Assembly (NCBI RefSeq): GCF_013403915.1
Contig: NZ_JABFDI010000006.1
Location: 124,001 to 188,000, forward strand
From: Winogradskyella pacifica
GTDB taxonomy: Bacteria; Bacteroidota; Bacteroidia; Flavobacteriales; Flavobacteriaceae
Reading direction: 5' to 3'
DNA: 64,000 bases
The position numbers were made by a program, and so were the translations under genes. Each line of letters begins with the position of its first letter. Within the stretch, counting starts at the first letter, position 1. The notes under the pieces were generated by a model, which made no database searches, had not been told where the DNA came from, and saw nothing but the letters and a program-made list of their open reading frames with translations. Below are positions 1 through 64,000 of the stretch, in pieces.

Positions 1-1574
1 AACGTTGAATAATCCAAAGACGTGTAGCCTTTAACACCAATAGATTGATAATTCATTGGGCTACCCAAACTTAATATCCGACCAATGATATAATTCTCAA
101 TGTAGAAATAATTCACACTAGCTTGAATACTAAATTTATCATCTTTATAACCAGCACTAGCATTGCCTTCGTATGATATTTCATTATCAAGATCAGGGTT
201 TCCAATATAATCGTAACGATCAAAACTATTATAAATGTAATAGCCATAACCTTCGGAAACCGATGGTGCTCTGTGACCGTAACCACCTCCTACAGAGAAA
301 TTAAATTTATTGATATCTAATTGATAACCTGCGTGTAAACTAGGTAATAGTCTCGTTTTGTCTTGTGGTGTGCCTGGGTGAAATATCCAGTTGAATTCTA
401 CATATTTCGAATGGTTGTAATTGACACCCAAAGAGCCACCAAAATTCAGTTGACTTTTCTCAGACATTTCCCAGGAGTTGTTGATGGAAAGTCCGGCAAA
501 AGTCGTCGTAACTCCAGGCCAACTGTAAGCAAACATGCTACGCTCACTTCGGTCTTGAGGATACATGCGCATTTCGGCTGTAGATAAATTATTATAAGCG
601 TTTAGTTGAATTTCAGAGCTAAAACGATTCTTTTTAATATTCGCTTTAGAGAGCAAACCATAAGTGGTGCTCCAGCCTGGCATATCCATATGGACCAAGT
701 TTTCAGGACGTGTGGTATCATCCATATAATGTTCAATAGCATTAAAATAAATCTTAGTATCTAAGGCTCTGAATAAACCCTTTTCAAATACTTGTTTGTA
801 TGTTGCTGAGGTAATTAAGGCACGCGATAACCATAAATCCATGGGTAAAGCAGGATAGCCAACATCATTAGCTTGGTCATAGATTGCTTCTAACTTTACA
901 GAAGATAACTCACTTGTTTTATAGGCTAATCCTAGTGAAGCATTGAATTTAGTGAATTGTGAATGCTCAACGTCATCGTTATTTCCGTCACTATAATTTT
1001 CGGCGTTACGGAATGCTAAACTTCCATCGACGACAAATTTATCACTAGAATAAGAGGTGTTCGCTAAGTTGAAAAACTGCTTATTATTAAATTCAAAACC
1101 TGTTTGGTAAGCGCCATTCCATTGCTTTGATAAGCCAAAAGGTGTGCTTTTTCGCTTTAAATCAATACTTCCGGCAACGGTTGCACCATGCATATTACCT
1201 TCTTGCCCGGATTTAATATCAATCGCAGACAAATTATTACTTTCTACATATGAAGTTATTGGGTCCATTTTATCTGTACAGGCACCAAAAACGTGCATAC
1301 CGTCAATGGTAATTGTAGAGCGTTCCGAACTCATATTGTTTAGTAAAGGTTCCCATGCATATGCACCGCGTTTTATAAAACTGATATTTTCTGAAGACGC
1401 TAAAAACTCATCAACGGAAACGGCCATTTTCATGTCTGTTTCAATCTTCTTTTTAACTACAGATATTAATTTTACTTCGCTGAGTGCTATAATGCTGTCT
1501 TTCTTTTTTTCTGTGTTTTGTGCCTGGATGAACAATCCGGCAAAAAGCAATAGTATAAGGGTTAGGAATTTCAT
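1..1574 (-). CDS. TonB-dependent outer-membrane receptor, metal type (3' end outside window)
   Basis: About 524 codons are visible; the frame is still open at the window edge, so the C-terminal barrel strands are missing. Translation from the ATG at 1574 gives a signal peptide (MKFLTLILLLFAG..., cleavage near QAQN) and then a plug domain. Residues around 85-105 read TIDGMHVFGACTDKMDP, which I recognise from flavobacterial TonB receptors often labelled copper or metal receptors. The visible end (GVKGYTSLDY) is barrel-like. A YtkA/FixH-like lipoprotein gene ends 5 bases upstream, so the two are probably co-transcribed. Role: TonB-driven uptake across the outer membrane. The substrate is inferred; copper or another metal is the best guess. 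Confidence 0.85.
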   Translation of the reverse strand, partial: MKFLTLILLLFAGLFIQAQNTEKKKDSIIALSEVKLISVVKKKIETDMKMAVSVDEFLASSENISFIKRGAYAWEPLLNNMSSERSTITIDGMHVFGACTDKMDPITSYVESNNLSAIDIKSGQEGNMHGATVAGSIDLKRKSTPFGLSKQWNGAYQTGFEFNNKQFFNLANTSYSSDKFVVDGSLAFRNAENYSDGNNDDVEHSQFTKFNASLGLAYKTSELSSVKLEAIYDQANDVGYPALPMDLWLSRALITSATYKQVFEKGLFRALDTKIYFNAIEHYMDDTTRPENLVHMDMPGWSTTYGLLSKANIKKNRFSSEIQLNAYNNLSTAEMRMYPQDRSERSMFAYSWPGVTTTFAGLSINNSWEMSEKSQLNFGGSLGVNYNHSKYVEFNWIFHPGTPQDKTRLLPSLHAGYQLDINKFNFSVGGGYGHRAPSVSEGYGYYIYNSFDRYDYIGNPDLDNEISYEGNASAGYKDDKFSIQASVNYFYIENYIIGRILSLGSPMNYQSIGVKGYTSLDYST

Positions 1575-1579
1575 CAGTA

Positions 1580-2506
1580 TTAGAATAATATATCGATATA
1601 TAGTTCGCTTCTTGCTCCTTCAATTCCTGGTGTGAATTCGGTAGATACTTCTGTTCCTTTTAAAATTTCACCAAATTGGTTTTGCATTCTGAAATTTAAA
1701 GTCCAGTTTCCTGTCATAGTATAATTGACGATTCCATAATACAAACCATCTTCTTGCTGAGTTAAATCTTCATTGTTTAAAGAGGAATGATTTCCCATTG
1801 AGGGTTCTGGCATTCTTGGATCTAATAATAAGGTGTAATCGGTGACTTCAGAATATGAAAACTGAGAAGCATCAGGAAAAGTACCAGCGTCATTACTAGG
1901 TGGATTGTATGTGTAAATGCCTGCAACCAATTCATTTTGTGCAATTTTGGGTTTCTGTGGTGCTACCAAAGCAATAAAATATTGCTCACCATCACTTCCT
2001 GTAAAGGAGGTCATGTTTAAATTCATATTGGTTTGCGCTTCTACAATAATATTTTCATCAACGGTGTACGTTTCGTCATTGTCGGTAAATGAGAGGTATA
2101 GTTTCCAGTTTTCTGAATCGGTACTTTCATTGGTGAAGACAGCGTAGCCAGAATAATAATCCTCTGTGGAATTATAATTTAAATTATAACGATGTGGACC
2201 CGAAGAATTATTACCATTATAATTAGTGCTAATAGGTAAGAATGTGATTTCTGACGTATTTAAACTTTCGTTAGTTTGAGTGTTGATGATTTTTAAACGG
2301 AAGTCATTGTAACCTTTATAGAAGGTTCCGTTTAAGGCTTGAATACTAATCTGATAGTCATTTTTAGTGAAGGACACAACTTCGAGATATTCAAAATGCT
2401 CTGTAACTACAGTGCTTATTTCAGATTCGTAATCGGTTTTATCTAGGGTACACGATGTAACCGCAACCAGAATTGCAGCTACGAGAAAAATGCTTTTCTT
2501 CATCAC
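1580..2506 (-). CDS. Lipoprotein with YtkA/FixH-like C-terminal domain, partner of the receptor
   Basis: 308 aa. The N-terminus MMKKSIFLVAAILVAVTSC is a lipoprotein signal with the lipidated Cys at residue 19; the second Met could equally be the start. The C-terminal third (about residues 225-290) has the pattern MPEPSMGNHSS followed by GLYYGIVNYTMTGNW, resembling the YtkA/FixH fold found in copper-handling and cbb3-oxidase-associated proteins. An earlier segment (about 60-150) looks like a related beta-sandwich. It lies directly upstream of the TonB receptor gene and likely forms an operon with it, perhaps as a surface substrate-capture protein. The domain call is pattern recognition only. 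Confidence 0.7.
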   Translation of the reverse strand: MMKKSIFLVAAILVAVTSCTLDKTDYESEISTVVTEHFEYLEVVSFTKNDYQISIQALNGTFYKGYNDFRLKIINTQTNESLNTSEITFLPISTNYNGNNSSGPHRYNLNYNSTEDYYSGYAVFTNESTDSENWKLYLSFTDNDETYTVDENIIVEAQTNMNLNMTSFTGSDGEQYFIALVAPQKPKIAQNELVAGIYTYNPPSNDAGTFPDASQFSYSEVTDYTLLLDPRMPEPSMGNHSSLNNEDLTQQEDGLYYGIVNYTMTGNWTLNFRMQNQFGEILKGTEVSTEFTPGIEGARSELYIDILF

Positions 2507-2806
2507 TTATAAGTGTTTTTATTTAAAAAAAAATAAGATGTAGCTGCAGCTATTTTAATACTTAAACGCTGTTTAGATAGTAACAATATTAGTATCAAAA
2601 TAGGTACGTAGAACGACAGAAATTACTGTTAGTTTCGCTACAAAGGAGACATAGAAATCTTGTTTGTGTAGAATAGTAGATATACAGCAAAAGTGATAGA
2701 TTATTAATGAGCTCTAATTAATGATCTATGGATGTAGTGCATAGCCTAATAATAAATCACATAGCGACATACTAATTCTATAAGTTACAGAGATTCTATT
2801 TTAAAA
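2507..2806. other. 300-base gap, nothing assigned
   Basis: No ORF with coding character and no strong hairpin was seen. It presumably holds the promoter of the lipoprotein/receptor pair, but no clear TAnnTTTG element could be placed. Confidence 0.4.
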
Positions 2807-3172
2807 TTAAGCGAGCGGAGGGTGGAAAATAAAATTCATAAAATTGAATTTATAAATTTTATGATATGAAGCGTCTATTTTTGAATTTTCTTCTTTTACG
2901 ATGCTATCTAAAGTATTAATAAAAATATCTTGAAAGAAAACGACTTGATGTTCCGTGGCAGAAGACTGGTTTTTATCGCTACTTTTTTCAGAATCGGAAG
3001 CCTTGGCTAATTCCTTTTTTAAATAGCATTTACCATTACAACCCATTTCTGGGGTTTCTTTATTAACACAAAGTTCATTTTTAATGTAATTATAAAAAGC
3101 AGCGTACTCCACAAATGGAATAGTAGGTTTTAAAAGCATAAATAATGCTAAAAAGAGTGTAGCTGTTTTCAC
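2807..3172 (-). CDS. Small exported protein with CxGKC motif
   Basis: 121 aa with a hydrophobic N-terminal segment (MKTATLFLALFMLLKPTIPF). The start is GTG at 3172; an ATG two bases upstream is out of frame and runs straight into TGA. The key visible feature is the Cys cluster ELCVNKETPEMGCNGKCYLK (three Cys) before a charged Ser/Lys/Glu-rich stretch. Similar short proteins are common beside TonB receptors for metals in Bacteroidota, and here the same-strand receptor pair follows downstream. Function is unknown; metal sensing or binding through the Cys cluster is inference. The 300-base gap to the lipoprotein means it may have its own transcript. Confidence 0.65.
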   Translation of the reverse strand: MKTATLFLALFMLLKPTIPFVEYAAFYNYIKNELCVNKETPEMGCNGKCYLKKELAKASDSEKSSDKNQSSATEHQVVFFQDIFINTLDSIVKEENSKIDASYHKIYKFNFMNFIFHPPLA

Positions 3173-3415
3173 ATATCAAAGGTCTTTAATTATTTTAAAA
3201 TTTCCTAATGTTTTTAAATTGAAAATAAGGGGTGTTATTTGTGCAAATGAAATATTCAGAAAGGATTACCTCTTTTAATTTATAAGGAATTTATAGTCGG
3301 AAGGTGTTATTTTAGCTTCATCACTACGAATTCAATTTTTTGACATTATTTTTAGAGCAATTCTTAAAAAGAGTCTTTAATTTCGCAAAGGAATCAATGT
3401 GCCTAACAAACAATT

Positions 3416-4363
3416 ATGAAGATTGATAAATTTGTCCTATTTATTATAGGAATTATAATACTAGCTTACTTTTTTCCGGAATGGGGAATTGAAAATAGCG
3501 AAATTCCTATCGACACTATTAGTGCCATAGGAATTTCACTTATATTTTTTTTCTATGGATTGAAATTACATCCAACCCAATTAAAAGCAGGACTTAAAAA
3601 TTGGAAGTTGCATCTTCTGGTGCAAGGTTCTACGTTTTTAATGTTTCCGTTACTAGTGTTGCTGCTGCGTCCATTTATTCAAAATGAGGAGCAAGAAACG
3701 ATTTGGTTAGCCTTCTTTTTCCTGGCAGCATTACCATCAACAGTATCATCGTCTGTAGTGATGGTCTCAATGGCAAAGGGAAATATACCTGCAGCTATTT
3801 TTAATGCTAGTATTTCAGGAATTATAGGTATTGCCGTTACGCCCTTGTGGATGGGGTTGTTTATAGATAGTACGCAAACCGATTTTGATTTTACCGATAT
3901 CTACCTAAAGCTTATTATTCAGATTATATTACCTGTAATATTAGGATTACTCTTACAACGTTTTTGGGGTGATTTTGCTATTAAGCACAGTAGTAAATTA
4001 ACGTTGTTTGATAAGTCTATTATCTTATTAATAATCTACAAAAGTTTTGCAGCATCGTTCTATAACAATATGTTTAGTGCGGTTTCACTTTTTGATTTAG
4101 CTTTACTTTTAATTGGCGTAATGGTGTTATTTATTATCGCGTTTTCGTTAACAGGCTTTATGGCTAAAAAGCTTGGTCTTAACAGAGAAGATAAAATAAC
4201 AGCTCAGTTTTGTGGTACTAAAAAATCATTAGTCCATGGGACAGTTTTTTCTAAGATTCTTTTCGGTAATATGGCGACTATTGGTATTATTCTATTACCG
4301 CTGATGTTGTTTCATGCCATACAGATATTAATAATAAGTGTAATAGCATCAAAAAACCGATAA
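3416..4363 (+). CDS. Bile acid:sodium symporter (BASS/SBF-like) family transporter
   Basis: 315 aa, almost entirely hydrophobic with about nine to ten membrane helices. The start MKIDKFVLFIIGIIILAYFFPEWG and the segment PSTVSSSVVMVSMAKGN (about residues 108-124) are typical of the SBF-like branch of the bile acid:sodium symporter superfamily (YfeH type), which has a membrane-crossover motif in this place. Length matches the family. It transports an unknown organic anion across the inner membrane; the substrate cannot be read from the sequence. It appears to be monocistronic, facing a short minus-strand gene. Confidence 0.8.
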   Translation: MKIDKFVLFIIGIIILAYFFPEWGIENSEIPIDTISAIGISLIFFFYGLKLHPTQLKAGLKNWKLHLLVQGSTFLMFPLLVLLLRPFIQNEEQETIWLAFFFLAALPSTVSSSVVMVSMAKGNIPAAIFNASISGIIGIAVTPLWMGLFIDSTQTDFDFTDIYLKLIIQIILPVILGLLLQRFWGDFAIKHSSKLTLFDKSIILLIIYKSFAASFYNNMFSAVSLFDLALLLIGVMVLFIIAFSLTGFMAKKLGLNREDKITAQFCGTKKSLVHGTVFSKILFGNMATIGIILLPLMLFHAIQILIISVIASKNR

Positions 4364-4408
4364 AGTTTTGGAGTTGCTCTGTTATGAACTTATTCTAATC
4401 AGAGTTTC

Positions 4409-4561
4409 TTAAAACCACTTGAAATGAATTCCTGAAATAGCTACGGCTACAACTAAAATTAGTAATACAATTATTATAAACCACGCACCAAATTTAGTTT
4501 TCGTGTCTTTTTGGAATATATAATCTCTTGTCTTTTCTTCTTCGTCTTTTACAAATTTCAT
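4409..4561 (-). CDS. Small single-pass membrane protein, 50 aa
   Basis: A 50-codon frame from ATG at 4561: a charged N-terminus (MKFVKDEEEKTRDYIFQKDT), then one transmembrane helix (about residues 26-44) and a short tail ending HFKWF. The acidic-then-basic head followed by one helix is a common layout of small flavobacterial inner-membrane proteins. Its stop lies 46 bases beyond the BASS gene stop, and it sits 13 bases before the stop of the aldehyde dehydrogenase gene on the same strand, so it may be the last cistron of that transcript. Function unknown. Confidence 0.6.
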   Translation of the reverse strand: MKFVKDEEEKTRDYIFQKDTKTKFGAWFIIIVLLILVVAVAISGIHFKWF

Positions 4562-4574
4562 AATTTCTCTTTTT

Positions 4575-5936
4575 TTACTTGTTAATATAGGTTGTCTTAA
4601 TATTTACAAAGGCCAACATACCTTCTTTGGATAATTCACGACCATAACCTGAAATTTTTGTTCCACCAAAAGGTAGTCTAGGATCAGATTTTACCATCTC
4701 ATTGATAAAAAAGCCACCATCTTCAATTTCTGAAACGCGTTTTGATGCCGCTTCATAATTTGAAGTAAAAACCATAGTTCCCAGCCCAAATTTTGAATTT
4801 GCAGCTGCTTCGTAAGCGTCATCTTCCGTTTTTACTTTTATAATAGCGGCAACGGGTCCGAAAGTTTCTTCTTTAAATACGGGCATTTCAGTAGTTACTT
4901 CGGTTAGAATTGTCGGTTCGTAATAAGCTCCATTTCTTTTATGACCTTTTATGACTTTAGCTCCTAAATCAATTGATTGTTGAACTTGTTTTTCTAAAGT
5001 TTCTGCTAAATCTTCACGAGCCAAACAAGATATTGTGGTGTCTTCTTCTAATGGATTTCCATATTTTAAGTCTTTTACCTTAGAGGTGAATTTTTCAATA
5101 AAGACATCATATATATCTTCTACAACTATAAACCGCTTTGCTGCAATACAACTTTGTCCAGAGTTTTGCATTCTCGCTTTGACGATAGTGTCTATATATT
5201 TGTCTAAATCCGCATCTTTTAATATGATACACGCATTATTTCCGCCTAATTCTAAAAGCGACGGTTTTAAATTTTTACCAGCCAATTCTGCGATTTTTCG
5301 ACCTGCTTTTTCGCTTCCGGTTAAAGACACTGCTTTTACAGTATCATTTCCCATAAGGTCTTCAATAGTTTCATGATCCGTTACAAGTGTTTGAAAACAT
5401 CCTTTTGGGAATCCTGCATCTATAAATAGTTTTTCAATGGCAATAGCACAACCAGTAACATTAGAAGCGTGTTTTAAAAGTGCCACATTCCCTGCTGTTA
5501 ATGTCGGGATTGCGAACCGAAATACTTGCCAAAACGGATAATTCCAAGGCATAATGGCCAATACACAACCCAAAGGATCATAACTTATAAAGCTTTCGTG
5601 CGCTTCGGTTTCAATAAGATCATCTTGTAAAAATTGTTCTGCATTTTTTGAATAAAAGTCAATAAGATAAATGCATTTTTCAATTTCAGCTTCACTTTCA
5701 AGAATTGGTTTTCCCATTTCTTCTGTCATTAGTAAACTCAAGTGTTGCTTGTTTCTGAATACTTCCTCAGCTAAATTTTGTAATAATTCTATGCGTTCTT
5801 CAATTTCAAGCTCTTTCCACGTTTTAAAAGTGGAGTCTGCCAATTCAAGTTTCTCTTTCAATTTTGATTTTGAATCTTGTGCATAGGTCTCAAGATGATT
5901 CCCATTAAAAGGGTTATATGTTTTTATAGATTTCAT
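4575..5936 (-). CDS. NAD(P)-dependent aldehyde dehydrogenase, succinate-semialdehyde dehydrogenase-like
   Basis: 453 aa, full length for the compact GabD/YneI-type branch. Visible landmarks: MPWNYPFWQ (about 129-137, cofactor-site segment), SLTGSEKAG (about 204-212), LLELGGNNACI with the general base Glu229, and NSGQSC with the catalytic Cys263. The C-terminus has LPFGGTKISGYGRE. It oxidises an aldehyde, probably succinate semialdehyde, to the acid using NAD(P)+ in the cytoplasm. The exact substrate is inferred from similarity. The start ATG at 5936 is the only one giving a complete N-terminus. Confidence 0.88.
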   Translation of the reverse strand: MKSIKTYNPFNGNHLETYAQDSKSKLKEKLELADSTFKTWKELEIEERIELLQNLAEEVFRNKQHLSLLMTEEMGKPILESEAEIEKCIYLIDFYSKNAEQFLQDDLIETEAHESFISYDPLGCVLAIMPWNYPFWQVFRFAIPTLTAGNVALLKHASNVTGCAIAIEKLFIDAGFPKGCFQTLVTDHETIEDLMGNDTVKAVSLTGSEKAGRKIAELAGKNLKPSLLELGGNNACIILKDADLDKYIDTIVKARMQNSGQSCIAAKRFIVVEDIYDVFIEKFTSKVKDLKYGNPLEEDTTISCLAREDLAETLEKQVQQSIDLGAKVIKGHKRNGAYYEPTILTEVTTEMPVFKEETFGPVAAIIKVKTEDDAYEAAANSKFGLGTMVFTSNYEAASKRVSEIEDGGFFINEMVKSDPRLPFGGTKISGYGRELSKEGMLAFVNIKTTYINK

Positions 5937-6047
5937 AGGCGTAGTTATCTTTCAAATTTAAATAAGTTCGTCAAAATGCGTTAGTTCTATTACAAAAATG
6001 TTTAACGCTAATAACAAATAGCATTTCAGCTAATATTGCTATCTAAA

Positions 6048-6082
6048 GAGTCAAATTATAGCCTCTATTACGTATATATTTG
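6048..6082 (+). promoter_or_regulatory. Promoter of the YtxH operon, GAG(T)CAAAT plus TAnnTTTG
   Basis: TATATTTG at 6075-6082 fits the Bacteroidota -7 element. GAGTCAAATTATAG begins 27 bases earlier (6048). The same combination occurs before the hemerythrin and DUF1328 genes. Confidence 0.5.
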
Positions 6083-6136
6083 TACCACAGCAACGTGCTG
6101 AAAATTAAAAATAATTATAAAAAAAAAGATAACATC

Positions 6137-6469
6137 ATGAGTAATAACGGAAACACAGTTTTAGGAATATTAGCAGGAACAGCAGTAGGAGCAGTCTTAG
6201 GAATTTTATTCGCGCCAGATAAAGGTAGTGTAACAAGACAAAGAATTGCAGATGAAGCGGCAACTAAAAGAGATTTAATGGCCGAAAAAGCAACTGAGTT
6301 AAGAGATTCTTTAGGCAATACTATTGCATCTCAGAAAGAAAATTTAGATCAACAAGTAGATTATATTGTTTCTAATGCGAGTTACAAGGCGGAAGATGTG
6401 ATTACCACACTTGAGGCTAAACTAAAAGACTTAAAAGAAAAGAATAAAACTTTACAGAAAAAAGCATAA
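6137..6469 (+). CDS. YtxH domain protein (general-stress type)
   Basis: 110 aa from the ATG at 6137 (MSNNGNTVLG). An upstream in-frame ATG at 6080 would put the start inside the predicted -7 element, so the downstream start is preferred. Residues about 8-28 form one Gly/Ala-rich membrane helix (GILAGTAVGAVLGILFAPDKG), followed by the typical YtxH SxxRxxIADEA segment and a long Lys/Glu-rich amphipathic coiled tail. YtxH proteins are stress-induced membrane-anchored proteins of unknown mechanism. It is the first gene of a tight three-gene operon (gaps of 3 and 1 bases). Confidence 0.85.
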   Translation: MSNNGNTVLGILAGTAVGAVLGILFAPDKGSVTRQRIADEAATKRDLMAEKATELRDSLGNTIASQKENLDQQVDYIVSNASYKAEDVITTLEAKLKDLKEKNKTLQKKA

Positions 6470-6472
6470 TCC

Positions 6473-6820
6473 ATGAGTGTATTTAATGATATAAATCACA
6501 CCACAGAAAGAGCTTCTCAGATTGGTGAGCGCTATATTAGAGCGTCTCACCAATATTTTAAGTTGAAGGTTTTTCAGCAGTTAACCCTGTCACTAAGTAT
6601 GGTGACTAAGGTTTTAGCTGTTGGTAGTCTTTTGTTTGCAGGATTGGTTTTCTTGTCTATTGCAGGAGCTATAGAATTGGGAAATGCCGTGAATAGTTAT
6701 TCATTGGGATTTTTATTAGTTGGTCTTATTTACGTAGTGATTTCGATTTTAATCTATCTACTTAGAGCAAAATTCAATGCGTATATTATAAAGAAAGTCG
6801 GACTTAAATTTTTTAATTAA
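6473..6820 (+). CDS. Two-helix membrane protein, holin-like, in YtxH operon
   Basis: 115 aa. A polar N-terminal region (about 1-35, with amphipathic helix character) precedes two membrane helices (about 42-68 and 77-97) and a short basic tail. The layout resembles the 'phage holin family' proteins that accompany YtxH genes in Bacteroidota; that label refers to the fold and does not imply a phage. It starts 3 bases after the YtxH stop and ends 1 base before the next gene, so translation is probably coupled. A role in envelope stress is inferred from the neighbours. Confidence 0.7.
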   Translation: MSVFNDINHTTERASQIGERYIRASHQYFKLKVFQQLTLSLSMVTKVLAVGSLLFAGLVFLSIAGAIELGNAVNSYSLGFLLVGLIYVVISILIYLLRAKFNAYIIKKVGLKFFN

Positions 6821-6821
6821 T

Positions 6822-7028
6822 ATGAAAACATATACCACATTCAAAGATATAGAGCACGATTTAACGCGTCATAAGTTAGAGCGCGATATTGCCTGGGAGG
6901 AACTTAAACTCATTAAAACGGAGTATAAACAAGATTTAGAACCTTTAAATTGGATCAGTACAGCCCTAAAATTAACAGGAAAATACAGTTTTATCGCAAT
7001 GATAAGAAACTGGCTTTTTAAGAAGTAA
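6822..7028 (+). CDS. Short conserved protein, third gene of YtxH operon
   Basis: 68 aa, MKTYTTFKDIEHDLTRHKLERDIAWEELK..., mostly charged alpha helix with a slightly hydrophobic C-terminus ending in WLFKK. Short proteins of this pattern are regularly encoded after YtxH/holin-like genes in Flavobacteriaceae; I believe they correspond to a DUF (perhaps DUF6327) but cannot confirm this. It may bind the cytoplasmic face of the two membrane proteins encoded before it. The gene is real on the basis of tight spacing and codon use. Function unknown. Confidence 0.6.
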   Translation: MKTYTTFKDIEHDLTRHKLERDIAWEELKLIKTEYKQDLEPLNWISTALKLTGKYSFIAMIRNWLFKK

Positions 7029-7039
7029 GTTATATAAGT

Positions 7040-7070
7040 TTGCTAAACCTATACTTTAGCAACAATTTGC
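7040..7070. terminator. Candidate shared terminator between convergent genes
   Basis: An 8-bp inverted repeat (TTGCTAAA at 7040-7047, TTTAGCAA at 7055-7062) overlaps the stop codon of the AraC gene, with T-runs nearby. Weak. Confidence 0.35.
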
Positions 7071-8071
7071 TTTTTAAACTCATTAGGCGAAAGGCCAAAT
7101 TTTTCCTTAAATATTTTAGAGAAGTAACTTCTACTTGTAAAACCTATAGAATAAACGATTTGAGAAATATTTAAATCGGTTGTTTTCATTAGGTTTCTTG
7201 ATTGTTCTAGTCGGATATGACGAATAAACTCAGTAACAGTACGCTTATATATAAATTTAAACCCATCTTGAAGCTTAGCCTGAGACAATCCATAATCGAT
7301 AGACAACTGGTCTAAAGAATATTGTTTTGCAGGCTCTTTTTGTATAAGATCACAAATTTTCTTAATCGTCTTTAATTCCTTTTTCGAAACAGAGGTAGGC
7401 AGTTTTTTACCTTTAATTTGTCTATCGTGTTGTTGAATGTGTAATGAAAGAATTTCATACACCTTGGCTTCAATTTTTAAGATTCGAAGCATGCCTTTGG
7501 ATTTAATCTTATGGATAGATTTAACATCATCAGCCATTTTTAAATTTAGTTCTCCAAAATGCGAAAATCTATTTTCGTGATCTGTGTCTACAAAAACTTC
7601 GTATAGCTTTTTATTAAGAGAGGACACATTTGTGGTCCGTTTCTTCATAAACTCTTTACGTACAATTTGAATAATATTGATTTGTAATTTTTCGTTTTTA
7701 GGAAAGTGTATATAATTAACACCTTCAGACTTATTAGTGAAAATTACAGATTGAAATTGCTCTGTCTTGTGTTCTTTATTTTGCACCCCAAACCGATGAG
7801 AAAAATAGCCTTGAAGGTTATACATAAAACGGACAGGGTTAAATTCTTCACCTTCAATTCTAAGTATAAATTCTTTATGAAATGTTATATTAAAATCTAA
7901 GAGATTAACTCCCCAGTCAAAAGGAATATAAATGATTTGACCTTTAGCATTGGCGTTATCGATTGTCATGGTATATTCTCCCCAACGTTCTTCAATTTGA
8001 CCATTTAAATCCTCACTAATTTGAGTAAGGATATCTCTTGTGTTTGTTGGGTTAATTACAATTTCTATCAT
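7049..8071 (-). CDS. AraC family transcriptional regulator
   Basis: 340 aa. The C-terminal ~100 residues are a two-HTH AraC/XylS domain: the first helix-turn-helix is around YSLDQLSIDYGLSQAKLQDG, the second around NISQIVYSIGFTSRSYFSKI, followed by FKEKFGLSPNEFKKQ, the family signature. The N-terminal ~220 residues are not a recognisable AraC_binding cupin; they resemble the ligand-free N-terminal regions seen in many flavobacterial AraC proteins. The gene is convergent with the YtxH operon and divergent from the hemerythrin gene (289 bases apart), so it might control either. Target and signal unknown. Confidence 0.85.
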   Translation of the reverse strand: MIEIVINPTNTRDILTQISEDLNGQIEERWGEYTMTIDNANAKGQIIYIPFDWGVNLLDFNITFHKEFILRIEGEEFNPVRFMYNLQGYFSHRFGVQNKEHKTEQFQSVIFTNKSEGVNYIHFPKNEKLQINIIQIVRKEFMKKRTTNVSSLNKKLYEVFVDTDHENRFSHFGELNLKMADDVKSIHKIKSKGMLRILKIEAKVYEILSLHIQQHDRQIKGKKLPTSVSKKELKTIKKICDLIQKEPAKQYSLDQLSIDYGLSQAKLQDGFKFIYKRTVTEFIRHIRLEQSRNLMKTTDLNISQIVYSIGFTSRSYFSKIFKEKFGLSPNEFKKQIVAKV

Positions 8072-8290
8072 ATTGATGTTTGGCTAGTACTTAGTTGTGT
8101 AATTACCTGTTTTAATATTGTTTAAGTACAGATAACATGTTATAATAGTTGATAAGGTTTTTTGAATGCAATTGAATAATTGTAAAAATAGACGATTTAA
8201 AATCGATTTCACTTATAGTTTTTACAAAAATCAAAAATTCGTGCAACATTATCGTTGTGAAAGGTATAACAGTTAATTTTTCAACTATAT

Positions 8291-8325
8291 GAGCAAATTA
8301 TAGGGTATTTCTATAATTAACTTTG
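8291..8325 (+). promoter_or_regulatory. Promoter of hemerythrin gene
   Basis: TAACTTTG at 8318-8325 matches TAnnTTTG, and GAGCAAATTATAG starts 27 bases upstream at 8291, the same phase as in the YtxH and DUF1328 promoters. The start codon is 36 bases downstream. Confidence 0.5.
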
Positions 8326-8360
8326 TTAAACAACATTTTAACCGCCAAAACGAAGAAATT

Positions 8361-8795
8361 ATGAACATATATGAAGCTATTAGAAAAGATCACGATATTC
8401 AACGCAATTTGTTAGATAAATTAGTGGACACTTCTGGTGATACTAAAACACGACATGATTTATTTAAAGAATTACGTAAAGAACTAACGCTTCATGCTAA
8501 TGCAGAAGAGCGTCATTTTTATAAACCTTTAATTCCAATCGATATGATGCAAGAACATGCGCGACATGGTATTGCAGAGCATCATGAAATTGATGAGCTT
8601 ATTGAGCAGTTAGAAAAAACAGAAATGGATTCATCTGCATGGTTAAAAATCGCGAAAGATCTAAAGCATAAAGTAGAACATCATTTGGAGGATGAAGAGC
8701 ATAGCTTTTTTCAACTATCTGGAAAAGTCTTTAATGACAAAGAAAAACAAACATTAGCCACAAAATATAATGCTTATATGGAGGAGCATAGGTAA
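8361..8795 (+). CDS. Hemerythrin domain protein
   Basis: 144 aa four-helix hemerythrin-like protein. Candidate di-iron ligands lie on the expected helices: H11 (KDHD), H45 and E49 (HANAEE), H74/H75 (AEHHE), H107/H108 and E111-E113 (EHHLEDEEH). Length fits a single-domain hemerythrin of the HHE group. Such proteins bind O2, NO or iron in the cytoplasm and are tied to oxidative or nitrosative stress. The promoter resembles that of the YtxH operon, and a strong terminator follows, so it is monocistronic. The physiological ligand is not readable from sequence. Confidence 0.85.
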   Translation: MNIYEAIRKDHDIQRNLLDKLVDTSGDTKTRHDLFKELRKELTLHANAEERHFYKPLIPIDMMQEHARHGIAEHHEIDELIEQLEKTEMDSSAWLKIAKDLKHKVEHHLEDEEHSFFQLSGKVFNDKEKQTLATKYNAYMEEHR

Positions 8796-8814
8796 TATTA
8801 TTTCTACTAAGAAT

Positions 8815-8850
8815 AAAAGCTATCTTTTAAATTTAAAGGATAGCTTTTTT
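8815..8850 (+). terminator. Rho-independent terminator after hemerythrin gene
   Basis: AAAAGCTATC pairs with GATAGCTTTT around an AT-rich loop, followed by T residues. Confidence 0.8.
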
Positions 8851-9079
8851 AATTTAAAAAGTGTTGATAGTGAGTTCTTTTCTAATGTGTTTGCCAAATT
8901 CTTCCCAAAATGTGTTAAGATTTTAACCTGTAATTAATTGCGTTAATTTCTTCAGTAATAGAATTAATCAACCTTTAAAAAGGTGACTATTTTTGAGTAT
9001 CAGTTAGTGCTAATAACACTATCGATGTAAAAAGGTAGGCATCTAATGAAAATTACCTTAAAATTAAAATCAAAAAAAA

Positions 9080-9529
9080 ATGGCAACATACACAGAAGAA
9101 GTAGGAAATAAACTTAATGGTTTATTAGAGAAAAATTACGACGCAGAAAAAGGGTATAAAAAAGCTGCTGAAAATACAAAGCATACTGGATTAAAAACTT
9201 ATTTCAGTAGAAAAGCAATAGAGAGAAAAACTTTTGGGCACGATCTTAAATCAGAGATCAGAGCGTTTGGTCAGGACGTAGATAAGGGAGGTAGTTTTAC
9301 AGGATCAGCGCATAGGACATGGATGGACGTTAAAGCGATGTTCTCAGCCGATAATGAAGAATCTATGCTAGAGGAAGCGATTAGAGGTGAAAAAGCGTCA
9401 GTAAATGAATATGACGAGGTCTTGCAAGAGGCAAGTTTACCTAGCAGTACAAAATCGATCTTATTATCGCAGAAACATCAAATTGAAACGGATTTATCTA
9501 AAGTGAAATCTTTAGAAAATTTAAAGTAG
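9080..9529 (+). CDS. PA2169/DUF2383 four-helix-bundle protein
   Basis: 149 aa ferritin-like four-helix protein starting MATYTEEVGNKLNGLLEKNYDAEKGY. The heptad-like pattern, KTYFSRKAIERKTFGHDL in helix 2 and EEAIRGEKASVNEYDEVL in helix 3 match the PA2169/DUF2383 family. Several Glu/His pairs (HDLKSEI, RGEKASVNEYDE) could serve as metal ligands, but the family function is not established. It has a short polyA-rich leader and its own terminator. Position between hemerythrin and other small stress-type genes suggests a stress role. Confidence 0.8.
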   Translation: MATYTEEVGNKLNGLLEKNYDAEKGYKKAAENTKHTGLKTYFSRKAIERKTFGHDLKSEIRAFGQDVDKGGSFTGSAHRTWMDVKAMFSADNEESMLEEAIRGEKASVNEYDEVLQEASLPSSTKSILLSQKHQIETDLSKVKSLENLK

Positions 9530-9560
9530 ATGTAATCTGCTTATTACATAAAATTAAAAG

Positions 9561-9598
9561 AGCGTATTCTACTCAATAGAATACGCTTTCTTTATTTT
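9561..9598 (+). terminator. Rho-independent terminator after DUF2383 gene
   Basis: AGCGTATTCTA (9561-9571) pairs perfectly with TAGAATACGCT (9577-9587), then a T-rich tail. Confidence 0.85.
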
Positions 9599-9766
9599 TA
9601 GATTGGTGTATATTCTGTTTTCGGCACGTATTTCGCATTTAAGAAAATTGATTTTAAGGGCATCAAACAAAAATTCATTTTAATATGCTTTTGTTTGAGG
9701 CAGTTTTTTAAGTATTCAGGATAATAATGATCAGTTATAATGACGTACTTGCTAATAAAAACGCTC

Positions 9767-10471
9767 ATGTTCTATAAACTATCAAATACAACTGATTTAT
9801 TAGATATTGAATCTGTTTTCAATGCACAGTTTAAATATCCTTTTCTTTATAATTCAGAACCTATAATTAATGGTTTGTCTGAGCAATCATTACCTATCAT
9901 TCGCATGAATAATCCACACGTTATTGAATATGCAATTTGGGGAATGTTGCCGCAGAATTACACTGATGGTTGGGGTAGTTTTCAAAATTTAACCAATACA
10001 TTAAATATATCATTACACCAGATTAATAGGCTAGAGTGGATAAAAAGTAGCTTAATTAATCAACGCTGTGTTGTAATTGTATCTGGTTTTTTTACATCGT
10101 ATTTATACAACGGAGAGGTGTATCCATTTTATGTCTATTCAAAAAACCACGAACCCTTTGCGTTGGCTGGAGTTTATTCTAGATTGTCGGATGGCTTTAT
10201 GACGGTTAGTTTAATAACGTCAACTATAGAACACAAATTAAAACACGTGCACAACTTAGGTCAAGATTTTCCTATTTGCATGAATGCTGATGACTATGAC
10301 GATTGGCTAAGTCTAGATTTGGATCTAACAACTGATGGTATTGAAAAAATTAAAAGAGAAAAATTAAAGGCACATACCATTTCAAAAGAATTTTACAAAA
10401 ACGATATTGTCTTTGAATCTGTATTAGAACCAGCACATTATAGTGATTTGCCAATTCTTACAATAATTTAA
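9767..10471 (+). CDS. SRAP (HMCES/YedK)-family protein lacking catalytic residues
   Basis: 234 aa from ATG at 9767 (MFYKLSNTTD); an upstream ATG at 9740 adds only MTYLLIKTL and is less likely. The fold signature is present: YAIWGMLPQ (55-63), RCVVIVSGFF (100-109), FALAGVYS (131-138), SLITSTIEHKLKHVHN (148-163). SRAP proteins crosslink to abasic sites in single-stranded DNA through Cys2 after Met removal. Here residue 2 is Phe, the usual GFFEW Glu is Thr110 (GFFTS) and the NARxE motif reads NISLH; only the His of the HxR(M)P region (H162) remains. It is therefore probably not an abasic-site crosslinker. What it does instead is unknown. Confidence 0.75.
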   Translation: MFYKLSNTTDLLDIESVFNAQFKYPFLYNSEPIINGLSEQSLPIIRMNNPHVIEYAIWGMLPQNYTDGWGSFQNLTNTLNISLHQINRLEWIKSSLINQRCVVIVSGFFTSYLYNGEVYPFYVYSKNHEPFALAGVYSRLSDGFMTVSLITSTIEHKLKHVHNLGQDFPICMNADDYDDWLSLDLDLTTDGIEKIKREKLKAHTISKEFYKNDIVFESVLEPAHYSDLPILTII

Positions 10472-10617
10472 CTTATTTAAAATCGTCTGATTGCGTCAAT
10501 AACTTCTGTTTTCGAGTCAAGCTTAGCGCCATTTAGAACATATCTTTGATATATATTAATAGTAACTTAAGTTTAATTACTTTTTTTAGTTTAGTATAGG
10601 TTGGTTACCTAGTGTTA

Positions 10618-10650
10618 AAGCGAGTTTTCGGTTAGAGAACTCGCTTTTTC
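10618..10650 (+). terminator. Rho-independent terminator
   Basis: AAGCGAGTT pairs with AACTCGCTT around TTCGGTTAGAG, followed by TTTCTTT. It ends either the SRAP transcript or a short transcript starting near 10555. Confidence 0.8.
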
Positions 10651-10697
10651 TTTATGTGATATTTTACGTATCAAAACGGTTAATATCAGTAGTATAT

Positions 10698-10732
10698 GAG
10701 CAAATCAGTCTTCTAAATATATACCATCTTTG
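10698..10732 (+). promoter_or_regulatory. Promoter of DUF1328 gene
   Basis: CATCTTTG at 10725-10732 (near-match to TAnnTTTG) has GAGCAAAT 27 bases upstream (10698), as in the YtxH and hemerythrin promoters. Confidence 0.45.
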
Positions 10733-10739
10733 TAGGGAA

Positions 10740-10756
10740 GGTTAGAAGTTCTAACC
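10740..10756. promoter_or_regulatory. 17-base palindrome in the leader of DUF1328 gene
   Basis: GGTTAGAA-G-TTCTAACC is a perfect inverted repeat around one base, starting 8 bases after the -7 element. It could be an operator or a 5' stabilising hairpin at the transcript start. Confidence 0.5.
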
Positions 10757-10778
10757 TAATAACTTAAAACCAAAAAAT

Positions 10779-10940
10779 ATGTTACGTTGGACAATCACAT
10801 TCGTTATAATAGCAATCATAGCAGCCATCCTTGGATTCGGTGGAATCGCAGGAGCAGCAGCAGGAATCGCTAAAATCGTCTTCTTTATATTTATAGTGCT
10901 TTTTGTACTGTCTTTATTAAAGGGAGTCGTGAAAAAGTAA
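10779..10940 (+). CDS. DUF1328 small membrane protein
   Basis: 53 aa: [20 protein letters not shown], then [18 protein letters not shown] and a basic C-terminus (LKGVVKK). Two hydrophobic helices joined by a Gly/Ala-rich turn and the MLRW start are the DUF1328 (YtjA-type) signature; length matches the family. These proteins sit in the inner membrane and are often stress-induced; the molecular role is unknown. It has its own promoter, leader palindrome and perfect terminator, so it forms a compact monocistronic unit. Confidence 0.88.
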
Positions 10941-10958
10941 ATAGATAAATATTACGAT

Positions 10959-11002
10959 AATGGCCTTGAGAAGCTCAAAATTCTCAAGGCCATTTTTTTT
11001 GT
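10959..11002 (+). terminator. Strong rho-independent terminator after DUF1328 gene
   Basis: A 14-bp perfect stem (AATGGCCTTGAGAA with TTCTCAAGGCCATT), 8-base loop, then a run of T. Confidence 0.92.
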
Positions 11003-11110
11003 TTAAATCATAATATAACTTTAATTACTTACTGTGTATACGTTTCATTTATAGAAACGTAATAGTCCAAAGCGAATTAAAGAGGATAAAAAGACCTTTC
11101 AAAAGCATCG

Positions 11111-11590
11111 TTATTCTATACGTTTATAGTTTTCAGAATAGATTTTGTTGCCATCTTCATCTATTTCAATTTGTTCAAAACGATTTTCTGATAATTCTAG
11201 TTTAAAATTAAATTCTTGTTTTTCCTCAATAACTTCATTCATAAAAGCAGAACCAAATTCTAAGGTCTCAGTTAAGTTACCATCGCCATAGCGGTAAGTT
11301 CCATACCCAAAAAACTCAATAGAATCTGTTTTTAAAAGTTTACACCACATCACTCTATTATCAGAATACATTTTAATTTGTCTAGAAATAGTGTTGTTAG
11401 AAAACGAATCTACAACGACATTATCTTTATAATTATAAAAGCCGACCAATTCCCAAGTGCCATTTAGGTTTTTTTTGGTGTTTTCCGAAATTTCTTCTGA
11501 TTCACTATTTTCTACAGGCTTTTGATCTGGTTCCTTACAGGAAGATATAAACACCATAGCTAAACTTACAACTAGTAATTTGTACGACAT
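11111..11590 (-). CDS. Lipocalin-like lipoprotein
   Basis: 159 aa. MSYKLLVVSLAMVFISSC is a lipoprotein signal with Cys18 as lipidation site, followed by an acidic linker (residues 19-40). The rest begins LNGTWELVGFYNY, the pattern at the start of bacterial lipocalin-like domains (G-x-W), and continues as alternating beta strands, consistent with a small barrel. It is a single gene divergent from trxB, with an overlapping upstream region of about 160 bases. The ligand is unknown. The family call rests on the GTWELVG start and length. Confidence 0.65.
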   Translation of the reverse strand: MSYKLLVVSLAMVFISSCKEPDQKPVENSESEEISENTKKNLNGTWELVGFYNYKDNVVVDSFSNNTISRQIKMYSDNRVMWCKLLKTDSIEFFGYGTYRYGDGNLTETLEFGSAFMNEVIEEKQEFNFKLELSENRFEQIEIDEDGNKIYSENYKRIE

Positions 11591-11696
11591 AATTTATAAG
11601 ATTTTACTTTTAAACACCTTTAAATTACGAAATTATAAGCAGAAAGCACTTATATTCATAAAATTTATGACGTTATAAGTACTGTTAATAACTTCA

Positions 11697-11728
11697 TTGT
11701 AAGGATTTGAACAAAAAACCTACTTTTG
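11697..11728 (+). promoter_or_regulatory. Promoter of trxB
   Basis: TACTTTTG at 11721-11728 fits TAnnTTTG, with TTG at 11697-11699, 21 bases upstream. The start codon is 24 bases downstream of the element. Confidence 0.45.
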
Positions 11729-11751
11729 TTTTATATAATAAAATACAAAAT

Positions 11752-12735
11752 ATGTCTGATACAATTGAAAAAGTAAAGTGTTTAATTATAGGGTCTGGAC
11801 CTGCAGGATACACAGCTGCAATATATGCGTCTAGAGCAAATATGTTTCCTGTTTTATATCAAGGGGAACAGCCAGGTGGTCAATTAACCACAACCAATGA
11901 TGTTGAGAATTTCCCGGGTTATCCTGAAGGTATCACTGGCCCAGGAATGATGATTGAGTTACAAAAGCAAGCGGAACGTTTTGGAACAGATGTAAGACAC
12001 GGATGGATATCTAGAGTTGATTTTTCTGGTGATGTTCATAAAGCTTGGGTAAATGAAGAAAAAGAAATTCACGCAGATACGATTATAATTTCAACAGGAG
12101 CATCTGCCAAATATTTAAATTTACCTTCTGAACAAAAATATTTAAAACTAGGTGGTGGTGTTTCGGCCTGTGCCGTTTGTGATGGGTTCTTTTACAGAAA
12201 TCAAGAAGTTGTAATAGTAGGAGCAGGAGATTCAGCTTGCGAAGAAGCACATTACTTATCTAAACTTTGTAAAAAAGTAACGATGTTAGTAAGACGCGAT
12301 GAATTTAGAGCCTCTAAAATTATGGCACAACGTGTAAAGAATACTGAAAATATTGAAATACTTTTCAATACAGAAACTGATGAGGTTTTAGGTGATGGAC
12401 AAGTGGTAACTGGTGTCCGTGTCATTAACAACAAAACAAATGAAAAGCAGGATATTGAAGCGACTGGTTTCTTCGTTGCTATAGGCCATAAACCGAATAC
12501 GGATATATTTAAAGACTATTTAGATTTAGACGAAACAGGTTACATTGTTAATGCAAAACCAGGAACGAGCAAAACCAATATAGAAGGTGTGTTTGTTAGT
12601 GGAGATGCCGCAGATCATGTGTACAGACAAGCGATTACGGCAGCAGGTACAGGTTGTATGGCTGCATTAGATGCAGAACGCTATTTGGCAGCTAAAGATT
12701 CTGATTTTGAGGTTGCTACCTCTACTTATAACTAA
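11752..12735 (+). CDS. trxB: Thioredoxin reductase (thioredoxin-disulfide reductase)
   Basis: 327 aa from the ATG at 11752 (MSDTIEKVKC); an in-frame TTG at 11707 lies upstream of the promoter element and is rejected. FAD-binding GSGPAG at residues 14-19, redox-active CAVC at 140-143, NADPH-binding GAGDSA in the middle and the C-terminal GVFVSGDAAD FAD motif are all present. The flavoenzyme passes electrons from NADPH to thioredoxin in the cytoplasm, supporting disulfide reduction and peroxide defence. Full length, monocistronic, with a terminator directly after. Confidence 0.95.
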   Translation: MSDTIEKVKCLIIGSGPAGYTAAIYASRANMFPVLYQGEQPGGQLTTTNDVENFPGYPEGITGPGMMIELQKQAERFGTDVRHGWISRVDFSGDVHKAWVNEEKEIHADTIIISTGASAKYLNLPSEQKYLKLGGGVSACAVCDGFFYRNQEVVIVGAGDSACEEAHYLSKLCKKVTMLVRRDEFRASKIMAQRVKNTENIEILFNTETDEVLGDGQVVTGVRVINNKTNEKQDIEATGFFVAIGHKPNTDIFKDYLDLDETGYIVNAKPGTSKTNIEGVFVSGDAADHVYRQAITAAGTGCMAALDAERYLAAKDSDFEVATSTYN

Positions 12736-12757
12736 ACAGTTTATAACATATACTGAG

Positions 12758-12786
12758 AGCCGAAGTTAACACTTCGGCTTTTTTGT
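12758..12786 (+). terminator. Rho-independent terminator after trxB
   Basis: AGCCGAAGT-TAAC-ACTTCGGCT followed by TTTTTT. Confidence 0.92.
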
Positions 12787-12878
12787 GCGATTTTTTTAAG
12801 GAAAATTAGGTATATGACTTTTGTCATAATTTAAAAGGCTTTTAATGTCAATCTTTGTCGAAACATTAAAACACAATT

Positions 12879-13469
12879 ATGAAACATTCAATTAAACTCC
12901 CGGTATTCTTTCTAACAGTTTTTTTTAGTAGTCTATTTTCTTTTCAGACTGTTTTCTCTCAAAATTATACTTTAAATAATTCCTCTTCGGTTTTAGAAGT
13001 GCATGGAACTTCTTCGTTACATGATTGGACATTAGAAACAGAAAAGCAATCAGGTAAAGTAGTTGTGACAAACTCAGAGGAGCTAGAGATTAGTAGTCTT
13101 AATTTCTCTGTTGAAGCAGAAAGTCTTAAAAGTGGAAAATCAGCAATGGATAAAAACACGTTTAAAGCTCTAAACACAGATGATCATAAAACGATGGACT
13201 TTAACCTTACATCATTAAAAAAGGTAACAAAACAGTCTGATCAATCATTCAAAGTTTCTGCTTTAGGAAAAATGACTATTTCTGGTGTAACGAAGTCTAT
13301 TACAATTGACATGACTGTGAAACTAGAAGGAAATAAGCTTTTTCTTAATGGTGAAAAATCATTCAAAATGACAGATTTTGGTATCGATCCACCTAAAGCT
13401 TTGCTAGGAACAATTAAAACAGGTGATGCTATTAAAATTGAATTCAAATCCGTATTCGAAAAAAAATAA
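12879..13469 (+). CDS. YceI family periplasmic protein
   Basis: 196 aa with a signal peptide (about residues 1-27, cleavage near FSQN). The body has the YceI lipocalin-like barrel pattern: SVLEVHGTSSLHDWTLE near the N-terminus, NFSVEAESLKSGKSAMDKN in the middle and KMTDFGIDPPKALLGTIKTGD at the end. The SSLHDW variant is common in Bacteroidota. YceI proteins bind isoprenoid or other amphiphilic lipids in the periplasm; the ligand here is unknown. It precedes a porin-like gene by 39 bases, and a second YceI gene follows that one. Confidence 0.85.
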   Translation: MKHSIKLPVFFLTVFFSSLFSFQTVFSQNYTLNNSSSVLEVHGTSSLHDWTLETEKQSGKVVVTNSEELEISSLNFSVEAESLKSGKSAMDKNTFKALNTDDHKTMDFNLTSLKKVTKQSDQSFKVSALGKMTISGVTKSITIDMTVKLEGNKLFLNGEKSFKMTDFGIDPPKALLGTIKTGDAIKIEFKSVFEKK

Positions 13470-13508
13470 ATAAAACTTAAAATCAATTCAAACTTAAATT
13501 TATAAATT

Positions 13509-14786
13509 ATGAGATCAGTATTAAAACTCGCAACACTTGTCATGGTTATGACCATGGGATATTCTATATCTGCACAAACAAAGAATCCAAGAGACTTTGA
13601 TAATTACAGACAACCAGATCAAAGAGGCGTTAATGTTTTTGAAGCAAAAAAAGACACGGTGACTGCTTTTGAAGAACTACATGTTAGAATCGGTGGATCA
13701 TTTGCATTGCAGTACCAAGCTTTAGATAATGAAAACTCAGGTGTAACACCGTTATCAGAAGTAGGTAGCAACTTTAATTTAGCTACAGCGAATTTAGATT
13801 TAGATGTAGCACTTTATGATGGTGTAAGCATGCACTTAAGAACCTATTTATCTTCTAGACACCACCACGAACCTTATGTAAAAGGTGGTTATTTTAAAAT
13901 AGATAAATTAGATTTTATCTCTAAAGGATTTATGGAAGATCTTATGAAGCATACGACTATAAAAATTGGTCATATGGAGAATAACTATGGTGATGCACAT
14001 TTTAGAAGAAGTGATAATGCACAAGCTATTCATAACCCATTTGTTGGAAACTTAATCATGGATTCGTTTACAACAGAGGTAGGGGCAGAGGTATACTATA
14101 CTGCTGATAATGGATTTTTTGGTATGGTCGGATTCACTAATGGTAAATTAAATCAAAGCACTACAGTTTCTGACGGTTCAACCGGTGGAGCTTCATTTTT
14201 AGCAAAATTAGGTTTCGATAAGCAAATCAATGATGATTTCAGATTTAGATTATCAGGATCTTTATATAACACAGGCTATGCACCAAATGTATATTTATAT
14301 TCTGCAGATAGAGCAGGTTCTAGATATTATAACATTATGCAAGATGCTTCTGCAACTAGCGATAACTTTAGATCTGGTCGTTTTGACCCTGGTTTTAGAA
14401 ATCAAATTACTGCAATTATGATTAACCCATTTGTAAAGTATGGTGGTTTAGAATTTTTTGGAACTGTTGAGTTAGCTTCAGGAAAAGCTTTAAGTGAGGC
14501 AGACAGAAGAAACGCTGATCAGTATGCTGGAGAGGTTATTTACAGATTCGGACAAGCAGAAAACGTATACTTAGGTGCGCGTTACAACACGGTAAGTGCT
14601 GAATTAGCTAGTGGTGACGATGTTAGTGTAGATAGATTTCAATTAGGTGCAGGTTGGTTTTTAACTCAGAATGTATTAATGAAAGCAGAATATGTAGTAC
14701 AAAAATATAAGGATTATCCAACAGGAAATCTTCTTGAAGACGGTCAGTTTGATGGACTTATGTTAGAAGCAGTTATAAGTTTCTAG
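13509..14786 (+). CDS. Outer-membrane porin-like beta-barrel protein
   Basis: 425 aa with a signal peptide (MRSVLKLATLVMVMTMGYSISAQ) and a body of alternating amphipathic strands with Gly/aromatic turns, ending in a strand with terminal Phe (AVISF), as expected for a barrel assembled by BAM. Segments such as LHVRIGGSFALQYQALD and GGLEFFGTVELASGKAL resemble phosphate-selective-porin-like families of Bacteroidota, but no specific family can be named. It follows a YceI gene by 39 bases in the same direction and probably shares its transcript. Substrate unknown. Confidence 0.7.
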   Translation: MRSVLKLATLVMVMTMGYSISAQTKNPRDFDNYRQPDQRGVNVFEAKKDTVTAFEELHVRIGGSFALQYQALDNENSGVTPLSEVGSNFNLATANLDLDVALYDGVSMHLRTYLSSRHHHEPYVKGGYFKIDKLDFISKGFMEDLMKHTTIKIGHMENNYGDAHFRRSDNAQAIHNPFVGNLIMDSFTTEVGAEVYYTADNGFFGMVGFTNGKLNQSTTVSDGSTGGASFLAKLGFDKQINDDFRFRLSGSLYNTGYAPNVYLYSADRAGSRYYNIMQDASATSDNFRSGRFDPGFRNQITAIMINPFVKYGGLEFFGTVELASGKALSEADRRNADQYAGEVIYRFGQAENVYLGARYNTVSAELASGDDVSVDRFQLGAGWFLTQNVLMKAEYVVQKYKDYPTGNLLEDGQFDGLMLEAVISF

Positions 14787-14801
14787 AGGTTAGTTTTTTT
14801 T

Positions 14802-14840
14802 AAGGCCTTCATCATGTACGATGGAGGTCTTATTTTTTTT
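14802..14840 (+). terminator. Rho-independent terminator after porin-like gene
   Basis: A 12-bp stem (14802-14813 with 14820-14831, two G-T pairs) followed by a T-run. It contains the in-frame ATG at 14814, which argues against that codon as start of the next gene. Confidence 0.8.
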
Positions 14841-14852
14841 ATATTTTTAATT

Positions 14853-15452
14853 ATGGTTAAGACAGTATCATTTATCATTTTAGTTTTCTTAGGATCTATG
14901 CAATCTGCTTTTTTTGAAGTAGAACCGTTAGAAACCAAAGACTCAACTGTGGTTTTTTCTTCTGAAAGCTTTCTAAAAATTAAGGGTAAAACTAATGTAA
15001 GTTCTTTTGAATGCCAGTTTGATATGGCAACGATTTCTGAAGCTATCAGTATTAGCTATAAAGATTATGACAAACGCATACAATTTAAAGACACCAAATT
15101 AACGCTACCTAATTTAGAGTTTAACTGCGGCGGTAAGGCCATTAATAGAGACTTTAATGAACTATTAAATACCGAAGAATATCCTGAAATAATTCTTAAG
15201 CTAAAAGAAATTTCTAAGACTAAAATAGATACGGGTTTAATTACAGCGACTATAGAAATTACAATTAGTAATATTGTAAGGACGTATACAATTCCTATTT
15301 CCATAGCAAATAATGAAGGTTTACACGTCAGTGGAGTGATGCCCTTAGATATAAATGACTTTAATTTAATAGCACCAACAAAAATGCTTGGTATGGTTAA
15401 GGTTTCCCCTGAGATAGAGATTCAATTTTCTCTTAAAATTAAAGAGTCTTAA
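14853..15452 (+). CDS. Second YceI-like family protein
   Basis: 199 aa from ATG at 14853 (MVKTVSFIILVFLGSMQSAF, signal peptide). The body resembles a divergent YceI barrel: SSESFLKIKGKTNVSSFECQ near the start, then IQFKDTKLTLPNLEFNCGGKAINRDFNELLN (YceI middle segment) and DINDFNLIAPTKMLGMVKVSPE at the end, matching the DFG...P.K.LG motif of the neighbour. Two Cys (FECQ, FNCGG) could pair. It is read only partly through the preceding terminator. Likely a periplasmic lipid-binding paralogue. Confidence 0.75.
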   Translation: MVKTVSFIILVFLGSMQSAFFEVEPLETKDSTVVFSSESFLKIKGKTNVSSFECQFDMATISEAISISYKDYDKRIQFKDTKLTLPNLEFNCGGKAINRDFNELLNTEEYPEIILKLKEISKTKIDTGLITATIEITISNIVRTYTIPISIANNEGLHVSGVMPLDINDFNLIAPTKMLGMVKVSPEIEIQFSLKIKES

Positions 15453-15458
15453 TACTTT

Positions 15459-16295
15459 TTAGCGTTGCTTCTTTTGCAACTTAGCGGTATCATCAAACTT
15501 AGTAATCGTTATTGCAGGACTACCGAAAAGATAAATTTCACTATCACCAGAAGCAGCAATAGTAATATTTTCAGTTGCAGAAATCGTTAAATCACTACTA
15601 TCTTCTAATTTTACATCAACACTTTTTACATCAAATTTTGCTCCATCAAAGTTAGTTGAACTATCGAGTTGAAATATAGCATTGTTTGCTCTACCTTCTA
15701 TCACAGCATCTGCACGTTGATATAAAATAAAACCTGCAATTTTACTGTTAACTAAAGCATCTAATTTGCAGTTATCGCTTAATTCAATTTTGGTTGTATC
15801 TGCAGTAAGATTTAAACGTGCTTTAGATTTCCCTGAGCTTTTATAGTTAAAGGTTTTAGAATTAATGTTTAAATAAGCTCTAGAATTATCAGCAGTTGTT
15901 AAGGTAACATCAACAAGTTCCATAGAGGTTAACGATCTAATTTCGCCATCGCCTCTCGTTTCTATATTACTGAGTCCATCACTGTAATTAACAGTGATAC
16001 TTAGCTTTTTCTTAGATGAAATACGAACGGTCTCAGTAAAGGTTAGTACACCATCCACAACATTAAACTGAATAACATCATGTAAGTTGTCGTCCGCTTC
16101 AATATTCACTGATGGTTTGCTGTTGTAAACGATTTCAATTGAAAAATCTCCATCGACTATAATAGAATGAAAATTATCAATAAACGTTTGCTTTATGGTA
16201 ACATTTCTATCGCCTTTAATTTTTTCATCAGACTGTGCTTGTAGTACTGGTAAAGCCACAATCATTAAAAGCAGAGTAAGTATTCTTTTTTTCAT
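15459..16295 (-). CDS. Head-GIN domain (DUF2807) exported protein
   Basis: 278 aa with a signal peptide (MKKRILTLLLMIVALPVLQAQ). Residues about 40-235 form the DUF2807/head-GIN beta-helix: FIDNFHSIIVDGDFSIEIVY is the family start (F..I.v.g...v.i), then repeated short strands with Gly/Ser turns (GDGEIRSL, LTTADNSRAYLN, KSSGKSKARLN). Such proteins are secreted or surface-bound with unknown ligand. A related lipoprotein gene lies upstream on the same strand, after PadR and PspC genes, the usual Bacteroidota arrangement. Convergent, 6 bases apart, with the second YceI gene. Confidence 0.82.
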   Translation of the reverse strand: MKKRILTLLLMIVALPVLQAQSDEKIKGDRNVTIKQTFIDNFHSIIVDGDFSIEIVYNSKPSVNIEADDNLHDVIQFNVVDGVLTFTETVRISSKKKLSITVNYSDGLSNIETRGDGEIRSLTSMELVDVTLTTADNSRAYLNINSKTFNYKSSGKSKARLNLTADTTKIELSDNCKLDALVNSKIAGFILYQRADAVIEGRANNAIFQLDSSTNFDGAKFDVKSVDVKLEDSSDLTISATENITIAASGDSEIYLFGSPAITITKFDDTAKLQKKQR

Positions 16296-16445
16296 GTTCT
16301 ATTGTTTACTGTCTTTTAAGAGACACAAAACACCTAAAATAAGTCACTATTTATGTTTATAGACTACTAGGAGGAGTTCCGATTGTCAATATTAAGGATT
16401 TCTGTTTAATATTGGTCAATTAAAAGTTAATAAACTAAGATAAGC

Positions 16446-16478
16446 AAAAACCATCCCAAACTCTATTTAGAATTTAAG
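16446..16478 (-). terminator. Terminator after GIN lipoprotein gene
   Basis: AAAAACCATC (from 16446) pairs with GATGGTTTTT (to 16477); on the minus strand the hairpin is followed by a T-containing tail. It lies between the two GIN genes. Confidence 0.6.
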
Positions 16479-16551
16479 ATGGTTTTTAGTCACTTGTATA
16501 TTAGGTGTTTATCTTGATGATTAAATAAACAATCAGTGTTGTATTATATGC

Positions 16552-17280
16552 TTATTGTTGTTTTACGCTACCAGCAGAATTATCAGATTTGTTCACTTTT
16601 TCAGGATTTCCGGAATATCTTATATCTCCACCACTAGTTGCATTTGCGGTTAGTTCTTTAGAGGTGTTTACAGAGATATCCGCACCGCTTGTTGCTTTTA
16701 CATTAGACGTTTGTGCTTTTAAATTAGAAGCATCAATATCGCTACCACTTGTGGCTTCGGCAATTAAGGATTTCGTAGTTCCACTTACATTAATATCGCT
16801 ACCACTTGTAGATTTACAATTTAGGGTTTCGGTTATGACATCTAAGGTTATATCCGCTCCACTGGTACAATTGAGTTCTAAATTTGGAACAGATATAGTA
16901 TTCGTAGAATAGACATCGCTTCCGCTTGTTGCTTTAATTGCTGAGATGGTTTCAATATTTAAGAGTACTTTTTTTGAGCTTGCTCTTCTTATGTTTTCGG
17001 TAGTGTATATGCGTAAGATGCTATTTTCTACGTCTGTCATAATTAAGTCCTGAAGGTTTTCGTCGGCTTCAACACTAAGTCCTATAGCATCAGACTGGGT
17101 GATGTATAAGTCAATACCTTGGCTGACTTTAATTTCGTTAAAGTCTGATGAAATATCGCGATCCATAGTAACAACGTTGCCATTGCCGTCAACACCTTCT
17201 CCCAAATTCATAGAGAAGTTGCAAGAGAGCATTAATAAACTAATAATACTAATAATGATAATTCTGGTTAGTGTAGTCAT
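16552..17280 (-). CDS. Head-GIN domain lipoprotein with ATSGSD repeats
   Basis: 242 aa. Lipoprotein signal MTTLTRIIIISIISLLMLSC with Cys20. The DUF2807/head-GIN region starts DFNEIKVSQGIDLYITQ. From about residue 110 the motif (A/S)TSG(S/A)DI recurs roughly every 18-20 residues at least six times, as expected for rungs of a beta-helix with the TSGSD turns stacked on one face; the DNA shows the corresponding recurring ACCACTTGT words. It belongs to the PadR-PspC-GIN cluster. Probably outer-membrane or surface located; ligand unknown. Confidence 0.85.
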   Translation of the reverse strand: MTTLTRIIIISIISLLMLSCNFSMNLGEGVDGNGNVVTMDRDISSDFNEIKVSQGIDLYITQSDAIGLSVEADENLQDLIMTDVENSILRIYTTENIRRASSKKVLLNIETISAIKATSGSDVYSTNTISVPNLELNCTSGADITLDVITETLNCKSTSGSDINVSGTTKSLIAEATSGSDIDASNLKAQTSNVKATSGADISVNTSKELTANATSGGDIRYSGNPEKVNKSDNSAGSVKQQ

Positions 17281-17383
17281 GATTTCTGTTGGTTTTTTGA
17301 TTGATGAATTATTTGTTATATAAATTTAAGTGGATTAGACTCGGTTACATATTTTAAAGTGATGAATTGTTGAATATTAAGTC

Positions 17384-19219
17384 TCAATTGTCATTAACTT
17401 CAATACTCACTCCGTCTTCATCATTAATTTTAATGTTGACTTCAGATTTCTTATTTGAATTTAACGGTTTATTACCTGTGTTTTCAAGCGTGCTCGTTTC
17501 TTGCTCAATGATGTCTTCAACCGCTTCCTCAAAGACATCTTCGATATCTTGCTCTTTGATTTCTTCAATACAGTCTAAACATTCAATGGCATTCATATCA
17601 ACTTTATAATAATGATTATCCATTTCGCGTGTTAATAAATTATTTGGTGCGTTGTAATATTTTGAAAAACGCGACACATAATTATCAGTCTGAAATACGG
17701 TGCCTTCTGGTAAATAGATATAAATCTCTACTTGTTGCTCGCTAAATTTATTAGATCCTTCAGTGGTAAAATAAGAATCCATTTTTAGTTCGTTTTTATT
17801 TAATTCATAATTATAATTTATATTCTGTGCGCGTTCTCTAGCTAAATCGTAATTGCTACCACTAGCTAGCGAGTGAATTTTAATACTAGCTAAAGAATCT
17901 GAAGTCTGTTTTATAATCAATCTAACATCAGTACTCGATATTATTTTCTCACCGTTATTTATTGGACTAATCTTGTAATTTTTATAATTTCTAATGAAAT
18001 TTTGATTATAAATATCATGACTCAACATTCTTAATTTTAAGGTGTCTTTTGAAGTGACGTTTATTTGCTTTTCTACTTTAACAATAGTTGCATCATACGC
18101 ATGCTCTGTAGCTTGTTTTACACCAGTGATGACTAAGCCAATTATGGCCATTATCCAAAGCCCTAAAAGTGTAAATTTTGCAATGTTACCAATAGATTTA
18201 AGGTTGTTTACAAGAATCTTTAGTCCTAAGTAAAAGATAAAGAAAAAAGGAATTCCGACCACAAAGAACAATAACATTGACATTAACCAAATTGGAATAT
18301 TTGCGGCATTTGAAGCATCAATAAAATCCATACCAGGAAAATGAACGGCATTGGTAACACCAACGGTGAAAAAGGCAATTATTAATCCGATTAAGGCACT
18401 GATGCCAACGATAATTAAAATAATACCGATGAATTTTGCAATCACTTTTAAGAAAAACATAATGATAGAACCAATAGTTTCAAAAAAAGATTGAGAACTC
18501 GATTTTAGCTTACTACCTTGCTTCTGAAAATCGACATTTTTTACAGTTTCAGATATATTATCTGAGACATGATCAAAACCTTCTTTTAGTTTATCTCCAT
18601 GTTTTTTTAAATCTACATTTTTGAAGTTTTCGGATACAGTATCAATACCGTCTTTAATTTTTTTTTCGATGTTACTGATGTTCACAGCATCACCAGTCAT
18701 GGTGAGTTTTTCTGCCGTAGTTTTGGCTTCAGGTATTAAAGCCCAAAGTAAAATATAAAGTAAAAATCCTGTACCAGCACCAAACATTAAAATAACCCAA
18801 AGCAGACGAACCCATAAAGCATCAATTCCAAAATAATGCCCTAAACCAGCAGAAACACCACCAACATACGAGTTGTCTGTATCTCTAAACAATCGTCTCG
18901 TTGCACCCGATTTTTGCTTGTAGTGCTGTTTTGGTTCATCTTCAAAAATTTCGTCATCTACTAAGTAGTCTTCTGGTTGTCCCATAATGGTAATAACCTC
19001 GTCAACTAATTTTACACCAACAACTTGCTTTTCATTTTGAATACGTTCAGCAAATAATTCAGCAATTCTAGCTTCAATATCGGCGATGATTTCTGATCGG
19101 CCTTGAGAATCTGTAAATGAACGTTTTATAGCCTCAAGATAGCGTGATAATTTGAGGTATGCATCTTCGTCTATATGGAAGAATATACCTGCTAAATTTA
19201 TATTGACTGTTTTATTCAT
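17384..19219 (-). CDS. PspC domain membrane protein, large Bacteroidota type
   Basis: 611 aa. The N-terminus (about 1-60, MNKTVNINLAGIFFHIDED) is a conserved cytoplasmic region; the PspC domain follows at about 105-170 (RLFRDTDNSYVGGVSAGLGHYFG, then a helix LWVRLLWVILMFGAG). Further helices occur around 240-380, then a soluble domain with many beta strands and an acidic tail with a CLDC motif. PspC domains sense or respond to envelope stress. The start overlaps the stop of the padR gene by 4 bases (ATGA), showing translational coupling; PadR likely represses the operon. Confidence 0.87.
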   Translation of the reverse strand: MNKTVNINLAGIFFHIDEDAYLKLSRYLEAIKRSFTDSQGRSEIIADIEARIAELFAERIQNEKQVVGVKLVDEVITIMGQPEDYLVDDEIFEDEPKQHYKQKSGATRRLFRDTDNSYVGGVSAGLGHYFGIDALWVRLLWVILMFGAGTGFLLYILLWALIPEAKTTAEKLTMTGDAVNISNIEKKIKDGIDTVSENFKNVDLKKHGDKLKEGFDHVSDNISETVKNVDFQKQGSKLKSSSQSFFETIGSIIMFFLKVIAKFIGIILIIVGISALIGLIIAFFTVGVTNAVHFPGMDFIDASNAANIPIWLMSMLLFFVVGIPFFFIFYLGLKILVNNLKSIGNIAKFTLLGLWIMAIIGLVITGVKQATEHAYDATIVKVEKQINVTSKDTLKLRMLSHDIYNQNFIRNYKNYKISPINNGEKIISSTDVRLIIKQTSDSLASIKIHSLASGSNYDLARERAQNINYNYELNKNELKMDSYFTTEGSNKFSEQQVEIYIYLPEGTVFQTDNYVSRFSKYYNAPNNLLTREMDNHYYKVDMNAIECLDCIEEIKEQDIEDVFEEAVEDIIEQETSTLENTGNKPLNSNKKSEVNIKINDEDGVSIEVNDN

Positions 19220-19557
19220 TTCTTTGGTGTTTTTGTGTTGGTTACTAGGTTAACTGCATTTTGTAGATCGCTCCATGTGGAGTTTAATTCGTTAAGAAAC
19301 AGTTTTCCTGTTTCAGTTAGTCCATAATATTTTCTTGGTGGACCAGAAGTCGATTCTTCCCAACGGTAATTGAGTAATCCTGCATTTTTTAATCTTGTTA
19401 ATAGTGGATATATAGTTCCTTCTACAACAAGCATCTTTGCGTCTTTTAATGTGCCGAGAATTTCTGCAACATAAGCATCTTCATCTTTTAGGATGGATAA
19501 AATGCAATATTCCAAAACACCTTTACGCATTTGTGCTTTTGTGTTTTCTATTTTCAT
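19216..19557 (-). CDS. PadR family transcriptional regulator
   Basis: 113 aa winged-helix repressor. Start MKIENTKAQMRKGVLEYCILSILK; recognition region EGTIYPLLTRLKNAGLLNYRWEES and STSGPPRKYYGLTETGK, the PadR signature, are clear, with a C-terminal dimerisation helix. Length is typical for the short PadR-s2 subfamily. First gene of a cluster with PspC and GIN proteins, overlapping the PspC gene by 4 bases. It probably autoregulates; an imperfect inverted pair GACACAT (19582) and ATGTGTC (19652) lies upstream, too far apart to be called an operator with confidence. Confidence 0.92.
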   Translation of the reverse strand: MKIENTKAQMRKGVLEYCILSILKDEDAYVAEILGTLKDAKMLVVEGTIYPLLTRLKNAGLLNYRWEESTSGPPRKYYGLTETGKLFLNELNSTWSDLQNAVNLVTNTKTPKK

Positions 19558-19716
19558 GTGTGTTTTCTATTTTTTAATAAGGACACATGCAGTTCGCGCG
19601 TGCGATATTTATTAATTGATGATGTTTTGTAATGCGCTCGTGTCATAGTCGATGTGTCATTAAGTTAATTAAACTGTTCATTTTTTGATTGATTTGATTA
19701 TTGATGAATACTTTAT

Positions 19717-20163
19717 TTACTTTAAAAAATTTATGGTTAACGGATATTTAAATGTGTTTCCATCTCTTGCAGATAGACTAGCTTTAACAATAAGTGCTAA
19801 TTCAATTATAAAAGCAACAATTGCTAAGGCACCTAAACCGCCACCTATATAAAGTAGAGGAGAAGGCTCTCCTATATTAATATGAAAATTATTAAAGCCA
19901 TTGAAATCTAATATATCCATACCTCTAAATATTTTGAATATAAAAAACGGAACACTGAGCGTACCTATGATAATAGCATAGAGCAGAACACTTATCTGAA
20001 AATTGATAGCCTGTTTTCCGTGCAGATCTATAAATTCGGATTTGTTTTTATTGGCTGCCCATAATACTATAGGACCAATGAAATTTCCAAATGGAATTAC
20101 AAATCGTGAAAACGTTGACAAATGTATAAATGTCGCTAAATTTTTATGGTGATTATCTATCAT
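19717..20163 (-). CDS. DUF4870 membrane protein
   Basis: 148 aa with an N-terminal cytoplasmic stretch containing HLSTFSRFVIPFGNFIGPIV and DLHGKQAINFQISVLLYAI, the two conserved segments of DUF4870 (Tic20-like fold), and two further helices at the C-terminus (about 102-130) with a basic end. Four membrane helices in total. Function of the family is unknown. It sits 160 bases upstream of the padR gene on the same strand with its own promoter region; its link to that cluster is positional only. Confidence 0.85.
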   Translation of the reverse strand: MIDNHHKNLATFIHLSTFSRFVIPFGNFIGPIVLWAANKNKSEFIDLHGKQAINFQISVLLYAIIIGTLSVPFFIFKIFRGMDILDFNGFNNFHINIGEPSPLLYIGGGLGALAIVAFIIELALIVKASLSARDGNTFKYPLTINFLK

Positions 20164-20309
20164 GTTATAAAGTATATAATAGTTGCTTATACAAATATAT
20201 GTCTTTAAAAAGGTATTATGTTACGCATAGTACTGAAAATTAACATTTTTTTAACATTAGTTAGGTCTGATATTTTCGCTTATTTTAGTGGTAAAATAGA
20301 ACAGTAGTT

Positions 20310-20765
20310 ATGAATATCACCCCCTCTAAACTGAATAAATTCTTAATGTTTAAGTTACCTGCCGCCTTTTTTACAGGTGTTAGAACTAAGGAGTTAAATG
20401 AGAACTCTTGTGTGGTTTCTGTAAAACACCGTTGGGTCAATCAAAATCCATTTAATTCTATGTTTTGGGCTGTACAAGGTATGGCTGCCGAATTAACAAC
20501 CGGAGCATTAGTGATGAAAAAGATTAAAGGAAGCGGTAAAAAAATATCCATGTTAGTGGCTTCCAATAATGCCTCATTTACAAAAAAGGCTACAGGTAGA
20601 ATTACGTTTACGTGTAATGAAGGGCATAAAATAGACGACGCTATAAATAAGACTATTGAAACAGGAGAAGGCCAAACGGTTTGGTTAAAGTCTAACGGAG
20701 TTAATGCAGATGGAGTAGAGGTCTCAAGTTTTAATTTTGAATGGACGTTAAAAGTGAAATCGTAA
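20310..20765 (+). CDS. DUF4442 hotdog-fold protein
   Basis: 151 aa. The sequence MNITPSKLNKFLMFKLPAAFFTGVR and CVVSVKHRWVNQNPFNSMFWAVQGMAAELTTG match DUF4442, a thioesterase-like hotdog family; the AVQGMAAE segment forms the central helix of the hotdog. It may hydrolyse or bind acyl-CoA or a related thioester in the cytoplasm, but no member-specific activity can be read. An upstream ORF-free region of 146 bases separates it from the divergent DUF4870 gene. The next gene follows after 114 bases. Confidence 0.83.
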   Translation: MNITPSKLNKFLMFKLPAAFFTGVRTKELNENSCVVSVKHRWVNQNPFNSMFWAVQGMAAELTTGALVMKKIKGSGKKISMLVASNNASFTKKATGRITFTCNEGHKIDDAINKTIETGEGQTVWLKSNGVNADGVEVSSFNFEWTLKVKS

Positions 20766-20879
20766 TCTTAGAGTTAGCGCCGCATGATTATCACAGTAAT
20801 AGCTTCATGAATTTAACTGTAACATTATTAGATTTTGAACAACCTATAGAAGAATCAATCTTAAAAAATCAAAAAAATT

Positions 20880-21677
20880 ATGACAGCACACGAAATTGAC
20901 TACCGTATTTACGGTGAAGAAATGCAATACGTAGAAATAGAATTAGATCCTCAAGAAGGGGTTATTGCAGAATCGGGAAGTTTTATGATGATGGACGATG
21001 GTATTAAAATGGATACTATTTTTGGAGACGGTTCTCAAAACGATTCCACCTTTTTAGGGAAAATATTAGGCGCAGGAAAACGTATTCTTACAGGAGAAAG
21101 TTTATTTATGACAGCCTTTTACAACGATCTTACAGGTAAACGTAATGTATCTTTTGCCTCTCCGTATCCTGGAAAAATTATTCCAATAGACTTAACAGAG
21201 TATGGCGGAAAATTTATATGCCAAAAAGATGCCTTTCTTTGTGCCGCAAAAGGAGTGAGCGTGGGTATTGAGTTTTCTAAAAAATTAGGGAGAGGACTTT
21301 TTGGTGGTGAAGGCTTTATAATGCAGAAGTTAGAAGGTGATGGAATGGCATTTGTACATGCAGGTGGCACCACTGCAGTGAAGACCTTGGCAGCAGGAGA
21401 AACTCTACGTGTAGATACAGGATGTATTATCGGTTTTACACAAGGTATAGATTACGATATAGAATTTATAGGAGGTATTAAGAACTCAATTTTTGGAGGA
21501 GAAGGTTTGTTTTTTGCTAAACTTCAAGGGCCAGGAAAAGTGTATATTCAATCCTTACCATTTAGTAGGTTAGCAGGCAGAGTTTTAGCTTCGGTTCCAA
21601 GAGGAGGAAAATCTAAAGGGGAAGGTAGTATTCTCGGTGGCTTAGGTGATTTATTAGATGGTGATAATCGGTTTTAA
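20880..21677 (+). CDS. AIM24/TIGR00266 family protein
   Basis: 265 aa. [66 protein letters not shown] and [25 protein letters not shown] give the duplicated beta-prism of the TIGR00266/AIM24 family; the two GGEG(F/L) segments mark the two halves. Named from a yeast mitochondrial protein; bacterial role is unknown. Full length. The Gly-rich C-terminal tail ([18 protein letters not shown]) is usual for bacterial members. Confidence 0.88.
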
Positions 21678-21906
21678 GAATTTGGTTTATGTAATAGTTT
21701 GATATATAGCTTGTTGCGACGTGAGAATTGCCCTCTAAAAAGTACAGGCTTCATCGCATAATTTCAAATTTTTAACATAACAAGCTGTTAAACTTTTCTA
21801 GAAAGTGAATTTCATTAGTATATTTTGCTATCTTTAAGTCAGAATTGAAACAATAGCGTATAGATAAAAAACTACTTTTTGTTAACCTAAAAACTTAAAA
21901 ATAACT

Positions 21907-22104
21907 ATGGCGCGAGCAATGTACGAGTACACTAAAACTGTACTTAGCAAAGTGAGTTTTGATGCGACATTATTCTGTAAGGAAGTGCAAAAAGCAGTAA
22001 GACGTTTACTGCCTCACGAACTTGAAGAATTAAGAATCTTTATTCAGTCCTTAATCAATCAAAACCCAGATTTAAATCAATGCTTAATTTATTTAAAGGC
22101 ATAA
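21907..22104 (+). CDS. 65-aa conserved flavobacterial protein of unknown function
   Basis: 65 aa, MARAMYEYTKTVLSKVSFDA, then LFCKEVQKAVRRLLPHELEELRIFI and LINQNPDLNQCLIYLKA. I recall near-identical short proteins across Flavobacteriaceae, which with its dedicated leader and long perfect terminator supports a real, probably highly expressed gene. Predicted all-helical and soluble; a basic central patch (KAVRRLL) and an acidic one (HELEEL) are adjacent. Two Cys (C23, C59) are not a known metal motif. No function can be assigned. Confidence 0.75.
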   Translation: MARAMYEYTKTVLSKVSFDATLFCKEVQKAVRRLLPHELEELRIFIQSLINQNPDLNQCLIYLKA

Positions 22105-22107
22105 TAT

Positions 22108-22149
22108 AAAACAAGCGTCCTGATATTTATCAGGACGCTTGTTTTGTAA
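22108..22149 (+). terminator. Perfect 18-bp terminator hairpin
   Basis: Arms 22108-22125 and 22128-22145 are exactly complementary around a 2-base loop, with A-run before and T-run after, so it can act in both directions. The minus-strand oxyR gene ends at 22187. Confidence 0.92.
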
Positions 22150-22186
22150 TTCATCTCATTGTGAAATCACAATAGACGTGTTGAGT

Positions 22187-23125
22187 CTATTTGGCTTTCG
22201 GACTAATAATTTCTACATTCTGAAAGGCTATAGCACCACGAATAATTCCTGAAATAACATTGTGCATCGCATCTATAATTTGCATTTTTAATTCACTTTT
22301 ATGATAAATAATGCTCACTTCTCTCGCTGGAGACGGTTCTTTAAAGTGTCTTAAATTAGGCCCCAGTTTTTCTTTGACATCTAAGGTGTGTAAATACGGA
22401 AGTAGTGTCATTCCCATACCTTCGTTAGATAATTTTATTAAGGTTTCTATGCTGCCACTTTCAAGTTGGAAATTTTCATCCATTTGATCTTTAAATGTTT
22501 TACAGAGGTTGATGACTCCATCTCTAAAACAGTGTCCGTCTTCTAATAGCAACATATCATCGATGCTTAAATCTGAAACTTCAATAACTTTTTTGTCTTT
22601 TAAACGATGATTTTCAGGGATATAAGCTACGAAAGGTTCGTAATATAAAACGCGTTCTTTTATATTGTCGCTTTCTAATGGTGTTGCTGCGATTGCTGCA
22701 TCTAAATGACCATCGCTAAGGCGCGTTAAAATTTCTTCAGTGGTTAACTCTTCAATTTTTAATTTAACCTTTGGATATTTTTTAATAAAACTCTTCAAAA
22801 ACATAGGTAAAAGCGTTGGCATTATGGTTGGGATAATGCCCAATCGAAACTCGCCTCCTATAAATCCTTTTTGCTGATCTACGATATCTTGAATTCTATC
22901 GGCTTCATTAACAATATTCCGAGCTTGATATACAATTTTTCGTCCAACGTCAGTTAATTCTATCGGTTTTTTACTTCTATCAAAAATAATGATATCTAAT
23001 TCGTCTTCTAATTTCTGAATTTGTGTGCTTAAAGTAGGTTGCGTTACAAAACATTTTTCTGCTGCTTTCGTAAAATTCTTATGCTCTGCAATGGCTAGAG
23101 CGTATTTTAGTTGTGTAATCGTCAT
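22187..23125 (-). CDS. oxyR: Hydrogen-peroxide-sensing LysR-type regulator OxyR
   Basis: 312 aa. N-terminal LysR winged HTH (MTITQLKYALAIAEHKNFTKA, VTQPTLSTQIQKLED). The redox pair is visible as EDGHCFRDGVINLC with Cys199 and Cys208, the same numbering as E. coli OxyR. Peroxide oxidises the pair to a disulfide, switching DNA binding and activating peroxide-defence genes. It is divergent from dps, a classical OxyR target, with a 102-base gap containing two copies of a 17-bp CTAT-bounded site. Full length. Confidence 0.93.
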   Translation of the reverse strand: MTITQLKYALAIAEHKNFTKAAEKCFVTQPTLSTQIQKLEDELDIIIFDRSKKPIELTDVGRKIVYQARNIVNEADRIQDIVDQQKGFIGGEFRLGIIPTIMPTLLPMFLKSFIKKYPKVKLKIEELTTEEILTRLSDGHLDAAIAATPLESDNIKERVLYYEPFVAYIPENHRLKDKKVIEVSDLSIDDMLLLEDGHCFRDGVINLCKTFKDQMDENFQLESGSIETLIKLSNEGMGMTLLPYLHTLDVKEKLGPNLRHFKEPSPAREVSIIYHKSELKMQIIDAMHNVISGIIRGAIAFQNVEIISPKAK

Positions 23126-23127
23126 AA

Positions 23128-23174
23128 CTATTAATTTAGGCTATAAAAGTATAAAAACTATTCATAAAAGCTAT
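23128..23174. promoter_or_regulatory. Two candidate OxyR sites, 30-bp period
   Basis: CTATTAATTTAGGCTAT (23128-23144) and CTATTCATAAAAGCTAT (23158-23174) share CTATT-AT--A-GCTAT and are 30 bp apart, about three helical turns. The first touches the oxyR start region, the second lies just upstream of the expected -33 position of the dps promoter. Confidence 0.5.
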
Positions 23175-23197
23175 GCGTAGGAGTCCTAATTGTGTTG

Positions 23198-23205
23198 TAA
23201 ATTTG
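23198..23205 (+). promoter_or_regulatory. dps -7 promoter element
   Basis: TAAATTTG matches TAnnTTTG; the dps start codon is 23 bases further on. Confidence 0.5.
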
Positions 23206-23227
23206 AATAAATTAAAAATCAACGATT

Positions 23228-23707
23228 ATGAAACTAAATAGCATAGGTTTAGATACCGTAAAAACAAAAGGATTAGCTGATGATTTAAATCAATTATTAG
23301 CAAATTTTCAATTGTATTATCAGAACTTAAGAGGTATTCACTGGAATATTAAAGGGCGTGGTTTTTTTGATCTTCATGTAAAATTTGAAGAATTATACAC
23401 GGATGCCAATTTAAAGGTCGATGAAATAGCTGAACGTATTTTAACGTTAGGTGCCACACCGCTTCATACGTTTGAAGATTACACAAAAGCAGCAAAAGTA
23501 CCTGTAGGTAAAAATATTTCTAAGGATGAAAAAGCAGTTCAATTAATTGTAGATTCACTTTCAGAATTATTAAAAATGGAACGTTCTATTTTAGAAGCTG
23601 CAGGTGATGCTAATGACGAAGGAACAAATTCTATGATGAGTGATTTTATTACCGAACAAGAAAAAACGGTTTGGATGATGAAGGCTTGGTTGGGTGAAAC
23701 AGTTTAA
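23228..23707 (+). CDS. dps: DNA-protection ferritin-like protein Dps
   Basis: 159 aa dodecameric miniferritin. Ferroxidase-site ligands at subunit interfaces are visible: H38 (GIHW), H50 (DLH), E54 (VKFEE), D65 and E69 (KVDEIAER). C-terminal helices are intact and length is usual. Dps oxidises Fe2+ with H2O2 and stores iron, limiting Fenton damage; some members bind DNA, for which the short N-terminus (MKLNSIGLDTVKTK) offers only few Lys. Divergent from oxyR and preceded by putative OxyR sites. Confidence 0.94.
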   Translation: MKLNSIGLDTVKTKGLADDLNQLLANFQLYYQNLRGIHWNIKGRGFFDLHVKFEELYTDANLKVDEIAERILTLGATPLHTFEDYTKAAKVPVGKNISKDEKAVQLIVDSLSELLKMERSILEAAGDANDEGTNSMMSDFITEQEKTVWMMKAWLGETV

Positions 23708-23729
23708 GATTGAATTATTTTAAAATAGA

Positions 23730-23759
23730 AAGAGGCTGCTAATTAGCAGTCTTTTTTTG
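23730..23759 (+). terminator. Rho-independent terminator after dps
   Basis: GACTGCTAATTAGCAG-type stem (AGGCTGCTAA/TTAGCAGTCT) followed by seven T. Confidence 0.85.
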
Positions 23760-23778
23760 TTTTGATTGATGTGTCACA

Positions 23779-23836
23779 TTGAGCGCAGTCGAAATGCTAT
23801 GAAAATTATATTCATAAGGTTTTCGACTGCGCTCAA
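23779..23836. repeat. Inverted repeat, TTGAGCGCAGTCGAAA type
   Basis: TTGAGCGCAGTCGAAA (23779-23794) and its exact reverse complement (23821-23836) enclose a 26-base spacer. The same wording (TGAGCGCAG-CGAA) recurs at 32038; such intergenic units are widespread in Flavobacteriaceae. Confidence 0.75.
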
Positions 23837-23869
23837 ACTGACAAATAGTTAAGGCTTAAATATGTGATT

Positions 23870-24286
23870 TTAGAAACGAATATTCATTTCCAAATCTTTA
23901 TCTGCAACTTTAAATTTAGCGTCACCGTAATTAGGTGGTCCAAATGACATAACGTTATTAGAAACTCCATAAGATTCTAAAGGCATTCCGTTATCTTGAA
24001 AATCCATGCGTTTATTGTCATTTTCATCATGTAGCGTCATTATTGCATATTCTCCAGGTAGTACGTTTTTAAAGGTTATGGTTACTTTTCCGTCTTTTAT
24101 TTCAGTTTCGGCGTCCATAATTCCTTTACCTTTCATAAACGTCTCTGAATTGTGTAACGAGGTTAATACTTTTCCGTTATCACTTTTTACATTATCAATG
24201 GTGATAGTGATTGTTGCCCCTTCATTTTGAGAAAACCCGATGATTGAAGTTAAAGTTAATGCGAATGTTAATATTAATTTTTTCAT
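23870..24286 (-). CDS. DUF2141 exported protein
   Basis: 138 aa with a signal peptide (MKKLILTFALTLTSIIGFSQ). The mature part, TITIDNVKSDNGKVLTSLHN, PGEYAIMTLHDENDNKRMDF and NNVMSFGPPNYGDAKF, is the DUF2141 signature: a small beta-sandwich with an HDEN-x-N-x-(K/R)-D loop that may bind Ca2+. Periplasmic or secreted; function unknown. Monocistronic; a repeat-containing gap follows upstream. Confidence 0.87.
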   Translation of the reverse strand: MKKLILTFALTLTSIIGFSQNEGATITITIDNVKSDNGKVLTSLHNSETFMKGKGIMDAETEIKDGKVTITFKNVLPGEYAIMTLHDENDNKRMDFQDNGMPLESYGVSNNVMSFGPPNYGDAKFKVADKDLEMNIRF

Positions 24287-24417
24287 GAGTAAGCGTTTTA
24301 ATGGTTAGTGAACTACTGTTCGTTTTTGTTGATGATTCAAATATCCCATAAACGCTTCAATTCTTATAATTGTAATTACCGAACTGTAATTTTTATAGGA
24401 TGGACTGTTGTTTGGTT

Positions 24418-24480
24418 GGGAGTTGTGAGCTAAGAGTTGTGAGTTTTGAGTTAAGAGCTAAGAGTTGTGAGTTATGAGTT
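24418..24480. repeat. GAGTT-type heptamer array, 9 units
   Basis: Units GGGAGTT, GTGAGCT, AAGAGTT, GTGAGTT, TTGAGTT, AAGAGCT, AAGAGTT, GTGAGTT, ATGAGTT fill exactly 63 bases. On the minus strand they read (AACTCnn)n. A 4-unit relative lies at 25926-25953. Confidence 0.9.
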
Positions 24481-24509
24481 AAAAAGTAGCGTGTGAATTT
24501 TTAATTTTT

Positions 24510-24589
24510 CACTAATCACTAATCACTAATCACTAATCACTAATCACTAATCACTAATCACTAATCACTAATCACTAATCACTAATCAC
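24510..24589. repeat. CACTAAT heptamer array, 11.4 copies
   Basis: Perfect tandem copies with no variants seen. The array begins 6 bases after the stop codon of the DUF58 gene (minus strand, where it reads TAGTGAT). Confidence 0.95.
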
Positions 24590-24592
24590 CAC

Positions 24593-25924
24593 CTACAAAA
24601 GTCCCCGCGCCTTAATCTCCAAATACTTATTAATGGTATTAATAGTCAAATTCTCAGGAGCCGTTAAAATAGATTGAATACCATGTTTTTGAAGTTCCTT
24701 AACCATTAAGCGTTTTTCGAAAGCAAATTTTTCTGCAATAGTTTTATGATATATAGATTGTAAATCTTCGGCATTCTCTTTTAATATGATGTCTAATTCT
24801 GTATTTTCAAACAACACAACCACAAGCATGTGCTTTTTAGAAATGGCTTGTAAATATGGCATCTGTCGTTTTAACGCACTGATGTGTTCAAAATTAGTGT
24901 ATAATAAAAGTAAGCTACGGTGTGTGACTTTTCGTTTTAATTGCGCATAAAGCAGACCGAAATCACTATCATTAAATTGCGTATCAATATTGTATAGGTT
25001 TTCTAAAATACGATTGAGATAAGTGATTTTCTGAATGGCAGGTAAGAAGGATTCTATCTTTTTTGAAAAAGAAATCATGCCAACTTTATCGTGTTTTTTT
25101 AACGCCACATTACTAAATGCTAATGTTGAATTGATAGCGTAATCTAACAGTTTTAAACCGTTAAAAGGCATTTTCATTATTCTGCCAGTATCAATAATAG
25201 AGTAGATGGGTTGTGATTTTTCATCTTGATATTGATTCACCATCAATTGGCCACGTTTTGCTGTCGCTTTCCAATTTACGGTTCTAAAATCGTCACCAGG
25301 AATATAGTCTTTAATTTGTTCAAATTCTGAAGTGTTCCCAATACGTCTTATCTTCTTTAAACCAAACTCAGTCAATGAATTGCTGATCGCTAGAAAATCG
25401 TATTTCTGCATTTGAATAATGGAAGGGTAGACCATTACCATTTGCTGATTTTGAAACTTATACTTGCGTTTTATGATTTTTAGAACCGAAGACACAAATA
25501 TATTAAGATGACCAAAATAATATTCACCACGATCTACAGGTCTTACTAAGTATTCGAAGTCGTGATTTTGATTAGGATTTAAAGATGTTTGATAAAGAAA
25601 ATCGCGTTTCTGAAATTGTACAGGTAACTCATCTATAACATCGATATACGTTTTAAAACCATACTTGTTGGTGATGGTAATTGGCACAGGATTATTATCG
25701 CTATTGGAAAACTTATCTGGTAGAATTCGCCGTGCATTAATAGCATCTTTTGGCTGGTAGAGTAGCAATAAATCTATAAGTAGCAGTACTGCTATAATAA
25801 TAGTCACTATCCAAGCCACAGCATATAACACAGGCAACCAAAACGATAAAAGAAAGCACACCGAAGCCATAGCTATATAAATATAGAGCTGGCTGTGTAT
25901 GTATAATGATTTTAAAAAATTCAT
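24593..25924 (-). CDS. DUF58 (BatA/MoxR-associated) protein
   Basis: 443 aa. Two membrane helices near the N-terminus (about 12-55), then a beta-rich part and the DUF58 core IKDYIPGDDFRTVNWKATAK with MVNQYQDE (about residues 205-235), followed by a von-Willebrand-A-like domain (SIIDTGRIM resembles a MIDAS start, lacking the full DxSxS). DUF58 proteins work with MoxR ATPases in chaperone-like assembly at the membrane. It is the last gene of the MoxR cluster; its start codon lies 1 base from the heptamer array that ends the inserted four-helix unit. Confidence 0.88.
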   Translation of the reverse strand: MNFLKSLYIHSQLYIYIAMASVCFLLSFWLPVLYAVAWIVTIIIAVLLLIDLLLLYQPKDAINARRILPDKFSNSDNNPVPITITNKYGFKTYIDVIDELPVQFQKRDFLYQTSLNPNQNHDFEYLVRPVDRGEYYFGHLNIFVSSVLKIIKRKYKFQNQQMVMVYPSIIQMQKYDFLAISNSLTEFGLKKIRRIGNTSEFEQIKDYIPGDDFRTVNWKATAKRGQLMVNQYQDEKSQPIYSIIDTGRIMKMPFNGLKLLDYAINSTLAFSNVALKKHDKVGMISFSKKIESFLPAIQKITYLNRILENLYNIDTQFNDSDFGLLYAQLKRKVTHRSLLLLYTNFEHISALKRQMPYLQAISKKHMLVVVLFENTELDIILKENAEDLQSIYHKTIAEKFAFEKRLMVKELQKHGIQSILTAPENLTINTINKYLEIKARGLL

Positions 25925-25925
25925 A

Positions 25926-25953
25926 ATCAGTTAAGAGCTAATAGTTATGAGTT
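25926..25953. repeat. GAGTT-type heptamer array, 4 units
   Basis: ATCAGTT, AAGAGCT, AATAGTT, ATGAGTT between the four-helix gene and the DUF58 start codon; same family as 24418-24480. Confidence 0.75.
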
Positions 25954-25978
25954 AAAAGTGTAAAAACAGTTAATCTAT

Positions 25979-26332
25979 TTAAGCTTTATTCTTCATGGTT
26001 TTAATTGTGGATACCAACATTCTTATTAATTCTTGATTCTTACTGCAAAGTGTTTCAAATGATTGAATTGATATATAGTTTGAGTCTTTTAGAATAGATA
26101 GCCAATAATCAGTTTCATTTGCTTCTTTTAAAGCAATACTCATTTTGTGAATGAAATCTTTACTAGATTGCGCAAATTCAGCCTCTCTAATATTTGCACC
26201 TATCGAGGTTCCGCTTCTCATTAATTGTTTCGATAATATAAATTCTCTTTTATCAGAAGCTAAAGTTTTATAGAGTTCCACTATGTTTAATGCAAAGTCG
26301 TAACTTTTATTGCGTAAAATAGATTCTCCCAT
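25979..26332 (-). CDS. Four-helix-bundle protein (S23/IVS, Avd-like)
   Basis: 117 aa from ATG at 26332 (MGESILRNKSYDFALNIVEL); a TTG 9 bases upstream is less likely. The markers RSGTSIGANIREAEFAQS and DFIHKMSIALKEANETDYWL are the signature of the S23 four-helix family, first known from intervening sequences in 23S rRNA genes and structurally related to the DGR accessory protein Avd. Here it is not in an rRNA gene but between moxR and DUF58 genes, with 7-bp arrays on both sides. Basic and nucleic-acid binding by analogy; function unproven. Confidence 0.87.
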   Translation of the reverse strand: MGESILRNKSYDFALNIVELYKTLASDKREFILSKQLMRSGTSIGANIREAEFAQSSKDFIHKMSIALKEANETDYWLSILKDSNYISIQSFETLCSKNQELIRMLVSTIKTMKNKA

Positions 26333-26353
26333 AACTCTCAACTTTTAGTTTTT

Positions 26354-26409
26354 CACTATTCACTATTCACTATTCACTATTCACTATTCACTATTCACTA
26401 TTCACTAAC
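26354..26409. repeat. CACTATT heptamer array, 7.7 copies
   Basis: Perfect copies of CACTATT (minus strand TAGTGAA). The moxR stop codon TAG is itself part of the terminal unit, so the array starts exactly at the end of moxR. Confidence 0.95.
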
Positions 26410-27403
26410 GCGGCACTTCAACCGATTGCACAATCATTTCAATGACATTTTCTGTAGTCATACCTTCCATTTCGCGTTCTGGAGTTAGAATGATACGATG
26501 ATTTAATACCGGATTTAATGATTTTTTTACATCTTCAGGAATTACAAAATCACGACCATTTATAGCAGCAAATGCTTTGGCTGTATTAAGAATTGCAATA
26601 GATGCTCTTGGCGAACCACCAAGATATAAATGCGGATGATTTCGAGTTTTTGAAACCACCTCTGCGATATATTTTATAATCTTTTCTTCAACGAGAACAG
26701 ACTGCGTTTTGCTTTTGTAATCTTCTAATGAAGCGACATCTAAAATAGGATTAATCCGTGTTTGTGGTTTCTCACCTTTACGCTCGTGATGAGAGGCAAT
26801 AATTTTAATTTCATCTTCTAAAGACGGATAATCCACTTTAATTTTAAAGATAAAACGGTCTAATTGCGCTTCTGGTAAAGCATAAGTTCCTTCTTGCTCA
26901 ATTGGGTTTTGAGTGGCAAGCACCATAAACGGATTATTAAACGGATACGTTGTGCCATCAATTGTTGCCTGGCGCTCTTCCATAGTTTCAAATAAAGCCG
27001 CTTGCGTTTTTGCAGGAGCTCTGTTGATTTCGTCAATTAAAACAATGTTCGAAAAAATAGGTCCTTTTTTAAATTCAAATTCCGAAGATTTCATATTCAA
27101 AATCGAAGTTCCCAAAACATCACTTGGCATCAAATCTGGAGTAAATTGAATTCGGCTAAACTCAGTTTTTAAAACTTTGGCGAATAGTTTTGCGGTCACT
27201 GTTTTTGCAATTCCCGGAACACCTTCAATTAAAACATGGCCATCGGCTAATAAGGCTACGATAAGTAATTCTACAAAATTATCTTGCCCAATGATGACTT
27301 TCCCTAACTCACTTTTAATGCTTTCTACGGCATTTTTTAAATCTTCTAATTGAATGCGATTATCAAAATTTAAGTCGTCGTTTACTGTTTCGTTTTCTTC
27401 CAT
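26405..27403 (-). CDS. MoxR-type AAA+ ATPase
   Basis: 332 aa. Walker A GVPGIAKT at 61-68, Walker B VLIDEINRAP at 121-130, sensor region ATQNPIEQEGTYALPEAQLDRF and the C-terminal lid are typical of the MoxR (RavA/BchI-like) subfamily. MoxR ATPases act with von-Willebrand and DUF58 proteins to mature or insert protein complexes, and in Bacteroidota belong to the Bat-type aerotolerance loci. Overlaps the DUF4350 gene stop by 22 bases. The downstream partner, DUF58, is now separated by the four-helix insertion. Confidence 0.94.
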   Translation of the reverse strand: MEENETVNDDLNFDNRIQLEDLKNAVESIKSELGKVIIGQDNFVELLIVALLADGHVLIEGVPGIAKTVTAKLFAKVLKTEFSRIQFTPDLMPSDVLGTSILNMKSSEFEFKKGPIFSNIVLIDEINRAPAKTQAALFETMEERQATIDGTTYPFNNPFMVLATQNPIEQEGTYALPEAQLDRFIFKIKVDYPSLEDEIKIIASHHERKGEKPQTRINPILDVASLEDYKSKTQSVLVEEKIIKYIAEVVSKTRNHPHLYLGGSPRASIAILNTAKAFAAINGRDFVIPEDVKKSLNPVLNHRIILTPEREMEGMTTENVIEMIVQSVEVPR

Positions 27404-28608
27404 TGATTATGGGATTTAAATTGTTCTATTAAGGTGTTTAGCCTTTCTAATTCCGTAGGACTGATGTCATTCTTCTGATTCAAACTTTCAATAAGTTGAA
27501 ATAAAGCCTTCGTATCATCTACCGTGTTATTACTTCGCGCTGCTAAATTATTTATAAAACTGGTGTTTATTTCTGCAGTCGAAAGGTGTAATGTGTTTCT
27601 AATATACTCTAAAAAATGATGCACTTTATGTTGTGAAATGTCTTTGTGTTTTCCGCTTTCATAATACATGTTGGCAATAGTTCTTGTAAAATCTACAGTC
27701 TGATTTTTCAACGATTTTACAATCGGAATGGCGCGTTGTTTTCGTTTACCTTCAAAAATAATATAGATTAAAGCACCAATCAGTACTAAATAATACGCCC
27801 ATTTTAAGGATTTTGTATTTAAAAACAAATACATTGGTGAGGTGTAAAATGTCTTTCCTGTTTTGTAATAGGTATCCACGTACACAGGTTTGGAAGTGTC
27901 TATGTAAGATAAAAGTCCGGCGGTATAATCTTGATTTGGTGATTGTAGTATAAAGTAGTTTGTAAATGCCTGAGGAAATGTACTAAGTATAATTTCACCA
28001 TCTCCAAAAGGTTGTTTTATACTGCTGACTAAAGTGTCCTCCATAGGTTTATTTTCACCTCTATACGTATCAATAAGACCAATAACCGATGTTTTTAAGG
28101 TATCGATTTTATTAAAGTGGAAGAATGTTGTTGAGCGATCGTACTTATAAGTTTGAGAGTCGTCTATTGCGGGATTTACCAGTTTAACTTGGTATTCGTT
28201 ATTAAAATTATCAAACGTATTAACAGATTGCATATTAAGATTTAAAGTGTCTAGTAATTTTTCTTCAAAATTTACCGCAGCAACAATAAGTGTGTTTCCA
28301 CTAGAAACCCAATCTAAAAGGCTATTTAATTCTTCTTTTCCAAATTCAATACCTCCATTATAAAACAAATATGTACCATTGATGTCATTGTTTTTTAAAT
28401 ATTCAAAAGGCGGACGGTCTACAATAGAAACAGAGTCTGCAACGTGTTTTAATTGGTTGTTAAACACATACGTGCCAAAAGGAATTTTATGATGTGTTGC
28501 ATAAGAAGGAAACCAATTTATAGCCTTCGGTTTGTTCATTTCTAGAACAACGATAGCCAAAATGGTAAATGCTACAAGGATGATATATAGTTTTCCTTTT
28601 TTGCTCAA
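27382..28608 (-). CDS. DUF4350 membrane protein
   Basis: 408 aa. An N-terminal anchor helix (about 5-24, KLYIILVAFTILAIVVLEM), then a soluble domain with FPSYATHHKIPFGTYVFNNQL and a glutamine-amidotransferase-like DUF4350 fold (FLFYNGGIEFGKEELNSLLDWV, NTLIVAA), a second helix around 275-292 and a C-terminal cytoplasmic region. No catalytic triad was identified. Overlaps both neighbours slightly (4 bases with DUF4129, 22 with moxR), so it is translationally coupled. Role in the MoxR complex unknown. Confidence 0.83.
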   Translation of the reverse strand: MSKKGKLYIILVAFTILAIVVLEMNKPKAINWFPSYATHHKIPFGTYVFNNQLKHVADSVSIVDRPPFEYLKNNDINGTYLFYNGGIEFGKEELNSLLDWVSSGNTLIVAAVNFEEKLLDTLNLNMQSVNTFDNFNNEYQVKLVNPAIDDSQTYKYDRSTTFFHFNKIDTLKTSVIGLIDTYRGENKPMEDTLVSSIKQPFGDGEIILSTFPQAFTNYFILQSPNQDYTAGLLSYIDTSKPVYVDTYYKTGKTFYTSPMYLFLNTKSLKWAYYLVLIGALIYIIFEGKRKQRAIPIVKSLKNQTVDFTRTIANMYYESGKHKDISQHKVHHFLEYIRNTLHLSTAEINTSFINNLAARSNNTVDDTKALFQLIESLNQKNDISPTELERLNTLIEQFKSHNQWKKTKQ

Positions 28609-29339
28609 GGTGTTGTAATTGTAGTATTTAAATGTTCAAAAGGAAGTTTTAATGTTTCAAATTTTGCAACATCGATATTAAACTCACCGTACCATACGTA
28701 ATCATAGATTCTGGTGATATTTTTGAAATCGGCTTTTAAAAGTTCCTTATTAATTTCATTGATATAATCTTCATTTGTTTTTTGTGGTTGCCAAGAAATA
28801 TGATCGGTTTCGGTTAAATATTTTAAAGACAATAGGTAATAATAGCGAATGGCTAATCTGTAATTGTTCTGTTGAATGGCTTCATTTATTAACGCAGGAA
28901 TATCTTCATTCTTTATAATTTGTTCTTCTTCGGTAAACAAAATAGAACCTTGTTTTCTGCTTTTTGCTATGAGATTATTCGAATTCACTTTTAAGAAAAA
29001 CCGAATTAATAAGAATAGTAAAAAGGCTAATAATAAATAAGGTAGAATTTTAAAAACAAAGTACAGAAAGCCAGAGGCAGTACCCACTCCAAATATGGCT
29101 TCCCAAAACTTGTTAAGTATATTTTGAAGCCAACGATACGCTTTGTCTAAGAAATTTTCTTCAGGTTCAACTTCTGTATAGTTAAAATCCTTATCGGCTT
29201 TGTAGGCTTCTAAATCGTCTTCGGTTATTTCTTGTTTTTCAAGTGTACTATCATCAAACCTTACGGATTGCTCACTTTGTTGCGCAACAGAAAGTTGCCC
29301 AAAACAAAAACAAAGAAGTAGCAATCTGTATACTAACAT
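28605..29339 (-). CDS. DUF4129 membrane protein
   Basis: 244 aa. Signal sequence MLVYRLLLLCFCFGQLSVAQ, an acidic periplasmic segment, an amphipathic stretch and a membrane helix (about 95-122, rich in Leu/Phe), then a cytoplasmic helical DUF4129 domain with NYRLAIRYYYLLSLKYLTE and RIYDYVWYGEFNID, the family signature (YxxxxYG). It is one base from the upstream gene and overlaps the next by 4. Transglutaminase-type partners are found in other lineages; here it serves the MoxR cluster. Confidence 0.82.
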   Translation of the reverse strand: MLVYRLLLLCFCFGQLSVAQQSEQSVRFDDSTLEKQEITEDDLEAYKADKDFNYTEVEPEENFLDKAYRWLQNILNKFWEAIFGVGTASGFLYFVFKILPYLLLAFLLFLLIRFFLKVNSNNLIAKSRKQGSILFTEEEQIIKNEDIPALINEAIQQNNYRLAIRYYYLLSLKYLTETDHISWQPQKTNEDYINEINKELLKADFKNITRIYDYVWYGEFNIDVAKFETLKLPFEHLNTTITTP

Positions 29340-30227
29340 TTAGTCTTCTGTATTTCCAATTTCATTAATACGATCATAGGTGCCAGTAAAATTTACTTTT
29401 TCGTGTAAATGAAAGTAAATCACCGCTCCAGCAACCATTAAAATGATATTTAATAAAAACTGAAAGAATGTATTTAACACGTTAAGTATAATAACCACCG
29501 GATCGGCAGAAAAGGTATTGAGGTTGGCAGGATCAATTTCTCCAGAAAAAATACCTGTACTTACTAGTGCGTAAATAACAGATGGAATTGAAACCACCAT
29601 AAGAAGAATGTAATAAATGATGCCCAAAATGATAATAACACCGAAAGCCGTCCAGAAATCAGCATTAGCTAACGTAAAACTCTGACTAAAGGCATCGGAT
29701 GTTGAGCGCTTAGGTTCAAAAACATAAATACTAAATACAAGTGCCATAGGAACCATGGCGTAGAGCACAGGTACAAAGCAAAGCATTATAGCGATGATCA
29801 ATGTGACTCCTTTTAAAAAACTAAGTCCAAAAAACGACCAAAATGATTTAAGCACATTACTTTTTATTTCAGCAGCGTCAACAATACCCTTATGATCTAT
29901 ATAAGATTTAATGTAAAATAGTACTGTAGAAGCTGTAAGAATATAAGCTGCAATTGCGGAAATAAAGTAAACAATGACAACGAGAATGGTCACAAAGACA
30001 TTAGGGGAGTTTAAGCTAGGCTCATTAAATCTTGTAAAATTTAATAAATCACCAGCCACATAATTATAGGCAGCAAGTGATAGCATAAACAGAACAATCG
30101 CAGGACCAGCAATATTGAAAATGGTTCTTATAAATGGTTTAAATTCATTTCTAATAAAGCCAAAGGTGTCAGTAAGTATGCTACTGAAATCTCTCTGTTT
30201 TCTAAATTCGATATAGGGTTTATTCAT
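29340..30227 (-). CDS. Multi-pass membrane protein of MoxR cluster
   Basis: 295 aa, six or so membrane helices. N-terminus IEFRKQRDFSSILTDTFGFIRNEFKPFIR is cytoplasmic and conserved in Bacteroidota members of this locus; it resembles the membrane domain of glycerophosphodiester phosphodiesterases (GPDPase_memb-like), without the catalytic domain. Sits between SpoIIM-like and DUF4129 genes with 0-2 base gaps. Function unknown. Confidence 0.75.
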   Translation of the reverse strand: MNKPYIEFRKQRDFSSILTDTFGFIRNEFKPFIRTIFNIAGPAIVLFMLSLAAYNYVAGDLLNFTRFNEPSLNSPNVFVTILVVIVYFISAIAAYILTASTVLFYIKSYIDHKGIVDAAEIKSNVLKSFWSFFGLSFLKGVTLIIAIMLCFVPVLYAMVPMALVFSIYVFEPKRSTSDAFSQSFTLANADFWTAFGVIIILGIIYYILLMVVSIPSVIYALVSTGIFSGEIDPANLNTFSADPVVIILNVLNTFFQFLLNIILMVAGAVIYFHLHEKVNFTGTYDRINEIGNTED

Positions 30228-30229
30228 GT

Positions 30230-31237
30230 TTAATCGGTTGGTTTATCGTTAAGTTCTATGGTGTTTTTAGATACTATATTCTGTTTTAATTTTCTATGGA
30301 GTTGAATTGGGTAAATTACGTAGTAAAAAAGAATTAATGCTAGAGAACTCGTAATTATTAAAATGGCGAGCCAATCTGGCATTTCTGTATGTCTGGTAAC
30401 AAAACCTTCTAAAAAACCTGCAATTATAAAAAAGGGAATGGTGCTCATTAAGATTTTTAAACCATTTATAACACCACGTTTAAAAGCTTCTAGTCGTGGC
30501 AATGTGCCTGTAAACAACATGCCGTTTCCCATAACGAGACCAGCACAACCTGCTATAATGATTACGGATATTTCAATAGTTCCATGAATCCAAATGGTAC
30601 GTGCAGATTCCCATAATAAACCTTGTTCATAAAAGAAATATTGAAAACTGCCTAACATAATACCATTTTGCATCATTATAAATAAGGTGCCAACACCTAA
30701 GAGAATGCCATAGCCAAAGGCCATAAGGGCTACTTTAATATTATTAAGCGTTATACCCAAAAACATATTAAACTCTCCTTGTTGCTTATAAACCGCCATA
30801 GGATCTCCTTTTTCTATGTTTTCTATCGTCATATTAACATAACCATCTCCAAGAAACGATCTTACAAAGTCGTCTTCGCTAGCGGCAGAAAATGCGCCAA
30901 TCATTACAAAAAGGGTGAACGTTAAAAAGGCAATGAGAAGTTCGCGATGATGTTGATAGAACATCGAAGGGAATTCCGTCTTAAAAAAAGAAATCAGTCT
31001 GTTTTTGGGTTCTTTCTTCGTTTTATAAATAAGTCGATGCGCGTTAGATGCTAATTGATTGAGATAGCGTTCTGTATTGCTATTGGCATAAAATGTTTTG
31101 GCGTAGCTTAAATGGTCGGTAACTTCAATATAGAGGTCAGATAGTAAATCGGGATCTATTTGCGTTTTATTTGTAAGAATGTTTTCAAATTCTAACCATT
31201 TATCTTTATTTTGCTTTACAAAAGCTGCTTCGCGCAT
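30230..31237 (-). CDS. Stage II sporulation protein M-like (DUF95) membrane protein
   Basis: 335 aa. An N-terminal soluble helical part with REAAFVKQNKDKWLEFE, the usual start in this locus, then about six membrane helices carrying the SpoIIM/DUF95 pattern (NNIKVALMAFGYGILLGVGTL, WIHGTIEISVIIIAGCAGL, HGxxE). The organism does not sporulate; this family works with RDD and MoxR genes in Bacteroidota. First gene of the minus-strand operon and divergent from the RDD gene with only 35 bases between start codons. Confidence 0.88.
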   Translation of the reverse strand: MREAAFVKQNKDKWLEFENILTNKTQIDPDLLSDLYIEVTDHLSYAKTFYANSNTERYLNQLASNAHRLIYKTKKEPKNRLISFFKTEFPSMFYQHHRELLIAFLTFTLFVMIGAFSAASEDDFVRSFLGDGYVNMTIENIEKGDPMAVYKQQGEFNMFLGITLNNIKVALMAFGYGILLGVGTLFIMMQNGIMLGSFQYFFYEQGLLWESARTIWIHGTIEISVIIIAGCAGLVMGNGMLFTGTLPRLEAFKRGVINGLKILMSTIPFFIIAGFLEGFVTRHTEMPDWLAILIITSSLALILFYYVIYPIQLHRKLKQNIVSKNTIELNDKPTD

Positions 31238-31272
31238 TATATTCCCTTTTAGACTTTCAAAGAAAAGAAAAT

Positions 31273-31989
31273 ATGGATGAATTTCAAATAGAAACTGCCC
31301 AAAATGTGGGGATTAATCAAAATGTTGCTAGTATTGGTGATAGAATGCTTGGTTACCTCATTGATAGTGCTATTATTCTTTTGTATGGCATTGCTGCGAT
31401 ACTCCTTTTAACCACTTTAAATATGGACATGGGAGATACTTGGGCCATTTATTTGTTGGTGTCGTTACCTGCATTTTTATATTATGTGTTACTCGAAACA
31501 TTTTTGGATGGTAAAACGGTTGGTAAAGTACTTATGAAAACAAGAGTGGTGAAACTAGATGGTTCTAAACCTAGTTTCTCTAATTATTTTGTACGTTGGA
31601 TTTTACGAATTGTCGATGTGGTTTTAACCTCAGGTGGTGTGGCTGCATTTACTATTTTAATAAAAGGAAACGGACAGCGTTTGGGTGATATTGCGGCTGG
31701 TACAACTGTAATTAGCGAAAAACAGCTTTTAACGATTAATGATACGCTTATAAAAGATATCCCTGTAAATTATGTGCCTACGTACAGTCAGGTTACGGTG
31801 TTAAATGATAAGGATATGCAGACGGTGAAAAATTTGTATGATGATGCGCTTAGAAATGGCCATCATAATATTATTCTGAATTTGCACCATCGCTTATTAA
31901 AAATTATGGCGATTGAAACTCAAGATAAACCGGTAGATTTTGTGGCAACGGTTATAAAGGATTATAATTATTATACTCAGAATATGTAA
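31273..31989 (+). CDS. RDD family membrane protein
   Basis: 238 aa. The RDD domain (about 15-160) shows the Arg (GDRMLGYLIDSAI), first Asp (DSA) and the second conserved Asp (GNGQRLGDIAAGT) that name the family, and a GKTVGKVLMKTRVVKLDG motif between helices. A C-terminal cytoplasmic region of about 75 residues with YDDALRNGHHNIILNLHHR follows. It is divergent from the SpoIIM-like gene, the conserved arrangement, and likely belongs to the same membrane complex. Function not established. Confidence 0.88.
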   Translation: MDEFQIETAQNVGINQNVASIGDRMLGYLIDSAIILLYGIAAILLLTTLNMDMGDTWAIYLLVSLPAFLYYVLLETFLDGKTVGKVLMKTRVVKLDGSKPSFSNYFVRWILRIVDVVLTSGGVAAFTILIKGNGQRLGDIAAGTTVISEKQLLTINDTLIKDIPVNYVPTYSQVTVLNDKDMQTVKNLYDDALRNGHHNIILNLHHRLLKIMAIETQDKPVDFVATVIKDYNYYTQNM

Positions 31990-32297
31990 GCAGAGAACCA
32001 CTTTTTCTTTTTCTGAAAAAGTGTGTGAATCGCTTATGCTGAGCGCAGCCGAAGTATCTCATAGATAGTATTTGAATTTGTTATACTGAACAATTAAAGT
32101 ATAAGAGAAAAAGTGAGTGAATCGCTTATCCCAAACTGGTTTTGGGATCTCAGAGAATCGCTTTTTCTTTTTTTATTAGGAAAAGTGTGTGAATCATTTA
32201 ACTTAAGCTTAGGACTGTCTTTAAGGTTTTTAGCTATGAATTTTAAATTAGATTCCTACCTTCGCACGACTGATAAATATGTAAATATAAGTACCCT
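31990..32297. other. 308-base gap with short repeats and hairpins
   Basis: It holds three copies of a ~20-base word (GAAAAAGTGTGTGAATCGCT at 32015, 32107 with one change, and a diverged copy at 32179), two hairpins (CACTTTTTC/GAAAAAGTG near 32000-32023; ATCCCAAA/TTTGGGAT at 32128-32148) and one TGAGCGCAGCCGAAG word at 32039. No credible ORF. Confidence 0.65.
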
Positions 32298-32918
32298 ATG
32301 TTTTTTCAAGTCATAGATATATTAGGAACTATTGCTTTTGCCATATCTGGTGCATTAGTAGCCATGAATAAACGGATGGATCCATTTGGAGTCCTAATAA
32401 TTGCTTTTGTGACAGCTGTAGGAGGTGGAACATTACGAGATGTTATGATTGGTATTGAACCCGTATCATGGATGCGAAATATGACCTTCGTTTATGTTAT
32501 TATTAGTTCTGCGTTTTTTGCTGTATTATTCAGGAAGCGGATTAACTACCTCAGAAAATCACTCTTTTTATTCGATACTATTGGGATTTCACTTTATACG
32601 GTTGTTGGTATAGAAACAGGGCTTATAGCGGGATTACATCCTTTAATTTGTATTGCTATGGGGACAATGACAGCCTGTTTTGGTGGAGTATTGAGAGATA
32701 TTTTATGTAATGAAATTCCTGTAATTTTCAGAAAAGAAATCTATGCAACGGCCTGCATTTTGGGTGGAATTACCTATTTTTTGCTGTTACAATTTTTTGA
32801 AGATAGAAACATCTTATTTGTTATCGTTGGTTTGGTTGTTATGACCGTTAGGTTAATTGCCGTGCGCTATAAAATTAGTTTACCTACTTTGTATAAGAAG
32901 GATGAAGGTATACTCTAA
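32298..32918 (+). CDS. TRIC-like (UPF0126/YadS) cation channel protein
   Basis: 206 aa with seven membrane helices in a 3+3+1 pattern. The inverted repeats show the signature GALVAMNKRMDPFGVLIIAF and VTAVGGGTLRDV in the first half and AMGTMTACFGGVLRDILCNEIP in the second, with the GG(G/V)xxRD motif in both. Prokaryotic TRIC homologues are trimeric cation (K+) channels of the inner membrane. Full length; start at the ATG at 32298. Confidence 0.92.
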   Translation: MFFQVIDILGTIAFAISGALVAMNKRMDPFGVLIIAFVTAVGGGTLRDVMIGIEPVSWMRNMTFVYVIISSAFFAVLFRKRINYLRKSLFLFDTIGISLYTVVGIETGLIAGLHPLICIAMGTMTACFGGVLRDILCNEIPVIFRKEIYATACILGGITYFLLLQFFEDRNILFVIVGLVVMTVRLIAVRYKISLPTLYKKDEGIL

Positions 32919-32963
32919 TTTTTATATTAGGCTTTTTATGAAATTATTTGTTTGATATTAACT

Positions 32964-33647
32964 CTATAACCTATCATTTTTAACCACCATTAGCTTTATT
33001 GCTTTTTCAGAATCTTCTATAATCATAATTTTATAGTGCTTCCATTCTATAATTAGATCCTTGTCTTCAGCTTTATTTAATGACGTAAATGACACCGTTT
33101 TCTGCTCATCGTCTTCTGATAATGACATATGATATGAGTTAAAGGCATCGGTCTGATTGCCATCTATGTCCTCTGACCATTCACCAATATAATCCTTAAA
33201 TAAAATTTGAAGGTTATCAATAACAGCGGTTTGTCCTAAATCAATAAACATTGGTTTTCCAAAATCTAATTTCGTAACAACTAACGCAACGTCGTTTTTC
33301 TCAATTTTTAAATCAAAAGAATAGTTTTGATAAGCTTTTGGGTAGTTTGTTTTTTTACGATCACTAAACGCATCATAACACCAGAGAAAAGTAGCGTATT
33401 TTTTGTTGTTATTAAATACGTTTAATTCGAGTTGAATTTGAGGTGAGTTGGTGTTTAATAATTTTGATTGAATGAATAGATTAACAGGTTCTATAACTAA
33501 TGCTTCAAATTGAACACTAAGATTTTTTCCTGCTACTATAGGTATTGTAATAGAATCGTTTGTCATGTTATTTTCTGATTGTGCAAATCCTGTGTGTTGT
33601 ATGCATACAAGTAGTAAAATCAATATATTAAAGTTGAAAATCGTCAT
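32964..33647 (-). CDS. Exported protein of unknown function
   Basis: 227 aa from ATG at 33647, which begins a clean signal peptide (MTIFNFNILILLLVCIQHTG, cleavage near FAQSE); an in-frame ATG 12 codons upstream would overlap the previous gene and place charged residues before it. The mature part is beta-strand-rich (NLSVQFEALVIEPVNLFIQS, VALVVTKLDFGKPMFIDLG). No family recognised. The upstream membrane-protein gene starts the pair and is 19 bases away. Confidence 0.6.
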   Translation of the reverse strand: MTIFNFNILILLLVCIQHTGFAQSENNMTNDSITIPIVAGKNLSVQFEALVIEPVNLFIQSKLLNTNSPQIQLELNVFNNNKKYATFLWCYDAFSDRKKTNYPKAYQNYSFDLKIEKNDVALVVTKLDFGKPMFIDLGQTAVIDNLQILFKDYIGEWSEDIDGNQTDAFNSYHMSLSEDDEQKTVSFTSLNKAEDKDLIIEWKHYKIMIIEDSEKAIKLMVVKNDRL

Positions 33648-33666
33648 AGTTAAGTGTGATTTATCG

Positions 33667-34038
33667 TTAAAAAAGTCTATCAAATTTGAATGCTAACATA
33701 TAATAAAGTAGGCCTATTGTCACCAATAAATGAAGTCCAAATCCAATACTATTTATGACTTTGACGGGCATTTTATTATAAAAACCAAAAATAGCATAGA
33801 ACGCAAATAGTAAAATACATGCTTCCAAACCGATGACCACTAATTCTCTAAATTCAAAGTTATGCTCTTTTATATTCGGAGTATTGATAGCCCAAAAAAC
33901 AAATATACCGATTACCATAGCCATATTTAAATACGGAATTATTAAAGTCGATTTTCCCTTTTTGTATGCGACGATTATGGAGACTAAATGGCAAATCAAG
34001 ATTATAATTAGCGTTGTGTTAACATATGTGTCATTCAT
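33667..34038 (-). CDS. Four-helix membrane protein of unknown function
   Basis: 123 aa with four membrane helices (about 8-25, 31-52, 65-86, 93-116) and short loops. No signature residues or recognised family. It is the first gene of a pair with the exported protein downstream and ends the core-type region: an IS110 remnant starts 20 bases beyond its start codon, on the other strand. Confidence 0.6.
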   Translation of the reverse strand: MNDTYVNTTLIIILICHLVSIIVAYKKGKSTLIIPYLNMAMVIGIFVFWAINTPNIKEHNFEFRELVVIGLEACILLFAFYAIFGFYNKMPVKVINSIGFGLHLLVTIGLLYYMLAFKFDRLF

Positions 34039-34058
34039 AAATAACTGTATGTGAGTTT

Positions 34059-34343
34059 GTGTCGTGTTTAGAGAACGAATTTAGGAAATTCAAATTGAAT
34101 AGACCTGAGTGTAGCAAACTGGCGAAGCAAAACATGAGACATTTATTATTTATGTGCAGTTTCAATGCTTGTAAACAAAACAAAGCTTGTCGAGATCTTT
34201 ACGAGCGCATAGTTGCCAAAGGAAAGCGTAAAAAAATAGTATCAATAGCGGTTTGTAGTAATCTACTAAATCAGGCTTTTGCAATCGCTAAATTGGGATT
34301 AATATATGATGGAAATTATAAAAGTACTTTAGTGAAACAGTAA
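34059..34343 (+). pseudogene. IS110-type transposase remnant (C-terminal part), copy 1
   Basis: 94-codon frame whose last two thirds, MRHLLFMCSFNACKQNKACR then LYERIVAKGKRKKIVSIAV and NQAFAIAKLGLIYD, match the C-terminal end of IS110/IS1111 transposases (Transposase_20). The N-terminal DEDD catalytic domain and the HhH region are missing. The last ~135 bases are nearly identical to a second copy at 36727-36861, so both derive from one element. Not functional. Confidence 0.8.
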
Positions 34344-34501
34344 TGCGTTTTTACTTGTTTTTTGCCACAGTACTTTGTTGCTATTATTCAAATGCTTTTG
34401 TTATATTCGCCATCAACTAATCTAGTTAGACTTTCTTCTTAGACTTTTTTCTGCCCTTTTCATTGAGTTGATTTAAGACGAATCTAAAAAAAATCAATTA
34501 A

Positions 34502-34972
34502 ATGAGAAACACTACACTCGTAGCCTGTCTATTACTTGCTACACCATTAATTTATTCACAAGAAAACGTTCCTGCCTCCGGAGGCGATGCCACTGGTAGT
34601 GGCGGTTCGTCCAGTTATTCAGTTGGCCAGTTGGCGTATACCACCAATACAGGAAATGGCACGGTTACACAGGGCGTACAACAAAGTATCGAACTGTTTA
34701 CCTTGAGCAACCCAGAACTAGCCACCGTAAAGCTGTCGGCGGTGACCTATCCCAATCCAACATCAGATTATGTGGTATTGGCCATAAGCGACGCCAAATT
34801 TATAGGTTTGAGCTATGTTCTTTATGATTTACAAGGTAGAGCGGTATCACAAGGTCAAGCACCCCAATCTAACACGCAAATAGACATGCGAACCTTAGAA
34901 TTAGGCACCTATTTGCTTAAGGTAAGCCACAACAAAAAAGAACTAAAGACCTTTAAAATCATCAAAAACTAA
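34502..34972 (+). CDS. Secreted protein with type IX (T9SS) type-A sorting domain
   Basis: 156 aa. Signal peptide MRNTTLVACLLLATPLIYSQ, a Gly/Ser-rich stretch (GGDATGSGGSSSYSVGQLAY), then the Por_Secre_tail domain from about residue 80: YPNPTSDYVVL, YDLQGRAVSQG, RTLELGTYLLKV and the basic end KTFKIIKN. The tail is removed on export through T9SS. There is little other than signal, a short beta region and the tail, so it may display or partner with the collagen-like protein encoded 12 bases downstream. GC content is visibly higher than in the surrounding genes. Confidence 0.82.
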   Translation: MRNTTLVACLLLATPLIYSQENVPASGGDATGSGGSSSYSVGQLAYTTNTGNGTVTQGVQQSIELFTLSNPELATVKLSAVTYPNPTSDYVVLAISDAKFIGLSYVLYDLQGRAVSQGQAPQSNTQIDMRTLELGTYLLKVSHNKKELKTFKIIKN

Positions 34973-34984
34973 TCGTAACCAATT

Positions 34985-36529
34985 ATGAAGAAATTTTACA
35001 CAATTTTAGCGGCGGTTTTATTAACGCTAAGCACGTTTGCCCAAACGCCAGAAAAAATGAGTTACCAAGCTGTTGTAAGAGACAGTGGTGATAACTTAGT
35101 CGCTAACCAACCCATAGGGATGCAAATAAGTATTTTGCAAACCACCGCAACAGGAACAGCGGTTTATGTAGAAACACAGACTCCAACCACGAATATCAAC
35201 GGATTAGTAACCTTAGAAATAGGTACAGGAAGTGTTGTAAGTGGCGATTTTGCAACTATAGATTGGTCTGCTGATACGTATTTTATAAAAACAGAAACCG
35301 ATCCAACGGGCGGAAGTAGTTACACTATTACCGGCACTAGCCAATTAATGAGTGTGCCTTACGCTTTATATGCAAAAACATCAGGTAGTTCTACGCCTGG
35401 TCCAACAGGCCCACAAGGTCCCTCAGGTAATGATGGTGCCGACGGATCCGATGGTGCTGATGGCACTAACGGTTTGGATGGAGCAACAGGAGCAACAGGG
35501 TCTACTGGGCCACAAGGCGCACAAGGTCCAGCAGGTAATGATGGTGCCGACGGATCCGATGGTGCTGATGGCACTAACGGTTTGGATGGAGCAACAGGAG
35601 CAACAGGGTCTACTGGTCCACAAGGCGCACAAGGTCCAACAGGTAATGATGGTGCTGACGGAGCAGATGGAGCTGCAGGCACTGACGGTACGGATGGAGC
35701 TACAGGAGCTACAGGGTTACAAGGACTACAAGGTCCTGCAGGTAATGATGGAGCCGATGGAGTAGGTATTGCACAAACATTAAGTTTTACATCACCTAAC
35801 TTAACACTATCTGATAGTGGCGGAACAGTAGATTTAACATCACTTATTAATGATGCTGATAGTGATATTAGTAACGAAATTCAAAATTTATCAGAAGTAC
35901 TTACTGAAGGTAATACAGCGGATGCTCAAATAAAAAACGTAACCGACCCAACAGATGCCCAAGATGCTGCAACAAAAGCTTATGTAGATGCATTACAAGC
36001 GCAAATAGCGGCGTTGGATGCACGGATTATTGCTTTGGAACCTCTACCAACTATAGGCGAATTTAGATATGGAGGCGTGGTATTCTGGATAGACCCTACA
36101 GATAATACCCATGGGCTAGTTTGCGCCATAGCAGACCAAAGTTCAGCAATACAATGGTCTAATGGTTCTTACATAGTTACCGGAGCTACAGGTGTAGCAA
36201 TTGGTACTGGTGCTGCAAATACAGCTACTATTATTACAGCACAAGGTGCAACAGAAACCAATTATGCAGCAGGTTTAGCAAAAGCTTATACAGGAGGTGG
36301 TTTTAACGATTGGTTTTTACCGAGTGACGATGAGTTGAAAGAAATATTCCTAAATGGAGCAGCTATAGAAGCTACAGCAACGGCTAACGGCGGTGCTGTT
36401 TTTAATACTACTTTCTACTGGAGTTCTACGGAGGTTAATTTTGAGAAAGCGGAGACAAGTAAATTAACTAATAATGGCTCTGCAGCTAAGGGCTGGGGAT
36501 ATAATGTGCGTGCAGTTCGGGCTTTTTAA
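34985..36529 (+). CDS. Collagen-like repeat exported protein with DUF1566-type C-terminus
   Basis: 514 aa. Signal peptide (MKKFYTILAAVLLTLSTFAQ), an N-terminal beta domain (about 25-135), then a Gly-X-Y collagen region of about 120 residues (GPTGPQGPSGNDGADG...), a linker with a short coiled coil (QAQIAALDARIIALE) and a C-terminal domain with GGVVFWIDP, GGFNDWFLPSDDELKEIF and FYWSSTEV, the Fib_succ/DUF1566 pattern. Such proteins trimerise through the G-X-Y part and sit on the cell surface. Bracketed by IS110 remnants; DNA repeats suggest recent expansion. Confidence 0.85.
   Translation: MKKFYTILAAVLLTLSTFAQTPEKMSYQAVVRDSGDNLVANQPIGMQISILQTTATGTAVYVETQTPTTNINGLVTLEIGTGSVVSGDFATIDWSADTYFIKTETDPTGGSSYTITGTSQLMSVPYALYAKTSGSSTPGPTGPQGPSGNDGADGSDGADGTNGLDGATGATGSTGPQGAQGPAGNDGADGSDGADGTNGLDGATGATGSTGPQGAQGPTGNDGADGADGAAGTDGTDGATGATGLQGLQGPAGNDGADGVGIAQTLSFTSPNLTLSDSGGTVDLTSLINDADSDISNEIQNLSEVLTEGNTADAQIKNVTDPTDAQDAATKAYVDALQAQIAALDARIIALEPLPTIGEFRYGGVVFWIDPTDNTHGLVCAIADQSSAIQWSNGSYIVTGATGVAIGTGAANTATIITAQGATETNYAAGLAKAYTGGGFNDWFLPSDDELKEIFLNGAAIEATATANGGAVFNTTFYWSSTEVNFEKAETSKLTNNGSAAKGWGYNVRAVRAF
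35426..35767 (+). repeat. 108-base tandem repeats within the collagen-like region
   Basis: GGTAATGATGG begins units at 35426, 35534, 35642 and 35741 (spacing 108, 108, 99). Units 1 and 2 are almost base-identical over their whole length, units 3-4 are diverged. All spacings are multiples of 9, so the G-X-Y frame is kept. Confidence 0.9.
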
Positions 36530-36546
36530 ACTTTCTTAATAAATAA

Positions 36547-36573
36547 AAAGGCGGCATTTTTGCCGCCTTTTTT
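36547..36573 (+). terminator. Rho-independent terminator after the collagen-like gene
   Basis: AAAGGCGGCA-TTTT-TGCCGCCTTT followed by T. Confidence 0.92.
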
Positions 36574-36660
36574 ATGCCACAATTCTATCGCAGAAAAACA
36601 TACAATATCGTTAATAAAATTGTTTAAAGTAGTGTAAAAGGGAGGCCACGAATAAGTAAA

Positions 36661-36870
36661 ATGGGGCATAAAAAGTTGAGAAACTTATTATTTAGGCGCA
36701 GTTTTACTGCTTGCAAATATAACCAGGCTTGCAAAGCAATTTATGAGCGCATAGTTGCCAAAGGAAAGTGTAAAAAAATAGTATCAATAGCGGTTTGTAG
36801 TAATTTACTAAAGCAGGCCTTTGCAATTGCTAAACCGGGATTAATATATGATGGAAATTATAAAAGTGCT
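36661..36870 (+). pseudogene. IS110-type transposase remnant, copy 2
   Basis: MGHKKLRNLLFRRSFTACKY, then KAIYERIVAKGKCKKIVSIAV and KQAFAIAKPGLIYDGNYKS: again only the C-terminal piece of an IS110-family transposase. Both copies have the same orientation and enclose 2.3 kb. Copy 2 aligns better with intact family members (KMGHKKLRNLLF), so copy 1 is more decayed. Confidence 0.8.
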
Positions 36871-36888
36871 GTGCAACGTTGTATTATT

Positions 36889-37596
36889 TTAATATATAAA
36901 TTTTTTGAGTTCAGCCTTTAAACCTCCAGAATTATCTAATATTTCATATGGTTCAAAATCATCGTTTTTATACTCTTTGTCTTTTAATGATTTATTTATT
37001 AGATCTGTTTTTTCAAATGATTTTTTAGAAATTTTAAATAATTTTTCAAAACTAAAGCCTTTACTTCTCATATGAATATTACCAGTAGAAAAAATAACTA
37101 GAACTTCTTTAGAATTAGGTTTTGTTAAAACAATGTATTCTTTTGGCCCATCTGAAATTATTAAATCAACCTGATAAAAGTTATATGATTGACCTTTGTA
37201 TTTAAGTTGTGGTAATGTAAAGATCATTGCTCTTTTTATTGGTTTTACAAATACTTTTGAAAAATCCAGAGGAATAAATGAGTCGATAAAGGTCTTTTTA
37301 TTCTTCTTTTTATAACCACTTCTTATGTAACTATTTGTGGTGTATTTTAAAGTAACCTTATCAAAATATTTGCCATTAAATTTACACATTCCCATTTTGT
37401 TGTCACATTGTATAACAGAATACATATCCTTTTCTGACAGCTCTAGTATTTCTTTACTACCGTCTGAATAAAATATTGAATCTGAATTTTTGGTGTTAAT
37501 ATCTTCAGATTTTTTAATGTTAGGGGAATAGACTCTAGTTTGGCAATAAGTATAAGAAGAAGTAATTAATAAAATTAAAAGAATAGCTTTTTTTAT
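36889..37596 (-). CDS. Exported protein of unknown function with ATA in place of its start codon
   Basis: The first in-frame ATG is at 37425 (178 aa), but the frame is open well upstream and encodes, from 37596, IKKAILLILLITSSYTYCQT, a textbook signal peptide cut after its first Met, where the codon is ATA. The extended product is 235 aa. Thus either ATA serves as start, the gene begins at the internal ATG and makes a non-exported fragment, or the start was lost by mutation. The body is strand-rich (KFNGKYFDKVTLKYTTNSYI, YIVLTKPNSKEVLVIFSTGN). No family recognised; AT-rich orphan beside an IS remnant. Confidence 0.6.
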   Translation of the reverse strand: MKKAILLILLITSSYTYCQTRVYSPNIKKSEDINTKNSDSIFYSDGSKEILELSEKDMYSVIQCDNKMGMCKFNGKYFDKVTLKYTTNSYIRSGYKKKNKKTFIDSFIPLDFSKVFVKPIKRAMIFTLPQLKYKGQSYNFYQVDLIISDGPKEYIVLTKPNSKEVLVIFSTGNIHMRSKGFSFEKLFKISKKSFEKTDLINKSLKDKEYKNDDFEPYEILDNSGGLKAELKKFIY

Positions 37597-37653
37597 TTTT
37601 TCGTAAGTTATAAGTTAATAATATATTTGAATATAAATTGGCGTGATTGATTG

Positions 37654-38295
37654 CTAAAATTCGCAAATTAAATTGTAATCATTGACTAATTCAATAATAT
37701 CGATTTCTTCATAGAGGTCTTCTTTTAAGTATTCAGTCAGATCTTTACAATCTGAAAAATACTTGAGAGCTCTGTTTTTAAAATTGCTTAAGGAATAATG
37801 AGATATTAATGGTGTTAGTTTTGTTTCGTCTTCTCTAATTACATAAAACTCTTGTTCTTCTTCATAATGATATTTAAAAACATCCACATCCGAGTTTGGA
37901 TTATAAGGATTGTCAATAATTTTTTCTTTGTGTTCAATAGCTACAGTTCTAGTGTATAACTTTACCTTTCCATCAAGTAACAATTTAAAAATTCTATATT
38001 TTCGTTTTTTTAATAGTGCATATTCATAATATCCAGGATTTGCATCATAAGTGTTAAATATGATTTTTTCCACTTGCGATTTGTCATAGCTATTGACATA
38101 TCCTTGCATATCTTCTTTAAACTCAACCTCTGATTTTCCTAATGAAACCAATCTAGCAACATTCATTGGAATCTGTATAAATCCAATTAATGAATCTCCA
38201 TTCTTTAAAATTAGTTGACCTGAAGTCCATTCATATTGAGCATAACTTAAAAAACAATTTAGTAATAAAAATATTAAAGTTAACCTTATTTTCAT
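37654..38295 (-). CDS. Exported protein of unknown function
   Basis: 213 aa from ATG at 38295 (MKIRLTLIFLLLNCFLSYAQ, signal peptide); a longer frame from 38370 adds 25 residues before the signal and is unlikely. The mature part begins YEWTSGQLILKNGDSLIGFIQIP, a pattern seen in Bacteroidota exported proteins that describe a gene product with a G-x-L-x-G-x-I start, followed by charged strands (KLYTRTVAIEHKEK). No family can be named. It lies in the accessory region next to the gene without start codon, same strand, and may be a paralogous neighbour. Confidence 0.6.
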   Translation of the reverse strand: MKIRLTLIFLLLNCFLSYAQYEWTSGQLILKNGDSLIGFIQIPMNVARLVSLGKSEVEFKEDMQGYVNSYDKSQVEKIIFNTYDANPGYYEYALLKKRKYRIFKLLLDGKVKLYTRTVAIEHKEKIIDNPYNPNSDVDVFKYHYEEEQEFYVIREDETKLTPLISHYSLSNFKNRALKYFSDCKDLTEYLKEDLYEEIDIIELVNDYNLICEF

Positions 38296-38469
38296 TGGTA
38301 AGTTAATTGTTTGCAACGGTTTTGTATAAGAATAGTTGCGATGGTAATAAACGCAATTTAACAAGTACAAACCGAATAGAAAATCCGCAAGGATTTTCGT
38401 AAGTAGGTTTGTATTAGCAATTAATTTTATATGATGTTAGCAAACGTTTTTAAAATTGGTTGATTGCGA

Positions 38470-38871
38470 TTAATTATTTACAAGCTCTTCTAAAACACTT
38501 TTCAGTTGACCTTGATTTATTGGTTTGATTAAGTAGTTACTCTTTAAGCTATACTGTTCAGCCCTTTTAATATCTTCTTCACTATTTGAACTTGTTAAAA
38601 TGTAAATAATAACTTTTTGTTCTATAGGTATTTTAGTGAATTCATCCAAGAACTGCCAACCATCCCAAATAGGCATGTTTAAATCTAAAAATATAATTTG
38701 GGGCAGTTTTTCACTATTTAGAAACATAGCTTTTAGTGTATCATATACTTCTTTTCCATTTTTACAAACTAATATTTTTTCAACAAACCCTGATAGTTCC
38801 ATATATTTCTTTGTTATAAACAAATGCATTGGATCATCTTCAACAATACATGCTAAATCTATTTTTCTCAT
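38470..38871 (-). CDS. Single-domain response regulator (CheY-like)
   Basis: 133 aa receiver domain without an output domain. Acidic pocket E11/D12/D13 (VEDDP), phospho-acceptor D63 (FLDLNMP), T93 (ILTSSN) and K116 (LIKPIN). The start codon overlaps the stop of the histidine kinase gene by 4 bases, so kinase and regulator are translated together. Phosphorylated by the neighbouring kinase by inference; the downstream partner is not visible in the window. Confidence 0.92.
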   Translation of the reverse strand: MRKIDLACIVEDDPMHLFITKKYMELSGFVEKILVCKNGKEVYDTLKAMFLNSEKLPQIIFLDLNMPIWDGWQFLDEFTKIPIEQKVIIYILTSSNSEEDIKRAEQYSLKSNYLIKPINQGQLKSVLEELVNN

Positions 38872-41800
38872 TTTGGTAATGTTATTTTAAATGTTGTACC
38901 TAAGTTTACTTCACTAGCTATTTCAATTTTGCCATCCATACTCTCAATTTGGTTTTTTGTAATAAATAGACCCACTCCTCTGGAGTCATCATGACGATGA
39001 AAAGTCTTGTACAAGCCAAAGAGCTTGTCCCCATTTTTTTTCAGATCTATCCCTAACCCATTATCTTTAAAAAATAAAGTGATCATTGATTGTTCAGTTT
39101 CTACATCTGCATAAATCTTCAAATAACTCGCTCTTTCTTCACTTCTATATTTTATGGCATTTGTAATCATGTTTAGCACAATACTATCAAAGTATGCAGG
39201 AACACCTTTGACGGTTAAGTTCTTATCTACATTGTTGATGATTTCAAATTTAGCTTTCATTATTTGTATGTTTAGGATCTCTATGTTTTTTTGAATGACT
39301 TCATGGATATTTACTTTTGAAACATCAGCCTGTGTTAAATTCACTTTTACAATTTCTGTCAAATCATTTACGGTCTGATTCAGATTTTCGGCTCCTAAAA
39401 TAAGAAGTGCAAATAATTCATTCTTCAATATGTCTGGCTGTTCCATTTGAATTAAATCGAGAATTCCAGATATACCTCCACTGTGAGAACGCAGATTATG
39501 GGATACAATATGTGCGAAATTTCGGAGCCTTCCATTTTGTTCATTCGTAATATCGAGCAGTGATTTGATCTCTTTCTCTACTTTTTTTAATTCACTAATA
39601 TCGGTAGCTACACCCAAATATCCCACTATATTATCATGATCAAGAATAGTATTGATAGAAAGTAAAACAGGAAAAGTTGTACCATCATTTCTTATATAGG
39701 TCCATTCTTTGGTGGTTGGCTCACCAATTTTAGCTTCATAAACAAAGGTGTCAAAACCTTTTACTTCTTTTTTATGTTTTTCAAACAATTCAATGCTTCG
39801 CTTTTCTACCTCTTCACGTTGGTGAATTAACTGTGGATTATGTATTCCTACCAATTCTTCGGCTTTATAACCTAGTAATTTTTCGGCACCAGAGTTGAAC
39901 AAGGTAATTGTACCTTTAGTATCGGTGGCAATAACCGAAACTTGTTTACTTGCTTCCAATATGGCTTGCAAACTCGAGATAGCATGTTGAAGTTTTCTTT
40001 CCGCCTCTTTTTCCTGACTAATATCCCTTACAAAAGACCAAATCAGTTTCTTTCCTTTGCTGTCCTTTATCACCACTCCTTGAAGAGCTATAGGGTATCG
40101 TGAGCCATCTTTACGGATGTATTCCTTTTCAAAGAGATCATAGCTTCCTTTGCTTTCCATTTGCTGAATTGCAGTAGTTTCAAATGGCCCATACTCCTTA
40201 GGCGTAGTATCCCAGTAACTCAGTGATAAGAATTCCTCTTTGTTGTAACCTGTTGGTTCAAGTAGTTTATTGTTTACATCTAAAAATTTGCCAGTGTCAT
40301 ATTCATTTAGGGCGATTCCTATCGGGGATAAATTGTATAAAGCAGATAACAGGTCTTTTTGGTAGTCAATATCTAAAAGGAGCTTTTTGCTTTCAGAAAT
40401 ATCTATAATTTGCGAAATAAAGTAGACTACTTTACCTTGCTCATTCTTTACCATAGATACTGCTAATAGGATATGAACTATATGTCCATCTTTATGGAAG
40501 TATCGCTTTTCCATTTGGTAGTGATCTCTTTTGTCTTCAATAAGTTCAGTTAAAAGCTCTAAATCAGAATTTAAATCATCGGGATATGTAATGTCTTGAA
40601 AAGTAAGCTTAATTAACTCTTCTTCTGAATACCCAATTATTTCGCTAACCTTTGTGTTTATCTTTAGCCATTTCCCTTTTTCATCTAACAAAGCCATTCC
40701 AATGGCAGCATTTTCAAAATTTCCTCTAAAAGCTTCTTCACTGATTCGTAGCCTTTCTTCTCTTTGCTTTCTTTCGGTAATATCCTGGTGGGTACCATAC
40801 ATCATCAAGGGTTTTCCGTCTTTAGTCCATTCAAAAACTTTGCCCTTATCATAGACCCATACCCAGTGCCCATCTTTGTGCTTTATACGTGCTTCAAACT
40901 CATAGTAGTCTACCTTTTTCTCAAAACAAGCATTTAATCTACGATTGGATTCTTCTAGGTCATCTGGATGAGCTAATTTCACCCAGGTTTCTATGCTAAT
41001 AGGAGTGAGCTCTTCCAAGCTATAACCAACAATTTCAGCCCACCTCGCATTATAGACGGTTTCCCCAGTTTGTACATTCCATTCCCACGTGCCAACATGG
41101 GTGCCTTCTATTACCGATTTGAATCTTATTTCATTGTGCTTTATTTCAGTAATATCCTGAAAACTACCAATGAGCTTATCGCCCAATTTTCTTCCTGTTG
41201 ATCTTACCCATATCAGTTTGTCTTTAGCGGTGATCATTTGGCATACCAAATCAAATGGGGCGCTATTAGAAATACACTTTGTAATCGCATCGGTAATTAT
41301 AGGACGATAGTGAGGATGGTAAAATTCTATTGCATTTGCTTTATTATGGTTAAAATCCTGAGATACTTCGTGAATTTCATAAACTAAATCACTCCAGGTG
41401 GTTTTTCCTGTAGCGATGTCCAATTCCCATATACCTAGCTTATTAGCTTTTTGTGTTTCTTGGAGCAATTCATTCTTTTTCTCTAGTTCTTGATTAAGAA
41501 CATCTAGCTCAATACTTTTTATTCTGTTTTCAAAAAGTTTTACCGTTTGTCCTGCTAATTTTTTAAGCTGCTCCAGCTGCGATTTGTTGATGTTTTTAGG
41601 CGTGTCATCAATAGTACAAAGCGTACCTAATGGGAAGCCATTGGAAGTAACCAAAGGGATACCCGCATAAAATATAACATTTGGATCACCGGTAGTTAAA
41701 GGATTGTCATGAAACCGTTCGTCTTTTCGGGCATCCTCCACTATGAATGGTTCATTTGGTTGATTGATAGCATGTGCGCAAAATGCGTAGTCTTTTGGTG

Positions 41801-42008
41801 TTTCACGAACTTCCAAGCCATGGTGAGAAAGAAACCATTGCTTGTTTTCGGTTATCAAACTAATTAAAGATATTTTTGTACCGCAAATTTGTGCAGCCAT
41901 AGAAGTAATAAAATCAAAATCGTCATTCTCGGAAAGCCCAATCAATTGATAACTTTCCAATTCTTTTAGTCTTTCAGACTCATTTTCTGGTATTTTGGGG
42001 TTTTTCAT
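38868..42008 (-). CDS. GAF/multi-PAS sensor histidine kinase
   Basis: 1046 aa, soluble (no membrane helix). An N-terminal GAF domain (about 25-165) with FDFITSMAAQICGTKISLIS and FCAHAINQP, then five or six PAS/PAC units (markers YEIHEVSQDF, WNVQTGETVYNARWAEIVGY, GYSEEELIKLTFQDITYPDD, EKEYIRKDGSRYPIALQG, GYLGVATDISELK). The kinase part has H837 in IVSHNLRSHSGG, N-box NMITNAIKYR, DNGLGI and GVGLF. An unusual HisKA with NLRSHS replacing the common E-L/R-N. Cytosolic sensor of several inputs; ligand unknown. Overlaps the response regulator gene. Confidence 0.92.
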   Translation of the reverse strand: MKNPKIPENESERLKELESYQLIGLSENDDFDFITSMAAQICGTKISLISLITENKQWFLSHHGLEVRETPKDYAFCAHAINQPNEPFIVEDARKDERFHDNPLTTGDPNVIFYAGIPLVTSNGFPLGTLCTIDDTPKNINKSQLEQLKKLAGQTVKLFENRIKSIELDVLNQELEKKNELLQETQKANKLGIWELDIATGKTTWSDLVYEIHEVSQDFNHNKANAIEFYHPHYRPIITDAITKCISNSAPFDLVCQMITAKDKLIWVRSTGRKLGDKLIGSFQDITEIKHNEIRFKSVIEGTHVGTWEWNVQTGETVYNARWAEIVGYSLEELTPISIETWVKLAHPDDLEESNRRLNACFEKKVDYYEFEARIKHKDGHWVWVYDKGKVFEWTKDGKPLMMYGTHQDITERKQREERLRISEEAFRGNFENAAIGMALLDEKGKWLKINTKVSEIIGYSEEELIKLTFQDITYPDDLNSDLELLTELIEDKRDHYQMEKRYFHKDGHIVHILLAVSMVKNEQGKVVYFISQIIDISESKKLLLDIDYQKDLLSALYNLSPIGIALNEYDTGKFLDVNNKLLEPTGYNKEEFLSLSYWDTTPKEYGPFETTAIQQMESKGSYDLFEKEYIRKDGSRYPIALQGVVIKDSKGKKLIWSFVRDISQEKEAERKLQHAISSLQAILEASKQVSVIATDTKGTITLFNSGAEKLLGYKAEELVGIHNPQLIHQREEVEKRSIELFEKHKKEVKGFDTFVYEAKIGEPTTKEWTYIRNDGTTFPVLLSINTILDHDNIVGYLGVATDISELKKVEKEIKSLLDITNEQNGRLRNFAHIVSHNLRSHSGGISGILDLIQMEQPDILKNELFALLILGAENLNQTVNDLTEIVKVNLTQADVSKVNIHEVIQKNIEILNIQIMKAKFEIINNVDKNLTVKGVPAYFDSIVLNMITNAIKYRSEERASYLKIYADVETEQSMITLFFKDNGLGIDLKKNGDKLFGLYKTFHRHDDSRGVGLFITKNQIESMDGKIEIASEVNLGTTFKITLPK

Positions 42009-42123
42009 AATTCGATTTTATTTTCAAAATTCTGACTAACGCCAATTTACAATAATTTTTGCACACAAGAATTTTACTGGTTAGCTCAAGAAATTAACAG
42101 GTTTTTCGCTGCATTCAAGGTTC

Positions 42124-43158
42124 TAACGCAACAACCGTTGCTTTTTTTTAATGAGTCTAAGCTACAAATTTCTGTTCATTTTCGAGATCTGTTGTTTAAT
42201 TTTTTTTGTATATCTACTAATGTTTTTTGATCAATTTTATTAAAGTTAGTATCTTTAGGAAGGTATCTTCTAATGAGTCCATTAGTGTTCTTGTTAGTGG
42301 CTCTTTCCCAAGAGGAGTAAGGGTGAGCAAAGTAAATATTTGTCCCTGTTTTTTGTGTAATAAATTCATGTTTTGCCATTTCAATTCCGTTATCATAAGT
42401 CATTGTTTTTTTTGAATAACGGGTTTAATTTATTTAAGTGTTTGGAGAACATTTTAGCGACTTCTTTAGAGTTTTTAGCTTTTAACTTGACTATTATTGT
42501 GTATCTAAATTTGCGTTCTACGATGGTTCCAATTGCAGATTTTTGGTTTTTACCAATCATTAAATCACCTTCCCAATGTCCAATTTATTCTCTTAATAGA
42601 ATATGCTTAGGTCTATTGTCAATACTGACCTAGTTGATGATTTTGCTTCCAATTCCCCGTCTTTTTTTAGGGGGTCTACGTCAAGTTTTTTACGTACGAG
42701 TAGTTTGATTAACTTTTTGTATAAGCTAGCTTGTAGTTGTGTATAAATGTTTCTGTATATAGATTCTTGGGAAATAGACATTATAGGGTCGTTAGGATAC
42801 TCTAGTTTTAATTTACCAGCAATTTGCTCAGGTGTCCATTCAGATAATAATCTTCTATAGACGTATAACCGAAGTCTTTTATATGTAGAAATTTTATCCG
42901 TATTTCTCTTGTTTAAATAATCCTCTTTAGCATACCAATGGGCTAACTCAGCGGCGTATTTATCTCTATGAGATTGCACCCATTTATTGACCTCTCTAGT
43001 GATTGTAGAACGCGATCTATTCAAAGTTTTGGAGATATGTGCTTTTGACTTATTTTAGTTTAAAAGAGTCTCTATTTGTATTTTTCCTTTCAGAGTAAGT
43101 CGACCAATTTTTTTACGTAACATAATAACAAATCTATTAATTTATATTTGTTGCGTTA
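42124..43158 (-). mobile_element. Decayed IS30-family insertion sequence
   Basis: About 1035 bp between matching ends TAACGCAACAA (42124-42134) and TTGTTGCGTTA (43148-43158), the normal IS30 size. The transposase reading frame on the minus strand is broken by a stop in the N-terminus (LLN*NKSKAHISKTL), a stop after RSVLT..., and a +1/-1 slip at a run of A before MTYDNG. DDE-family pieces remain: [10 protein letters not shown] (first D), TYDNG (second D), and SSWERATNKNTNGLIRRY (E). No target duplication could be confirmed. Inactive. Confidence 0.85.
42176..43140 (-). pseudogene. IS30 transposase, broken by stops and frameshift
   Basis: The frame would start at the ATG near 43140 (MLRKKIGRLTLKGKIQIETLL). 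Two long pieces survive, 42593-43024 (HTH and linker) and 42176-42403 (C-terminal catalytic part with ERATNKNTNGLIRRYL), with a degenerate stretch between. Confidence 0.85.
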
Positions 43159-43306
43159 AGTTATTGAGTACAGCTTCAACTAGACTCATGTTTTTGGGTT
43201 ATGAATAGGAATACTTTTTATAAGGTTTAACACATTTGTTGCCCTACTTTGCATAAGACGGAAGAAGCGCTACACCATTGTCAACACTCATTTAATTATA
43301 AAAAAA

Positions 43307-43338
43307 AAAGCCATTATACAGTAGTGTAAAATGGCTTT
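43307..43338 (-). terminator. Terminator of the efflux operon
   Basis: AAAGCCATT pairs with AATGGCTTT; on the minus strand the hairpin is followed by a run of T. It lies 22 bases after the last gene. Confidence 0.9.
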
Positions 43339-43359
43339 CAGATTTGGTACAGGTTTCAA

Positions 43360-44802
43360 CTAATTCCATCCACCACCTAAGGCTTGATAAATTTTTACAT
43401 TCGCCAAGAATTGGTCTCTTTTCGTTTCAATAATTTCAATTTTAGAATCTAAAGCTTCTCTTTGCGTCAATAGAACTTCGGTGTATTCTGCTCTAGCAGA
43501 TCTAAACAATTGTATAGAAAGATCAATAGCTTCTGTCATAGCATCAACTTGCTTTTCCTTTAACTCATAATTTTCTTTTAAATTATTAATGTTAGAAAGC
43601 GTGTTGGCCACTTCAATATAACCGTTTAGAATGGCTTTTTCATATTCAAAAACCGCTTGTAGTTGTCTGCTATTGGCATTACGGTATTCCGCTTTAATAG
43701 CATTTCTATTGATTAACGGACTAACCACATCTCCAACTAAAGAATATAAAAGCGATTCTGGTGTACTGGTTAAATACTTTGTTTTAAAAGCTTGCAAACC
43801 AATACCTGCTTTAATACCAATAGAAGGGTAGAAGTTCGCTTTGGCAATTTTAACGTTCAATTTTGAAGCTTCTAATTCATATTCTGCTTGTTTAATATCG
43901 GGTCTATTTGCTAAAAGCTGCGCTGGGATACCGGCTTCAATTGTATCTATTGGGCGATTAATAAAATCGTCAGAATCTCTGTCAATTTTTTGTGGATAGC
44001 GCCCTAAAAGAAAATTAATCTTATTTTCAGTTTCAACAATTTCTTGACGAATTTCAAATTTATTACTTTGATTTTTATAGACTTCTGCTTCAAAACGTCT
44101 CACCGCTAATTGCGTCGCTCTCGCAGCTTGCTTTTGAAGTTTAACCATTTCTAAAGCATTTTTTTGAATCTCTAAATTCTGCTCAATAATGTTTAACTGA
44201 TTATCTAAAGCTAAAAGCTCGTAATAGGAATTGGCTATTTCTGAAACAATAGTGGTGATCATAAAATTCTTACCTTCAATAGTACTTAGATATTCTAAAA
44301 CGGCTGCTTTTTTTCCATTGCGCAGTTTTTTCCACACATCGAGTTCCCATGACACATCCAAACCAACTGAAAAATCGGTTAAAGGTTCTGGAAATTCTTC
44401 GCCTTCACGAATATCTAAATGCTGTTCTACAGCTCCATTTCGGGTGTATTCACCAACTTTTTCAACTTCTGCGCCTGCGTAAACATTTACAAAAGGTAAA
44501 TACTCTCCTTTTCTAACTTGTACCTCATTATTAGCCATTGCAATTTGCTGTAGCATAATATTAAGCTCCTGATTATTGGCTAGCGCAGTATCAATTAATG
44601 CGACTAACTTTGGATCTGAAAAGAATGTTTTCCACTGTATGGTGGCGCTATTTACCGAATCTGTAGTTTTATCTAGATACTGATCAGGCACCGTGGTGTT
44701 CGCTTCTTTTACAGCGTGTTGCGTAGGTACACAAGAGCAAAGTAATAGTAAGGTAAGCATACCAATAAGGTGTGCTTTTCTAATCGTTTTTATCTTATTC
44801 AT
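43360..44802 (-). CDS. Outer-membrane efflux lipoprotein, TolC/OprM (NodT) family
   Basis: 480 aa. Lipoprotein signal ending LLLLCSC with the modified Cys around residue 24. Two OEP repeats with long heptad helices (e.g. ANNEVQVRKGEYLPF, ANRPDIKQAEYELEASKLN, YPSIGIKAGIGLQ) are typical NodT-type. It forms the trimeric outer-membrane channel of the pump encoded upstream; the start overlaps the end of the RND pump gene by 8 bases, showing tight coupling. Export cargo not inferable. Confidence 0.93.
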   Translation of the reverse strand: MNKIKTIRKAHLIGMLTLLLLCSCVPTQHAVKEANTTVPDQYLDKTTDSVNSATIQWKTFFSDPKLVALIDTALANNQELNIMLQQIAMANNEVQVRKGEYLPFVNVYAGAEVEKVGEYTRNGAVEQHLDIREGEEFPEPLTDFSVGLDVSWELDVWKKLRNGKKAAVLEYLSTIEGKNFMITTIVSEIANSYYELLALDNQLNIIEQNLEIQKNALEMVKLQKQAARATQLAVRRFEAEVYKNQSNKFEIRQEIVETENKINFLLGRYPQKIDRDSDDFINRPIDTIEAGIPAQLLANRPDIKQAEYELEASKLNVKIAKANFYPSIGIKAGIGLQAFKTKYLTSTPESLLYSLVGDVVSPLINRNAIKAEYRNANSRQLQAVFEYEKAILNGYIEVANTLSNINNLKENYELKEKQVDAMTEAIDLSIQLFRSARAEYTEVLLTQREALDSKIEIIETKRDQFLANVKIYQALGGGWN

Positions 44803-47800
44803 CGTTTTTATTTTTACGAAGTTTTTTCAATAGTTTTGTGAGTTTACTGATTTTTTCAGCATTAGCTTCACTTTGATTTTTAGTTTCACTAACGCGCATC
44901 ATTTCTTCCGAAATAGGCTCACTAGCTTCGTCTTTAATTAGACTTTTTCCATCAGCCATTTTTGCAAAAATGTAATACAGACCAGGAATAATTAAAACAC
45001 CACCAAGCGTACCGATAAGCATTCCTCCTAAGGCAGAACCACCAATAGTTCTATTCCCAATAGCACCAGCTCCAGAAGCCATAACTAACGGAATTAATCC
45101 GGCAATAAAAGCAAAGGATGTCATTAAGATTGGTCTAAATCGTGCTCTAGAACCTTCAATGGCGGCTTCTAAAATTGTAGCACCTTGCCTGCGTTTTTGA
45201 ACGGCAAACTCCACAATTAACACGGCATTTTTACCAAGTAAACCAACCAGCATAATGACTCCAATTTGAGCATAAACATCATTAGCTAATCCCATGGCTT
45301 TAAGAAGTATAAACGAACCGAAGACACCAACAGGTAAAGATAAAATAACCGCAAAAGGTAACAGGAAGCTTTCATATTGTGCTGCTAATACAAAGTAGAC
45401 AAATATGAGTACGACTATAAAAATGTAAATAGATTCATTTCCGCGTTGCGCTTCATCAAAACTCAAGCCTTCCCAAGCAATATCATAACCCCTTGGTAAT
45501 TGCGTCGCAGCAACTTCTTTAATCGCTTTAATAGCATCATCACTTGTAAATCCTGCTGCAGGCAATCCTCTAATGGATGCCGAATTGTAAAGGTTATAAC
45601 GTGTAATTTCGTTAGGGCCTAGTTTCTTTTCAATACTCATAAAAGCAGAATAAGGAACCATTTCTCCTTCCTCATTTTTTACAAATAATTTTTCGAGATC
45701 ACTTGGTAAACGTCTGTATTCTGGTGCTGCTTGCGTGTACACTTTAAAGAAACGACCAAACCGAATAAAGCCTTGCTCGTAAGTACTACCAATTAAAATG
45801 TTGAGGTTTTCCATGGCTGTACCAATGGTTACTCCTTTTTGCATCGCAATTTTGTTGTTTATTTTTAACTCATATTGCGGATAGTTGGCAGAGAAGAAGG
45901 TAAATAAACCAGATAGTTCTGGGCGCTTAGATAAGGCGTCCATAAACTCGTTATTCACACTCTCAAAATGGTGATAATCTGTAGAGTTTGTTTTATCTAA
46001 TAAACGTAAAGCGAATCCACCTGAAGATCCAAATCCTGGCACTGCTGGCGGTTCAAAATATTCTATAACTGCTCCTAAGTCTTTGGTTTCTTCTTCTAAT
46101 TCTTCCATGATTTCATGAACCGAGTGCTCACGTTCTGACCAAGGTTTCAGGTTAATTAAACAGGTTCCTGCGTTGGATCCACGACCTTCTGTCATAATTT
46201 CATAACCAGCTAAAGAGGATACGGATTCGACACCTTCAGTTTCTTCACATATTTTTTGAAGTTTTTTAGCCACTTCATTGGTACGCTCTAAAGTCGCACC
46301 AGGTGGTGTCTGAATAATGGCATAGATCATACCTTGGTCTTCATTAGGAATAAACCCGGCAGGTAACACTTCATTTGTAAAGAAAATTCCAACACAGAAA
46401 GCGGCAAGTATTCCAAAGGTGATAAAGCGTCTCGCGACTATTTTGTTTAGAATCTTAACGTAACTTCCTGTCAGTTTTTCAAAACCACCGTTAAAGTAAT
46501 CAATAAATTTATCTAAAGGTGAAGTACGTTTCTTACCATGATTATTCTTTAATAACATGGCACAAAGCACTGGAGTTAACGTCAAGGCCACAATGGCAGA
46601 AATAACAATTGAACCAGCCATGGTAATTGAGAATTGTCGGTAGAAAACACCAACAGGACCCGTCATAAACGAAATAGGAATAAATACCGAAACCATGACC
46701 AAAGTTATGGCAACAATAGCACCTCCAATTTCGCCTAAAACCTCTGAAGATGCTTGGTAGGGAGTGAGGTGATGGTCTTCTTCCATTTTTACGTGAACAG
46801 CTTCAACGACCACAATGGCATTATCGACCACAATACCAATCGCTAATACTAAGGCAAAAAGCGTAATAAGATTAATGGATAACCCAAACATCTGCATCAC
46901 GAAAAAGGCTCCAATCAAGGAAACCGGAACAGCAATAATAGGAATTAAAGTTGAACGCCAATCTCCTAGAAATAAGAATACCACTATGGCAACTAAGATA
47001 AAAGCATCTCGCAGTGTATGAATAACTTGATCTATAGAAGCATCTAAGAAATTAGAAACATCATAACTAATTTGAAAATCAACTTCTGGAGGAAGATCAA
47101 CTTCAAGTTCTTTTAGCTTTTCTTTTACAGCATCAATAACATCACTACCATTACTACCAAAAGTTTGTTTTAATACAATTGAAGCCGAAGGTTTTCCATC
47201 TAAATTTGAATATATATCAAAAAATTCACTTCCTAATTTTACATCAGCAATATCAGCAAGCGTAACAATTTGCCCTTCTTTATTGGCTTTAACAATAATC
47301 TCTTCATATTGTTCGGGTTCGTTATAACGGTTTTGATAGGTTAAAACATACTCTAGGGATTGGGCTGTTTTACCCGAACTTCGTCCTAAACGACCAGGAC
47401 GTGCCAAAATACTTTGGTCTTCCATCGCTTCTAAAACTTCTTCTGCAGAAATATTATAAGCGCGCATACGATCTGGTTTTAACCAAACACGCATGGCATA
47501 TTTTCGACTTCCTAAAATTTGAGCACTTGCAATCCCTTTAATTCGCTGTATTTCAGGAATTATTTTGGTGTAAGCATAATTGTAGAGGAACTTTTCGTCG
47601 TTGTCTTTATTTGTACTCGATAGGTTAACGTACATTAACATACTAGGTTGTACAGGTGTAATAATAACACCTTCACGCTGTACCAATTCTGGAAGCAATG
47701 GCATTACCTGATCGACTCTAGTTTTTACTCTAACAACCGCTTCATTGGGATCTGTGCCTGGTTCAAAAATAACACGTAAGGTGCCTTCACCAGCACTAGT

Positions 47801-48046
47801 AGCATCTGATGCGATATAACGCATGTCTTGAACACCATTGATGGCGGTTTCTAATGGAATTAATGTGGAATTCACCAATACATCAGCACTCGAACCTGGA
47901 TAGGCAATAAAAATATTGACTGTAGTCGGTGCAATTTGCGGGAATTGAGATATAGGTAGTTGCTTTATCGCTAAGCCACCTATAAATATAATGATCACCG
48001 AAATGACAATAGCCAAGACGGGTCTTTTAATAAATTTTTTAAACAT
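44795..48046 (-). CDS. RND multidrug efflux pump (AcrB/MexB, HAE1 type)
   Basis: 1083 aa, somewhat longer than AcrB owing to a charged C-terminal tail after the last helix. MFKKFIKRPVLAIVISVIII (TM1), FIAYPGSSADV, the substrate-binding porter region and the second-half LVGLLGKNAVLIVEFAVQKR with the conserved Lys are present. The proton-relay motif reads GIVVDNAIVVVE: D408 is present but the second Asp of AcrB is Asn409. Proton-driven inner-membrane transporter working with the adaptor and outer-membrane factor on both sides of it. Substrate unknown. Confidence 0.93.
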   Translation of the reverse strand: MFKKFIKRPVLAIVISVIIIFIGGLAIKQLPISQFPQIAPTTVNIFIAYPGSSADVLVNSTLIPLETAINGVQDMRYIASDATSAGEGTLRVIFEPGTDPNEAVVRVKTRVDQVMPLLPELVQREGVIITPVQPSMLMYVNLSSTNKDNDEKFLYNYAYTKIIPEIQRIKGIASAQILGSRKYAMRVWLKPDRMRAYNISAEEVLEAMEDQSILARPGRLGRSSGKTAQSLEYVLTYQNRYNEPEQYEEIIVKANKEGQIVTLADIADVKLGSEFFDIYSNLDGKPSASIVLKQTFGSNGSDVIDAVKEKLKELEVDLPPEVDFQISYDVSNFLDASIDQVIHTLRDAFILVAIVVFLFLGDWRSTLIPIIAVPVSLIGAFFVMQMFGLSINLITLFALVLAIGIVVDNAIVVVEAVHVKMEEDHHLTPYQASSEVLGEIGGAIVAITLVMVSVFIPISFMTGPVGVFYRQFSITMAGSIVISAIVALTLTPVLCAMLLKNNHGKKRTSPLDKFIDYFNGGFEKLTGSYVKILNKIVARRFITFGILAAFCVGIFFTNEVLPAGFIPNEDQGMIYAIIQTPPGATLERTNEVAKKLQKICEETEGVESVSSLAGYEIMTEGRGSNAGTCLINLKPWSEREHSVHEIMEELEEETKDLGAVIEYFEPPAVPGFGSSGGFALRLLDKTNSTDYHHFESVNNEFMDALSKRPELSGLFTFFSANYPQYELKINNKIAMQKGVTIGTAMENLNILIGSTYEQGFIRFGRFFKVYTQAAPEYRRLPSDLEKLFVKNEEGEMVPYSAFMSIEKKLGPNEITRYNLYNSASIRGLPAAGFTSDDAIKAIKEVAATQLPRGYDIAWEGLSFDEAQRGNESIYIFIVVLIFVYFVLAAQYESFLLPFAVILSLPVGVFGSFILLKAMGLANDVYAQIGVIMLVGLLGKNAVLIVEFAVQKRRQGATILEAAIEGSRARFRPILMTSFAFIAGLIPLVMASGAGAIGNRTIGGSALGGMLIGTLGGVLIIPGLYYIFAKMADGKSLIKDEASEPISEEMMRVSETKNQSEANAEKISKLTKLLKKLRKNKNDE

Positions 48047-48068
48047 GATGTGTGTAGATTAGTTAGAA

Positions 48069-49160
48069 TTACTCTGCGTAAAGTTCTAGATTAGATAATA
48101 CAGTAACAGGATCTACAGTTTTAGTATGGATCTCCTCTTGATCTCTGACCATTTTAATACCTTCGAGAAGTATCGTTTCGGTTTCAGATAACCCTTTATC
48201 TACGATAAATAAGTGCGGCAACTCTGCACCAATAGTGATTTCTCTTTGGTGTACAACATGGTTCGTGTCAACTACGAAAACATAGGTTTTGTCTAAGATC
48301 TCAAACGTGGCTTTTTGTGGTATAATAACAACATCTTTGAAAGGAATGGTCATTAAAATGCTTCCTGTTTCACCATGTCTTAAAATTCCATCGGGATTAG
48401 GGAATGTAGCTCTAAACGCAATATTTCCGGTTTCGCTATCAAATTCTCCTTCAATAGTTTCTACAATACCTTTTTGGTTAAAAAGCTTGTTGTTCGCCAT
48501 TAGAAGTTCAACATTTGTGTTGTTCTTTTTAGCTTCACTGGTAATATAATCTAAGTATTCTGCTTCAGGCACATTAAAATATACCCACATTTCACTGTTG
48601 TCTGAGAGTGTGGTTAATAATTCACCTTCATCTAAAAGGCTACCTTCTCTAGCTTCCAAATGGTTAATAATACCATTAAAAGGCGCTTTGATACTGGTAA
48701 AACCTAAATGGGTTTGCGCTAAAGAGACTTCGGCATTGGCTTTTTCTAAGTTGGCTTGTGCCATGGCCAATTCATTAGGAGACACTACATTACCATCAGC
48801 TAGTAATTGCGTGTTGGCGAGTTCTATTTGCGCGACTTTAGATTCGGCTTTAGCCTTATTGAGTTCAGCTTGATAAATGTTAGGCATGATCTGAAATAAC
48901 TGCTGTCCTTTCTTTACATGTTGCCCTTCATCTACAGAGATATTTTTTAAATAGCCCTTTTCTAAAGCTCTCAATTCAATGTGTCTTATGGAGTGGATTT
49001 GACTCACATAATCTTTAATAAGAGTCGTGTCTTTTTTTATAGGATTGGTTACGAGAAATGTTGATTCTTCGTGTTTTTCTTCTTTGTGTTCTTCACAGCT
49101 CGCCAGAGTTATACACATAAATAGGCCTGTGAAAATAGTTATTTTCTTAATGATGTTCAC
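48069..49160 (-). CDS. RND efflux periplasmic adaptor (membrane fusion protein)
   Basis: 363 aa. Lipoprotein signal MNIIKKITIFTGLFMCITLASC (Cys22). Order of domains: short barrel-sandwich/lipoyl part (HIELRALEKGYLKNISVDEGQHVKKGQQLFQ), alpha-hairpin (AKAESKVAQIELANTQLL), second lipoyl half (TSIKAPFNGIINHL), beta-barrel and membrane-proximal domain. Typical HlyD/AcrA-like length for Bacteroidota. It bridges the pump to the outer-membrane channel. First gene of the three-gene efflux operon; no regulator is encoded beside it. Confidence 0.93.
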   Translation of the reverse strand: MNIIKKITIFTGLFMCITLASCEEHKEEKHEESTFLVTNPIKKDTTLIKDYVSQIHSIRHIELRALEKGYLKNISVDEGQHVKKGQQLFQIMPNIYQAELNKAKAESKVAQIELANTQLLADGNVVSPNELAMAQANLEKANAEVSLAQTHLGFTSIKAPFNGIINHLEAREGSLLDEGELLTTLSDNSEMWVYFNVPEAEYLDYITSEAKKNNTNVELLMANNKLFNQKGIVETIEGEFDSETGNIAFRATFPNPDGILRHGETGSILMTIPFKDVVIIPQKATFEILDKTYVFVVDTNHVVHQREITIGAELPHLFIVDKGLSETETILLEGIKMVRDQEEIHTKTVDPVTVLSNLELYAE

Positions 49161-49303
49161 TTGTAAATTATTTTATAAAATGATATAAGTATGAGGTCAG
49201 ACCCATTGGGAATTGAGCATGACATTTTAGAGTTTTGGTCTAAACTCTAAATCCATAAATTAGAAACAGACCGTTTTAAGTTGTATGTCTGTTCTTGTGG
49301 ATA

Positions 49304-49717
49304 TCAAATTATAAAAACTTGGAATTGGATATGAAGCCTAAGACAAGGTTCATTGATAACGCTTTCTGAGCGGTATGGTTTTTTTTGTAGTTCTTTAGAG
49401 GAAAACTCAAATAACAGTGCATTTATGAAAGCTGTTTCTAGGTAGTCTTTATAGTACTGTTTTTTACTAGACGCTTCTTCGTCTTCTACTTTGTTACTTT
49501 CAATAACTTCAACATTTCTTCTATCATCCGCACCTTTATGATACGGAATAATAGTTGCATCACTAAATTGTTTAGTATACGTAAGTGTTATACTACCATG
49601 ATGGGTAGTGAGCGTGTTTGTTGTATTGCCAATAGCTTCATTAGCTTGTAAATTAGCAAATGTGCTTAGTAATAGAACAACAATTAAAGATAAGTATCTA
49701 TTGAAAGTCTTTTTCAT
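49304..49717 (-). CDS. Exported protein of unknown function, flanking efflux operon
   Basis: 137 aa from the ATG at 49717 (MKKTFNRYLSLIVVLLLSTF, signal peptide; a TTG four codons upstream is rejected). The rest contains a basic/acidic middle with VIESNKVEDEEASSKKQYYK and no clear domain. It is transcribed toward the efflux operon with about 140 bases between. No known family; possibly lineage-specific. Confidence 0.5.
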   Translation of the reverse strand: MKKTFNRYLSLIVVLLLSTFANLQANEAIGNTTNTLTTHHGSITLTYTKQFSDATIIPYHKGADDRRNVEVIESNKVEDEEASSKKQYYKDYLETAFINALLFEFSSKELQKKPYRSESVINEPCLRLHIQFQVFII

Positions 49718-49891
49718 TTCGGGGGTCAAAACTATACCATTAGATTTATATTACCAACAAGAGATAGTTTTAATTTTAGCATTACAATGATAAATATTTC
49801 TTAAAAAAATTAGAGCGCTTAATAAGGTGAAATGGTTTTTCTTAGTGATAGCAATGCTTTTAAGCTAAATAAAAGAAATCTAGTATAAAAG

Positions 49892-50320
49892 TTAATCTTT
49901 TATAATATCGCTATATTCATAAAAAAAGGATTCAAATAAATCCATATTTTCATTAAAAAATTCCATAACGTCTCTCCATGTATTTTTATTATGGATCGAT
50001 ACTTTTTGCTCTAATGGTAAATATATTCGTGAAATCTCCTTTCCATTTTCTAGGATGTATTCTTCTTCAAAAATAATTTCTGGAAGAAAATCATTCTTTA
50101 AAATGCCTTTTAATGAGGTGAGTTTTTCCCAATATTTAATACGATTCTCCAAATCATCTTCAATATCTAAAGCGATTAAAGCGGACTTCGTATCGAAATG
50201 AAACTTAAACGAGAACCCTTTTATTTTTGTATCGTATAATAACCATTTTCTAGGAAATGATTTTCCGAAACTGATCCAGAATTCTTGTCGTAATAATCGT
50301 GATTCTTCTTTTGAAAACAT
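49892..50320 (-). CDS. DUF4268 protein
   Basis: 142 aa. MFSKEESRLLRQEFWISFGKSFPRKWLLYDTKIKGFSFKFHFD is the start of the DUF4268 family; IYLPLEQKVSIHNKNTWRDVMEFF follows. DUF4268 domains occur in restriction-like or nuclease-associated proteins and as stand-alone domains; no catalytic residues could be fixed. It is one base from the ZIP gene upstream, which suggests operon translation but not a shared function. Confidence 0.8.
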   Translation of the reverse strand: MFSKEESRLLRQEFWISFGKSFPRKWLLYDTKIKGFSFKFHFDTKSALIALDIEDDLENRIKYWEKLTSLKGILKNDFLPEIIFEEEYILENGKEISRIYLPLEQKVSIHNKNTWRDVMEFFNENMDLFESFFYEYSDIIKD

Positions 50321-50995
50321 TTAAATGAAATAAGCAATTAATATTCCTAAGCAGATAGCGACTAATTTAGATAAATTAAACTTGTGGCCCTCGCCAGATT
50401 CAAATAAAATAGTGGTAGAAATATGTAAAAAGATACCTATAACAATAGCATTAATGACATCTACATAAGTTGCCATAAAGCTAGAGTGATTAGATATTAA
50501 GGTTCCTAAAGGCGTCATAGCCGAAAATATTGCTAAGAAGCTTATAATCTGTAATTTGCTATAACTAGATTTTAATAAAAATGCGGTTATTAAAATGGCA
50601 ATCGGAATTTTATGAATTAAAACTCCATAAACCATATCATTATGTTGGTGTATGGGAAAGCCTTCTAAAAAACTATGAATGCATAAACTGATAAAAAGTA
50701 ACCAAGGAAATTCGTTGTCCTCTTTATGAATATGAACGTGTCCATGCTCAGCTCCTTTAGAAAAGAACTCTAAAATAATTTGAAGTAATATACCACACAT
50801 TATATACAAACCAGTGAGCTTGGCATCAATGTGCTGATAGACTTCTGGTAGCAAATCAAAGAGTGTTAATGCTAATAAAAAGGCACCACTAAAAGATAAA
50901 AGCAATTTGGTGTAAATTGACTTTTGGTGTTTAGTGACTAAAGCGATAGCAACACCGATGATTACGGCAAGTAATGGTAATAAATAGCTATTCAT
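50321..50995 (-). CDS. ZIP family metal transporter
   Basis: 224 aa, seven or eight membrane helices. Metal-site motifs of the ZIP family are visible: HSFLEGFPIHQHND in helix 4 and HKIPIAILITAFLL in helix 5; between helices 2 and 3 is the His-rich segment KGAEHGHVHIHKEDN. It moves Zn2+ or another divalent cation into the cytoplasm. Same strand as the methyltransferase gene upstream (5 bases) and the DUF4268 gene downstream. Metal specificity not determined. Confidence 0.87.
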   Translation of the reverse strand: MNSYLLPLLAVIIGVAIALVTKHQKSIYTKLLLSFSGAFLLALTLFDLLPEVYQHIDAKLTGLYIMCGILLQIILEFFSKGAEHGHVHIHKEDNEFPWLLFISLCIHSFLEGFPIHQHNDMVYGVLIHKIPIAILITAFLLKSSYSKLQIISFLAIFSAMTPLGTLISNHSSFMATYVDVINAIVIGIFLHISTTILFESGEGHKFNLSKLVAICLGILIAYFI

Positions 50996-51000
50996 GCAGT

Positions 51001-51732
51001 TTACTTAAAAATCATAATCATACGCTCAGATGTCTGAGTATGATATTTGTGTAATTTATAATCTCCAAAAACATCCAACAAATGCACTCCGGCTTTTTCA
51101 AAAAGCGCTTCAAAATCTTTTAGCGTAAAAGCTTTTACACGTTCCTGAAATTCGAAGTGTTCACCGTCAGCATCAAAACTAATATCTTTAATAATGTAAC
51201 CATCTTTAACCGATCGTTTTTGATGAAAATCAATCCCTTCAACCGTTTTAATATTTTCTGGAATTAAATTTTCAATAACGTAATTGGTGTTCATAAAATC
51301 GATAACCCCAAATCCAAATTCATTTAATTCTGCTTGAATAGACTTTATCGTTTCAAGATTACATTTTTCGTCTTCAAAGTAACCAAAACTAGTAAAAAGA
51401 TTAAAAACAGCATCAAACGTATCAGGATAAGGTTTACTCATATCGTGAACCTTAAATTTTAGTGTGTCATTCTCAAATTGCTCCGCATAAGCAATACTTT
51501 GTTCTGATAAATCGGCACCTGTAACATTATAGCCCAAAGAGTTTAAGTACACAGAGTGTCTTCCCTTACCACATGCTAAATCTAGAATTTTACCTTGTTC
51601 GGGAATGTTAAGATAATTTGTTAAATTATCCATGAAATCCTGGGCTTCAGTATAATTTCTGTCTTTATATAAGATATGGTAGTAAGGTGTATCAAACCAC
51701 GATGCGTACCATTGTTTTGCTGGTTTAGTCAT
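51001..51732 (-). CDS. Class I SAM-dependent methyltransferase
   Basis: 243 aa. KILDLACGKGRHSVYLNSLGYNVTGADLS contains the SAM-binding motif I (DLACGKGR) and motif II (DLS); FDAVFNLFTSFGYFED is motif IV-like. The long C-terminal part with ERVKAFTLKDFEALFEKAGV follows. The substrate is unknown; similar genes are often annotated as small-molecule or tRNA/rRNA methyltransferases. First gene of the three-gene minus-strand unit with the ZIP and DUF4268 genes. Confidence 0.85.
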   Translation of the reverse strand: MTKPAKQWYASWFDTPYYHILYKDRNYTEAQDFMDNLTNYLNIPEQGKILDLACGKGRHSVYLNSLGYNVTGADLSEQSIAYAEQFENDTLKFKVHDMSKPYPDTFDAVFNLFTSFGYFEDEKCNLETIKSIQAELNEFGFGVIDFMNTNYVIENLIPENIKTVEGIDFHQKRSVKDGYIIKDISFDADGEHFEFQERVKAFTLKDFEALFEKAGVHLLDVFGDYKLHKYHTQTSERMIMIFK

Positions 51733-51780
51733 ATTTATCTCCTAATAAAAGTAGGAGTCACTTTCGTTAAAATAATTAGT

Positions 51781-51864
51781 TGTCATTACGAGAAGCATAA
51801 GCGTGGTCATCTCATTATCAATAAAAAGATGGTGTCAACTTTGTCTTAAAATTTCGTAATGACG
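51781..51864. repeat. Inverted GTCATTACGA repeat
   Basis: GTCATTACGA at 51782-51791 and its reverse complement TCGTAATGAC at 51854-51863, with AGAAGCATAAGCGTGGTCATCTC-like text between, a wording often seen in flavobacterial intergenic repeats. Confidence 0.7.
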
Positions 51865-51906
51865 AGTCCTATTCAAATTTTAGGGTGTCATGCTGCAAAA
51901 ATACTG

Positions 51907-51914
51907 TATTTTTG
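51907..51914 (+). promoter_or_regulatory. Candidate -7 element of the THUMP methyltransferase gene
   Basis: TATTTTTG matches TAnnTTTG, 21 bases upstream of the ATG at 51935; no -33 element was clear. Confidence 0.4.
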
Positions 51915-51934
51915 CAATCTATTTGACGGAATTT

Positions 51935-53092
51935 ATGGAAGATAATTACAAGATGTTAGCCAAAACACTATTTGGCTTCGAAGATATTTTAGCAAAGGAA
52001 CTCACACAACTTGGAGCCATGAAAGTGGAAAAAGGTGTGCGAAATGTGAGCTTTGAAGGAGATAAAGGCTTTATGTATAAAGCGAACCTTGGAATTAGAA
52101 CGGCCATAAAAATATTAAAACCTATTCATTCTTTTAGAGTGACTAAAGAGGAAGATCTTTACAAAAATGTAAAGAATATGAAATGGGAAGACTATTTAAA
52201 ATCTACTGGATCCTTGGCTGTTGATGCTACGGTTCATAATAGTGTCTTTACGCATTCGCAATACACCGCTTTAAAAACGAAAGATGCTATTGTAGATCGT
52301 TTTAGAGATATTGACGGTACGCGTCCGGATGTCGATTTACGTTTTCCAGATTTAAAAATAAATGTACATATAGATCGTCAACGTTGTACGATTTCTCTAG
52401 ATACTTCTGGAGAATCATTACATAGACGTGGTTATAAAACGGCAACGAATATTGCTCCAATTAATGAGGTTTTAGCTGCCGGACTTATTATGATGAGTGG
52501 TTGGGATGGTCAATCTGATTTTATGGACCCGATGTGTGGTAGTGGAACCATGTTGGCAGAAGCCGCTATGATTGCTTGTAATATTCCGCCAAATTTAATG
52601 CGAAAAGAGTTTGCCTTTGAACGTTGGACAGATTGGGATGTGGAATTATTCGAAAAAATTGAAGAATCCTTATTGAAAAAAACACGTGATTTTCATCATA
52701 AAATAATGGGGTACGACAAATCTCCGTCGGCAATTGTAAAAGCAAAAGAGAATATTAAGAATGCGCATTTAGATGAATTTGTACACATTCAGCATGAAGA
52801 TTTCTTTAAAACTCAAAAATCGGGTGATGAAAAATTACATATGGTTTTTAATCCTCCTTATGGTGAACGTTTAGAGAATTTAAATGTTGAAGAATTCTAC
52901 GGTAATATAGGAACTACCCTAAAGCATGGATATCCTAATACCAATGCGTGGTTAATTACCTCTAATATGGAAGCTTTAAAATCTGTAGGTTTAAGACCTT
53001 CAAGAAAAATAAAAGTCTTTAACGCTAAGCTTGAAGCACGTTTGGTGAAGTACGAAATGTATGAAGGTAGTAAGAAGACTCATAAGCAGTAG
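51935..53092 (+). CDS. THUMP-domain rRNA (guanine-N2)-methyltransferase, RlmL-N/YcbY-like
   Basis: 385 aa from ATG at 51935 (MEDNYKMLAKTLFGFEDILAKEL); the upstream ATG at 51890 is less likely because of the promoter element between. N-terminal THUMP region (about 45-160), then the methyltransferase: FMDPMCGSGTMLAEAAMIA (SAM motif I), NPPYGERLENLN (catalytic NPPY), and GEFY-like ending. Compared with the E. coli RlmL fusion this is only the N-terminal enzyme, as usual in Bacteroidota. It methylates guanine in 23S rRNA (m2G2445 by analogy). Confidence 0.9.
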   Translation: MEDNYKMLAKTLFGFEDILAKELTQLGAMKVEKGVRNVSFEGDKGFMYKANLGIRTAIKILKPIHSFRVTKEEDLYKNVKNMKWEDYLKSTGSLAVDATVHNSVFTHSQYTALKTKDAIVDRFRDIDGTRPDVDLRFPDLKINVHIDRQRCTISLDTSGESLHRRGYKTATNIAPINEVLAAGLIMMSGWDGQSDFMDPMCGSGTMLAEAAMIACNIPPNLMRKEFAFERWTDWDVELFEKIEESLLKKTRDFHHKIMGYDKSPSAIVKAKENIKNAHLDEFVHIQHEDFFKTQKSGDEKLHMVFNPPYGERLENLNVEEFYGNIGTTLKHGYPNTNAWLITSNMEALKSVGLRPSRKIKVFNAKLEARLVKYEMYEGSKKTHKQ

Positions 53093-53333
53093 GTTAATCT
53101 TTAGTCGTTGGTTGGTAGTCGTTAGTTAAAAGCCTAATGTCTTAGTAGTAGTTTTCAGAAACGAAGTGTTTTTTCGAATGGATTTATAATATGAATGAGC
53201 AAATAGAGTTTGTTTTTTAGAACAATCTCTCCGTGCATCTTTGAGCCTTCTTCGTGTAACTCTGTGTCATAACTTTCAGTGCTAATTTTCAGAGTTCATC
53301 TTTGCGTCTTAGCGCCTTTACGAGAAATACAAA
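53093..53333. repeat. Intergenic patch of two repeat types
   Basis: Degenerate GTCGTTAGTT-like words (53105-53128) and a long block (about 53221-53327) built from CTTTGCGTCTTAGCGCC- and CTCTGTGTCA-type words that recur throughout many bacterial genomes. The block ends about 8 bases from the stop codon of the following minus-strand gene. Confidence 0.6.
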
Positions 53334-53810
53334 TTACCGCTCCAAAGCCTCCAATTGCAAATTATAATCATACTGTAAATCTTCATGCAGTACTTTAATT
53401 TTTTTCTTCACAGAAAGTACTTGACGTTCATATAAATTACTCAGCGTAGTATTTTTATGAATTGAAGGTTTTAATTCATTCATCCGTTCACAAAAATAGA
53501 GTAGGAGCTCCACTTCGGTTGTTTTCTTTAACGAATAACGACTGTATACTCTGATTTCTCTGAGAATCTTACGTATCGTTTTCTTCATATAGAAATAGCT
53601 ATCGGTATTAATACCTTCAAACAAATTATCTAAACTCGCTTTTACACTTACGATGTAACCATCTTCATCATGAGATTCAAATAATAGATAGGTGAGTAGT
53701 GCTTTATTTTCTTTTTTGAATTTGCCTAAGCGTAAACACAGCTCTAAAAGCTCCTCTTGAGAAAGGTGTTTGAGTTCTTTTTTAATGGTAACGATGGATT
53801 CAATCTTCAT
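53334..53810 (-). CDS. Conserved helical protein of unknown function
   Basis: 158 aa, all-alpha, highly charged (MKIESIVTIKKELKHLSQEE, ...REIRVYSRYSLKKTTEVELLLYFCERM). Several Lys/Arg-rich helices suggest nucleic-acid or protein binding. I recall similar proteins in Flavobacteriaceae but cannot name the family. Its start faces away from the fused E1 gene stop by 118 bases, with a hairpin between. Confidence 0.65.
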   Translation of the reverse strand: MKIESIVTIKKELKHLSQEELLELCLRLGKFKKENKALLTYLLFESHDEDGYIVSVKASLDNLFEGINTDSYFYMKKTIRKILREIRVYSRYSLKKTTEVELLLYFCERMNELKPSIHKNTTLSNLYERQVLSVKKKIKVLHEDLQYDYNLQLEALER

Positions 53811-53865
53811 GCTATAAATTTAAGACTTTTCGTTGTAGTTGTATATGAAACCCATGTAAAACTAA

Positions 53866-53898
53866 AAGCAGCTAATTATATGTCATAATTAACTGCTT
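53866..53898 (-). terminator. Terminator after fused E1 gene
   Basis: AAGCAGCTAATTAT and ATAATTAACTGCTT form a 14-bp stem with one mismatch; on the minus strand T-rich sequence follows. It lies 29 bases after the stop. Confidence 0.8.
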
Positions 53899-53927
53899 CT
53901 ATATATTTTATAAAATTGTGATTCTTA

Positions 53928-56339
53928 TTATCTTAATTTAGGATAATCAGCAGGACTCAATTCATGCATCACATCATAAATAGCTTCAAAGATATCTTCT
54001 GCAGATGGCTTTGAAAAATAATCTCCATCTGTACCATACGCTGGTCTGTGTGGCTTTGCTGCTAAAGTTTTTGGTGCACTATCTAAATACTGAAAGGCAT
54101 CTTGTGTATTTAAGATTTCATTCAGAATATAAGCCGAAGCTCCTCCTTTTACATCTTCATCAATTACCATAACACGGTTGGTTTTGGCAATACTTTTAAC
54201 GATATCGTGATTCAAATCAAAAGGTAATAATGATTGTACATCAATAATCTCTGCATCAATACCAACCACTTGCAATTCTTTTGCTGCTTTTTCAACTAAA
54301 CGTAATGTTGAGCCATAAGATATAAGGGTAATATCATCACCTTCTCTAATGGTTTCTACAACTCCGATTGGTGTTTTAAATTCCCCGATGTTATTTGGTA
54401 ATTTTTCCTTTAACCTATAACCATTTAAACATTCTACAACCAAAGCAGGTTCGTCACTGTCTAATAAAGTGTTGTAAAAACCAGCGGCTTTAGTCATGTT
54501 TCTTGGTACTAAAACATGAATACCTCTAATTAAATTAAGAACACCACCCATTTGCGAGCCAGAATGCCAAATACCTTCTAATCGATGACCACGAGTTCTT
54601 ACAATTAATGGTGCTTTTTGGCGACCTTTAGTTCTGTATTGAACTGTAGCTAAATCATCACTCATTATTTGAATTGCGTACATAATGTAATCCAAATACT
54701 GAATTTCTGCAATTGGTCTTAAACCACGCATAGCCATTCCTATACCTTGTCCTATAATGGTCGCTTCTCTAATACCAGTATCTGAAACTCTAAGTTCTCC
54801 GTGCTTTTCTTGAAGACCTTCTAAGCCTTGATTAACATCTCCGATATAACCAGCATCTTCTCCAAAAATTAAAGCTTCTGGATAGTTACTAAATATAGCA
54901 TCGAAATTTTCTCGTAAAACCACACGTCCATCAACTTCTTCGGCGTTGGCATCATAAGTTGGAATAACTTCAGATTGGTTAAAAGCACTTTTCTGTGATT
55001 CGCTATGTAAATGCGAACTGTATTTAGGTTGAATGGTATTAATATAATTTGTAATCCAATTTTGAAGGGCTGTTTTTTCTGAAGATGATTCAGAAACCAC
55101 ATAGCGTAACGCCTTTCTAGTTGCCGTAAGTATATTGCGTCGTAAAGGTTCATCAAAACCTTCTAATTCGTTTTTTAGTTTGGTAATAAACACGGCATTT
55201 GGACTAGATGCTGCTAGTTGCTCTAACATACTCAGTGCTTCTTTACGTTCTGCGATTATAGGATTTATACACGCGGCCCAAGCTGCTTTTTTACCTTCTC
55301 TAACTGCTTTCTTAATGGTACGCTCTATAGCTGTTAGTTCTTCGTCTGTAGCAATGTTATTCTCGATAATCCAAAGACGCATTTGTACATTACAATCGTA
55401 CTCTGCTTCCCATGCTAAACGTTCTTTATTCTTATAACGCTCATGAGATCCAGATGTAGAATGGCCTTGAGGTTGTGTTAATTCTTGAACATGTATCATT
55501 ACTGGTACATGTTCGTTTCTCGAAATCTTAGCAGCACGTTGATACGTATCAATTAACTGAGGGTAATTCCAACCATCAACTCTAAAAATCTCGTAACCTT
55601 TTTGGTCTTCTTCACGTTGAAAGCCTTTTAGTATTTCAGAAATATTTTCTTTTGTTGTTTGATGTCTCGCATGTACAGAAATTCCGTAATTATCATCCCA
55701 GATACTAATGACCATAGGTACTTGTAAAACACCTGCAGCATTTATAGTTTCAAAAAACAAGCCTTCACTTGTACTGGCATTACCGATGGTTCCCCAAGCA
55801 ATTTCATTACCTTCCTTAGAAAACATTGCGGTATCAATACCTTTAACTTCTCTATATATTTTAGACGCTTGAGCTAAACCTAAAAGTCTAGGCATTTGTC
55901 CTGCGGTAGGAGAAATATCTGAACTAGAATTTTTTTGTTCTGTTAGGTTTTTCCATTGGCCATTTTCATCTAAACTATGGGTTGCAAAGTGGCCTCCCAT
56001 TTGGCGACCAGCAGACATAGGCTCTTCTTTAATATCTGTGTTTGCATACAGGCCAGCAAAAAACTGCTCTATAGTCAATTCACCGATAGCCATCATAAAG
56101 GTTTGATCTCTATAATAACCAGATCTAAAATCCCCATTTCTAAATGCTTTTGCCCAAGCGATTTGAGGGATTTCTTTTCCGTCACCAAAAATACCAAACT
56201 TGGCTTTCCCAGTTAAAACTTCTCTACGACCAAGCAAACTACATTCTCGGCTGGTTACCGCTAATTTGTAGTCGCTTAAAACTTCGGTTTTAAAATCGTC
56301 AAAAGTAATTTCTGTTTTGGTGTTAGGATCCGTCTTCAT
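53928..56339 (-). CDS. Branched-chain 2-oxoacid dehydrogenase E1, fused alpha-beta
   Basis: 803 aa. The N-terminal half is the alpha subunit (TPP binding around GNASTSEGLFFETINAAGV; WDDNYGISVHARH; HSTSGSHERYKN phosphorylation-loop-like), the C-terminal half the beta subunit (FGEDAGYIGDVNQGLEGL, SDTGIREATIIGQGIGMAM, APLIVRTRGHRLEGIWHSGS, VMVIDEDVKGGASA). The fused form is usual in Bacteroidota. It decarboxylates branched-chain 2-oxo acids for iso-fatty-acid precursors; E2 and E3 are not in the window. Confidence 0.92.
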   Translation of the reverse strand: MKTDPNTKTEITFDDFKTEVLSDYKLAVTSRECSLLGRREVLTGKAKFGIFGDGKEIPQIAWAKAFRNGDFRSGYYRDQTFMMAIGELTIEQFFAGLYANTDIKEEPMSAGRQMGGHFATHSLDENGQWKNLTEQKNSSSDISPTAGQMPRLLGLAQASKIYREVKGIDTAMFSKEGNEIAWGTIGNASTSEGLFFETINAAGVLQVPMVISIWDDNYGISVHARHQTTKENISEILKGFQREEDQKGYEIFRVDGWNYPQLIDTYQRAAKISRNEHVPVMIHVQELTQPQGHSTSGSHERYKNKERLAWEAEYDCNVQMRLWIIENNIATDEELTAIERTIKKAVREGKKAAWAACINPIIAERKEALSMLEQLAASSPNAVFITKLKNELEGFDEPLRRNILTATRKALRYVVSESSSEKTALQNWITNYINTIQPKYSSHLHSESQKSAFNQSEVIPTYDANAEEVDGRVVLRENFDAIFSNYPEALIFGEDAGYIGDVNQGLEGLQEKHGELRVSDTGIREATIIGQGIGMAMRGLRPIAEIQYLDYIMYAIQIMSDDLATVQYRTKGRQKAPLIVRTRGHRLEGIWHSGSQMGGVLNLIRGIHVLVPRNMTKAAGFYNTLLDSDEPALVVECLNGYRLKEKLPNNIGEFKTPIGVVETIREGDDITLISYGSTLRLVEKAAKELQVVGIDAEIIDVQSLLPFDLNHDIVKSIAKTNRVMVIDEDVKGGASAYILNEILNTQDAFQYLDSAPKTLAAKPHRPAYGTDGDYFSKPSAEDIFEAIYDVMHELSPADYPKLR

Positions 56340-56493
56340 ATAGTCACTGTTTAAGTCTTGCGAAAGTACAAAAAATTAAAATTTTATGCAACAGTGAGCA
56401 GCGTTATAATCTTGTGATATTCTCAGTGAAATAGCTTTATCGCTGACAATAGCTTAAATTATTTAATAATTTTAACTTTTCAATAAGAATTCC

Positions 56494-59340
56494 TTAATAC
56501 CATTTTCGTCTAAAAAGCCCTAAAAGAACTTGTGGGTCTACAGTAAACATAATACGAATAGACTGATCGTAATTTGGCTGTCCGATTTCCCAACCGAGAT
56601 TAGAGTAGATAGGGAAGTAGATTTCAAAATAATCCTCAACAAGGTTTAATCGTATGCCAGAATCGTAAACAAATTTAGCATTACTGAATTTGTTTTTTAC
56701 TAAACCTGCATCACCATAAGCTTGAATGTATCTCCAAATAGAGGTGCTAAAATTAGCTGTAGTCATCCATTGGTTAGCAAAAGGTGTTTCTAACTTTGAT
56801 TTAAAGCCTCCTTCTGCAATAATAATTTGTTGACTAAAAAGCCCTGAAGCTTCCGAACGACCAAGATAGTTTAGGTCGAATAAATAATCTGTTGGTCGGT
56901 CTAAGGCGAAACTAAAATAATTAGAACTAAGGTCAGAACGGTTATCTAAGAATGCACCTGCAAAAAATCTAAAGTTAATATTTCGGTTGCTTTGAGTTAG
57001 TTTTCTAAATTCGTAATTAAATGAAATTTTACTGAACTTATTGGCCACTTGGATATCAGTATAAAATTTTGAATAATTAATAACGCCAGGATTGAAATGC
57101 GTATACCTTAAATTAAAAACACCATAATCTGGTTCGTCTTCGTCTAAGGGAACTGTAGCGTCCTCGCCAAGTTCTCTAGATATGCTAACATACCTAGCCA
57201 TAATCTGATCCGTTTGTGGGGATCTAAAATCCGAATCATCTCTAAAACTAAAAGTAACCGAAGGTCTTATTCTGGTAAAAAAGGCATCTGTAGCAAAGGA
57301 TTGGTAACCTGCAGAAAGCCCATAGGTAATATCATATAGATTTTGATCTTCTAAATTGTGTGAATAGAATACAGAAGTAGAGCCTGTTAATGATTTTGAT
57401 TTTGTAGCATATTGTGGCGAGAACCTATAGTTTAATCGCTTTCTTAAAATCGTTTTATTATACACTTTTGTGCCTAATGTTAAACCATCATAGATATTAT
57501 TAAACTCAACCAATGGCATAAAGAATATTTGATTGTAATTAGGGTCTTCAATATCTTTAAATAATCTAAACTGAAGTGGTTTGTTATTTAGAAAAGAGCC
57601 ATTAACAGCTTTATAATTATCACGCTGATTGTATTCTGGTATCACATTATCGTAATCTAAAACAAACTTCTCTGTACTGTCTTTTGGCAGTGTTACAGTT
57701 TTAGTGCCATTTATGTTTTCTACCCATAATTTTCCAATAACGGAATCGTTTTTCAACTTAAAAACTGAAATAGGCATCGCATTATCGCGCTTATTTTTTA
57801 TGGTTAATTCTAAGGAATCTTCTAATGATTTTATCGACGAAATTTTAAAATCTATTTTCTTTCTAGTATTTAGGTAATCGCTAAAGAACCAACGAATATC
57901 TTTAGATGTTTTAGAGCTGATAAAGGTTTCAAAATCGGTAAGAGAAACTGTTTTTAATTGATTTTCTTGTAAGAACTCTGTGATATTATCAGATAAGTTG
58001 ATGTCGTCTGTAAACTGATCTAAGTAATCTAAGCCAACACCTGCTTTATATTTGCCCGCAATATTAGTATTGAATTTAGTTAAGGAATCTTTAGACGTGG
58101 TTAAAGGCTGATCTCTGTTTTTTCTAGCAATCTCCATGGAGTACAAAAAGTACTGAAAATTAAAATTTAAATCGGCAGCATGAAAAGCTCTAATTCCCCA
58201 AACGTCTGCTAAGGTTCCTAAGAGTTTCATGTCGGGATAATTTTCTTCAACATAATTAATTAAATAATATACTTGAAGCCCTTCACTTAACCAATGTTCT
58301 TTTCTAGGGTTTAATAATAGAATATTGTCTATGTACTTTTTTAATGCGGTTTTAAGAAGTTTTAATTCATACTGAAAATCCTCAGGAAAAGGTCTAAAAA
58401 AAGAAGGTAGTTGATTAAGGCCGTACAGTGGATCTTTTTGGTAATCAATAGAGGTTACCAACAGTTGTTCATGCGGGTAGGTTCCAAGATGCTTAGTTAG
58501 ATATCTCGTAACCTTATCTGTTATCAATGCTTTTGCAGGACCAGGTAAGTCCTTTTCTTTTATATCAGAAATTATAATAAAGTCATCAGTCTGTACAAAA
58601 TTATATGACGAGAATTTATAAAGTGATAAATAGGTATCTATTCTATCTTTTCCGCTTAGAATCGTGGTTTGTGTGTTCTGTTCTTCGTTAATTTTTGAGG
58701 TAATAAAATTGAGCTCAGAAGTGGCTTTATAGTTTCTCGGGTGAGTAATGCTAATAGTTACATCTGCTTTAGGAATAAATAAGTCATCTAAATTCTTGTT
58801 GCTATAATAATGCCATTCGCCATCGTATACGGCAGGTGTGATGTACCAATATTTTAAGTCGAAATCTTTAGCTTTAGTTATGCCATAATTCGTAAAAGTA
58901 GCATCAGGAATTAACAGCTGATAATTGAGCTGCAAAGTATAAGATTCGCCAGGTTGCAATGGGTTAGCTAAGTCAACTTTTAAAACATCGGGATGTGCTT
59001 TTAAATGGTCGTAATTTAAAGGAGTTTCAGCGTCGTTTTTTATTGAAGTCACCAACGTAAACCCACGTTGTTCGTTTTTAGCTAAATGGAATTTAGTGCT
59101 AAACTCTTGTTCAAAACGTTCTGCTAATGGTGTGGATTTGGTAGAGTAACTATTATTCCAGTCATTAAGATAAATACTGCTAAGCACGTCCTTAGTTTCA
59201 TTCTTATAAACTATGGTTTGTTCTATAGCGATAGTTTTGGACTCAACATCGACATCTGCATTAATAGCAATTATATTTTGAGCCGCAATAGTGTAGCTAA
59301 AAACAATGAAGAGGGCTGTTATGAATAGGTTTTTATGCAA
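56494..59340 (-). CDS. M1-aminopeptidase-like protein without HExxH, fused to outer-membrane beta-barrel
   Basis: 948 aa. Signal peptide (MHKNLFITALFIVFSYTIAA), then M1-type beta-sandwich and thermolysin-like fold. At the expected zinc site the sequence is FQYELKLLKTALKKYIDN (323-340) instead of HExxH, although the later Glu helix is present (EHWLSEGLQVYYL, E353). From about residue 600 on it is strand-rich with aromatic turns, ending LGLFRRKWY with GMRL/TVDPQ features, a barrel anchor of surface-antigen type. Thus a probable non-catalytic surface protein of peptidase ancestry. Confidence 0.75.
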   Translation of the reverse strand: MHKNLFITALFIVFSYTIAAQNIIAINADVDVESKTIAIEQTIVYKNETKDVLSSIYLNDWNNSYSTKSTPLAERFEQEFSTKFHLAKNEQRGFTLVTSIKNDAETPLNYDHLKAHPDVLKVDLANPLQPGESYTLQLNYQLLIPDATFTNYGITKAKDFDLKYWYITPAVYDGEWHYYSNKNLDDLFIPKADVTISITHPRNYKATSELNFITSKINEEQNTQTTILSGKDRIDTYLSLYKFSSYNFVQTDDFIIISDIKEKDLPGPAKALITDKVTRYLTKHLGTYPHEQLLVTSIDYQKDPLYGLNQLPSFFRPFPEDFQYELKLLKTALKKYIDNILLLNPRKEHWLSEGLQVYYLINYVEENYPDMKLLGTLADVWGIRAFHAADLNFNFQYFLYSMEIARKNRDQPLTTSKDSLTKFNTNIAGKYKAGVGLDYLDQFTDDINLSDNITEFLQENQLKTVSLTDFETFISSKTSKDIRWFFSDYLNTRKKIDFKISSIKSLEDSLELTIKNKRDNAMPISVFKLKNDSVIGKLWVENINGTKTVTLPKDSTEKFVLDYDNVIPEYNQRDNYKAVNGSFLNNKPLQFRLFKDIEDPNYNQIFFMPLVEFNNIYDGLTLGTKVYNKTILRKRLNYRFSPQYATKSKSLTGSTSVFYSHNLEDQNLYDITYGLSAGYQSFATDAFFTRIRPSVTFSFRDDSDFRSPQTDQIMARYVSISRELGEDATVPLDEDEPDYGVFNLRYTHFNPGVINYSKFYTDIQVANKFSKISFNYEFRKLTQSNRNINFRFFAGAFLDNRSDLSSNYFSFALDRPTDYLFDLNYLGRSEASGLFSQQIIIAEGGFKSKLETPFANQWMTTANFSTSIWRYIQAYGDAGLVKNKFSNAKFVYDSGIRLNLVEDYFEIYFPIYSNLGWEIGQPNYDQSIRIMFTVDPQVLLGLFRRKWY

Positions 59341-59412
59341 TTAAGGAATTATAAAGTTTTTGGGATTAGTAACTGCATCTTTTAAAGGGTAATAGCATAA
59401 ATTATAAAACAT

Positions 59413-59449
59413 CACTTTAACGGTTTCTTGATTAAGAATCGTTAAAGTG
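59413..59449 (-). terminator. Terminator after LOG gene
   Basis: CACTTTAACG pairs with CGTTAAAGTG around a 17-base loop; it lies between the LOG stop (59519) and the next minus-strand gene start (59340). Confidence 0.7.
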
Positions 59450-59518
59450 AATATTTTTATTGTAAAATAACTTAAAAATTTTTTTTCAAGGCATTGAATT
59501 GAAAAATAAAGATTTTTT

Positions 59519-60205
59519 TTAGAAATTAGGACTAAGATCGTATTCTTTATAAAAATCGTTAAGTATTTCAATTACTTCATCTCCAGAATCCACAAGGTGA
59601 ATAAGATCTAAATCTTTAGCGCTAATGTTTCCGGCATCTAATAAGGTCGTTTTTACCCACTCCATTAAACCGCCCCAAAAATCTTTTCCAACTAAGATGA
59701 TAGGAAATGATTCTATTTTGTGCGTTTGAATTAATGTTATCGCTTCAAAAAGTTCATCTAAAGTTCCAAAACCTCCAGGCATTACAACAAAACCTTGCGA
59801 GTATTTTACAAACATTACTTTTCTAACAAAGAAATAATCAAAGTCTAAGCTCTTGTCTGAATCTATATAAGGATTGTCGTGCTGCTCAAATGGCAATTCG
59901 ATATTTAGACCTACAGACGTTCCACCTGCGATATGCGCGCCTTTATTTCCCGCTTCCATAATACCTGGTCCACCGCCTGTAATAACGCCATAGCCTTGGT
60001 CTACAATTTTAGCAGCAACTTCTTCTGCTAGTTTATAATATTTATGGTCTGGTTTAGTTCTTGCTGATCCAAAAATAGAAACACAAGGACCTATTTTACT
60101 CAGTTTTTCATATCCGTTGACAAATTCTCCCATGATTTTGAAAATCGCCCATGAGTCATTTGTTTTTATTTCATTCCATCGTTTGCTGTTGCTTTCTGTT
60201 CGCAT
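59519..60205 (-). CDS. LOG family (TIGR00730) nucleotide-processing protein
   Basis: 228 aa Rossmann-like protein. GPCVSIFGSARTKPDH, VITGGGPGIMEAGNKGAH, SVGLNIELPFEQHDNPY and the defining PGGFGTLDELFE motif (PGGxGTxxE) are all visible. LOG proteins are cytokinin riboside 5'-monophosphate phosphoribohydrolases in plants; bacterial members cleave related nucleotides, and older notes call them lysine-decarboxylase-like. Full length; the overlapping ORF 59341-59571 is not real. Confidence 0.9.
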   Translation of the reverse strand: MRTESNSKRWNEIKTNDSWAIFKIMGEFVNGYEKLSKIGPCVSIFGSARTKPDHKYYKLAEEVAAKIVDQGYGVITGGGPGIMEAGNKGAHIAGGTSVGLNIELPFEQHDNPYIDSDKSLDFDYFFVRKVMFVKYSQGFVVMPGGFGTLDELFEAITLIQTHKIESFPIILVGKDFWGGLMEWVKTTLLDAGNISAKDLDLIHLVDSGDEVIEILNDFYKEYDLSPNF

Positions 60206-60325
60206 AATATCAATATAATTTATTATAACAATATAAAAGCCATATATTAATATGGCTTTGTCTAATTTTTAAGACTTTCAAAGTTAAGTTAAATAGATTG
60301 AAATAGATATTTAAACTCAAAAAAA

Positions 60326-60357
60326 ATAAGCGTACCTAAATATTGAGATACGCTTAT
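60326..60357 (-). terminator. Terminator after small membrane protein gene
   Basis: ATAAGCGTA and TACGCTTAT flank a 14-base loop; the minus strand continues with eight T. Confidence 0.88.
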
Positions 60358-60377
60358 GAATTTATTTTATTTAGAAT

Positions 60378-60563
<186 letters not shown>

Positions 60564-60722
60564 TTAGTGAAGTCAAGTTATAAAATATAACAATAGCTTC
60601 ATTATGGTAAAACCGATTGAGTTAACAATAGTTGTAAAAAAGTTCTTTTTAACTTAAATTTTGTCTGTAGTCTTTAAATGTTTAGAAGGAAATCTTACTT
60701 ATAGTAGATTGTTGAGTTGCAC

Positions 60723-63551
60723 TTACTGCATTTCCTTTTTCAAAAACTTAGCAGTATAACTCTTTTTATCTTTTATAATTTCTTCAGGTGTACCTTTAGC
60801 CACCACATTACCACCGCCTTTTCCGCCTTCGTAACCGATATCTATAATGTAGTCTACGGTTTTTATAACATCGAGGTTGTGTTCAATAATTAAAACGGTA
60901 TTACCTTTATCTGCTAATTTGTTAAGCACTTTCATTAGCACTCTGATATCTTCAAAATGTAAACCAGTAGTTGGTTCATCGAGTATGTAAAAGGTATTTC
61001 CAGTATCGCGTTTGCTTAATTCTGTCGCTAATTTTATACGTTGCGCTTCCCCTCCAGAAAGTGTTGTAGATTGTTGGCCTAGCGTAATGTATCCTAACCC
61101 TACATCTTTAATTGTTTTGAGTTTTCTATGGATCTTAGGAATGTTTTCAAAGAAACTAACTGCTTCTTCGATGGTCATATTTAGAACATCACTAATCGAT
61201 TTTCCTTTATAGCGAATCTCTAATGTTTCTCGATTAAAACGTTTGCCTTGGCAGGTTTCACATTCGACATAAACATCTGGTAAGAAATTCATTTCAATAA
61301 CACGCAAGCCACCACCTTGGCACGTTTCGCAACGTCCACCCTTGACATTAAAACTAAAACGTCCTGGTTTGTAACCACGAATCATGGCTTCGGGAATCTT
61401 AGCAAACAAACTTCTAACTTCATCAAAAGTCTTCGTGTAAGTTGCAGGATTACTTCTTGGTGTTCTTCCGATTGGTGATTGGTTAATGTCAATCACTTTG
61501 TCTAAATGCTCTAAACCTTTTATGCTTTTATAGGGCATCGGTTTTTTTACACCATTAAAATAGTAAGCATTAAGAATAGGGTATAAGGTTTCGTTGATTA
61601 ATGTCGATTTCCCACTTCCGGAAACTCCCGTCACACCAATCATTTTTCCTAGTGGTAACTCAATATCAACATTCTTTAAGTTATTACCAGTACAGCCTTT
61701 TAATATCAATTTTTTACCATTGCCTTTTCGTCTGGTTTTTGGGATTTCAATTTCCTTTTCGCCATTGAGGTAAGCTGCGGTTAATGTCTTTTGTTTTAGT
61801 AATTCTTTTGGAGTGCCTTCACTAATAATTTCGCCACCATATTTACCCGCAAAAGGACCGATATCAATAACGTGATCGGCACGTTCTATCATATCTTTAT
61901 CGTGTTCGACCACAATAACGGAGTTTCCAACATCTCTAAGAGAAATTAAAGAATTGATTAGTTTTTCGTTATCGCGTTGGTGTAAACCAATACTTGGTTC
62001 ATCTAAAATATAAAGTACACCAACCAATTGCGAACCAATTTGCGTGGCTAATCTAATACGTTGTGCTTCGCCTCCAGACAAGGATTTTGAACTTCGATTT
62101 AGGCTTAGGTAGGTGAGTCCTACGTCTAATAAAAACTGAACACGACTTCGGATTTCCTTTATGATTTCGGCAGAAATTTGTTGTTGCTTGCTAGATAAAC
62201 GGTCCATTAAACCATCTAGCCAAACGCCTAACTCTACCACATCCATATTCACCAAATCGGCTATACTTTTGCCATCCACTTTAAAATAGAGAGACTCTTT
62301 GCGTAAACGAGAACCTTCGCAAACAGGACATTCTACTTTGTCCATATATTCTTTTGCCCAACGCGTTAACGATGTGGAATCTGAATTGTACTGGCTTTCA
62401 ATAAAATTAGCAACTCCTTCAAAATCAATTTTGTAATCGCGTGTAACACCTAGTAGCTTACTTTCTACTGTAAATTTATCTTTCCCACCATAAAGAATAA
62501 TTTGTTTTGCGTCTTCAGGAATGTCTTTCCAAGCATCGTTTAAAGAAAAATCAAAACGTTGTGCTATGGTTTCAAACTGTTTAAATATCCAGCTTTTCTT
62601 CTGTGGGCCATGGGGTGCTAAAGCTCCATTTTTTATGGATAACGATTCGTCTGGCACCAATTTCTTTGGGTTTACCACATACAATTCGCCAATACCATTA
62701 CAATTAGAGCAAGCTCCTTTTGGTGAGTTAAAAGAAAAATTATTAGGCTCTGGGTTGGGATAAGAAATACCAGAAGAAGGACACATAAGGTTACGACTAA
62801 AAAAGCGTGGTTCGTTAGTGTCTTGGTCAATAACCATCAATACGTCTTCACCATGATACATGGCTGTATTAATGCTTTCCATTAAGCGCTTTTCATCGTT
62901 TTCAGTGCTATCAATCTTTAGTCTATCAATAACAATTTCAATATCGTGGGTTTTGTAACGGTCTAGTTTCATACCTTTTTCGATATCTACAATATCTCCA
63001 TCGGTTCTAACTTTAACAAAACCTTGTTTCGCAATTTGCTCAAATAATTCGCGATAATGACCTTTACGAGAACGCACCACAGGTGATAAGATGTTAATGC
63101 GTTTGCCTTTGTAAGACTCTAAAATAAGGTCTTTAATTTGCTCATCGTTATAGCTTACCATTTGTTCGCCTGTTTCGTAGCTATAAGCATCTGCAGCTCT
63201 GGCGTACAACAAGCGTAAAAAGTCATAGATCTCGGTAATTGTGCCAACCGTAGAGCGCGGTGATTTACTCGTTGTTTTTTGCTCTATAGCAATAACAGGA
63301 GAAAGGCCATCAATTTTATCGACATCAGGACGTTCTAAATTACCTAAAAACTGACGCGCATACGCTGAAAATGTTTCAATATAGCGACGTTGTCCTTCGG
63401 CATAAATAGTATCAAAAGCCAAGGATGATTTTCCGCTTCCTGATAAACCTGTAATTACGACAAGTTTTTCCCGTGGAATGGTAACATCAATGTTTTTAAG
63501 GTTGTGAACACGTGCTCCTTTGACTTCAATATAATCGTTGAATTGGCTCAT
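60723..63551 (-). CDS. uvrA: Excinuclease ABC subunit A
   Basis: 942 aa from ATG at 63551 ([20 protein letters not shown]); an in-frame TTG at 63599 lies upstream of the promoter element and is not used. Two ABC ATPase halves: Walker [15 protein letters not shown] and [14 protein letters not shown]; signature [13 protein letters not shown] and [12 protein letters not shown]; Walker [13 protein letters not shown] and [12 protein letters not shown]. Zinc motifs CPVCEGSR (plus CSNCNGIG) and [16 protein letters not shown] are complete. It recognises bulky DNA lesions with UvrB in nucleotide excision repair. Confidence 0.97.
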
Positions 63552-63588
63552 ATTTGGATTTGTCCTCTTATTGTTTTTAGCAAAGCTG

Positions 63589-63596
63589 CAAAGGTA
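63589..63596 (-). promoter_or_regulatory. uvrA -7 element
   Basis: Reverse complement reads TACCTTTG (TAnnTTTG), 37 bases upstream of the ATG. Confidence 0.4.
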
Positions 63597-63736
63597 CAAA
63601 TTATAGTTGTTAAAAATAACCGTAGTAATGTCTGTAATAACAATCTAAAATAATGATATGAGCGTAAATTTATTTAATTACAGCACCATAATTATCTAAA
63701 CGCGACTTAACTTTACGATATATAATATGTAACGCT

Positions 63737-63874
63737 ATGGAAAAATTATTAAGAATTATAGGTGCTGCTTGGGGAGCTAAGAAAATAGGAGGAGGTAAGT
63801 GCGGTTGTATAGGTACTATCGTGGTATTTTTTATACTCTATTGGCTGCTTGGGTATGTATTTGAGGTATTTTAG
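63737..63874 (+). CDS. 45-aa membrane peptide of unknown function
   Basis: MEKLLRIIGAAWGAKKIGGGKCGCIG, then a hydrophobic helix (TIVVFFILYWLLGYVF). The Gly-Gly-Gly-Lys-Cys-Gly-Cys segment is striking. Its reading frame, a putative promoter-like region upstream and a hairpin with T-tail downstream suggest a real gene. No family can be named. Confidence 0.5.
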   Translation: MEKLLRIIGAAWGAKKIGGGKCGCIGTIVVFFILYWLLGYVFEVF

Positions 63875-63898
63875 AAGTTGTATATTTTTTTTATTGAT

Positions 63899-63922
63899 AA
63901 CCTATTTTTTAATAGGTTTTAG
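63899..63922 (+). terminator. Hairpin after 45-aa gene
   Basis: AACCTA-TTTTTTAA-TAGGTT followed by TT; a weak terminator. Confidence 0.5.
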
Positions 63923-63971
63923 AATGGCTTTTTCTATCTTTATTCTTAATTAATTTGAAAGATAAAACCAC

Positions 63972-64000
63972 ATGAAAATAATAGGTATTGGCAAAAATTA
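63972..64000 (+). CDS. Start of a possible fumarylacetoacetate-hydrolase-family gene, cut by window end
   Basis: Only nine codons are visible: MKIIGIGKN. The start MKII-x-IG-(R/K)-N is typical of FAH-family proteins (MKIICIGRNY...), hence the tentative label. It is preceded by an AT-rich leader with AAAG. Too little sequence is present to test it; any other MKI-initial gene would also fit. Confidence 0.3.

Follow-up and report, generated by a model that had tools for sequence, protein, structure and literature searches.

Classical integrons are recognised by their integrase, IntI, and XerA is a recombinase that resolves chromosome dimers at dif. In the available sections of the IntegronFinder 2.0 paper, IntI is distinguished by an extra domain; the survey of complete RefSeq genomes given there recalls that the authors' earlier work had found only cassette-less integrases in Bacteroidetes, and it names one complete Bacteroidetes integron, that of Salinibacter ruber. 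Two further papers, in the parts accessible, include Bacteroidota among the integron-bearing phyla. The attC sites of classical integrons are themselves targets of insertion sequences, namely ISKpn4 and ISPst6 of the IS1111 family (PMC11187229, available sections), and for IS621/IS110 a bridge RNA has been described (PMC11208160, available sections). Among titles and beginnings of abstracts, a body of literature that took in few subscription papers and left bioRxiv outside, we found no description of Flavobacteriaceae cassette arrays and no attC-targeting IS110-group element of the kind considered here. We have compared a locus of Winogradskyella pacifica that contains two IS110 fragments with its counterparts in related genomes and hold, with considerable confidence, that both fragments are what is left of an IS110-group element targeting a fixed point of an attC-like site in an integron-like system of the Flavobacteriaceae, and that the locus is a decayed cassette island.

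The window, by which we mean the whole stretch of 64,000 nt from contig NZ_JABFDI010000006.1 that was analysed, holds two direct repeats in the same orientation (34113-34328 and 36655-36870), identical at 182/216 positions (84%) and at 93.7% over their best 127-nt stretch. This bears out the original prediction of two nearly identical 3' fragments of an IS110 transposase on either side of a pair of genes for surface proteins, one with a T9SS sorting domain and one collagen-like (Table 1). Comparison with other copies showed that fragment A runs 37 nt beyond its ORF stop to a terminal GTTG and that fragment B lacks the last part of the IS110 right end. Pfam recognised no family in fragments A and B themselves, and they were assigned to IS110 because full-length relatives elsewhere carry IS110 domains. 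A DNA search of the W. pacifica genome itself (G000) with the fragment gave nine matches, the query included, and a Transposase_20 search gave one, covering profile positions 12-54 (43 positions) near a contig end. The search for a complete relative that had been suggested for this genome detected no full-length copy in its 94 contigs; such relatives were found in other genomes. Fragment A and six other copies in G000 retain the same right end, the remainder of the element being variable, and one copy (L009) consists of the left end only.

Table 1. Features of the locus in window coordinates, with the basis of each assignment
Feature	Position	Strand	Evidence or remark
Conserved left-flank gene, 206 aa, which we take to be yicG-like	32298-32918	+	Match at E<=1e-60 in 53/79 genomes
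Gene of 123 aa in a cassette-like position, left of fragment A	33667-34038	-	In 6/79 genomes: own, G002, G031, G017, G021, G033 (as pieces)
Left part of degenerate attC-like site	34043-34112	+	Model match 34043-34164 extends into fragment A
Fragment A: IS110 transposase 3' codons and complete right end	34113-34380	+	Terminal GTTG = 34377-34380
156-aa protein with T9SS sorting domain	34502-34972	+	PF18962 44 bits, cut-off 27
514-aa collagen-like protein, possible Lcl C-terminal domain	34985-36529	+	PF01391 67.4 bits; PF07603 29.7 bits, under cut-off 34.9
Fragment B: IS110 transposase 3' codons, eroded right end	36628-36870	+	Shares 95.5% identity over 243 nt with the copy adjacent to the pair in G042
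GTGCAACGTTG, resembling a cassette start	36871-36888	+	Comparison by eye with other cassette starts
178-aa gene, function unassigned	36889-37425	-	24% GC, cassette orientation
Gene of about 213 aa, function unassigned	37654-38295	-	27% GC, cassette orientation
attC-like site, then GTTAGCAAACGTTTTT	38315-38439	+	81.6 bits, E 1e-18 in 433 kb
Response-regulator-like and PAS/histidine-kinase-like genes	38470-42008	-	After the site 38315-38439; labels by eye
Conserved right flank, operon of two genes, presumably an efflux operon (outer-membrane factor 43360-44802, RND pump 44795-48046)	43360-48046	-	Homology with G002, G005 and G018 begins again at about 43245-43301

Related genome G033 carries three full-length copies, which have 323-aa transposases and both ends in common, and one of which scores 55.9 bits with PF01548, 86.8 with PF02371 and 202 with NF033542 (cut-off 140), with DEDD and Transposase_20 domains; all three are inserted at one point of a repeat, ...ACGG^TGTTG. 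Right-end copies from W. pacifica and related genomes share the terminus ...GCCACAGTACTTTGTT, apart from some base changes; the next base is mostly G or A, and the sequence beyond it differs but is similarly patterned. Fifteen elements with both ends were listed; two of them, 138 and 287 nt long, have internal deletions and were excluded. The remaining 13 measure 1201-1267 bp, have the transposase as their longest ORF, contain no extra genes and without exception occupy one point, ACACGG^TGTTG, in a repeat of about 128 nt. As judged by eye, the left flanks of these elements fit TATAYACG at no fewer than 6/8 positions and their right flanks are either TGTTG or TGTTA; in 11/13 the left end lies at most 5 nt from the end of a covariance-model site, L029 and L044 being without a site there. 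With the right end and the insertion point constant in full-length relatives, boundaries can be drawn for the IS110 element, contrary to what had been supposed. At the level of whole genomes, all 32 with an IS match have sites, compared with 90/165 of those without one (Fisher 4e-8, kinship uncorrected).

A long non-coding region precedes the transposase gene (185-236 nt in the 9/13 elements with an ORF of at least 317 aa), and about 40 nt follow its stop codon. In the consensus fold of this 5' region an internal loop lies between an outer and an apical stem, two pairs of the latter being kept by compensatory change in 5/13 elements, with a small covariation term for the whole fold (-0.25 kcal/mol). 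TAYACG, as in the target, stands on one side of the internal loop and CAACA on the other, the latter being TGTTG in reverse complement. In 12/13 elements the guide agrees with its target at the C/T position, L031 being the exception (Fisher p 0.005, scored by eye and uncorrected for relatedness). The right guide of L082, CAATA, does not fit that element's own TGTTA target, and the CAACA guide of L044 fits its TGTTA target with one mismatch. As regards the core dinucleotide and the donor loop, CTT is present at both IS ends and absent from the target. The element has a putative bridge RNA, the target loop of which matches the site and would guide insertion, and its predicted 5' non-coding stems and internal loop, with two sides matching the left and right target, resemble those of the IS621/IS110 bridge RNA as set out in the accessible part of PMC11208160. 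With the IS1111-attC group, as the available sections of PMC11187229 present it, the element has in common a DEDD transposase and insertion at one point of cassette attC sites; it differs in that the non-coding region of that group lies downstream of tnp, whereas the long one here lies upstream, as in the IS110 group, and in that its target belongs to another cassette system. In its way of working the present element resembles the IS1111-attC group, to which it does not belong. If the bridge-RNA reading is true, an attC-targeting IS110 element would be a second, separate solution to the role that IS1111-attC elements have in classical integrons, and a naturally occurring RNA-guided element whose target is conserved.

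The repeat that serves as target was examined in its own right. A 17-base piece of it occurs 34 times in the W. pacifica genome at up to two mismatches, compared with one occurrence of the reversed pattern, and these occurrences are often arranged in tandem, on small contigs and at the ends of contigs. In the window, one sharp 17-base pattern gave a single match with three mismatches, no better than chance, and the diverged window sites were then found with a covariance model (R1; 128 positions, 17 pairs) built from 24 sites of the same genome, in which the inner stem has 17 pairs. The units between successive sites have a median length of 787 nt, and the two ends of a unit complement each other in a sequence particular to that unit (e.g. 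GTTGTGCTTA...TAAGCACAAC). Complementary ends of 7 nt or more, often 10 nt, were present in 35/46 intervals from four W. pacifica contigs and the G033 region, as against 6.9% of 2070 non-cognate pairs; some weaker matches in this sample have shifted ends, which probably account for part of the 11 failing intervals. Among the 37 units with an ORF of at least 60 aa, 34 have it on the same strand, and one of the three exceptions is an IS110 transposase. Most cassette starts keep GTT[G/A]; RRRY is not kept. Because the complementary ends were found array-wide, they point to integron-like, site-specific recombination in general, and the anatomy of the arrays is, as far as sequence can tell, that of integron cassettes. 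The 181 site matches obtained include single sites read on both strands and overlapping stretches. At E<=1e-6, R1 matched in 122/197 genomes (67/68 in the genus, 47/51 in the rest of the family and 8/78 in the other families of the order, split by hand), a survey in which at most 17 candidates were scored per genome and 14 of the 122 genomes had a single match, so that it shows sites rather than arrays everywhere.

In W. pacifica, three sites on contig C11 are followed by the gene of a 381-aa tyrosine recombinase, relatives of which were found at 79 loci in named genomes, 77 of them in Bacteroidota and mostly in Flavobacteriaceae, the closest being that of Winogradskyella psychrotolerans (96%). 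At these loci, which comprise about 719 kb of upstream and 377 kb of downstream sequence, R1 gave 195 matches at E<=1e-3, 186 downstream of the recombinase start and nine upstream. A downstream site match was present in 44/79 loci and in 42/59 of those with at least 1 kb of downstream sequence; the other 17/59 had no site match, which counts against the explanation proposed here. The recombinase is XerA-like (NF040815, 234 bits, cut-off 220), its best matches among solved structures being PDB 4a8e (148 bits) and 5hxy (129 bits), from which it differs in adjoining cassette arrays and in carrying about 100 extra N-terminal residues. It falls under the cut-off of the IntI model (TIGR02249, 190 vs 265 bits), and IntI4 aligns to it in two pieces separated by 67 residues in IntI4 and 24 in the recombinase; by this alignment, the array recombinase lacks the IntI insertion. 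IntI above cut-off was found in 0/197 genomes, and the 14 control genomes include no integron-bearing positive; below-cut-off matches to the IntI model occurred in 187/197 genomes and in all 14 controls, and being near-universal these weak matches are uninformative. The association of the gene with the arrays suggests that the recombinase acts on the cassettes.

The arrays thus share with chromosomal integrons that have IntI the tandem single-gene cassettes mostly in one direction, the folded sites, the complementary ends, the conserved GTT and the recombinase at one end, and differ from them in a XerA-like recombinase without the IntI insertion, in a core of GTT[G/A] without RRRY and in complementary ends that are often 10 nt; judging from these features, an array works like an integron but falls outside the IntI definition. 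We lean towards the view that nearly all of the Flavobacteriaceae searched carry such a XerA-type integron-like system lacking the IntI insertion, and that it is parasitised by an IS110 element with a bridge RNA programmed to the two boxes of the site. Should the sites be functional, a widespread platform for gene capture may have gone unnoticed, its recombinase not being IntI.

When the locus was compared with its counterparts in eight relatives, the segment between the conserved flanks differed in them, so that the arrangement is not fixed, in agreement with the original prediction. The left flank and fragment A are common to G000, G002 and G031, the right end of fragment A being degraded in G031. 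What follows its terminal GTTG is a minus-strand glyoxalase-like gene in G002, which has fragment A without the pair, a KHF gene and then the pair in G031, the contig of which stops inside the collagen gene, and the pair directly in G000; the breakpoints of these differing contents fall at GTTG. G000 lacks an ORF of about 250 aa that G002 and G031 both have between the yicG-like gene and position 32973. The interval bounded by the conserved flanks measures about 0.9 kb in G018, where it contains no site, and 2.2 kb in G005, where a site lies directly against the right flank. In G011 the yicG-like gene is succeeded by consecutive sites spread over more than 10 kb, and in G033 by three good sites together with IS remnants, the right flank lying beyond the stretch examined in both. 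Synteny is broken at the locus in G017 and G042. In G042 the pair is elsewhere on the chromosome, the yicG-like gene being far inside another contig; an intact site (83 bits) and then a KHF gene come before the pair, and after it come a second collagen gene and an IS110 fragment whose right end is complete. Fragment A is 85% identical to this fragment (compare fragment B in Table 1). The KHF cassette accordingly has two different left partners joined at GTTG, the intact site in G042 and the remnant in G031. Searches of the W. pacifica genome found only the collagen-like gene itself and, for the T9SS protein, itself and two weak matches. From its sequence, the stretch that separates the yicG-like gene from the efflux operon resembles a cassette island, with the pair as one of many contents.

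These comparisons bear on the suggestion that the pair had been acquired together with an IS110 element. Acquisition itself is upheld by the T9SS protein, which occurs at 99% identity or more in 3/197 genomes searched (W. pacifica counted), with the pair in two chromosomal places among the genomes carrying it, and by the variable contents of the locus; fragment B, moreover, travels with the pair. The part that did not stand is IS110 as the vehicle, which is unlikely because fragment A, common to G002 and G031 and followed there by other genes, was present before the contents diverged. The boundary at which the contents change is a GTT[G/A] junction of cassettes. On this sequence comparison, IS110 does not look like the vehicle of the pair, fragment A belonging to the locus and fragment B to the pair, and the pair genes seem to be contents of a swap-in/swap-out gene island rather than transposon cargo. 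Our working model is that the two guides of the bridge RNA would pair with the TATAYACG box and the TGTTG box of a site and the transposase would insert between them, at the constant point described above; that the element would then decay, keeping its right end, as the copies do; and that the XerA-type tyrosine recombinase at the head of an array would exchange cassettes at GTT, giving the differing contents beside the remnant in G000, G002 and G031. Fragment A would be an old insertion in one attC-like site, its intact right end placing the cassette core GTTG beside the sequence that follows, and the pair, with fragment B already attached, would be another island content joining at that core. 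IS110 remnants would then mark cassette junctions and make cassette turnover traceable.

Several observations count against a cassette reading of the pair. The site under fragment A (34043-34164) is weak, at 21.9 bits (E 0.0003 in 13 kb and 0.01 in 433 kb), with 31.0 and 24.0 bits at the orthologous spots of G002 and G031; on the right of the pair, no attC-like site was found, fragment B alone being present there. The junction of the pair, at which there is a short local repeat, is GTTG in G000, whereas G031 and G042 have GTTA there, and therefore one more small change is needed in the last step. The ends of the stretch 36871-38315 are not mutually complementary by eye, so that its cassettes seem fused. 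The pair also lies opposite to the usual cassette direction, which would be easier to understand if the contents beside the remnants had been exchanged by homologous recombination between IS110 remnants or attC-like repeats, with no site-specific step at the locus. Similar IS fragments and sites are indeed present at several places in the genome, and the remnant replaces part of a site that may no longer be a substrate. We nevertheless consider such exchange rather unlikely, as the breakpoints in G002, G031 and G000 fall on GTTG, the two left partners of the KHF cassette have only the core in common, and the complementary ends across the arrays indicate site-specific recombination in general.

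It is improbable that the repeats are instead a dispersed MITE- or REP-like family targeted by IS110, with arrays arising from tandem duplication. IS1111 members targeting REP repeats are known (PMC11187229, available sections), Rfam gave no match at gathering threshold in eight sources (the window and seven other stretches of the W. pacifica genome), and the lack of IntI above cut-off in the 197 genomes would fit. The units, however, have their own complementary ends, different genes and mostly one gene orientation, and the location of the sites downstream of one recombinase is integron-like and unexpected of a MITE. That an element or a pair of copies brought the surface-protein genes as a unit is very improbable, for although copies in the same orientation lie on both sides of the pair and an IS110 fragment of the B type adjoins it in G042 too, G002 has fragment A without the pair, the bracketing copies are mere fragments, 84% identical and with different histories, and not one of the 13 full-length elements carries extra genes. 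A composite transposon was likewise rejected, fragment A being present also in the pair-less G002 and fragment B also in G042 at another locus.

The original prediction had further noted a higher GC content of the enclosed segment as a sign of transfer. The rise is real, the 1-kb windows of 34001-37000 having 0.37-0.45 GC and the nearest flanks 0.25-0.31. As a sign of transfer it was rejected for the collagen-like gene, the GC3 of which is ordinary (0.235, against a mean of 0.265 and a standard deviation of 0.031 for 36 window ORFs of at least 200 aa); with GC3 within the range of the window, the high GC of this gene is therefore attributed to amino-acid composition. The GC3 of the 156-aa T9SS gene, at 0.408, is unusual for the window.

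Shortened derivatives of the IS110 element were also found in attC-like sites, in four of the DNA stretches from this and related genomes (L008, L079, L002 and L009). Those in L008 (138 nt) and L079 (287 nt) carry an internal deletion and have kept both ends of the element; those in L002 and L009 look like internally deleted derivatives from which one end is missing. A sequence resembling an IS110 end also occurs within the element itself: in L075, the transposase gene of the full-length IS110 contains, in its coding sequence and approximately 600 nt from the right end of the element, AACAAAGTACTATGCTAAAAAACAA. Apart from mismatches at 3 of 25 positions, this is that same right end in reverse complement, and directly after it comes AATACACGGTG, resembling the IS110 target.

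The one-contig genome of the relative G033 has a cassette array of approximately 37 kb (C1, about 3292963-3329819; L126-L128), from which 31 attC-like sites were taken into the analysis. One cassette seems to have been duplicated within this array, because two intervals are equal in length (899 nt) and the same 284-aa ORF lies at the start of both.

In the relative G042 the collagen-like gene is present twice in tandem, as 515-aa ORFs (L072, 3906-5453 and 5745-7292) whose C-terminal parts have diverged from each other.

Two further features were recorded in the window. The IS30-type-like ORF has the kinase gene on one side and the efflux operon on the other, and the region of 33-nt repeats gave repeated matches in several relatives too.

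Further features of the window
Feature	Window position	Strand	Remark
IS30-type transposase fragment-like ORF, 143 aa	42593-43024	minus	labelled by eye
Three imperfect 33-nt repeats, AAAAGTGTGTGAATCGCTTA-like	32004-32200		between two conserved genes
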